Source: Longimicrobiales bacterium (lineage in GTDB: Bacteria; Gemmatimonadota; Gemmatimonadetes; Longimicrobiales; Gaopeijiaceae). Taken from it: a stretch of DNA of 34,346 bases. Position 1 is the stretch's first letter; every line of letters starts with the position of its first letter. The DNA is taken from assembly GCA_028822645.1 (NCBI GenBank), contig JAPKDG010000020.1, positions 1 through 34,346 on the forward strand, in the 5' to 3' direction. The translations under genes and the position numbers were made by a program. The notes under the pieces are model-generated. The model ran no database searches and was not told the origin of the DNA. It saw nothing but the letters and a program-made list of their open reading frames with translations. Of the stretch, positions 1-34,346 are shown piece after piece.

Positions 1-348
1 GGCCTTTTTAGCCCCGAGGAGCGCGTTGATCTTATTAGGGAGTGTTTTTCTGGTCAAGAGAGAGTCCAGGTAGTTTTGTTCGATGGTTTATTAGTTGATT
101 TAGCAATGGAATTGCACACGCCTGTGATCATTAGGGGCCTGAGGGCAGTATCGGATTTTGAGTATGAGTTTCAGATGGCTCAAATGAACCACCAACTACG
201 AACTGAAATCGAAACAATTTTCTTGGCACCTGACCAAAAATACTCCTTCTTATCTTCTACACTAGTAAGAGAAGTGGCAGCTTTGGGCGGTGATGTTTCT
301 GACTTTGTTTCACCATCTGTTCTAAAAAATATGTCAAAAAATCTATGA
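1..348 (+). CDS. coaD: Phosphopantetheine adenylyltransferase, 3' part
   Basis: Transfers AMP from ATP to 4'-phosphopantetheine, the fourth step of coenzyme A synthesis in the cytoplasm. The gene is cut by the left edge: the frame is open from base 1, so the ATG at 76 is internal. The visible 115 residues hold the family signatures FDGLLVD, IIRGLRAVSDFEYE and the C-terminal YSFLSSTLVREVA (the ISSTxVRE motif that binds nucleotide). The N-terminal TxGH nucleotide-binding motif lies outside the window. The stop is TGA at 346-348, and a STAS gene follows after 19 bp. Confidence 0.95.
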   Translation, partial: GLFSPEERVDLIRECFSGQERVQVVLFDGLLVDLAMELHTPVIIRGLRAVSDFEYEFQMAQMNHQLRTEIETIFLAPDQKYSFLSSTLVREVAALGGDVSDFVSPSVLKNMSKNL

Positions 349-367
349 ATTCAGAAGGATTTTACAG

Positions 368-676
368 GTGAATTTTCAGGTCAATAGGTTGCGACAAGAC
401 GCTGTAGTTGTTGTTGGAGATAAACTGATTGTCGGTAATAGTGGGACACTTCGTGGGCAGCTATTGAGCGAGATTGAAGGAGGGGTGACCAATATCACTA
501 TCGATTTCTCTAATACTACATCCGTGGATTCCTCTGGATTGGAAACTCTAATTTATCTTTCAACGAGAATTCATGATTTGGGAGGCAGGGTTACTTTACT
601 GAATGTCGATTTAGGCCTTCGATCTTTGATGGAACTTACAGAGTTGGATGTTCTGTTTGTTTTCGAGGAGCAATGA
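368..676 (+). CDS. STAS-domain protein, anti-sigma factor antagonist type
   Basis: A single STAS domain of 102 residues, about the size of SpoIIAA/RsbV. The GTG start is preceded by AGAAGGA (353-359) at good spacing. Residues 54-57 are DSSG, the conserved site where anti-anti-sigma factors are phosphorylated on Ser by a partner-switching kinase; Ser56 is the likely target. Family knowledge says such proteins bind an anti-sigma kinase when unphosphorylated and release a sigma factor. No anti-sigma kinase or PP2C phosphatase gene lies in the window, so the partners are elsewhere. The short gap to coaD suggests co-transcription. A lipid-asymmetry MlaB-type STAS is a less likely alternative, since no ABC transporter genes are nearby. 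Confidence 0.85.
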   Translation: MNFQVNRLRQDAVVVVGDKLIVGNSGTLRGQLLSEIEGGVTNITIDFSNTTSVDSSGLETLIYLSTRIHDLGGRVTLLNVDLGLRSLMELTELDVLFVFEEQ

Positions 677-797
677 TTTGTTCGAGATACAATTCCTCGA
701 TGATAAGAGATGTGTAATACGTGTTGCTATGAGTGTAGAAATGGCTGTCTTCTTCCTGCTCCCGCATTAACTCATAGAGGGGTCAACAGACAGACTC

Positions 798-1622
798 ATG
801 CGTGCTAAAAAATCCCTCGGGCAAAATTTCCTTTTGGATCCCAATCTGCAACGTGCCATCGTACGAGTCCCAGACATCAGAAAATCAGATATAGTTCTTG
901 AGATAGGTCCAGGGACTGGAGCGCTGACTAATCATCTACTTGGTCAATCCCAGCGCTTAATACTTGTAGAGTTGGATGATGAATTAGTCAAATCTTTACG
1001 CATCCTCTCCCGAAATAGAGAGGATGTAGAGGTGATCCATGAAGATTTTCTCCAGCTGGATCTACTTCAATTGGTGGATGATTTTTCAAAGTTAGTGGTT
1101 GTTGGTAATATCCCCTACAACATTACTGCTCCGATAATATTCAAACTAATGAATCATCCTAGGCCTCGAGAAATCGTTCTGATGGTACAGAAAGAAGTTG
1201 CCAACAGACTGATTGCTGAAGTTGGGACTTCAGAATATGGAGCCCTATCCGTGGGACTTCGTGCTGTGGCAGAGGTTGAAAAAGTATTTAATGTCTCAAG
1301 GAGAGCATTTAGCCCCGTGCCGAGAGTAGATTCTGCTCTGGTAAGGATTCGGCCGTTTCATCCTCCTCCCATGTCTCCAAAAGACGAAAAATTCTTAAGG
1401 ATAGTCACTCGTTCAGCTTTTCAGTGGAGGAGAAAGCAAATGCAGAAGATTCTAAGAGATCACCACGACCTCAAGCTTCCGAGGATTGCTATAGAAGAGA
1501 TATTTAAAAATACGGATTGGGACTTGAGTAGAAGGCCTGAAACTTTCACGCCGGATGACTTTATCCGACTGGCCTTTATGATCCAGAAGTTCTTACCTTG
1601 TTTGATGCTAATTTGCAGTTAA
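798..1622 (+). CDS. rsmA: 16S rRNA (adenine1518/1519-N6)-dimethyltransferase
   Basis: Dimethylates two adjacent adenines in the 3'-terminal hairpin of 16S rRNA during small-subunit assembly (RsmA/KsgA). Of 274 residues, positions 6-14 carry the LGQNFLLD signature. The SAM-binding motif is EIGPGTG (35-41), and the catalytic NIPY, a variant of NLPY, is at 104-107. The C-terminal helical domain is present. The ATG at 798 has only a distant GAGGGG (about 776-781), so its ribosome binding site is weak. The last dozen residues are hydrophobic and poorly conserved. The stop lies 18 bp before the Rex operator. Confidence 0.95.
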   Translation: MRAKKSLGQNFLLDPNLQRAIVRVPDIRKSDIVLEIGPGTGALTNHLLGQSQRLILVELDDELVKSLRILSRNREDVEVIHEDFLQLDLLQLVDDFSKLVVVGNIPYNITAPIIFKLMNHPRPREIVLMVQKEVANRLIAEVGTSEYGALSVGLRAVAEVEKVFNVSRRAFSPVPRVDSALVRIRPFHPPPMSPKDEKFLRIVTRSAFQWRRKQMQKILRDHHDLKLPRIAIEEIFKNTDWDLSRRPETFTPDDFIRLAFMIQKFLPCLMLICS

Positions 1623-1640
1623 GTGTTCGCTCGTCTAGTA

Positions 1641-1658
1641 TTGTGAAGTATTTCACAA
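1641..1658. promoter_or_regulatory. Rex operator, 18-bp palindrome upstream of rex
   Basis: The sequence is TTGTGAA-GTAT-TTCACAA, perfect 7-bp arms with a 4-bp centre. This equals the published consensus for the redox repressor Rex (TTGTGAA-N4-TTCACAA). It lies between the rsmA stop and the rex ATG, 31 bp before the latter. The left arm could overlap a promoter -35 element (TTGTGA), although no convincing -10 follows. Autoregulation of rex is the natural inference. Confidence 0.88.
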
Positions 1659-1689
1659 GTAAATTAATTAAGCTTGAGATTGGTAGTGA

Positions 1690-2322
1690 ATGCCTAATAA
1701 AAAGAAAATTGCCGAATCAGCTATTAGTCGGCTATCGGTTTACCTCCGTATCCTTGAAGACACTGTGGCCGCGGGAGAAAGTACAGTTTCCAGTCAAGCT
1801 ATGGCCTCTCAGAGTGGAACGACCGCAGCACAAGTGCGGAAGGATTTATCTTTGTTCGGCTCCTTTGGAAGGCGAGGCCTGGGGTATTCTCCCTCTGACT
1901 TAGTATCACGGATCCGGCGGATCTTAGGGTTACATCGGAGATGGAAAATAGCTGTAATCGGACTGGGCCGGGTCGGATCAGCCTTGGTAGAGCATAGGGG
2001 ATTTTTTGATAGAGGTTTTGACATAGTGGCCCTATTTGATACTTCTGAATTTAAGGTGGGTAGTAATTTACATGGTTTGCAAGTTCATCATATCGATGAA
2101 ATCAGCAGAGTTGTCCATGATAAAAAGATAGAAGTTGCGGTTTTAACCGTTCCAGTGGAAGCAGTGCCGGATATCATAGACTTGATTCGGGACTCCGGTA
2201 TCAAGGGGGTTCTCAACTGGACTCCTGCGAGACTTACGCTACCTGATACTATTGAAGTAAAGAATGTGAATATGGTTATGGAACTGGAGGCACTATCTTT
2301 CAAGCTGAGTCAAAGAGAATAG
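1690..2322 (+). CDS. rex: Redox-sensing transcriptional repressor Rex
   Basis: Dimeric repressor that binds DNA when NADH is low and lets go when NADH/NAD+ rises. The 210 residues match the family length. The N-terminal winged helix (about 10-80) contains the conserved stretch VRKDLSLFGSFGRRGLGY, and a Rossmann domain follows with GLGRVG at 91-96. The ATG at 1690 lacks a strong Shine-Dalgarno. A textbook Rex operator sits just upstream, which fixes the identity independently of the protein. The next genes are thiolase and 3-hydroxyacyl-CoA dehydrogenase, a type of target Rex represses in Clostridia. I see no second operator before those genes, so any control of them would be through read-through or a different site. 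Confidence 0.96.
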   Translation: MPNKKKIAESAISRLSVYLRILEDTVAAGESTVSSQAMASQSGTTAAQVRKDLSLFGSFGRRGLGYSPSDLVSRIRRILGLHRRWKIAVIGLGRVGSALVEHRGFFDRGFDIVALFDTSEFKVGSNLHGLQVHHIDEISRVVHDKKIEVAVLTVPVEAVPDIIDLIRDSGIKGVLNWTPARLTLPDTIEVKNVNMVMELEALSFKLSQRE

Positions 2323-2448
2323 ATTTATAGGATCATTAAGTTCCACGGTTTGACTGAAACCAATCGGGCGAGGGTCATTTTCCCATGAATTGGCAGCTTT
2401 AGTTTCTTTGATTTAGAATCGTTCCCATATAGTCGCGACGAGGAGTGA

Positions 2449-3660
2449 ATGCAAGATAAAACCAGAGAACCAGTAATTATAAAAGGCTGCCGAACACCCA
2501 TAGGTAAATTCTTAGGAGGACTTTCTTCCCTGTCCGCCTCTGATTTGGGAGCTCTCGTAGTCAAAGATCTTTTGGAAAAGACCGGAGTCGACCCAAAGGA
2601 CGTTGATGAGGTAATCATGGGTAATGTTATAGGAACAGGGGTTGGACAAGCTCCAGCTCGTCAAGCGTCCATCAAGGGTGGGATTCCTGAAAGTGTACCG
2701 GCTTTGACTATCAATAAAGTCTGCGGATCAGGCCTGAAGGCGGTTATGTTAGCCGCACAGGCAATCAGAGCAGGTGATGCGAGCGTAGTTTTAGCAGGTG
2801 GTATGGAGTCGATGTCGAATGCTCCATTTTATCTCCGCGGGATGAGAGCTGGAGTGAAGTTTGGAAACCAGAAAATGGAGGACGCTTTAGTTTCAGATGG
2901 CCTGTGGTGTGCATTCGGCCATTGTCACATGGGAACACATGCGGAATATACTGCAAGAAAAGGAGATATTAGTAGGCAGGAAGCTGATGAATTTTCTCTC
3001 AGATCCCACAAGCTAGCGACTCTGGCAATGAGTCAGGGAAAATTCGAAGATGAAATTATTCCAGTAGTTTGTCAAAAGGATCGTCAGGAAATTGTCGTTG
3101 GTGCTGATGAGGGGCCTCGAAAAGATACTTCTATCAGCACCTTAGAGAAGTTGAGGCCTGCCTTTCCAGATGCAGCAAGCGAATCTCTGGGAGGATTGAC
3201 CGTTACTGCTGGCAATGCGGCAGGTTTAAATGATGGAGCGGCTGGCCTTCTCGTGACTTCTAGAGAATTTGCTGAGGTGCATGGATTGGATATAGAGGCC
3301 AAGATTACGGAATATGTTGCGAGTGGCTTGGATCCCCGGGACCTATTCTTTGCTCCTGTGAAAGCTGTAACCGAAATGATGTATAAAGAAAAAAAGAAAA
3401 TTTCTGATTATGGACTTGTCGAGCTCAATGAAGCATTCGCAGTCCAGGCCTTGGCCGATATTAGAGGTTTGAAATTAAATTTGGATATAGTGAACGTATA
3501 CGGAGGCGCAATAGCCCTGGGTCATCCGATAGGTGCTTCGGGAGCTCGTATCTTGGTAACCCTATTGAGTGCTATGAAGGATAAAGATGTGGGAACCGGC
3601 CTGGCGACTCTTTGCCTGGGGGGCGGCAACGCTGTGGCTCTTTCTCTCGAAAAAATCTAA
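2449..3660 (+). CDS. Acetyl-CoA C-acetyltransferase (thiolase II type)
   Basis: Condenses two acetyl-CoA to acetoacetyl-CoA, or cleaves acetoacetyl-CoA, in the cytoplasm. The 403 residues span the full thiolase fold. The nucleophilic cysteine is Cys92 in [11 protein letters not shown]. The C-terminal half has [14 protein letters not shown] with the catalytic His, and CLGGGNAVA with the second catalytic Cys. The ATG at 2449 follows GAGGAG (2440-2445). The 3-hydroxyacyl-CoA dehydrogenase begins 22 bp after the stop, so the two enzymes act in sequence: acetoacetyl-CoA to 3-hydroxybutyryl-CoA. A longer-chain 3-ketoacyl-CoA thiolase cannot be excluded. No crotonase, acyl-CoA dehydrogenase or PHB synthase gene is in the window, so direction and end product stay open. 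Confidence 0.93.
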
Positions 3661-3682
3661 GACACTTTATCTAGGAAAAATA

Positions 3683-4537
3683 ATGGCAATAAAGGTTGCG
3701 GTGATTGGAGCAGGGGCCATGGGGGGTGGGATTACTCAGACTTGTGCCCAAAATCATATAAGGGTTTCGATCTCAGACGTGTCTAGGGAAGCTGTGATCG
3801 GGACAATGGATAAAATCTCGAGAAATTTGGACCGTCAGGTTCACAAGAAAATTATAGATGCTGATGCAAGAGCTCGAATTCTCTCTTATATCAATCCAGC
3901 GGATACTCTTGAACAGGCAATCCATGGCTCGGATATAATTATAGAGGCTATTCCTGAAAAAAGTGAATTTAAATTGGAGTTGTTTGGAAGGTTAGGCTCT
4001 ATGACTGATCCCGGTGTTGTTTTAGCCAGTAACACTTCTTCTATATCTATCACTGCGTTGGGAGCTGAATCTGGAGATCCTGGAAGAGTTGTTGGCATGC
4101 ACTTCATGAATCCAGTGCCCGTGATGAGGCTGGTTGAGGTTGTCCGTGGCCTGGAGACCAGTGATGACACTGTGCAAAATGTTATGGAATTTTCTACGGA
4201 ACTAGGAAAAACTCCAATTTTAGTGAATGATTCTCCTGGTTTCGTATCAAATCGCGTGTTAGCACCAATGATTAATGAGGCAGCTTTTGTACTTATGGAA
4301 GGAGTGGCTGATCTTCAAGCTATTGATCAAGTGATGACTTTGGGTATGAATCATCCTATAGGTCCCTTGGCCTTAGCAGACCTTATAGGTATAGATGTAC
4401 TATTGAGTATTTTGGAAGTTTTGCATAAAGAACTAGGTGAAGATCGTTATAGGCCGTGTCCTTTACTTCGAAAGTATGTCGCTGCTGGCTGGCTTGGCAG
4501 AAAAACAGGCAAGGGTTTCTATGAATATCCAGAATAA
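3683..4537 (+). CDS. hbd: 3-hydroxybutyryl-CoA (3-hydroxyacyl-CoA) dehydrogenase
   Basis: NAD(P)-dependent interconversion of acetoacetyl-CoA and 3-hydroxybutyryl-CoA. At 284 residues it matches stand-alone HBD/PaaH rather than a multifunctional FadB. The Rossmann motif GAGAMGGG is at residues 9-16. Catalytic His140 is in [13 protein letters not shown] is at 117-120, and [10 protein letters not shown] opens the C-terminal dimerisation domain, which ends in [14 protein letters not shown] chose the ATG at 3683, with AGGA at 3673-3676 just upstream, because the frame can be extended to 3587 only by overlapping the end of the thiolase. It forms a two-gene unit with the thiolase. Confidence 0.94.
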
Positions 4538-4652
4538 TCAACCAGGTCCGTTTATTTGACCTAACGAGGGCAGTCTTCTTTATAAATGAAGGCATGAAAG
4601 AGTTGCTAGACAGGGGGGGTGGTTCACGTGGATGACCACGCTGGAATCAGCT

Positions 4653-4677
4653 AGCCTTTGGTGTAATTCCAAAGGTT
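4653..4677. other. Hairpin in the glyA leader
   Basis: CCTTTGG (4655-4661) and CCAAAGG (4669-4675) form a perfect 7-bp stem around a 7-nt loop. An A-T and a G-T pair extend it to 9 bp. It is followed by TTCTAATTTTGCTTATTT, only a broken T tract, so a weak terminator or attenuator is possible. It lies 38 bp before the glyA ATG. I tested this leader by eye against the ZTP (pfl) riboswitch often found before glyA and did not find its conserved 3' core. Confidence 0.4.
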
Positions 4678-4714
4678 CTAATTTTGCTTATTTCAATTGT
4701 GAGGTATCGGGGAT

Positions 4715-5974
4715 ATGAGTTATCTAGAGTTTGCTGATCCTGAAATTTTTAATTTGACTGAAAAGGAAATTGAGCGTCAGGGTAGTCAGCTGGAACTTAT
4801 TGCTAGTGAGAACGTGGCATCACAGGCGGTCCTAGAGGCGATGGGGACAGTCCATGTCAATAAATATGCAGAAGGATTGCCCGGTGCACGCTATTATGGA
4901 GGCTGTGAGAATGTCGATGAAATTGAGGACTTGGCTAGGACAAGACTGACTGGCTTGTTTGAGGCTGAACATGCGAATGTTCAGCCTCACTCAGGAGCAC
5001 AAGCTAACTTGGCGGCTTATTTTACCTTCGTTGATCCTGGAGATACTATCTTAGGCATGGATCTGAACCACGGAGGGCACCTGACCCATGGTTCAAGAGT
5101 CAATTTCAGCGGCAAATTCTACAAAGCACAAAAATATCAAGTCAGAGAATCTGATGGTTTGATCGACTATGATCACCTGCATCGTCAGGCTTCAAAATTT
5201 CGACCCAAGATGATAATTGCAGGAGCCAGTGCTTACCCTAGGGTCATAGATTTTGTCAAATTTAGAGAGATTGCTGACGAAGTTGGAGCTTACCTTATGG
5301 TGGATATGGCTCATATAGCTGGGCTAGTTGCAGCTGGATTGCATCCAAGTCCAGTGGGGATTGCTGACGTAGTCACAGCTACGACCCATAAGACCTTGAG
5401 AGGGCCCAGGGGAGGTTTGATCCTCTGTAAATCTGAATACGCTAGAGATATAGACAAGTCTGTATTTCCTGGAATCCAAGGAGGTCCTTTGATGAACATT
5501 ATAGCAGCTAAAGCAGTGGCATTTAAGGAGGCTCAAGCACCTGGCTTCAGGGATTATCAAACTCAAGTAATCGAGAACGCAAAAACTCTTGCTGAGGGTT
5601 TACTGGCAGAGGGAATATTTCTAGTAAGTGGTGGAACGGATAACCATTTACTCCTTGTTGACCTAAGGAAGAGTCACCCTGAGTTAACTGGACAAGAAGC
5701 GGAAAGAGCACTAGAAAAAGCAGGTATTACCGTCAATAAAAATACCGTCCCTGGAGAGACTCGTTCTCCATTTGTGACTTCGGGACTGCGTATAGGTACT
5801 CCTGCAGTCACTACAAGAGGATTGAAAGCAGAGGACATGAAGCAGATAACTAATTGGATAGTGTCGGCTTTATCAAACCCCAGTAGTCCAAAGCAACTTG
5901 ATTCCATACGGAATGAAGTTGAGGAGCTCTGTAGCAGTTTTCCGTACGCTTCTAAGTTCTCTTTGACCACTTAG
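4715..5974 (+). CDS. glyA: Serine hydroxymethyltransferase
   Basis: PLP enzyme that converts serine plus tetrahydrofolate to glycine plus 5,10-methylene-THF, the main source of one-carbon units. The 419 residues match bacterial GlyA. Early motifs are [18 protein letters not shown] (about 27-44) and [13 protein letters not shown]. The PLP lysine is Lys226 in [14 protein letters not shown]. The C-terminal part has [18 protein letters not shown]. The ATG at 4715 has a GAGG 10 bp upstream (4701-4704). The 177-bp upstream gap, the largest in this half of the window, holds a hairpin and probably the promoter. Confidence 0.97.
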
Positions 5975-6020
5975 TAATTGGAGAATGCAATCTAGCGTAA
6001 GATAGAAATTGGAGACAGAT

Positions 6021-6407
6021 TTGCACATGGCAAAACTTCAATTTACAGATGAGATCATGGATCACTTAAAGGAGTGCTACCCGCAATTCCACGGGGAAGC
6101 TTATGTATTTCTATTGTATGCATTTGAGGGGTTCCTAGAAGAGCTTGGGGAAAATCGCCACTTGAAAGGTAGTGAATTGGCCCATGGGGTTCGCCAGTTG
6201 GCTCTGAAAAAATTTGGACCCATGGCCAAGACCGTATTAGAACACTGGGGAATAAACAAGACTGAGGATCTAGGGGACATTGTATATGCCCTTATTGACT
6301 GTGGTATCTTGGTTCAAGAATCTGGAGATTGTAAGGAAGATTTTTGCGATGTGTTTGATTTTGAAGAAGTATTTGAAAGGAATTATCCGTGGAATCCGGG
6401 GTTCTAG
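6021..6407 (+). CDS. Minf_1886 family protein of unknown function
   Basis: About 128 residues, recognised as the Minf_1886 family (TIGR04138, described as Verrucomicrobia/Planctomycetes-restricted). The diagnostic core is present: AYVFLLYAFEGF near the start, then GSELAHGVRQLALKKFGPMA, TVLEHWGI, EDLGDIVYALID, and a C-terminal DFEEVF. No catalytic motif, signal peptide or membrane segment is visible, so it is probably cytosolic. Its function is unknown. The start is uncertain: GGAG at 6011-6014 fits the TTG at 6021 best, the ATG at 6027 is possible, and a TTG at 6009 would precede the ribosome binding site. It lies 46 bp after glyA and 41 bp before a zinc-ribbon gene, probably in one transcript. 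Confidence 0.88.
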   Translation: MHMAKLQFTDEIMDHLKECYPQFHGEAYVFLLYAFEGFLEELGENRHLKGSELAHGVRQLALKKFGPMAKTVLEHWGINKTEDLGDIVYALIDCGILVQESGDCKEDFCDVFDFEEVFERNYPWNPGF

Positions 6408-6448
6408 TAACCTTGGGTGTGCAATTCAACTGTGTGGAGGGGTAGAAT

Positions 6449-6646
6449 ATGTCTAAAGAAAGTGAATTTGTCGAATGCCTAAAGTGTAAAGAAGGTGTCT
6501 TGTTGCCTCTTTCTGACTATGGTCGTGATGGAGCTGAAATTCGTTATAAAGCCTGGGCTTGTTCTAATCCTGAGTGTGGCTTCAACCTCAGGATCGACAA
6601 TGGTGAAATTTCTTTGGGCCGAGATATCGGTCAGAGCTATAAGTAA
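6449..6646 (+). CDS. Small zinc-ribbon protein, function unknown
   Basis: A 65-residue protein with two cysteine pairs, Cys10-x2-Cys13 and Cys38-x4-Cys43, a pattern fitting a single zinc ribbon. A strong ribosome binding site, GGAGGGG (6436-6442), sits 6 bp before the ATG. Composition is acidic and it has no membrane segment. I do not recognise the family. Its place between the Minf_1886 protein and the NAD(P)HX repair gene, with short gaps, argues for a real co-expressed gene. The ribbon could bind RNA or a protein partner, or be structural; nothing in the sequence decides this. Confidence 0.8.
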   Translation: MSKESEFVECLKCKEGVLLPLSDYGRDGAEIRYKAWACSNPECGFNLRIDNGEISLGRDIGQSYK

Positions 6647-6698
6647 GCTTATATTATCGTGCTGACTTGCTATTCTGTTTGGACGGCAGGACGGTAGG

Positions 6699-8255
6699 TT
6701 GACCCCCTGTGTGCCACTGAGGCCTTTTGGAAAATCAGTCGTTTGGGCTCCCACTGGAACAGAAGCTTCAGCCTTTGATAGGCATTCCGTCGTAGAAATG
6801 GGAATTCCAGAAAGAAGTTTAATGGAAAATGCTGGTCGGTCTGCAGCACAAATTCTGGAAAAAATATTTCCCAAAGGCGAAGTGATAGTAGTAGTGGGTT
6901 CTGGGAAGAATGGAGGGGATGGTATTGTTCTAGGTAGGACCCTTAAGGCTTGGGGAAGAAAAGTCAGAATGGTCACTGTGGGCAAACGTCCAGCCCACAG
7001 TGAATTAATTAATGGCTGGCCTATGAACACAGATAGTACGGAATCGTTCTTCGACAATTCATCCGTGATAGTAGATGCTATTTTGGGTACTGGCATGACG
7101 GGAAAGTTACGAAAAGAGCAAGCTAAAATTATTCGATCTATCAACCGTTCTGAGCGCCCAGTTCTTTCGCTTGATGTACCTTCAGGTCTTGATAGTGACA
7201 CCGGGAGATCATTAGGAGAAGTGATTTCGGCTGATGTCACAGTCGCGTTTGGATGGCCGAAACTAGGGACTATTCTTCAAGGTGGGAGAGCTCAGTCAGG
7301 TCGTTTGATCGCTATTGAAATAGGATTTCCCCCTTCTAGTATGGCGTCTTTTGGTGCAGAGATAGTTACACCCGAATGGGCTTTAAGAGCAAAGCCTATA
7401 CGTAAATTTGACAGTCACAAAAACAGTGTTGGATCCCTACTTGTAGTAGCTGGAATGGCCGGGATGGTGGGTGCAGCGTTGTTGTCGGCACAAGCTGCTT
7501 TGAGGGGTGGCATAGGACAGCTCAGGATTGTTTCAGACGAATGTAATAGAAACATTATACAGAGAACTGTTCCAGAAGCTATTTTTGTGCCTTCTTCTGA
7601 CTATGACGAAATAAAAGTTGCCGTTAGTAAATCGGATGCTTTGGCTATAGGACCAGGTCTGGGCTGCTCTGATCAATCAGGAGAGTTATTGAAAATGTTG
7701 TGTGAATGTGAAGGTGGTTTGCCGGTTGTCCTTGATGCAGACGGACTGAATATGGCTACGAATGGAAACGGTCCGCAGATTCGAGATTGGACTCTTAAAA
7801 GAAATGTTTTACTGACTCCGCACTTGGGTGAAATGACTCGCCTTTCAGGTCTTTTGCCGGAATCTATTGAGTCGGATAGACTTGGAGTGACTAAGGCATT
7901 TGCTAACAAAACTGGAGCCACAGTGCTGTTTAAAGGTCTGCCGTCAGTGGTTGTTCCACCTACGGGCACTACTTTGGTCGATAGTATGGCGAGTTCTGAT
8001 CTTGCTTCAGCGGGTATGGGGGACCTGTTGACTGGTTTTATCGGAGCGCTTCTGGCACAAAAATTGCCACCTGATATTGCTGGAGCTTTGGGCCTATATA
8101 TGGTTGGACGAGCTGCTACAAGAACTGAGTTGGGTCCCAGTTTGATCTCGACGGACATACTTCCAGAATTACCAGAAGTCTGGAAAGAACAAGGACATGG
8201 AGAAAGTGATTTGGGCCTGCCTTTCGTCATTTTTGATCAGGATGCTCCCAAATGA
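6699..8255 (+). CDS. nnr: Bifunctional NAD(P)HX epimerase / ADP-dependent dehydratase
   Basis: Repairs hydrated NADH and NADPH: the N-terminal YjeF_N half epimerises R- and S-NAD(P)HX, and the C-terminal YjeF_C half dehydrates the S form using ADP. The 518 residues carry both domains (about 1-225 and 235-505). N-terminal motifs are SLMENAG, GSGKNGGDG (usually GxGNNGGDG, so one Asn is Lys here), ILGTGMTGK and LDVPSGLDSDTG. C-terminal motifs are VVAGMAGMVGAA, LAIGPGLG, VLDADGLN, LTPHLGE and AGMGDLLTG with the catalytic Asp at 442. The start is TTG at 6699 with GGCAGGA upstream (6685-6691); an in-frame GTG at 6711 is an alternative. The stop overlaps the thiL ATG by 4 bp. Confidence 0.95.
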   Translation: MTPCVPLRPFGKSVVWAPTGTEASAFDRHSVVEMGIPERSLMENAGRSAAQILEKIFPKGEVIVVVGSGKNGGDGIVLGRTLKAWGRKVRMVTVGKRPAHSELINGWPMNTDSTESFFDNSSVIVDAILGTGMTGKLRKEQAKIIRSINRSERPVLSLDVPSGLDSDTGRSLGEVISADVTVAFGWPKLGTILQGGRAQSGRLIAIEIGFPPSSMASFGAEIVTPEWALRAKPIRKFDSHKNSVGSLLVVAGMAGMVGAALLSAQAALRGGIGQLRIVSDECNRNIIQRTVPEAIFVPSSDYDEIKVAVSKSDALAIGPGLGCSDQSGELLKMLCECEGGLPVVLDADGLNMATNGNGPQIRDWTLKRNVLLTPHLGEMTRLSGLLPESIESDRLGVTKAFANKTGATVLFKGLPSVVVPPTGTTLVDSMASSDLASAGMGDLLTGFIGALLAQKLPPDIAGALGLYMVGRAATRTELGPSLISTDILPELPEVWKEQGHGESDLGLPFVIFDQDAPK

Positions 8256-9250
8256 AAAGTAGAGATTCAGTTCTAAGAGGGAATAATTCAAACCGAGAGA
8301 GTACAGGGTCAGAATCGGATTTGATAGCGAGAATGCTCACGGGTATGGAAGGATTGGATGCACGCATTCTTTTAGGTGCGGGGGATGATGCGGCTGTGTT
8401 TAAAAATAAACAGACTGCAGTCAGTACGGACTTGACTATAGAAGATATCCATTTTCGTCGCGATTGGATTGACTTGCATGAGGTTGGTTTCAGGGCAGTG
8501 ATGTCCGCCATAAGTGACCTTGCAGCTATGGCCGCAGATCCATTTGGAGTCCTGATTTCCTTGGCACTTCCGCAGAAAGAATCCCGGGAGATTTTAGAGG
8601 GGCTGACTACTGGTATTCAAGAAGCTGTAAGAAAAGTTGGAGCATCTTTGATCGGAGGAGACTTGAGTAGCTCTCCAGGACCGATAGTGATAGATGTCAC
8701 TGTTCTAGGCGAGATAAAAGACTTGGTCACTCGGACAGGTATTTCCAAGGGGGATGAAATTTGGGTTACTGGTGTGTTAGGAGGAGCGGCAGGAGCCGTG
8801 AAGATTTGGCTGTCTGGTGGAAATCCCAGCATGGATTTGAGAAATGCTTTTACGCGAACTCCGTCTCGAGTTTCAGAGGCTCGTTGGCTGGTAGAAAATG
8901 CAGGGATTAGGACGATGATAGATATATCTGATGGCCTCCTAAGAGATGTTAACCACTTGGCTGACGCTTCTGACGTGCGCATTGTGATTGAGTCGAATGA
9001 AATACCTATACACCCAGGTCTTGATTCTGATATTGCCTTGAGTCTTGGGATGTCTGGGGGTGAAGACTATGAGTTGTGTCTGGTTTGTGAGAAGGGGATT
9101 TTGAATCCATTGGTGAATGTTTTTGAAGAAAAATTCGGTGTGCGACTAACTAGAGTAGGTTATGTTGAAGAAGGTTCTGGAATCGAGATAAAAGGGAGCT
9201 ACACAGGGTCGTCAAACGGCATCTTGGGGTTTGACCATTTCTTAATCTAG
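8252..9250 (+). CDS. thiL: Thiamine-monophosphate kinase
   Basis: Phosphorylates thiamine monophosphate to the active cofactor thiamine diphosphate using ATP. The 332 residues match ThiL. Seen in order: GAGDDAAVF with metal-binding aspartates, STDLTIEDIHFRRDW, the long motif AVMSAISDLAAMAADP, GGDLSSSPGP, DISDGLLRDVNHLA and GGEDYEL. The ATG overlaps the stop of the repair enzyme (ATGA), so the two are probably translationally coupled. No other thiamine gene is present, so this gene rides in a housekeeping operon. Confidence 0.96.
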   Translation: MKSRDSVLRGNNSNRESTGSESDLIARMLTGMEGLDARILLGAGDDAAVFKNKQTAVSTDLTIEDIHFRRDWIDLHEVGFRAVMSAISDLAAMAADPFGVLISLALPQKESREILEGLTTGIQEAVRKVGASLIGGDLSSSPGPIVIDVTVLGEIKDLVTRTGISKGDEIWVTGVLGGAAGAVKIWLSGGNPSMDLRNAFTRTPSRVSEARWLVENAGIRTMIDISDGLLRDVNHLADASDVRIVIESNEIPIHPGLDSDIALSLGMSGGEDYELCLVCEKGILNPLVNVFEEKFGVRLTRVGYVEEGSGIEIKGSYTGSSNGILGFDHFLI

Positions 9251-9258
9251 GAGCATTA

Positions 9259-9981
9259 GTGCTTAGGTCTGCTTGGGTATTAGTTGCGAGTTTTTTCGTC
9301 ACCCTGGGTTACGCCATAAAGCTTAGCGCTCTGTTGAGTTTCGGGAAGGCGGACCCTCTATGTGGTCGTTGTGATTCCGTAGCTCGGAAATGGTCTCGGT
9401 CTATCCTGGGAATAGCTGGCGTTTCAGTAGTTATTGAGGGTACGGAAAACCTGGACTCATCGGTTTCATGTATTGTGGTGGCCAATCACGAGTCATGGTT
9501 TGATGTGTGGGCACTGATGGCGTGTTTGCCGATCAATGGTAAATTTGTTGCCAAATATGAACTGACAGCTATTCCTCTGTTCGGTTCTTTTCTCCGAGAT
9601 TGTGGACATGTTGCTATCGATAGAATGAATAGAGACACTGCTGTCCGATCTATGCGGACGATAGTTGAAAGAATGAATAAGAAAATTCTGCAGGTAATAA
9701 TTTTTGCTGAAGGAACGAGATCTGCGGACGGTGAACTTCAACCCTTCAAGAAGGGCCCTTTCGTTCTGGCCATAGAGGCCGGCGTTCCGGTTGTGCCTGT
9801 ATCCATTATTGGGAGCAGAGAAATTATGCCGAAAGGATCTTTCTTGATCAGCAGGGGTGAGATTACTGTAAGGGTGGGAGAACCTATTTCAGTTGTTGGG
9901 CTGGTGTATGAAGACAGGGATCATTTGAGAGAAATCGCTCAGGCCGCAGTGGCTGAGTTGAAGGGAAGACAAAAGGTCTAG
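9259..9981 (+). CDS. plsC: 1-acyl-sn-glycerol-3-phosphate acyltransferase
   Basis: Adds the second acyl chain to lysophosphatidic acid to make phosphatidic acid at the inner membrane. Of 240 residues, about 5-27 are hydrophobic and should anchor the protein. The acyltransferase motif HxxxxD is His77 to Asp82 (NHESWFD). The substrate-binding motif FAEGTRS spans 149-155, followed by FKKGPFVLAIEAGVPVVPV. The start is GTG at 9259, with AGGAG (9249-9253) overlapping the thiL stop codon at ideal spacing. The gap to thiL is only 8 bp, so both are co-transcribed. Confidence 0.94.
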   Translation: MLRSAWVLVASFFVTLGYAIKLSALLSFGKADPLCGRCDSVARKWSRSILGIAGVSVVIEGTENLDSSVSCIVVANHESWFDVWALMACLPINGKFVAKYELTAIPLFGSFLRDCGHVAIDRMNRDTAVRSMRTIVERMNKKILQVIIFAEGTRSADGELQPFKKGPFVLAIEAGVPVVPVSIIGSREIMPKGSFLISRGEITVRVGEPISVVGLVYEDRDHLREIAQAAVAELKGRQKV

Positions 9982-10017
9982 TTTTCAGTTGTCGAGAGAT
10001 AGTTAAATTATTCATAC

Positions 10018-10023
10018 TATAAT
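10018..10023 (+). promoter_or_regulatory. Possible -10 box before eno
   Basis: A perfect TATAAT lies 24 bp upstream of the eno TTG start in the AT-rich plsC-eno gap. No -35 hexamer is found at 16-18 bp; the nearest, TTGTCG at 9989, is 23 bp away. It is a candidate promoter on the strength of the -10 alone. Confidence 0.3.
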
Positions 10024-10046
10024 AATGCTTTAACTTATGGAGGGAA

Positions 10047-11330
10047 TTGAAATTGCCGTTGATCGAAGATGTTAAGGGAAGAGAGATCCTTGATTCGAGG
10101 GGGAACCCTACTGTTGAAGTAGAAGTGACAGTTGAAACTGGTCAGAAGGGACGTGCTTCCGTCCCCAGTGGAGCTTCTACTGGGCAATACGAAGCCGTTG
10201 AGAAGAGAGATAAGGATCCCGACAGATATGACGGCAAAGGTGTCCTCGAAGTTGTAAAATCTGTTAACGGTGAAATCCGCGATGCTATCAATGGTTTGGA
10301 AATTGTAAACCAAGCTGAACTAGACGGTATCATGATCGACTTGGACGGCACTTCAAACAAAGCTCGATTGGGGGCAAATGGTATATTGGGAGTGTCAATC
10401 GCTCTGGCCAGAGCGGCAGCAGCGAGTATGAACCTGCCACTATATCGTTACCTGAGTGAAACCAACCCAACGGGCCTCCCGGTACCTATGATGAATATAT
10501 TGAATGGCGGTATGCATTCATCTAATAATGTTGACATACAGGAATTTATGGTCATGCCGGTGGGATTTGACTCTTTCTCCGAGGGATTGCGTTCTGGGGT
10601 GGAGATTTTTCATGAACTCAGGAAAATTCTTTCAGAGTTGGGCCTTAACACTTCTGTGGGTGACGAAGGTGGTTTTGCACCAGATTTGGCTAGCAATGAG
10701 GAAGCGATAGAGTTGGTGATTCGGGCGATTGAAAGAGCTGGATTTGAACCTGGCAAAGATGTTGTGATAGCACTAGATATAGCTGCGACAGAATGGTTGG
10801 AAGAAGAGGAGTACGTGTTTCGTTGGTCTTCTGGAAACAGATTGAATTCTCTGGATATGGTTGATCATTGGAGCCAGTGGATAGAGAAATATCCCATTAG
10901 ATCCTTAGAGGACCCTTTGGATGAAAATGATTGGCTCGGCTGGAAAAATCTTACCGCAGCAGTGGCGAGTGATGTACAGCTTGTTGGGGATGATATCTTT
11001 GTGACTAATGTCGAGAAACTAGCTCGAGGTGTCAGTGAAACTGTAGCTAACAGTATCTTAATCAAAGCGAATCAGATAGGGACCCTAACAGAAACTTTGA
11101 ACACGATAAGATTGGCTAGGGAGTCTGGATATCGATCTGTGATCTCTCACAGATCTGGAGAGACAGAAGATACCTTTATCGCTGATCTTGCTGTTGCCAC
11201 AGGAGTAAGACAAATAAAGACCGGAAGTGCAAGCAGGACCGATAGAGTGGCAAAATATAATCAGTTATTAAGGATTGAAGAATCCCTGGGCTCCAGCGCG
11301 GTTTACCCTGGTAGAGATCTTTGGCCCTAA
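10047..11330 (+). CDS. eno: Enolase (phosphopyruvate hydratase)
   Basis: Interconverts 2-phosphoglycerate and phosphoenolpyruvate in glycolysis. The 427 residues match bacterial enolase. Motifs in order: [17 protein letters not shown], the mobile loop SGASTG (41-46), GDEGGFAP (205-212), a Mg ligand at Asp244 in [27 protein letters not shown], the lysine-bearing [14 protein letters not shown] and SHRSGETED. There is no ATG start. GGAGGG at 10039-10044 is only 2 bp from the TTG at 10047, and the in-frame TTG at 10053 is better spaced, so the true start may be two codons later. The stop TAA shares one base with the ftsB ATG. Confidence 0.96.
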
Positions 11331-11620
11331 TGAAAAAATTAATTGTGTGGGTGTTGCTAGCGTTTTCCATATATATTGCAGTTTTTGGTGGAGAATATAG
11401 CGTCCTTGAAGTCAGAAGGGTTCGACAGGAACAAAGCAGATTGGTGCAGCAGCTAAATGACTTAAAGCAAGAGAACGACTCTCTTAAAATCCATGTAGAG
11501 GAGGTGGAATTCGATTCTGCCAGAATAGAATATTTGGCTCGTACAAGGTATGGCATGATCCGAGAAGGAGAGACCGTGTACATAATTGCTGCACCAAAAG
11601 ATTCTGTGAACAATTTTTAG
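11330..11620 (+). CDS. ftsB: Septum formation initiator, FtsB/DivIC type
   Basis: Small bitopic division protein that, in characterised bacteria, links FtsL and FtsQ at the septum. The 96 residues show a short cytoplasmic start (MKKL), one membrane segment (about 4-20), then a coiled coil of roughly 25-60 rich in Q, L and E. The conserved tail YLARTRYGMIREGETVYII closes it. The ATG at 11330 overlaps the eno TAA by one base; no separate ribosome binding site is evident, so translation is likely coupled to eno. The eno-ftsB order is common in bacteria and supports the call. Confidence 0.92.
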   Translation: MKKLIVWVLLAFSIYIAVFGGEYSVLEVRRVRQEQSRLVQQLNDLKQENDSLKIHVEEVEFDSARIEYLARTRYGMIREGETVYIIAAPKDSVNNF

Positions 11621-11740
11621 AATCATTAAGCATGTTGGTGATAAGCTCGTGCATTTATTTTAGCAAGGGTTTTAGGCAAGTAGAAGTTTGCCTTGACACC
11701 TAGGGGTACTCTTTTGAGGTTTGGAGAGTTCAAGGAAAAG

Positions 11741-11814
11741 GGCGGAGTAGCTCAGTTGGTTAGAGCAGCGGAATCATAATCCGAAGGTCGGGGGTTCAAA
11801 TCCCTCCTCCGCTA
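11741..11814 (+). tRNA. tRNA-Met (CAU), elongator type
   Basis: A full cloverleaf: acceptor GGCGGAG with CTCCGCT (a G-U pair at 1-72), D arm AGCTCAGTTGGTTAGAGC, anticodon loop ATCATAA with CAU at 11775-11777, and T arm GGGGG-TTCAAAT-CCCTC. The discriminator is A at 11814 and CCA is not encoded. CAU can also mean tRNA-Ile2, which TilS modifies, and tilS lies about 1 kb downstream. The G4-C69 and G5-C68 pairs differ from the E. coli tRNA-Ile2 type, so elongator Met is favoured. A TTGACA at 11693 may be its -35, with no good -10 seen. Confidence 0.93.
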
Positions 11815-11931
11815 TTATCCTTCTCCTGTAGGTCAAGGAAGGTTTAGGGGACTTTCCTGGCGAAAAGAGCGGCTCCTGATTATCTCAAATGTTCATTATG
11901 GCATCGATTACCTTATGGGTTTAAATGGCTT

Positions 11932-12762
11932 GTGAGTCACTTACGAAGAGAAAGGCCTGGACATGTGTACTTTGCTGGTCCTCCATTGCTGATTGCTCAT
12001 CGAGGTGGAGCGAAAATGGCACCTGAGAATACCATGGAAGCGTTTCGTGCGGCCGTGGAGACTTGGGGTGCTGATATTTTGGAAACAGATGCTCGTCTCA
12101 CCCGGGATGGCAGGGTCGTGCTCATCCATGACGCTACCGCAGATCGGACTTGTGACAGATCGGGTGTGATAAATCAAATGAAATGGTCTGAGGTCAATGA
12201 ACTCGATGCGGGTTATAACTTTAGAAACCTCAAGAATCAAAGCAGTTTCCGAGGGAGAGGGGCTAGAGTCCCTCTCCTAGAGGAAGTTCTAGAGACATTC
12301 CCCGGTATGAGAATAAATGTAGAAGCAAAATGTCCCGAAGTAGCAGGACCTTTGGTCACAGTTATTAGGAGACAAAATGCTGAAAACAGGGTTCTTTTGG
12401 CTGCGAAGATAGAGTCTGATCGAAAACAAATTGATTCTTATAGTGGTCCCTGGGGGGCTTCAAGGCGAGAGATAGCTCGTTTTTGGGCTACGAGGCATTT
12501 GGGGTTGTTGAACTATTTCCACCCAACATTCGATGCCTTGCAGGTGCCCGAGTTCTGGAATGGCATAAGGGTCGTTACACCTGATTTCGTCAGGGATGCA
12601 CATAGCTTCAATATTCCAGTCCATGTGTGGATTGTTGATCGAGCGGAAGATATCAGAAGACTCCTTTCTTGGGGTGTTGATGGGATACAATCAGATCGCT
12701 TGGATGTTCTTTCCAGTGTCCTTAAAGATATGGTTGACAATAAATACTCTCATGTCATCTGA
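11932..12762 (+). CDS. Glycerophosphodiester phosphodiesterase family protein
   Basis: Hydrolyses glycerophosphodiesters to glycerol-3-phosphate and an alcohol (UgpQ/GDPD fold). The 276 residues show the catalytic set: HRGG at 23-26, PENT at 31-34, Glu51 and Asp53 in LETDARLT, His66-Asp67, and NVEAKCPE. The C-terminal VHVWIVDRAEDIRRLLSWGVDGIQSD is partly visible as the closing TIM-barrel strands. There is no signal peptide, so it acts in the cytoplasm. The GTG start at 11932 has no clear ribosome binding site. Its end overlaps the tilS start by 11 bp, tying the two together. Confidence 0.9.
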   Translation: MSHLRRERPGHVYFAGPPLLIAHRGGAKMAPENTMEAFRAAVETWGADILETDARLTRDGRVVLIHDATADRTCDRSGVINQMKWSEVNELDAGYNFRNLKNQSSFRGRGARVPLLEEVLETFPGMRINVEAKCPEVAGPLVTVIRRQNAENRVLLAAKIESDRKQIDSYSGPWGASRREIARFWATRHLGLLNYFHPTFDALQVPEFWNGIRVVTPDFVRDAHSFNIPVHVWIVDRAEDIRRLLSWGVDGIQSDRLDVLSSVLKDMVDNKYSHVI

Positions 12763-14134
12763 ACTTAACCGCAAGTTCAGTGACCACCTGAAGGAAAAAG
12801 AGTTTTTCTCTAAAACTGACGGTATACTAGTAGGTGTTTCTGGAGGTCTTGACTCTTTAGCCCTACTGCATCTCCTCCATTTTGGCCCTGTCTTCAAAGG
12901 TTTGAAGTTAGTAGTGGGTCACTTCGACCATGGCATGAGACAGCGGAGTAATCGTGATGCTCTATGGGTTAGAGGTCTAGCTAAATCTTGGGGGATTGAC
13001 TGTGAGATTGGACAAGCCAACACCAGTCTGTCCAGTGAAAATGATGCGAGGAAGGCTCGGTATAGGTTTTTTGAAAAAACCAGGATCTCTTGGGGATTAA
13101 AATGGGTGCTTACAGCTCATCACGCTGATGATCAAGCTGAGACGGTTTTATTCAGAATACTACGTGGGACAGGTCTGTTGGGACTGAAAGGTATACCAGA
13201 ATCTAGATCACCTGGAATAATACGCCCCTTGCTTCCCTTCTGTAGAAGTGAATTGGAGAGCTATGCGGAGGAGGTAGGAATTCAGTCGCTACAGGACCCT
13301 ACGAATTTGGATACAAGATTTGCTCGAAATGCACTTCGTAACGAAATTTTGCCGCGAATTGAGGAGACTGTGGCAGCAAACGCACGTTCTTCTCTAGTCC
13401 AACTCGGCCAGATTGCTCATGAGAGCCAGAATGCTTGGAACTCAGTACTTCGAAATGTTTATGACGACCTGATATTGAGTAGCAATATAGATAGGATTGT
13501 TCTAGACAGAGGTGTGTTCCTGTCCTTTAATGACAGCGCGTGCGCAATCATATTAAGAGATCTGGCCAGGCAACGGCTCGATTCCAGTCTGACTGAAGCT
13601 GCCACGCGTGCTGCACTGGCTTTTGCTAGAACTTCCCAAAGTGGCTGTAGCTTCCAGTTGGGGAGCTCGGTCTGGCTGCATCGGTCGTTTGATCGATTCT
13701 TTTTTGGAGGAATAAAAGAAGACCAAGCCGATCAGTCATTTGAGATAAAAATGCCAGGAATTGGCATGTCTAATCTGAAGCTAGGAGGAAAAAAGTGGCA
13801 TGCTTCCTGGTCGACGGAGATTGTCTTGCAAGAACCTTTGTGTGAGAATTTTTCGTTGGAAGATCTTGTATTTCCATTGCAGATTAGAAGTTGGGAGCCT
13901 GGAGATAGAATGAGGCACTCCTATGGCTCGAAGAAACTAAAAAAAATTTTCAGTGAAAAGAGGGTTTCGCTCGAGAAGCGTTTGCAGACACCTATAGTAG
14001 TCGATGCTATGGGAAGAACAATATGGGTTCCAGGAGTTTCCAGAACTTCTTTGTTTGTTGTGGGTAAAGAGACTGGAAGATTTTCTATCTCTGTTTCCAA
14101 CTCGGACGAGGAAGAAGATCTAGTGGTCTTTTGA
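12752..14134 (+). CDS. tilS: tRNA(Ile)-lysidine synthetase
   Basis: Attaches lysine to C34 of tRNA-Ile2(CAU), switching it from Met to Ile decoding of AUA; essential in most bacteria. About 460 residues. The ATP-pyrophosphatase loop SGGLDS is at 30-35, followed by GHFDHGMRQ and HHADDQAETVLFRILRGTGL. The C-terminal TilS domain shows RSWEPGDRM, LKKIFSEKRV and WVPGVSRT. I start at the ATG at 12752, since the longer frame from 12596 would overlap the phosphodiesterase heavily. An in-frame TTG at 12734 is possible. There is no obvious ribosome binding site, so coupling to the upstream gene is likely. Confidence 0.94.
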   Translation: MSSELNRKFSDHLKEKEFFSKTDGILVGVSGGLDSLALLHLLHFGPVFKGLKLVVGHFDHGMRQRSNRDALWVRGLAKSWGIDCEIGQANTSLSSENDARKARYRFFEKTRISWGLKWVLTAHHADDQAETVLFRILRGTGLLGLKGIPESRSPGIIRPLLPFCRSELESYAEEVGIQSLQDPTNLDTRFARNALRNEILPRIEETVAANARSSLVQLGQIAHESQNAWNSVLRNVYDDLILSSNIDRIVLDRGVFLSFNDSACAIILRDLARQRLDSSLTEAATRAALAFARTSQSGCSFQLGSSVWLHRSFDRFFFGGIKEDQADQSFEIKMPGIGMSNLKLGGKKWHASWSTEIVLQEPLCENFSLEDLVFPLQIRSWEPGDRMRHSYGSKKLKKIFSEKRVSLEKRLQTPIVVDAMGRTIWVPGVSRTSLFVVGKETGRFSISVSNSDEEEDLVVF

Positions 14135-14159
14135 AATTTGTTGTACCGATCTAAGTTTT

Positions 14160-14185
14160 ATAAGGAACAATAGCAACTTCCTTAT
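14160..14185. other. Inverted repeat between tilS and ftsH
   Basis: ATAAGGAA (14160-14167) and TTCCTTAT (14178-14185) are perfect 8-bp arms separated by 10 bp. No T run follows, so this is not a clear terminator; it could be an operator for the ftsH promoter region or a weak RNA hairpin. Confidence 0.35.
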
Positions 14186-14248
14186 TCTGGGATATATAGC
14201 GAACTTGTGTTGATGACAATAACAATTCAAATGGTTTCTTAAACAAAT

Positions 14249-16243
14249 ATGACGGGAAAAAATCAAGCACCGAAAGCTACCGAGAATTCACCGATGAGTA
14301 GGTTGTCTAAAAATGGTGCCCTCGTTGGCATTTTACTCATTGTACTTTTACTGTCAAGCCAATTCTTCAATGGCCAGGAGAACGGGGTAGCCGAGTTCAC
14401 TTACACTGAGTTCAGGAATCAGTTAGAGAGAGATAATATTCTGGAAGTGGAAGTTATAGAAGGCAAGAAAATAGTAGGTGAATTGAGGGTCCCTTACGTT
14501 TCTAATGGTGAGGATTTCCAAGACTTCACGACAATGCTTCCCGGTGAAATGAGTGCTACGCTATTGGCTGAATTGGAACAGCAAAATGTTGTAATCTCAG
14601 GGAAAGAGGAAGTCCAAACATGGGGATCGATCCTCTTGGGTTTTCTACCCTGGTTGCTTTTCCTGGCCTTTTGGATCTGGATATTTAGGACCATGCAGGC
14701 TGGCGGAAACAAGGCTTTCCAATTCGGAAAGTCGAAAGCCAAGCTGATTTCTCCTGATACTCCCAAGGTTACATTTGCCGATGTCGCAGGGGCAGATGAA
14801 GCAAAGACTGAACTTCAGGAGATCATCGAATTCCTCCGAGCTCCTGAGAAATTTGCCAAGTTAGGTGGACGACTTCCCAAGGGAGTGTTATTAGTCGGTC
14901 CCCCAGGGACAGGAAAAACACTATTAGCTCGTGCCGTTGCTGGTGAAGCAGAGCGCCCATTCTTCCAGATGTCTGGGTCTGATTTTGTCGAAATGTTTGT
15001 AGGTGTGGGTGCCTCCCGGGTAAGAGATCTCTTTGAGCAAGGTGCAGCCAATGCTCCTTGTATCATGTTTATTGATGAAATTGATGCTGTGGGAAGGCAC
15101 AGAGGTGCCGGGTTAGGTGGGGGGCATGATGAACGAGAACAAACTCTCAATGCATTGTTAGTGCAAATGGATGGTTTTGAGACGAATGCCGGCGTGATCT
15201 TGCTAGCGGCTACAAATCGACCAGATGTACTGGACCCAGCGCTCCTGAGGCCTGGCCGCTTTGATAGACAGGTTGTAGTGGACCCTCCGGACCTGAGGGG
15301 CAGAGAAGGCATTCTCGGAGTGCACGCAAGAAAGCTTCCTCTAGATACTGATGTAGACCTAAAGACGGTAGCTAAAGGAACTCCGGGATTGAGTGGTGCA
15401 GACTTGGAAAATATCTGCAACGAAGCGGCTCTTCTGGCGGCCAGGGACGACAGTGAAAAGGTGGAAATGAAGCATTTTGAAGATGCTAAAGATAAAGTGA
15501 TGCTGGGGACTGAGAGAAGAAGTATGGTGCTGACTGACTCGGAACGAGAGCTTACTGCTTATCACGAGGCAGGCCACGCTGCTGTGGCACTTCGTCTCCC
15601 AGGTTTAGACCCACTGCACAAAGTCACTATAATACCTAGAGGTCGGGCATTAGGGATTACAGCCAGTTTACCTAGAGAGGATCGTCATACTTATAGTAAG
15701 GACTGGTTGGAAGGACAGCTCTGTATGCTTTTTGGAGGCCGAGTTGCCGAAGAGATGATTTTTGGACCGGAAAAGGTTACAACTGGGGCAAGTAACGACA
15801 TCGAGAGAGCCACGGCGATGGCCCGTCAGATGGTAACCCGATTTGGTATGTCCGAGGCGATTGGTCTAATGACAGTTGGACAAGCCGATCAAGAAGTTTT
15901 TCTCGGCAGAGAATTGGGTCAACGTCGTGAGGTTTCAGAGCAAAAGGCGCACGAGGTAGACCGAGAGATTAAAAGAATTCTGGATGAAGCTCTGGAGAAT
16001 ACTCGTACGATTCTGAAAACGCACGAGGATCTGCTCGAATCTTTGGCAAAAGCATTGTTGGAGAGAGAAACACTGAATGCAGATGAGATCCTTTTGTTGA
16101 ACGAGGGGAAAACCTTGCCTCCCTTAGAGGTAGAGGTAGAGGTAGAGGTAGAGGACTCCGAAAATACAGGCGATACCTCTGAAGAATCTTCGATACCACA
16201 GGAAATGGGGGAGGACACCTCAGGTGAGGAAATCTCTGACTGA
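14249..16243 (+). CDS. ftsH: ATP-dependent zinc metalloprotease FtsH
   Basis: Membrane-bound AAA+ protease that degrades misfolded membrane proteins and short-lived regulators. The 664 residues show membrane segments at about 24-40 and 126-148 with a periplasmic region between. Walker A is GPPGTGKT (217-224), Walker B includes IMFIDEID, and the second region of homology is [17 protein letters not shown]. The zinc motif HEAGH is at 439-443. The C-terminal tail is unusual: an in-frame hexamer repeat encodes alternating Glu-Val at 627-635, then an acidic, Ser/Thr-rich end. The ATG at 14249 has no purine-rich ribosome binding site. cdaA follows after 20 bp. Confidence 0.97.
16125..16154 (+). repeat. 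Hexamer tandem repeat, (TAGAGG)x5, in ftsH
   Basis: Five perfect copies of TAGAGG in a row. Read in frame, it encodes alternating Val-Glu in the disordered tail of FtsH. Because the unit is six bases, gain or loss of copies lengthens or shortens the tail without a frameshift. Confidence 0.95.
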
Positions 16244-16263
16244 AATACTGAGCACTTAGTCTA

Positions 16264-17019
16264 GTGGAACAGTTGTGGATCTTTGTTCCGGGTTGGCCTG
16301 AAGTTTTAGAAATTTTATTGGTTACTCTATTGTTTTTCCGTATCCTAATGGTAATCCAGAGAACCAGGGCAATGCAGATTCTGATGGGCCTCTTGGTTTT
16401 GGTAAGCGTCTATCTTTTTTCACAACTGCTAAATCTCGAACTTTTAGAGTATTTGCTCGAAACTGTGTTTCAGTACGGTGTGATCGCAGCCTTGGTTGTT
16501 TTTCAGCCAGAACTAAGGACCGCCTTGAGTAGTTTAGGAGGCAATCGGTGGTTTCGAGATTCTAAAGTAAGGCCGGAAGACCTATTGATCGAAAAAATAG
16601 TGTCAGCTGTCAAATTACTAGCCGAAAAAAACATTGGCGCCATTGTAGCCATTGAGAGGCAGATATCCTTGGACGAATATGGAGAGACGGGAAGTAGGGA
16701 GAAGATCAAAGTTTCTTCGGAAATACTGCAAACTATTTTTACTCCGGGAAGTCCGTTGCATGATGGAGCCGTAGTGATTGTAGGTGATGAGATTAGGTCA
16801 GCTGGAGCAATTCTTCCTCTGGGAAACTTTAGGATGCAGCACAAGAAACTTGGCACAAGGCACAGGGCAGCCATTGGTTTGAGCCAAGAAACAGACGCTA
16901 TAGTCATAGTGGTCAGCGAGGAAACTGGAAGGATTTCTGTTGCTAGGGAAGGTTCATTTCAGACTGGAATAGAGCCTTCTAGGCTTAGAGAAATACTGGC
17001 ACATGCCTTGCCAGGATAA
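16264..17019 (+). CDS. cdaA: Diadenylate cyclase (c-di-AMP synthase)
   Basis: Makes the second messenger c-di-AMP from two ATP at the inner membrane (CdaA/DisA_N domain). Of 251 residues, the first 82 contain membrane helices at about 12-30, 37-54 and 65-80. The catalytic DGA is at 167-169 and RHR at 199-201, preceded by GSPLH and LGT, as in active enzymes. The start is GTG at 16264, without a visible ribosome binding site. The usual partner genes cdaR (ybbR) and glmM are absent; here it follows ftsH by 20 bp. A consensus sigma-54 element is embedded in its last codons. Confidence 0.93.
   Translation: MEQLWIFVPGWPEVLEILLVTLLFFRILMVIQRTRAMQILMGLLVLVSVYLFSQLLNLELLEYLLETVFQYGVIAALVVFQPELRTALSSLGGNRWFRDSKVRPEDLLIEKIVSAVKLLAEKNIGAIVAIERQISLDEYGETGSREKIKVSSEILQTIFTPGSPLHDGAVVIVGDEIRSAGAILPLGNFRMQHKKLGTRHRAAIGLSQETDAIVIVVSEETGRISVAREGSFQTGIEPSRLREILAHALPG
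16997..17012 (+). promoter_or_regulatory. Candidate sigma-54 (-24/-12) promoter before exbB
   Basis: TGGCAC-ATGCC-TTGCC matches the sigma-54 consensus, with GG and GC separated by 10 bp as required. It lies in the last codons of cdaA, 175 bp before exbB. A second equally good match (8053-8068) lies inside the repair-enzyme gene and reads the same type of Leu-Ala-x-x-Leu-Pro codons, so chance is a serious alternative. Confidence 0.22.
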
Positions 17020-17133
17020 CCTGTAGATATCTAAGGACTAGCCAGCTTTAGTAGATCCATTTAGAATCATTTTTATTGGTACTATAGAAATTTTTGTGAA
17101 ACGGCACTAAATTGTCGCCATTCTTAGGGATGC

Positions 17134-17154
17134 CCTCGTCCTGTTAAGACGAGG
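17134..17154. other. Hairpin in the exbB leader
   Basis: CCTCGTC (17134-17140) and GACGAGG (17148-17154) form a perfect 7-bp stem with a 7-nt loop, 33 bp before the exbB start. TAAAATTG follows, so it is not a classical terminator. It could be an RNA structure in the leader or an operator. Confidence 0.4.
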
Positions 17155-17187
17155 TAAAATTGGACAACGTACACTAAGGAGTTCGGA

Positions 17188-17832
17188 TTGGATTCTAGTC
17201 AATTTCATCTACTCTCGCTTTTTTCTGATGGCGGCCTAATGATGTATCCATTGGTCATGTGTTCCCTGATAGCTCTGGGCGTGATGATCGCTAAAGTTTA
17301 CACGTTGGTTGTCGCGGACAGGAATACGAGAAAAGTTCTTTCGGAAGTGGAAGCATTCGCTGAAGAAGGTAAAATAACAGAAGCGATAAAAGTTGCAGTC
17401 GCCCGGCCCGGCCCGGCTGCTGCGATCTTAGTGGTAGGGTTGAGAAGGATAAGCCATGGTGACGAGGGCAAGGAACTGTCAGATGCTATAAAAACTACAG
17501 GGACCATAGAATTAGGTTTTCTTGAGCGTGGACTAGTCATATTAGCGACGATAGCTAATGTTGCTCCGCTTATGGGATTCTTGGGAACAGTCGTGGGTAT
17601 GATCATAGCATTTGCATCGATTGAAGCAGCAGGAGACGTAGACCCTACCCTTGTGGCTGGAGGTATCAAGGTGGCTCTACTTACTACTGCCACAGGGCTT
17701 TTAATTGCTATTCCAGTAAACATCGGATACAATTTTTTCGTGACAAAAATTGACCACCTGATTATGCAGATGGAGATAGGGGCGCAAAAAGTTCTGGATA
17801 TCGCTTATACGTATGGAAGTGCCACTAAGTGA
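17188..17832 (+). CDS. exbB: ExbB/TolQ/MotA-family proton channel protein
   Basis: Pentameric inner-membrane channel subunit that, with ExbD, uses the proton gradient to energise TonB. The 214 residues have a first membrane helix at about 15-37 and two more in the C-terminal half. The family hallmark there is ANVAPLMGFLGTVVGM, followed by DPTLVAGGIKVALLTTATGL. The start is TTG at 17188, with AAGGAG (17176-17181) at ideal spacing. The gap to the first exbD is 114 bp, wider than expected inside an operon, so an internal promoter is possible. TolQ is the main alternative, but the TonB gene downstream favours ExbB. Confidence 0.92.
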   Translation: MDSSQFHLLSLFSDGGLMMYPLVMCSLIALGVMIAKVYTLVVADRNTRKVLSEVEAFAEEGKITEAIKVAVARPGPAAAILVVGLRRISHGDEGKELSDAIKTTGTIELGFLERGLVILATIANVAPLMGFLGTVVGMIIAFASIEAAGDVDPTLVAGGIKVALLTTATGLLIAIPVNIGYNFFVTKIDHLIMQMEIGAQKVLDIAYTYGSATK

Positions 17833-17946
17833 CAAGAAGGGAATTGATCTGTTCTAGAAGCGTGCAAACACTATGGGTTCTTAAGAAGTCGTTGATCTTT
17901 AACCGCTTTGCTAGGTAGATAAAAGCATAAAAGAGAGGGTTTTAGA

Positions 17947-18372
17947 ATGGCTGTAATGGGAAATAAAAAATCTAAAGTTAGTGATGAAGTGCCGTCATCT
18001 TCGATGGCAGATATCGCTTTTCTTCTTCTAGTTTTCTTCTTGGTGACAACCACCTTTCCTAAAGATGCAGGACTAGCGATAGTCCTTCCGGAACAGGGTG
18101 AGGATGTGGCTGTTAGTCAGAGGAATATTCTCCATATAGTTATTCAACCTACTGGAATCGTAGATGTTAAGAGGGGTGAGAGTCCTCAGGTTCAACAAGT
18201 GCGACCTGAAGACATAGAATCGATTTGGCGTCAAGATGTCGCGGCCAATGACAATCTCATTGCAGCTGTTAAGACCCATCCCGACGCACCTTATCGATTC
18301 ATGGTAGACGTCCTCGATGCACTCCATACAGCTGGTGCCGAAAGAATATCACTTCAGATCTTAGAGGGTTAG
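17947..18372 (+). CDS. exbD: Biopolymer transport protein ExbD, first copy
   Basis: Single-span partner of ExbB whose membrane Asp carries protons. Of 141 residues, the start is basic and cytoplasmic, followed by EVPSSSMADIAFLLLVFFLV, with the key Asp in MADIAF, and a periplasmic domain. The ribosome binding site GAGAGGG (17933-17939) fits the ATG at 17947; an in-frame ATG at 17956 is possible. A 45-base stretch (17986-18030) matches the second exbD at 44 of 45 positions although the rest has diverged. Confidence 0.92.
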   Translation: MAVMGNKKSKVSDEVPSSSMADIAFLLLVFFLVTTTFPKDAGLAIVLPEQGEDVAVSQRNILHIVIQPTGIVDVKRGESPQVQQVRPEDIESIWRQDVAANDNLIAAVKTHPDAPYRFMVDVLDALHTAGAERISLQILEG

Positions 18373-18469
18373 ATTTATGGCAATTAAAGGTGGAGGATTT
18401 TCAAGGAAGTCTAAGACTTCCTCCGAAGTGCCGTCGTCTTCGATGGCAGATATCGCTTTTCTTCTTCTA
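17986..18469 (+). repeat. Near-identical 45-bp tract in both exbD genes
   Basis: Bases 17986-18030 and 18425-18469 agree at 44 of 45 positions, including synonymous sites; the single difference is the third base of a Ser codon (TCA versus TCG). Both encode EVPSSSMADIAFLLL. Sequence on both sides has diverged. The span given covers both copies. Confidence 0.9.
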
Positions 18470-18826
18470 ATCTTTTTCATGGTTTCGACGGTATTTCAAA
18501 AAGACAGGGATAGGCCCATTGAATGGCCAGAGGCTGAAGCTACTCAGAAGATCGATGAAAAAATCAAGAATATTTTAAATATCTGGGTAGAAAGAAACGG
18601 TGATGTTTTCATTAATGATAGGCCTTATGCTATGACTGACGTTTCTACGACGGTGGGTCCGCTGTACGCTGCCTCAGACCGAGCTCTGGTGATTTCTATA
18701 CGCTCAGATAGAGAAGTAAGGTACTCTACTATTGACCTGTTGCAGCAACAGTTAGTGGCAGCTGGAGTAATGAGAGTGGTTTTTGCCACTGAAATGGAGC
18801 AACGGATGACGAGGGAAAGACGATGA
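18377..18826 (+). CDS. exbD: Biopolymer transport protein ExbD, second copy
   Basis: A second ExbD of 149 residues: a basic start, the same SSSMADIAFLLL membrane segment with its proton-carrying Asp, then a periplasmic domain clearly different from the first copy. GAGGG (18365-18368 region) overlaps the first exbD stop and serves the ATG at 18377. The stop overlaps the tonB ATG (ATGA). Paired ExbD genes are common in Bacteroidota-like TonB clusters, where the two may form a mixed dimer inside the ExbB pentamer. Confidence 0.92.
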   Translation: MAIKGGGFSRKSKTSSEVPSSSMADIAFLLLIFFMVSTVFQKDRDRPIEWPEAEATQKIDEKIKNILNIWVERNGDVFINDRPYAMTDVSTTVGPLYAASDRALVISIRSDREVRYSTIDLLQQQLVAAGVMRVVFATEMEQRMTRERR

Positions 18827-19515
18827 ATGCTGAAGATAGTAGTTTGATGAGCGAAGAAATGACAATTTCTTCGAATACGGCTAACGATCTATTTAAAAAG
18901 AGTTTTGATTCCTGGTTTTGGGGATCAATGATCGTCGCGACACTGGTCCATGTGGCACTGTTTCAATTCTGGCCAACACTCACGGCTGAGGATGTTTCGT
19001 TCTCAGCTGATGAATTGGAAGCTATAGAGTTGCCGCCAGAGATTGAAATTCCGCCGCCGCCGGAGGCTATTTCTAGACCGGCCACTCCGGTTATTGCGAC
19101 TGCTACTGTAGATGAAGATATCACTATTGCTCCTACAACTTTCGAAGACAATCCAGTAGAAGATTTACCACCACCACCGACCGCAACATCGGTCGACATA
19201 GCTTCAGCGCCTACTTTTACACCTATGACAGTCAGGCCTGAAATTAAGAATAGAAGTGCAGTGATTCAGGCGATGGAGAGAGGTTATCCTCCTATCCTTC
19301 GTGATGCTGGAATCGGTGGGCAAGTACTGGTCTGGTTTTTTATAAATGAGCAAGGCAGAGTGATTGATAATAGAATTGCTAATAGTTCAGGTAATGCCCA
19401 ATTGGATGATGCCGCGTTGCGTGTGGCATCAATCTATGAATTTACTCCTGCTTTGAACCGTGACCAGGTTGTCCCAGTTTGGGTTCAAATACCGATTACA
19501 TTCCAGGTTAGGTAG
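18823..19515 (+). CDS. tonB: TonB energy transducer
   Basis: Spans the periplasm and transmits ExbBD energy to outer-membrane receptors. The 230 residues show one membrane anchor (31-50), a Pro-rich stretch with PPEIEIPPPPE (about 71-81) and a later DLPPPP, then the C-terminal TonB domain (about 150-230) with YPPILRDAGIGGQV, FINEQGRV, LDDAALR and a final FQVR. The ATG overlaps the second exbD stop by 4 bp and follows GAGGGA (18811-18816). No receptor gene is in the window. A strong terminator follows, marking the end of the operon. Confidence 0.94.
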   Translation: MNAEDSSLMSEEMTISSNTANDLFKKSFDSWFWGSMIVATLVHVALFQFWPTLTAEDVSFSADELEAIELPPEIEIPPPPEAISRPATPVIATATVDEDITIAPTTFEDNPVEDLPPPPTATSVDIASAPTFTPMTVRPEIKNRSAVIQAMERGYPPILRDAGIGGQVLVWFFINEQGRVIDNRIANSSGNAQLDDAALRVASIYEFTPALNRDQVVPVWVQIPITFQVR

Positions 19516-19547
19516 CGGACGGACCTGAGGATTGTTCTCTATTGAGG

Positions 19548-19585
19548 AAACCTCGCCGGCTATAGAGCTGGCGAGGTTTTTTTTT
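19548..19585 (+). terminator. Intrinsic terminator after tonB
   Basis: AAACCTCGCCGGC pairs with GCTGGCGAGGTTT (13-bp stem with one G-U) around the loop TATAGA, followed by nine T residues at 19577-19585. It is the clearest rho-independent terminator in the window and ends the exbB-tonB unit. Confidence 0.95.
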
Positions 19586-19613
19586 GAATTAATTTCTAAA
19601 GTGATGGAAGGAG

Positions 19614-20318
19614 ATGAGTCAAGTTATATATAGATCACGGATTGCAAGAGCTATAACGAATATTTTAGAGAAAATCGAAAAAGCTGCTAATCGGAGTGAT
19701 CGTAATTTAGAAGACATAACACTTATCGCGGTGACTAAATCTCATCCAATATCAGCGATTTTAGAAATTTTAAAGTTTGAGATTTTCGATTTGGGAGAGA
19801 ATCGAGTGCCGGAGTTGACAACCAAACAGGAATCTGTACCAGATGAAAGAATCCGCTGGCATATGATAGGCCATCTCCAGAGCCGGAAGGTGCCGGCCGT
19901 GTTGGGCTCAACTCAGTTGATTCACTCGATTGATTCCTTAAAATTGGCAAAAAGGCTGTCGAATAAGGCGGTTGAAGCTGGAATGAGAGAGCAGGTACTC
20001 TTGCAGATCAACGCCTCTAGGGAGTCTACAAAAGGAGGGTTTATTGTTCCTGACATGGACGAGGATTTGTATAGTGCATTGAACTTGCCTGGTCTGAAAG
20101 TGGCTGGCCTCATGACTATGGCACCTTTGACCGAGGATGGCATAGTCATGAGGAATACTTTCAAATCAGTTCGAGAGCTGCAGCAAAAACTGATCGATTC
20201 GGGTTTGTTGGCAGGGAAAGTGCTATCTATGGGTATGTCTAATGATTTTGAGATAGCCATTGAAGAAGGAAGCACCATGGTTCGTTTGGGAACAGCACTT
20301 TTTGGAAGGCCAGTGTAG
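19614..20318 (+). CDS. YggS-family PLP homeostasis protein
   Basis: PLP-binding protein (YggS/PROSC, PLPBP) that buffers pyridoxal phosphate; it has no known catalytic activity. The 234 residues match the family. The PLP lysine is Lys42 in ITLIAVTKSHP; other motifs are LGENRVPE, WHMIGHLQSRK, HSID, LLQINASRESTKGGF, GLMTMAP and the end LSMGMSNDFEIAIEEGSTMVRLGTALFG. The start is odd: AAGGAG (19608-19613) directly abuts the ATG with no spacer, an in-frame stop lies at 19602, and no ATG, GTG or TTG follows soon. The gene begins just after the tonB terminator, so it needs its own promoter. Confidence 0.94.
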   Translation: MSQVIYRSRIARAITNILEKIEKAANRSDRNLEDITLIAVTKSHPISAILEILKFEIFDLGENRVPELTTKQESVPDERIRWHMIGHLQSRKVPAVLGSTQLIHSIDSLKLAKRLSNKAVEAGMREQVLLQINASRESTKGGFIVPDMDEDLYSALNLPGLKVAGLMTMAPLTEDGIVMRNTFKSVRELQQKLIDSGLLAGKVLSMGMSNDFEIAIEEGSTMVRLGTALFGRPV

Positions 20319-20388
20319 AGAAGGATTTCATTCTTTCGACCAAAGAAAATGTTGATTGTTAATTCTTAACAAAGAAAGGCAGGGATTG

Positions 20389-23300
20389 ATGGGATATCGA
20401 GAAGTCCCCAGAACAATTCTGGAGTTAGAGGAAGAGATGCTTTCCAGTTGGAGAGAAGAAGATCTTTTCCGGAAAACTTTAAAGTCGAATTTAGAGGGAG
20501 AAGATTTCGTTTTCTTTGAAGGCCCCCCTACTGCCAATGGGCGACCTGGGTTACACCATATAATAAGTAGGACTATTAAAGACCTTGTTTGTCGATTCCG
20601 GACAATGGAAGGGTTTCGAGTAACGAGGATAGCTGGCTGGGATACTCACGGCCTCCCTGTGGAGATAGAGGCTGAAAAAAAACTTAAGATCTCTGGCAAG
20701 CCTGAGATTGAGAGTTATGGAATTCAAAAATTCAATCAGGTTTGTCGAGATTCTGTTTTTACTTATAAAGATGAGTGGGAGAGACTCTCTGAACGAATTG
20801 GGTATTGGCTGGACTATGATAGACCATATGTGACCTTTCACAATGATTATATCGAGAGTGTCTGGTGGATTTTGAGCCAACTTGCAGACAAAGGCCTTTT
20901 ATATCGTGGGCATAAAAGCGTTCCTTTCTGTCCCCGGTGTGGAACTGGTCTGAGCTCCCACGAAGTGGCGCAGGGGTATAGAGATATCCAGGACCCGTCT
21001 CTCTATTTCTTGTGTCCCTGGATCAACGAAAACGGTGACCCTGATCCAGAGGAGAGAAATTTCTTAGTATGGACTACCACACCCTGGACTGTTCCTTCCA
21101 ATGCAGGTTTGGCTCTACACCCAGATCTGGAATATCTACAAGTTCGTAAAGATGGTCGGACATTGATAATCGCAGAAGGTAGACTAGAATCTGTTTTGGG
21201 AGAAAATGTGGAGATCCAACGCAGATATAAAGGGTCGGACCTTTCGGGAGTCAGATATACTAGGCCATTGGAAATTGTGGATACGGGAGAAAGGGGGGAT
21301 AAGGGGTGGTTTGTAGTAAATGAGGATTTCGTCAGCTCGGAGGATGGTACCGGCATCGTCCACCTGGCTCCCGCTTTTGGTTCTGATGACTACGCTGCTG
21401 GTCAAAGGCACGGTCTGCCCTTGTTAACCCCTGTCGATGAAACAGGTTGTTTTGATGCTGATCTGGAGCTAGTTGGTGGCATGTTCGTAAAGGATGCTGA
21501 TGAAATTCTGATCCAAGCTCTAGAAGATAAAGGGCACCTTTTCCGCCATTCTAGGGAGATTCATTCATATCCTCACTGCTGGCGTTGTGAATCTCCTCTA
21601 ATCTATATGGCCAGAGAATCCTGGTTTGCCGCAACTTCTAGGTTCAGAGAAGAGATGTTGACGGGCAACCAAAGTGTCAATTGGGTTCCTACAGAAATTG
21701 GGCAAGGACGAATGGGGGAATGGTTGAAAGGAAACGTGGACTGGGCACTTTCACGGGAACGTTACTGGGGCACACCTCTTCCTGTATGGATTTGTGATGA
21801 AGAGAAGGAGCATTATCATTGGATTGGTAGCTTTCAAGAACTGGGAGAACGTGTGGGTACGTTGGATTCAGATTTTGATCCGCACCGTCCCTATATTGAT
21901 GAATTGAGTTGGGACTGCGACCTCTGTAACGGCACTATGAGGCGAGCTCCTGAGGTCATTGATGCGTGGTTTGATTCAGGAGCGATGCCCTATGCTCAGT
22001 GGAATTACCCCTTCAAAAACCAAGAGCGGTTTGAGAGTCACTATCCAGCTGATTTCATTTGTGAAGGGCTGGATCAGACAAGGGGGTGGTTCTATTCCCT
22101 GATGGCTATTTCGAGCATGCTAGGTCAGAAGGTTCCATTTAAGAACGTGATAGTAAACGGCCTTATATTGGACTCTGAAGGTCAAAAAATGTCAAAGTCA
22201 AGAGGTAATGCTGTTGACCCTTGGGATGCTATCTCTACTCACGGAGTAGATGCAATTCGATGGTACTTAATTATTGCGAGCAATCCTTGGGTACCAAAGA
22301 AGTATGACGACGCAGCTGTTCAGGAAGGGTCTCGGAGATTTTTAGACACACTACTTAACACCTATAAATTCTTTGCGTTGTATGCCAACGCAGAGAATTG
22401 GAAGCCATCAGAAGAATCTGAGTCTGAGTCTGAGTCTGAGTCTCAGGAACCCAATCTGTTAGATGCTTGGATAAAGTCTAGGCTGGACTCAGTAATAAGG
22501 GAAGTTCGTGATAGCCTAAACGGGTATCAGTTGACCAGAGCATATCGTACTCTGGGTGAGTTTGTGAATGAAGATTTGTCTAACTGGTATGTAAGAAGAT
22601 CTCGACCTAGATTTTGGAGAAGTCTCGATGAGTCAGATACCCAACGGGCTTTTCAAACTTTATGGGATTGCTTGAGGAAGGTCTGTCTTCTTGCTGCCCC
22701 CGTGATCCCTTTTATCTCTGACTGGATTTTTAGAAGGCTCACTGGAGACAGCGTACATGTGCAGGCGTTTCCTAGGGGGGGAACAGGGGATTATGACGGG
22801 GAATTAGAAGCGGAGATGGAGATTGCCGGGGCGTTGGTTTCTATGGGGAGGTCTTTGAGGGAAGAGGTTAGGATCAAGGTTAGGCAGCCTTTAAGCAGAA
22901 TTATAGCTATAATCCCTTCAGATATTAGACCTCGGGGCGAAATCTTACAGCTTGTTCAAGACGAATTAAATGTGAAACGAGTAGATTTTCCAGATTCTAA
23001 AGATGGCCTGTTTTACCTGACGGCCAAAGCTAATTACGAAGTCTTGGGTCCTAGATTTGGAGGGAAGACAGAATCGATTGCCAGGATGATCAGCGGCTTG
23101 CCTTCTGAGCGAATCAAAGATTACCAGGATGGTTTTTCGATCTCTATAGAAGTCGACGGTCAGCCGGTAGATCTAGAACAGGGAGATATAAAGATAACGG
23201 AACAGGCTCATGGAGAATTGGTGCTAAAATCTGAAGGGAATTATTTGGTGGCAATAGATCCAATGATTGATGAAGAGCTACAAGCTGAAGGATGGGCGCG

Positions 23301-23571
23301 GGAGTTGATTAATAGAATTCAACGGTTCCGTAAAGATTCGGGTTTACTGATTACTGACAGAATAGGAATTGCCTTGTACGGCGACGAACCAATTGTGAAA
23401 GCAGCGGAGAAGTATAGGGAGTTCATTTGTACAGAGACTTTGGCAGTTGAATGGACGGTTCTGTCGGTGCCCAGTGATACAAGTATATATGATAATATGA
23501 AAACTGTGAGGATAGATGACTTTCAAGTAACAATTACTTTGGGACGAAAAACGGGTCCTCACTGCCCCTAA
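20389..23571 (+). CDS. ileS: Isoleucyl-tRNA synthetase, type 2
   Basis: Charges tRNA-Ile with isoleucine and edits valine. About 1060 residues. The HIGH region reads GRPGLHHI (51-58), as in the eukaryote-like type 2 enzymes, and KMSKS is at 600-604. AGWDTHGLPVE, CEGLDQTRGWFYSL and the long C-terminal domain (EGWARELINRIQRFRK) also fit type 2, a class known for low mupirocin sensitivity. Residues about 675-685 are an in-frame Glu-Ser repeat between the catalytic and anticodon-binding parts. I chose the ATG at 20389; TTG codons at 20386 and 20356 are in frame. Confidence 0.96.
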   Translation: MGYREVPRTILELEEEMLSSWREEDLFRKTLKSNLEGEDFVFFEGPPTANGRPGLHHIISRTIKDLVCRFRTMEGFRVTRIAGWDTHGLPVEIEAEKKLKISGKPEIESYGIQKFNQVCRDSVFTYKDEWERLSERIGYWLDYDRPYVTFHNDYIESVWWILSQLADKGLLYRGHKSVPFCPRCGTGLSSHEVAQGYRDIQDPSLYFLCPWINENGDPDPEERNFLVWTTTPWTVPSNAGLALHPDLEYLQVRKDGRTLIIAEGRLESVLGENVEIQRRYKGSDLSGVRYTRPLEIVDTGERGDKGWFVVNEDFVSSEDGTGIVHLAPAFGSDDYAAGQRHGLPLLTPVDETGCFDADLELVGGMFVKDADEILIQALEDKGHLFRHSREIHSYPHCWRCESPLIYMARESWFAATSRFREEMLTGNQSVNWVPTEIGQGRMGEWLKGNVDWALSRERYWGTPLPVWICDEEKEHYHWIGSFQELGERVGTLDSDFDPHRPYIDELSWDCDLCNGTMRRAPEVIDAWFDSGAMPYAQWNYPFKNQERFESHYPADFICEGLDQTRGWFYSLMAISSMLGQKVPFKNVIVNGLILDSEGQKMSKSRGNAVDPWDAISTHGVDAIRWYLIIASNPWVPKKYDDAAVQEGSRRFLDTLLNTYKFFALYANAENWKPSEESESESESESQEPNLLDAWIKSRLDSVIREVRDSLNGYQLTRAYRTLGEFVNEDLSNWYVRRSRPRFWRSLDESDTQRAFQTLWDCLRKVCLLAAPVIPFISDWIFRRLTGDSVHVQAFPRGGTGDYDGELEAEMEIAGALVSMGRSLREEVRIKVRQPLSRIIAIIPSDIRPRGEILQLVQDELNVKRVDFPDSKDGLFYLTAKANYEVLGPRFGGKTESIARMISGLPSERIKDYQDGFSISIEVDGQPVDLEQGDIKITEQAHGELVLKSEGNYLVAIDPMIDEELQAEGWARELINRIQRFRKDSGLLITDRIGIALYGDEPIVKAAEKYREFICTETLAVEWTVLSVPSDTSIYDNMKTVRIDDFQVTITLGRKTGPHCP
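22417..22443 (+). repeat. Hexamer tandem repeat, (TCTGAG)x4.5, in ileS
   Basis: Four and a half perfect copies of TCTGAG encode alternating Ser-Glu in a linker of isoleucyl-tRNA synthetase. Like the ftsH repeat, copy-number change would preserve the frame. Confidence 0.95.
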
Positions 23572-23600
23572 TAAGAAATTTTGGATTTTGGAGATTCAGA

Positions 23601-24566
23601 GTGTTGGAGAATGAGAGCAAACAGATTTTTACGGTTTCTGAAGATGGTGCCCGATTAGACGGTTACATAGCTACAAACTCTGACCTTTCTAGAGCTCGAG
23701 TACAGGCTTTGATAACAGAGGGCATGGTTTCAGTTGATGGAAGTAGTGGCAAGAAATCAGATCGACTAAAGGCCGGTCAAAGGATAGAGATTCGAATTCC
23801 TCCGCCTACTCCTATTACACTAGAACCAGAACCAATTCCAATTGATGTCGTTTATGAAGATAGGAGTCTGTTAGTTGTGAATAAACCAGCTGGGTTGGTG
23901 GTGCATCCAGGGCCAGGCCACCCGAGTGGCACTCTAGTAAATGCGCTTCTAAACCACGTTCAGGATCTTTCTGGAATTGGTGGAAAACTTCGTCCTGGCA
24001 TTGTACACCGATTGGACAGATACACATCTGGATTGATGGTAGTTGCCAAGAACGACAAAGCTCACAGGACCTTGTCGACAGCTTTGGAAAACAGAGAGGT
24101 CAAACGCTTGTATATGGCTGTTTCATGGGGCCATTTGAAAGAATCGCCGCTTGAGGTGGAAGAACCTATAGGAAGGGATCCTATGGACCGTCAGCGGATG
24201 GCTGTTGTAAAGGCTGGTCGATATGCGGTCACACGGTTCCGGGTTCTGGAGAGCTGGGCGGGTGCTGAACTATTGGAAGTCGCCTTGGGTACTGGACGTA
24301 CTCACCAAATCAGGGTTCACTTGGCACATATTGGTCATCCAGTGGTAGGAGATGAGGTATATGGGGTTGGTTGGCAGAAAGGAATGAGTGGTGGCAAGAT
24401 CAGTAGCTGGGCTCAAGAAATGCACAGGCGTGTTGGAAGGCAGTTTTTACACGCCTGGAGACTTTCTTTTTGCCATCCTGACACTGGAGAGGTGATGAAA
24501 TTTGAACGAGACCTTCCGGAAGATTTGAGAGAATGTGCCGACTGGGCTGCTTGGAGGAAAAGTTAA
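23601..24566 (+). CDS. rluD: RluA-family 23S rRNA pseudouridine synthase, RluD-like
   Basis: Converts uridines of large-subunit rRNA to pseudouridine. The 321 residues start with an S4 RNA-binding domain (about 16-65), then the catalytic domain with the nucleophile Asp139 in HRLDR (136-140). Other motifs are VVNKPAGLVVHPGPGH, RTHQIRVHLAHIGHPVVGDEVYG and FLHAWRLSF. The start is GTG with GGAGA 6 bp upstream. It follows ileS by 29 bp. RluD-type is favoured over RluA/RluC because of the S4 domain and length, but the exact target uridines cannot be read from sequence. Confidence 0.9.
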   Translation: MLENESKQIFTVSEDGARLDGYIATNSDLSRARVQALITEGMVSVDGSSGKKSDRLKAGQRIEIRIPPPTPITLEPEPIPIDVVYEDRSLLVVNKPAGLVVHPGPGHPSGTLVNALLNHVQDLSGIGGKLRPGIVHRLDRYTSGLMVVAKNDKAHRTLSTALENREVKRLYMAVSWGHLKESPLEVEEPIGRDPMDRQRMAVVKAGRYAVTRFRVLESWAGAELLEVALGTGRTHQIRVHLAHIGHPVVGDEVYGVGWQKGMSGGKISSWAQEMHRRVGRQFLHAWRLSFCHPDTGEVMKFERDLPEDLRECADWAAWRKS

Positions 24567-24649
24567 GAGCCCCCACAGCTAAGAGCATTGTTTTAACATC
24601 GGTAGGTTAAATTGGAAGATCCAATAAATTTTAACTCGAGAGGTACCGC

Positions 24650-26011
24650 GTGTATCGCATCTTACTAGTAGACGATGAATCGGATATAAGATCGGTATTT
24701 CGAGATAAGCTGGAAGTTTCAGGATTTGATGTGGAAGAAGCCGAAAGCGCCGAAAAGGCACTGGCTAAGTTGCACAAATTTGATCCAGATTTAGTAATAA
24801 CTGACGTTCGGATGGATGGAATCACCGGATTAGAACTTTTGGCACGGATTCGTGAATCTATGAGTAATGTAGACGTTATAGTGATGACGGGACATGACGC
24901 TATGTCCTCCGCTGTCGAAGCAATGAAGCTGGGAGCGTTTGATTATTTGGTGAAACCAGTAGGTCTGGAACAGTTACGAATTGTAGTCGATCGTTGTATG
25001 GAAGAACGCAAACTTGCTCGGGAAGAAGACGGTCAGAAGAAGAAGGAACAGATCCTGGAAACAGATAAGCGAACTATTGTTGGCCGTGATCCTAGAATGA
25101 TCGAGATTTTCAAAATGGTAGGGATTTTGGCACGAAATCGTGCTACTGTTTTGATCAGAGGAGAGACAGGTACGGGCAAGGAAATGGTAGCCAGAGCAGT
25201 TCATGATCATTCTTTACACGCCGAAGAACCATTCATAGCGGTGAATTGTACTGCCTTAGCTGACAATCTACTCGAATCAGAGTTGTTCGGGCACGTACGA
25301 GGGGCATTTACTGGAGCTGTTACAGGGAAAAAGGGCTATTTCGAATTAGCAGGCAAGGGAACAATTTTCTTGGATGAAATCGGGGACACTTCTCCTGAGT
25401 TTCAGTCTAAGCTCCTTAGGGTGTTGCAGGAACGAGAATTCTACCCAGTTGGTGGAGAGCAGCCAAGGACCACTGAGGCAAGGGTCGTTGCTGCTACCCA
25501 TCAACATATGGAAGAGTTGGTTTCCGAGGGAGGATTCCGTGAGGATTTATATTTTCGTCTTAGAGTTGTTGAAATCCAAGTTCCGAGTCTTCGTGAACGG
25601 AGAGGTGATATATCGCTACTTGCTGAGCACTTGCTCGCTAGAGTTCGGACAGAGATTGGCAGTTCTGTGGACAAAATATCTAAGGAAGCGATGGCTTGTC
25701 TACAACAACACGAATGGCCTGGTAATGTTAGAGAACTCGAGAATGCCTTGATTAGGGCTGCGATGGTAGCTCGTGGTAAAATCGTGGTCCCTGAACATCT
25801 CGCGTTGGAAGTGTGGGAGAAAAGATCCTCTGGGTCACATTCGACTGAAAAAGTGCTAATGGACAGGGATGATATGAGTTTAGATAGTGTTATGAAATCT
25901 CAAGTCGATAAAGTGATGAAATACACAGATGGGAATAAAACAAAAACAGCCAAGCTGCTAGGAATTTCCAGGTCTAAACTTGCACAGTACCTTGAAGAGT
26001 TTGGTTTGTGA
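24650..26011 (+). CDS. Sigma-54-dependent response regulator, NtrC family
   Basis: Two-component activator that remodels sigma-54 RNA polymerase. The 453 residues contain three domains: receiver (1-120, phospho-acceptor Asp52, acidic pocket DDE at 8-10, Lys in the conserved LVKP), AAA+ (about 145-380) and a Fis-type helix-turn-helix (about 415-453). In the AAA+ part, Walker A GETGTGKE is at 171-178 and the sigma-54 contact loop GAFTGA at 218-223. The GTG start follows GAGAGG at good spacing. No histidine kinase adjoins it; the kinase at 29989 is 4 kb away, past a minus-strand gene. Its target is unknown. Confidence 0.95.
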   Translation: MYRILLVDDESDIRSVFRDKLEVSGFDVEEAESAEKALAKLHKFDPDLVITDVRMDGITGLELLARIRESMSNVDVIVMTGHDAMSSAVEAMKLGAFDYLVKPVGLEQLRIVVDRCMEERKLAREEDGQKKKEQILETDKRTIVGRDPRMIEIFKMVGILARNRATVLIRGETGTGKEMVARAVHDHSLHAEEPFIAVNCTALADNLLESELFGHVRGAFTGAVTGKKGYFELAGKGTIFLDEIGDTSPEFQSKLLRVLQEREFYPVGGEQPRTTEARVVAATHQHMEELVSEGGFREDLYFRLRVVEIQVPSLRERRGDISLLAEHLLARVRTEIGSSVDKISKEAMACLQQHEWPGNVRELENALIRAAMVARGKIVVPEHLALEVWEKRSSGSHSTEKVLMDRDDMSLDSVMKSQVDKVMKYTDGNKTKTAKLLGISRSKLAQYLEEFGL

Positions 26012-26019
26012 TACTTTCG

Positions 26020-26046
26020 AGGAGGTTATGTGATGGCTTAGCCTCC
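26020..26046 (+). promoter_or_regulatory. Perfect Shine-Dalgarno before a two-codon ORF, in a hairpin
   Basis: AGGAGG (26020-26025) is followed at 7 bp by ATG GCT TAG (26033-26041), a Met-Ala-stop, and at 2 bp by ATG TGA (26028-26033). GGAGGTTA (26021-26028) can pair with TAGCCTCC (26039-26046), hiding the ribosome site in an 8-bp stem with one G-U pair. It lies between the response regulator and a small membrane protein. It may be a translational regulator or a chance remnant. Confidence 0.4.
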
Positions 26047-26088
26047 CTAGCTGAAGCGAAAAATGATAGGATTAAATAGGGAGAAAAA

Positions 26089-26247
26089 ATGCTGGGTTTC
26101 TCAAAGAAAAATATAATTTTTGCGGTTGTCGGCATTACTGTGATAGCAGGTGGTCACTGGTTGTTAGGCCAGGGCTCTATAACAGCGGCACCTGTGCTTT
26201 TGGTATTGGGGTATTTAGTTCTCGTTCCACTCTCGATCATTTCTTGA
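26089..26247 (+). CDS. Small two-helix membrane protein, DUF3098-like
   Basis: A 52-residue ORF, below common length cut-offs. The sequence begins MLGFSKKNIIFAVVG and has two hydrophobic segments (about 9-25 and 33-50) joined by GQGS. The pattern of basic start, helix, GSxxxAP, LLVLGYLVLVPLSII resembles DUF3098-type proteins of FCB bacteria. AGGGAG (26078-26083) sits 5 bp before the ATG, and the start-codon context is strong. Function is unknown. It ends 13 bp before the convergent aldehyde dehydrogenase gene. Confidence 0.75.
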   Translation: MLGFSKKNIIFAVVGITVIAGGHWLLGQGSITAAPVLLVLGYLVLVPLSIIS

Positions 26248-26260
26248 TCTTTTAGGTTAA

Positions 26261-27631
26261 CTAGAAACGTTTGGTGACGACTCTGGTTTGTGTGAATTGA
26301 CGATGTCCGTCTTTGGATTTATGAAAGCCGTATCCGCTTTCACGCGCGCCGATCCAGGGTGTCCCCCTGACTGAAGGGGCTACGCCTTGATTGATGCCCA
26401 CCATCCCAGCACTTAATTGACGAGCTATTCTAGATGCTTTTTCTTCGTTCTCGCTAAAAACAGCTGCGCCTAATCCGAACGGTGTGGCATTTGCTTTCTG
26501 CACAGCTTCACTTACTGAAGCAACGCGAGTCACGCAGGCCACTGGACCGAAAGTTTCATCGGAAGCTATGGACATCGACTCTGTCACGTTGGTTAGCACT
26601 GTGGGTTTTACAAAATTGTCTTTATGTCCACCTCCCCCAAGAAGAACCTTGGCACCTTCTCTGACTGCATCCTCTATCTGATTAATAACGTGGTTTCTTT
26701 GAGTAGAATTCACCATTGGGCCCAAGGTAGTAGTTTCGCTCATACCGTCCCCGAGTTTTAATTCAGCTACTGCCTCTACAAGAAGCACTTCGAATTGTTC
26801 GGCAATTTTTTCAGGGACAAAGATCCTCTCTGTACTCACACAGACCTGCCCAGAGTTACGGAAGCTGTTAAAGGCAGCAAATCTAGCTGCTTTTTCTAGG
26901 TCCGCGTCTTCAAGTATTATCATGGGATCCTTTCCACCCATCTCTAGCATTACTCTTTTGAACGTTCGACTTGCTGACTTGAGGATATCTTTTCCAGTCT
27001 CTCGTGAACCAGTGAATGCAATAAGATCAACGTCACTTTTAACCAGTTGCTTGCCCTGTTCATCAGCGCCATGAACTATTGTAAGAACGTCTTTGGGAAG
27101 GTACTTATTTAGGATGTCTACGAATGCTTGGCCACAAAGAGGCGTTTCTTCAGAAGGCTTAAGGATAACTACGTTGCCAGTGGCAAGAGCGGGGATCACC
27201 ATCCATGAGGGCATGGATAAAGGAAAATTCCAGGGAGTTATTGCAGCACAAACACCTAGGGGGTCGCGATATACAGTGGAGGAGCTCCTTTCATCGTGGT
27301 ATGTCTCGGGCACGACCGCTAATTCTATTTCTTTAAGTTCTTCTTCTAGGTATGACCCTAAGGATTTTGCCTCGATTAATCCTTCACAAAATGGCTTGCC
27401 CATTTCACGTGTTATTAGGGATGCTAGTTTTTCCGTCTGAGACTGTATGTCCCTGTAAGCTTCCAGCAATAACTTATTGCGAGCGTCATGGCCTAGGCGT
27501 TCCCAGCCTGATTGGGCATTCTGACTTTTTTCAACTATCTGGAGGATGCGTGCAGGGTCGGTGATGGGCACTTCTCCCAGCACAGCACCTGTTGCTGGGT
27601 TATAAGATTTTAAAGTTGGTATAGTTGGCAT
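26261..27631 (-). CDS. NAD(P)-dependent aldehyde dehydrogenase, succinate-semialdehyde type
   Basis: Oxidises an aldehyde to the acid with NAD(P)+. The 456 residues show Asn135 in TPWNFP, catalytic Glu230 in LEMGGKDP and nucleophile Cys264 in NSGQVCVSTERI, with FTGSRETG for the cofactor. The short length and NSGQVC context fit the succinate-semialdehyde dehydrogenase-like branch (GabD/SadA); the true substrate is unproved. It is the only minus-strand gene, convergent with the genes on its left and divergent from tRNA-Val. On its strand, AAAGG lies about 5 bases before the ATG at 27631. Confidence 0.93.
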   Translation of the reverse strand: MPTIPTLKSYNPATGAVLGEVPITDPARILQIVEKSQNAQSGWERLGHDARNKLLLEAYRDIQSQTEKLASLITREMGKPFCEGLIEAKSLGSYLEEELKEIELAVVPETYHDERSSSTVYRDPLGVCAAITPWNFPLSMPSWMVIPALATGNVVILKPSEETPLCGQAFVDILNKYLPKDVLTIVHGADEQGKQLVKSDVDLIAFTGSRETGKDILKSASRTFKRVMLEMGGKDPMIILEDADLEKAARFAAFNSFRNSGQVCVSTERIFVPEKIAEQFEVLLVEAVAELKLGDGMSETTTLGPMVNSTQRNHVINQIEDAVREGAKVLLGGGGHKDNFVKPTVLTNVTESMSIASDETFGPVACVTRVASVSEAVQKANATPFGLGAAVFSENEEKASRIARQLSAGMVGINQGVAPSVRGTPWIGARESGYGFHKSKDGHRQFTQTRVVTKRF

Positions 27632-27805
27632 CTCGACCTTTGTGCTATTTCTATTAAACTAGATTACATTAAAACTTCGTTGGAGCTATCTCAACATACA
27701 AGGTGAGTCCTGAACGAAACGCCCCAAGGATCTTGAAATGGGCCATCATCTATCAGCAATCTCGCATGATTGATATCTTTTACACTGATGACTCAACTTA
27801 GATAA

Positions 27806-27880
27806 GGGCGGTTAGCTCAGTTGGTTTAGAGCGCCTGGTTTACACCCAGGAGGTCACTGGTTCGAATCCAGTACCGCCCA
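27806..27880 (+). tRNA. tRNA-Val (UAC)
   Basis: A full cloverleaf: acceptor GGGCGGT with ACCGCCC, D arm starting TAGCTCAGTTGG, anticodon stem CCTGG/CCAGG around TTTACAC with UAC at 27841-27843, and T arm ending GGTTCGAATCC. The discriminator is A at 27880 and CCA is not encoded. It is divergent from the aldehyde dehydrogenase across 174 bp, where I see no clear promoter. Confidence 0.97.
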
Positions 27881-27953
27881 TCGTATCTTCTGTAAGCTGA
27901 AAAAGGGACAAGGCGAAAGTCTCCAATTTTTGATCCAAGAAAAACAGGCTGAA

Positions 27954-28802
27954 ATGATATCTCCAGGAAAAGGTTTTTCACGTGTTTCCGTTCGCCGTTT
28001 TGAGGGCGATAATCTGATGAGCAGAAAGGATGTAGTAGCGGTCGAAGAACCTTTAGAAATTAGAATTGAGTATACCGCTGATGGTGTTCTTAAGCGGGCT
28101 CCGATTTCTATCACGATGCGAACGCCTGGAGAGGATTTTGAATTGGCCGTTGGTTTCCTTTACTCAGAGGGAATCATCCAGGGAAGGGAGGACGTTAGAC
28201 AAGTTAGTTATTGTCAAGGAGACGAGCCGCAAACCTACAATATTGTGCTGATAAAACTGGCGGAGACGGTTGTATTCGACTTTGAAAGTCTAGCTAGAAA
28301 TTTTTATACAACATCCAGTTGTGGGGTTTGTGGTAAAGCTTCTCTTGAGGCTATAGATCTGAAGGGTTACGAAAAAATAACTGATATGGATTTCAAGGTG
28401 TCTCCAGCAGTCATTAAGCGCCTGCCTGATACTCTTCGGGAGAGACAAGGTTTATTTGAACGAACTGGCGGCATACATGCAGCCGGGTTGTTCAGTCAGT
28501 CAGGCGAATGTTTTTCTATACAAGAGGACGTGGGTAGGCACAACGCAGTTGACAAGGTAGTAGGACAGGCATTCTTGAAGTCTCTAATTCCCTTGGACAG
28601 GCATATTTTAATCGTTTCCGGAAGGACTTCATTCGAAATCATGCAGAAAGCTTTGGCTGCAAGGTTGAGTGTTGTTGTTGCCGTTGGTGCCCCTTCCAGT
28701 TTAGCGGTAGATCTCGCTGAAAAATTTGGTATAACCCTGCTTGGCTTTACCAAGGTTGATGGATTTAATGTCTATGCGGGTTCCGAAAGAATAATAGAAT
28801 GA
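27954..28802 (+). CDS. fdhD: Formate dehydrogenase accessory sulfurtransferase
   Basis: FdhD transfers sulfur from a cysteine desulfurase to the molybdenum cofactor of formate dehydrogenase, needed for its activity. About 282 residues. The sulfur-carrying motif CGVC is at 123-126 with this start. Conserved blocks include MRTPGEDFELAVGFLYSEGI, GGIHAAGLF, QEDVGRHNAVDKVVG, SGRTSFEIMQKA and the end GFTKVDGFNVYAG. I chose the ATG at 27954 (CAGG 5 bp upstream); the TTG at 27930 is an in-frame alternative. No formate dehydrogenase gene is in view. Its stop overlaps the mobA ATG by 4 bp. Confidence 0.94.
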   Translation: MISPGKGFSRVSVRRFEGDNLMSRKDVVAVEEPLEIRIEYTADGVLKRAPISITMRTPGEDFELAVGFLYSEGIIQGREDVRQVSYCQGDEPQTYNIVLIKLAETVVFDFESLARNFYTTSSCGVCGKASLEAIDLKGYEKITDMDFKVSPAVIKRLPDTLRERQGLFERTGGIHAAGLFSQSGECFSIQEDVGRHNAVDKVVGQAFLKSLIPLDRHILIVSGRTSFEIMQKALAARLSVVVAVGAPSSLAVDLAEKFGITLLGFTKVDGFNVYAGSERIIE

Positions 28803-29434
28803 CGTCAATTGCTAGGAATATTCTTGGAGTTGTCTTGGCCGGTGGCAGGAGTCGCCGATTCGGGACGTCAAAGATATTGACAGAAGTCGGTGGTTCCCCC
28901 TTGGCCGGTTGGGCTATAGCCAGCTTAAAGGAGGCTGGGCTTTCTGTAGGAGTGATTTCCTCTGAAGATGGTCTTGAATCAGCTTTAGGTGTACCGGTAC
29001 GGCCTGACTTAGAGCCAGACAAAGGTCCGTTGGGGGGGTTGCTCACAGCCCTTGCATGGGCGAGGGAAAAGAAAAAAATAGGGGTGTTCTTACTGGGCTG
29101 TGACATGCCTTTTGTAACCGCTGGATTAATCGAAGTGTTGTTGTCAAATATCAATGGTTCTACTGCGGTTGTCCCTGTTGGCAGAATAGGTCCAGAGCCT
29201 CTCTGTAGTTTTTATCATTTGTCCTGTCGCCAGACGGTTAGGGAACTGTTGGATTCCCAAGATAGATCGATGCATGGCTTGTTGAAAATTATAAAAACCA
29301 AAGAAGTGTTGGTAGCCAATGAATGGGGAATCAAGGAAAGGGATCATCTTTTTTTCAACGTGAATACCAGGGAAGAAGCTGCAGAGGCTGAAGATATTTT
29401 AACAAGAGGGGAGCGACAAAAAATTGAAGGATAG
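28799..29434 (+). CDS. mobA: Molybdenum cofactor guanylyltransferase
   Basis: Adds GMP to molybdopterin to form the guanine-dinucleotide cofactor used by formate dehydrogenase-type enzymes. The 211 residues show the nucleotidyltransferase signature VVLAGGRSRRFGTSK near the start, DKGPLGGLL (a variant of the conserved PGPLAG-type loop), LLGCDMPFV with the metal-binding Asp, and EPLCSFYH. The ATG overlaps the fdhD stop (ATGA), so the genes are coupled. This order, fdhD-mobA-mobB, is functionally coherent. Confidence 0.94.
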   Translation: MTSIARNILGVVLAGGRSRRFGTSKILTEVGGSPLAGWAIASLKEAGLSVGVISSEDGLESALGVPVRPDLEPDKGPLGGLLTALAWAREKKKIGVFLLGCDMPFVTAGLIEVLLSNINGSTAVVPVGRIGPEPLCSFYHLSCRQTVRELLDSQDRSMHGLLKIIKTKEVLVANEWGIKERDHLFFNVNTREEAAEAEDILTRGERQKIEG

Positions 29435-29996
29435 TCATCAGGAAAAGAGTAAAATCCCACCTATGGTCAGCATAATTGGATGGAAAAATAGTGGAAAAAC
29501 ATCCATTGCGGTGGGATTGGTTGCTGCATTAAAAAAAAGGGGCTGGAGAGTCATGTCGCTTAAACATGGACACCACCATGACATTGATACTCCAGGAACC
29601 GATTCTTGGAAATTGCGGCACGAAGGAGGAGCTGAAAGAGTAGTCCTGTCAGGCCCCGAAGGGTTCGCTGTAATGGGTGGCTGGGGCCCAGATATAGAGA
29701 TGTCGTTGGAGGAAATAACTTCTAAATATTTATTCGAAGCTGACATTGTGATAGTTGAAGGATACAAAGATTCATTTATCCCAAAGATCGAAGTGTGGAG
29801 GCCTGGCAATGGCGATCCGTTGCTCTATGGGTCTAAAGACTCTCAAAAGGATTATTACTTAGCCGTGGTAAGTGATAGTAGAGATCTGAATATATCCATA
29901 CCGGTTTTACATCTCGAGAACCCAGATCTTTTCGATTGTTTGGTAGGTCTGGTCGAAACAAGCTTGCTGGGGTCGAAAGAGTCAGGTTGTGAATAG
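29424..29996 (+). CDS. mobB: Molybdopterin-guanine dinucleotide adaptor protein B
   Basis: GTP-binding protein that helps MobA in cofactor assembly. The 190 residues have Walker A GWKNSGKT, LKHGHHHDIDTPGTDSWKLRHEGG and IVEGYKD, all typical MobB blocks. The start is TTG at 29424, inside the end of mobA (11-bp overlap), with GAGGGGAG (29407-29413 region) upstream; an in-frame ATG at 29463 would still keep the Walker motif. Its stop overlaps the next gene by 8 bp. Confidence 0.92.
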   Translation: MKDSHQEKSKIPPMVSIIGWKNSGKTSIAVGLVAALKKRGWRVMSLKHGHHHDIDTPGTDSWKLRHEGGAERVVLSGPEGFAVMGGWGPDIEMSLEEITSKYLFEADIVIVEGYKDSFIPKIEVWRPGNGDPLLYGSKDSQKDYYLAVVSDSRDLNISIPVLHLENPDLFDCLVGLVETSLLGSKESGCE

Positions 29997-31737
29997 GCTG
30001 AATCGAGCAGGTAGGCCGGGGTGGATAATTGCATTGGCCGTTTCATTCACTTCTCTCATCACTCTAGCTTTAGTTCCAGTTCTTCTTGAACGTCAAGAAG
30101 CTGTGATCCAAAGTGAAATTACAGATTTCTCTGAGGCCAGACCGATGTTTCCAGAGATAGCCTTGGTACATTCACGGGAAATGATGCGGATTGAACAGTA
30201 TGTGAGTTCTGGTGATCCTAACTTCATCGTTCTGTATCAGACTGATCTTCGCAGAGAAGAAGAGCTATTGAATGACTTGAGAAGGATTATCGCTGGGATG
30301 TCTGCGGTCTACCAGAGTGAGCTTGCCAGGATGGAACTGACAGCAAGCAATTGGAAAATTCTTCACAGTCCGCTGATGGATGGTGGCCCCTTTAGGACAA
30401 CGCGCGAATCTTTTGTAGAAAGCATGGATGACGATCGTGCAAGGTATGCAGCTCTCCAAGAAACTGCACGCAACTTTGAAGATCTTCTAATTCGTGATGC
30501 CACGACTGCATCCGTTACACTGGGGAGTCAGAGAAGATGGAAATTATGGTTCACTGTGGGCTTAGTGGTACTTACTATCTCTGGAGCTATTGCTATGGGA
30601 ATAGTCGGGGTCAGCCTGCAAGAATTGGCTCGAAATGAGGCAGAGAGGCGCAAGGAGACAGTGGCAGCCCGGAGAGAGGTCAGAGCTGTACTAAGGGGTA
30701 CAGGAGATGGGATAATAGGCGTTGGGCTGAATGGTGCTTGCACTTTTTTAAATGAAGCTGGATCTCGCCTCCTTGGTTATTCAAAACAGGAACTGAAAGG
30801 GAAATCAGTGCACAACATGATCCATCATACACGTTGGGATGGCAGCGATTACCCTCTGAAAGAGTGCCCCGTTCATCTCTCCTTAGCATCTGGAGATACC
30901 GCAAGAACCCTTGATGATATTTTGTGGCGTAAAGATGGTTCGTCTTTTCCAGTACAACTCGCTGTAAGTCCGATGACAGACGGTCTAGAAATCCTAGGTG
31001 TAGTGCTCACTTTTACGGATATGACGGAAATTCGAGAAACTGAAGAAGCTCTCAAACAAGCCATCTCTGCTAGAGATGAGGTATTGGCTGTTGTATCCCA
31101 CGATTTACGTAACCCAGTAGGGACCATAGCGGCAGCTGCAGAGTTGGTGGCCGATGTTCCACTCTCTCAAGAACGACGAAATGAGCACCTGCACACGATC
31201 CGTAGAGCAGCTGGTAGAGTTAATCGACTAATTCAGAGCTTGCTCGATGTAGCGAAAATTGAAGCTGGAAAAATTACATTAGAATTGAGTTTTGAAGAAA
31301 TAAACGAATTAGTAAACGATGCGGTGACACAAGCTGGATGGTTAGCAGAACAAGAGGGAGTCCAATTGTTATTTGAAGAAGAGGAAACGTCCTCCCGAGT
31401 ACATGTGGATCGAAACAAAATGTTACAGGTGCTGTCGAATTTGATAGAAAATGCATTGAAATATACTCCAGAGGGAGGTCGGGTGACTGTTTCTGCAAAG
31501 AGAGAAAAGGATAACGTTTTGATTGTAGTATCTGATACTGGTGTAGGTATCGAACCTCAGGTGCTCAACAATTTGTTTGACAGATTCTGGCAAGGCCATA
31601 GAAAAGACGGCAAAGGATCTGGATTAGGACTGACCATAGTCAAGGGGATCCTACAAGCACATGGTACGACCGCAAATGTTAGGACTGAGGTCGGAGAGGG
31701 AAGCTCTTTTGGGTTCACTCTTCCAGCAATCTCTTGA
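29989..31737 (+). CDS. PAS-domain sensor histidine kinase
   Basis: A membrane sensor kinase of 582 residues. Helix 1 is at about 12-33 and helix 2 at about 185-208. The periplasmic loop between them, with SSGDPNFIVLYQTDLRREEELL, resembles CHASE3 sensors. A PAS domain (about 222-345) follows, then HisKA with phospho-acceptor His371 in VVSHDLRNP, and an HATPase domain with NLIENALKYTP, DTGVGI and GSGLGLTIVKG. The start is GTG at 29989, overlapping mobB by 8 bp, so it is made with the molybdenum-cofactor genes. No response regulator adjoins; the nearest is the NtrC-type gene 4 kb upstream. Confidence 0.94.
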   Translation: MNRLNRAGRPGWIIALAVSFTSLITLALVPVLLERQEAVIQSEITDFSEARPMFPEIALVHSREMMRIEQYVSSGDPNFIVLYQTDLRREEELLNDLRRIIAGMSAVYQSELARMELTASNWKILHSPLMDGGPFRTTRESFVESMDDDRARYAALQETARNFEDLLIRDATTASVTLGSQRRWKLWFTVGLVVLTISGAIAMGIVGVSLQELARNEAERRKETVAARREVRAVLRGTGDGIIGVGLNGACTFLNEAGSRLLGYSKQELKGKSVHNMIHHTRWDGSDYPLKECPVHLSLASGDTARTLDDILWRKDGSSFPVQLAVSPMTDGLEILGVVLTFTDMTEIRETEEALKQAISARDEVLAVVSHDLRNPVGTIAAAAELVADVPLSQERRNEHLHTIRRAAGRVNRLIQSLLDVAKIEAGKITLELSFEEINELVNDAVTQAGWLAEQEGVQLLFEEEETSSRVHVDRNKMLQVLSNLIENALKYTPEGGRVTVSAKREKDNVLIVVSDTGVGIEPQVLNNLFDRFWQGHRKDGKGSGLGLTIVKGILQAHGTTANVRTEVGEGSSFGFTLPAIS

Positions 31738-31815
31738 ATCCTGGAGCGCCACATAGGTGTGTGTAGCTAATCAGAGGTCTTGTGAACGAGGAGTTCATTT
31801 GAGTGGTAAGTGGCG

Positions 31816-32244
31816 ATGAATAATCACTTTCGTTTTAAGCACATTAGTCCAGTCAGGTTCAATGATATGGACGCTGGGGGCCACGTACATCATTCGGTTG
31901 CGTTGTGCTATTTCGAAGAAGCTCGAGAAGCTTATTGGCGTTGCGTAGTCGGCGATTTAGGAGATAATGATATCAAGTATGTCATAGCTGAGCTGGAGGT
32001 AAAATATCATCGGAGAATTCTCTATCCCACGGTGATAGAAGTTGGTGCTAAGATCACGCAGGTCGGTCGCAAACATTTAGTTATGGAGTATGAAGGGAGC
32101 TCAGAAGCGAGGGATCTTTTAATATCCGGAAATACTTTACTAGTAAAGTTTGATTACAGAAAAGGAATTTCGGTAAGGGTGCCGCTAACTGTTAGTTCAG
32201 CCATCAGTACTTGGGAGGAGTTAGGAATAAATAAAGGGAGCTAG
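31816..32244 (+). CDS. Hotdog-fold acyl-CoA thioesterase (4HBT family)
   Basis: Predicted to hydrolyse acyl-CoA thioesters, of the YbgC/4-hydroxybenzoyl-CoA type. About 142 residues. The catalytic Asp is Asp19 in VRFNDMDAGGHVHH, followed by YFEEAREAYW of the central helix. The ATG at 31816 has a weak ribosome binding site, and GTG at 31810 is an alternative. Substrate cannot be inferred. The 78-bp gap from the kinase gene suggests a separate or loosely joined unit. Confidence 0.88.
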   Translation: MNNHFRFKHISPVRFNDMDAGGHVHHSVALCYFEEAREAYWRCVVGDLGDNDIKYVIAELEVKYHRRILYPTVIEVGAKITQVGRKHLVMEYEGSSEARDLLISGNTLLVKFDYRKGISVRVPLTVSSAISTWEELGINKGS

Positions 32245-32449
32245 CTGAGGGTATTCAGAAGGGGTTACTATTCTATCCTTGAAGTTTACCCTGGCGTCTG
32301 CTAGGCTTCCTCGTATAATTATCCCTGTCATACATTGGGTTTTCTTATAAGATGTCTGCAGCAGGTATCGAAAGTCGAGAAAATGGTGGGAGGTTTTGAA
32401 GTCTATTGGTTGGTTGTCGTCGTTCTCGTTTAGCACTGGAGTTGGAATA

Positions 32450-34180
32450 ATGAGTTTAAGGATTTATCTCTCTGTCGTAATGGCTGTAATGGCCCTGAAT
32501 ATCCCAGCAAGTGCCCAAGAGACCATCAGTGGTCGTTTTAGAGTGCTTATTCCCCAATTCCTGCCCATGAATGATGAGGATGATGGTTTCGGGGACAAAC
32601 TAGCTGATAGACTACGTGATCAGATCGATGAGCTTAATACTCACGTAGCGGTTAGTGAACGGGACATCAACAATCAAATTAAAGAATTTAAAATCAAGAA
32701 AGAGGACGTTAACTGCATAACGGCCCGTCAACTTGCTGCCCAAGCGAACCACCAGGTGGTTCTGTGCGCGCAATACTCCGGTTCTAAGGAAGCGTATGAG
32801 GTTCAAAATATTAAATTTGTCAGTGTAGGCACCGGTGAAGAGTATAGAGTGGACAATGTTATGTCTGCCGATAAGCAGGAAGAGGATGCGGCCACACAGA
32901 TCGTTGATCGGTTTACCCTCTTTGTAGAACAACAGAGGGTGGCGGTTTTTTGTGGTGATTATGCTGCTAGTCAGCAATGGGAATCTGCTTTAGAGAATTG
33001 TAATAGAGCGCTAGAGTTGAATCCGACCAGCAACTCCAGTCGTTACACCAAAGCTAGTGTTTTGAGACAGACGGACGACTTGGAAGGTGCCCTTGAAGAG
33101 ATTAAGACTCTCTTGGAGAGCGATCCTTATCACACGGATGCTTTGCTTTTGGGTGGATTCCTAGCAATCAATCTTAATGATCCGGAGTTGGCCCGCAGTT
33201 ACTATCGTAATTTTCTTCAATTAGATCCGACTAATGCAGCAGTCAGAATGCAGGTTGCATATGATGCTGCGCAAGCTGGGGATCCATTGGGAGGCATGGA
33301 AATCATACAAGAGGGAATAGATGCGAGCCCTGAAAATATTGACTTCCATGAACAGCTAGGAAATTTTGCTTTTGCTGGAGCTGAGAACCTCCGCGCTGAA
33401 GCGGCCCTTGATGGTAGTGATGGTGTGACTGACGAAGTGGCAACTGTCTACCGTCGTGCTATTGCTGCTTATGAAAAAGTTTTTGAGACCAAAGGTGCAG
33501 AAACATTGGTTTCACAATTAAGGAATACCGCTGCGGCCTATCTGCAGTTAAAGGAAGCTGCTCAGTCTGCGGAATTTTCTAGTCGAGCACTTGAGGTCCA
33601 TCCTCAAGAAGCTTCAATGTGGAATATCTATGCTCAGGCTTTGAACGAATTGGGGCAAATTGAAGAAGCCGTTGCGGCTTTGTCTGAGATTGAAGCCATC
33701 GACCCTAATTATCCCAATCTCTTCCTGCGTATGGCCAACTGGCTGTTACAGGCAAATGATATTGATCAAGCAATTCCGATCCTTCAGAAGGCAGTGAATC
33801 AAGGATCTGATGCTAATCAGGCTGGAAATATGATTTTTGGACGAGCTTATGCGAATTACATACAACCTGACGAGAAAAATTATAGTCGGTTTATAGATCT
33901 AATGAGATTGGCTAAAGATTTTGAGATCACTGCGGAAACTCGAGAGCAATATGATTTTTGGCATGGCTTTAGCTTGTATAACCTTGGCCTTACTGTCCAG
34001 GTGGAAGAAACCGTTGTTAGTGCGGAAAGGTCTTTACCCATGTTTAGAGAAGCTTTGTCTTTGTTTCAGCGAGCTAAGGGTTACGCCGATCGAACCGCAT
34101 CTATCAATTATGCGCAATTCTCTGAGGCTAGTACAACGTATATCGAGATCCAAGAGGCAATTATCAAACGTGGCGGCTAG
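32450..34180 (+). CDS. Secreted tetratricopeptide-repeat protein
   Basis: About 576 residues with a Sec signal peptide: basic MSLRIYLS, hydrophobic VVMAVMALNIPA, and likely cleavage after ASA or SAQ near residue 22-23. Positions about 25-150 form a mixed alpha-beta domain (FRVLIPQFLP, LADRLRDQI) of no known function. From about 165 on, TPR helices repeat, marked by WESALENCNRALELNP, LEGALEEIKTLLESDP and DPELARSYYRNFLQLDP. The ATG at 32450 has GGAG 8 bp upstream; the longer frame from 32396 would place 18 residues before the signal peptide. The 205-bp upstream gap has a lone TATAAT (32314). The protein may scaffold periplasmic complexes. Confidence 0.88.
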   Translation: MSLRIYLSVVMAVMALNIPASAQETISGRFRVLIPQFLPMNDEDDGFGDKLADRLRDQIDELNTHVAVSERDINNQIKEFKIKKEDVNCITARQLAAQANHQVVLCAQYSGSKEAYEVQNIKFVSVGTGEEYRVDNVMSADKQEEDAATQIVDRFTLFVEQQRVAVFCGDYAASQQWESALENCNRALELNPTSNSSRYTKASVLRQTDDLEGALEEIKTLLESDPYHTDALLLGGFLAINLNDPELARSYYRNFLQLDPTNAAVRMQVAYDAAQAGDPLGGMEIIQEGIDASPENIDFHEQLGNFAFAGAENLRAEAALDGSDGVTDEVATVYRRAIAAYEKVFETKGAETLVSQLRNTAAAYLQLKEAAQSAEFSSRALEVHPQEASMWNIYAQALNELGQIEEAVAALSEIEAIDPNYPNLFLRMANWLLQANDIDQAIPILQKAVNQGSDANQAGNMIFGRAYANYIQPDEKNYSRFIDLMRLAKDFEITAETREQYDFWHGFSLYNLGLTVQVEETVVSAERSLPMFREALSLFQRAKGYADRTASINYAQFSEASTTYIEIQEAIIKRGG

Positions 34181-34187
34181 GAACGAA

Positions 34188-34221
34188 GCATCATCGATCC
34201 TTCCCTAGGGATCGATGATGC
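34188..34221. terminator. Strong hairpin after the TPR gene
   Basis: GCATCATCGATCC and GGATCGATGATGC are perfect 13-bp arms around an 8-nt loop, beginning 7 bp after the TPR stop. No T run follows, so it could end transcription by a different mechanism, stabilise the mRNA 3' end, or work as a bidirectional signal. Confidence 0.55.
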
Positions 34222-34242
34222 ACCTAGAATCACGAAGGTTAT

Positions 34243-34278
34243 GAGAGGTATCTGGCACTCTGTTGCCAGATACCTCTC
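34243..34278. terminator. Second strong hairpin near the right edge
   Basis: GAGAGGTATCTGGCA and TGCCAGATACCTCTC are perfect 15-bp arms with a 6-nt loop (CTCTGT), followed by TGTCTTTG, a poor T tract. With the hairpin 21 bp earlier it forms a tandem pair. Confidence 0.55.
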
Positions 34279-34308
34279 TGTCTTTGATTGATCACTATAT
34301 GTGGTCTG

Positions 34309-34323
34309 CACGATATTATCGTG
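34309..34323. promoter_or_regulatory. Perfect 15-bp palindrome, possible operator
   Basis: CACGATA-T-TATCGTG is a perfect inverted repeat with one central base. It overlaps a -10-like TATTAT (34314-34319), with TTGATC 20 bp upstream as a poor -35. It may regulate a gene just outside the window. Confidence 0.4.
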
Positions 34324-34346
34324 AATATGGGACCGGTTGGGCATAC

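Follow-up and report, generated by a model that had tools for sequence, protein, structure and literature searches.

The window analysed here, a stretch of 34,346 nucleotides from a Longimicrobiales bacterium (contig JAPKDG010000020.1), contains the word TTGTGAAGTATTTCACAA at positions 1641–1658, to which no strand is assigned. This word is a perfect 7-4-7 palindrome of 18 bp with zero mismatches to the Rex consensus TTGTGAA-N4-TTCACAA, and it ends 31 nt ahead of the ATG (1690) of rex, a plus-strand gene (1690–2322) that encodes a redox-sensing transcriptional repressor of 210 aa. The match and its position directly before rex are as given in a preliminary description of this DNA. Two further genes follow on the same strand. 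The first encodes a thiolase (acetyl-CoA C-acyltransferase; 2449–3660; TIGR01930, 437 bits, cut-off 240.55), and the second, next to it, an hbd-like 3-hydroxyacyl-CoA dehydrogenase (3683–4537; PF02737 and PF00725). The region scan places a terminator-like hairpin after hbd (4653–4677, plus strand), which is weak because there are four such matches in the region against a shuffle mean of 2.7; judged from the sequence, it is a possible end of the transcription unit. In the genus of the window, the thiolase gene is possibly co-transcribed with rex, as the gene order suggests. Farther along, positions 6009–6407 encode a Minf_1886-family protein (TIGR04138, 119.1 bits, cut-off 60), a family to which no function is assigned; in several genera the gene sits between glyA and an NAD(P)H-hydrate repair gene.

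The 210-residue protein is recognized by the Rex model NF003993 with 235.6 bits, above its cut-off of 217, and it covers in full the models of both the DNA-binding domain (PF06971) and the Rossmann-type nucleotide-binding domain (PF02629), which confirms its earlier identification as Rex. Close rex genes in named records are those of the Gemmatimonadetes MAGs SP311 and UWMA-0339 (81–82% identity). The closest solved chains, 3ikt and 1xcb, both belong to Thermus Rex and align over the full length. The QVRKD sequence of the recognition helix, part of a QVRKDLS stretch shared with Thermus Rex, is kept in nearly all of the 76 other family sequences. Arg16 is also kept, and the nucleotide-binding motif GLGRVG is present.

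The window was scanned for the consensus at up to three mismatches, and a single further match was found, with three mismatches; shuffled windows average 2.45 matches at this threshold. From this mean and the number of 14-letter variants, a perfect match is expected by our own arithmetic about 1e-4 times per window. The source genome (G000) is a Gemmatimonadota MAG of 2.04 Mb in 99 contigs, 93.55% complete. It contains no other perfect site, no site with one mismatch and ten with two. A reversed-pattern control, which is a palindrome of equal composition, gives nine matches at up to two mismatches in the same assembly.

A putative promoter, TTGCAG-N17-TAGTAT, is predicted at 1613–1641 on the plus strand from the sequence and from a conserved geometry. 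Its -10 element and the operator share one base, the last of the former and the first of the latter, so the expected transcription start falls inside the operator. The site is thus an exact and conserved operator pattern that adjoins a predicted -10. The -35 element lies in the end of rsmA, the gene found ahead of rex in 72 of the 78 close loci described below, and its match is weak, which is why a consensus promoter scan omits 1613–1641. Of 69 family sites, 36 have a -10 that stops no more than 2 nt from where the operator begins and 11 show no such promoter, counts that follow a loose rule and lack a shuffled control. We infer that this arrangement would fit repression by blocking RNA polymerase.

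Conservation was surveyed in 96 genomes of the family, 83 of which have a Rex match. Eighty-five Rex-like loci were read, leaving out eight weak partial matches (E above 1e-7) and the second fragment of the rex gene that is split in G047. The 85 divide into 78 close loci and seven distant paralogues, the latter at about 27–31% identity. Upstream of the close loci, the site is perfect in 56, has one mismatch in 13, two in three and three in two, while the remaining four have at least four mismatches or an unreadable upstream sequence. Hence 69/78 carry the operator with at most one mismatch, and 9/78 have at least two or cannot be read. For comparison, stretches of similar length inside genes mostly show five to seven mismatches; the distant paralogue loci have four to five. 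In other families of the class, all 22 rex loci examined have at most one mismatch. The four central bases of the operator vary, and most of the other 14 are constant. Of the 78 family genomes that have a close Rex, 57 contain a perfect site somewhere; of the other 18, which comprise 13 with no Rex match and five with a distant Rex only, none does. The reversed-pattern control yields no perfect site in any of the 96. The Fisher value for this association (4.6e-9) is only descriptive because the counts are uncorrected for shared ancestry. The proposal that a Rex operator precedes rex is therefore upheld by its retention across family and class and by its absence where Rex is absent.

The preliminary description had also taken the site as an anchor for finding the regulon and had suggested a genome search at up to two mismatches. 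In the genome of the window, this search stays at background, with ten further sites, six of them inside long coding frames, against nine for the control, and the search was rejected as evidence by itself. The genus of the window is represented by three genomes (G000, G014 and G047, together g1). In these, the exact core GTGAA-N4-TTCAC occurs four, two and four times, against one, one and four control matches, and only the sites at rex and nuoA are common to all three. Another core site, on contig C14 of G000 and shared with G047, was set aside as lying inside a long coding frame. G000 and G047 also have in common two sites with two mismatches, one where a PLP-dependent enzyme gene begins and one where an NHL-repeat protein gene begins; as both overlap the gene start and no counterpart was found in G014, they were not counted.

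The nuoA site reads AAGTGAACTATTTCACAA (contig C47 of G000, 34763–34780), has two mismatches, and is the same in G000, G014 and G047. It ends 17 nt ahead of nuoA (PF00507), which is followed by PF01058 and PF00329 genes and heads a same-strand run of genes that reads like a nuo operon. The region was examined in 87 of the 88 family genomes with a nuoA match, leaving out a partial match in G002 as well as a second, 41% nuoA-like copy in G077. Among the 71 genomes with a close Rex, 65, from 31 of 32 genera, have a site with at most two mismatches no more than 150 nt from nuoA, whereas permuted palindromes reach at most 1/71. The six close-Rex genomes in which it is missing at this threshold are G060, G053, G043, G064, G009 and G044. 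The anchor claim thus proved right, though not through the two-mismatch search of the single genome: it is the comparison across relatives that yields nuoA and a weaker atp site. As far as the sequences tell, the regulon is small, and it emerges only when relatives are compared.

Genomes lacking Rex provide a contrast. In genus g12, none of the seven genomes examined has a Rex match and the nuoA site is lost in all of them (six to seven mismatches); six of these are at least 93% complete. The nuo site is also missing in the Rex-less genomes G008, G058 and G038 (76% complete). Genus g12 is the main independent control, and it may represent a single loss. The site is kept in two of twelve Rex-less genomes. 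Both are incomplete MAGs (73% and 78% complete) whose genera have Rex in their other members, so its absence may reflect only a gap in these assemblies. In four genomes with a distant Rex only (loci L215, L219, L223 and L233), the nuoA position shows four to five mismatches and is occupied by a related word, AAGTGACCGATTTCACAC or near forms of it, which may be an operator that has changed in step with a different Rex.

A third site was found at the ATP synthase genes. Two genera share a two-mismatch site that, in G006, lies ahead of the ATP-synthase operon (PF09527 and PF00119 genes). A match to atpB is present in 92 genomes, from which 50 upstream stretches were read, 49 of them long enough. 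At up to three mismatches the site is found in 31 of 39 genomes with a close Rex, versus at most six for permuted palindromes, and in one of nine genomes without Rex, the incomplete G059. The commonest form, TTGCGCTTTTTTTCACAA, has one clean half-site, and its left part reads as a -35 element with a -10 element 17 nt on. Part of the conservation may for this reason be that of a promoter, and the permuted-palindrome control cannot tell whether a Rex half-site or a -35 is being conserved. In the genome of the window the corresponding sequence, TTGATCTTTTTTTCACAA, has four mismatches and is little more than a half-site. Besides rex, putative operators thus precede nuo, in this genome and in the family, and atp, in 31 of the 39 close-Rex genomes read. 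The atp operon would be a Rex target across the family, and is an uncertain one in the window's own genome.

We regard it as highly probable that 1641–1658 is the autoregulatory operator of rex, that the same Rex acts on nuo, and that the weaker atp site is a third member of the regulon in the family. That the palindrome arose by chance and has no function would be favoured only by the binding being a prediction, and with a perfect match expected so rarely in a window, the site kept ahead of the same gene throughout family and class, and perfect sites missing from every genome without a close Rex, it is hardly credible; at the sequence level, this reading is already contradicted by conservation. 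A different question is whether the site mainly controls a rex-thiolase-hydroxyacyl-CoA dehydrogenase operon, as a switch of carbon storage or beta-oxidation rather than of respiration, a model known from Clostridia. Within the genus, the same-strand position of thl and hbd downstream of rex and the hairpin 3' of hbd speak for it. Against it, thiolase adjoins rex only in the three g1 genomes and in G031; in most of the family other genes separate it from the start of rex, 1.5–2.9 kb away, or it does not appear in the stretch read, and the operator is kept whatever gene follows rex. A promoter-like match ahead of thl, which would separate it from rex, is within chance expectation and is not seen in two relatives. 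We consider such an operon an improbable main target, and thl-hbd as the real target finds no support beyond the genus and G031.

A further alternative accepts autoregulation by Rex and concerns its response to NADH. The redox-switch residues described for Thermus aquaticus Rex (PMC6125430) are Arg16, Tyr98 and Asp188, and the window protein differs from Thermus Rex at two of the three, with His102 in place of Tyr98 and Asn194 in place of Asp188. It is thus conceivable that this Rex binds and represses with an altered NADH response, acting on rex and Complex I as a brake that is constant or tuned in another way. In support of this, Tyr98 is kept in 73 of the 76 other family sequences; histidine occupies the position only in the window, in SP311 (G014), these being the two intact sequences of the genus, and in G088 of the family. 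The asparagine at the Asp188 position points the same way. Against an altered response, Asp188 is replaced in 71 of the 76 family sequences (56 Asn and 13 Ser, 69 in all) and by His in the PDB chain 3wg9, and was for this reason not taken as defining Rex. We take these comparisons to indicate that Asp188 is not needed in this family, and that it is His102 that marks the genus. Moreover, the Rex of Thermotoga maritima lacks the Arg and its shape nevertheless changes with NADH (PMC6125430), and the GLGRVG motif is present here. An altered response is in our judgement quite unlikely. NADH sensing by the window Rex is likely, on the strength of its family membership and not of intact switch residues.

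Under the preferred reading, autoregulation by an NADH-responsive Rex, a Rex dimer on the 18-bp palindrome would cover the end of the -10 element and the expected transcription start. When NAD+ prevails, Rex would hold RNA polymerase off the rex promoter; on build-up of NADH it would release the operator, and rex would be expressed. Complex I is the main NADH-oxidizing enzyme, and the same Rex on the slightly imperfect operator 17 nt before nuoA would tune it to the supply of NADH. A third member of the regulon in the family would be the weaker site that overlaps the atp promoter, of which about one half-site is left in the genome of the window. What the genomes show is the site itself, where it stands, how it is conserved and that it occurs together with Rex; binding, repression and the NADH response are inferred from this.

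Perfect operators are more numerous in some relatives. Nearly all family genomes outside the genus g25 have none or one, and seven g25 genomes have 5, 5, 6, 9, 11, 12 and 17, with none in the control. In G025 (L128–L143 and L108), operators lie near genes for LutB lactate utilization, OMP decarboxylase, GH3, M20 peptidase and cytochrome b561, among others. The ThyX thymidylate synthase gene beside one of its operators (L136, 2142–3725) has an intein-splicing domain (PF14890). In four g25 genomes (L137, L146, L046 and L047), an operator falls within the reading frame of a gene with FAD-binding and NADH:flavin-oxidoreductase domains, the domains being those read from L137; it uses the ACA threonine codon, which is rare (one to five per frame), together with a minority TTT codon, and its four central bases vary. 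The rare codons and variable centre suggest selection on the DNA word itself. Outside these cases, G018 has a second perfect operator (L067, 1501–1518), followed at a distance of about 370 nt or more by the gene for a NiFe-hydrogenase small subunit. Genus g25 is a candidate for an enlarged and unusual Rex regulon. We offer only as a speculation, with the odds against it, that an ancestral circuit of rex, nuo and atp split, such that in the small-genome genus of the window a Rex with the His/Asn switch would act on little beyond rex and Complex I, and in g25 the perfect operators would have multiplied to 5–17 per genome, some of them retained within coding sequence through rare codons, so that Rex would act on targets not known elsewhere.

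This type of control is already known, and what is new is its occurrence in the little-studied Gemmatimonadota. According to PMC5355995, the Rex of Streptomyces avermitilis directly binds and represses rex-hemAC1DB, nuoA1-N1, atpIBEFHAGDC and cydA1B1CD via TTGTGAANNNNTTCACAA, and NADH lowers its binding. The same 18-bp operator is found here, and rex, nuo and atp are the predicted targets. The systems differ in that rex belongs to rex-hemAC1DB there, whereas here it stands after rsmA and before thl-hbd; in that the nuoA1 site overlaps the -35 there, while the nuoA site here comes after the likely -10 and shortly before the start codon; and in that cydA1B1CD is a target there, while there is no cyd among the sites found by the present searches, which were not aimed at it. 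The Rex of Staphylococcus aureus recognizes the same TTGTGAA-N4-TTCACAA word, and NAD+ strengthens its binding and NADH weakens it; its targets are genes of fermentation and nitrate respiration (PMC2883068), whereas the predicted target here is Complex I.

In the literature searched, no paper was found that joins the Rex regulon or a redox-sensing transcriptional repressor with Gemmatimon-; Rex, NADH and Gemmatimonadetes do co-occur in papers. The predicted operators extend the respiratory Rex circuit of Streptomyces, with rex, Complex I and ATP synthase as its members, to the Gemmatimonadota. The Rex-less genus that is also without the nuo operator provides a natural experiment. This extension to Gemmatimonadota suggests that the circuit is old or has been repeatedly favoured.
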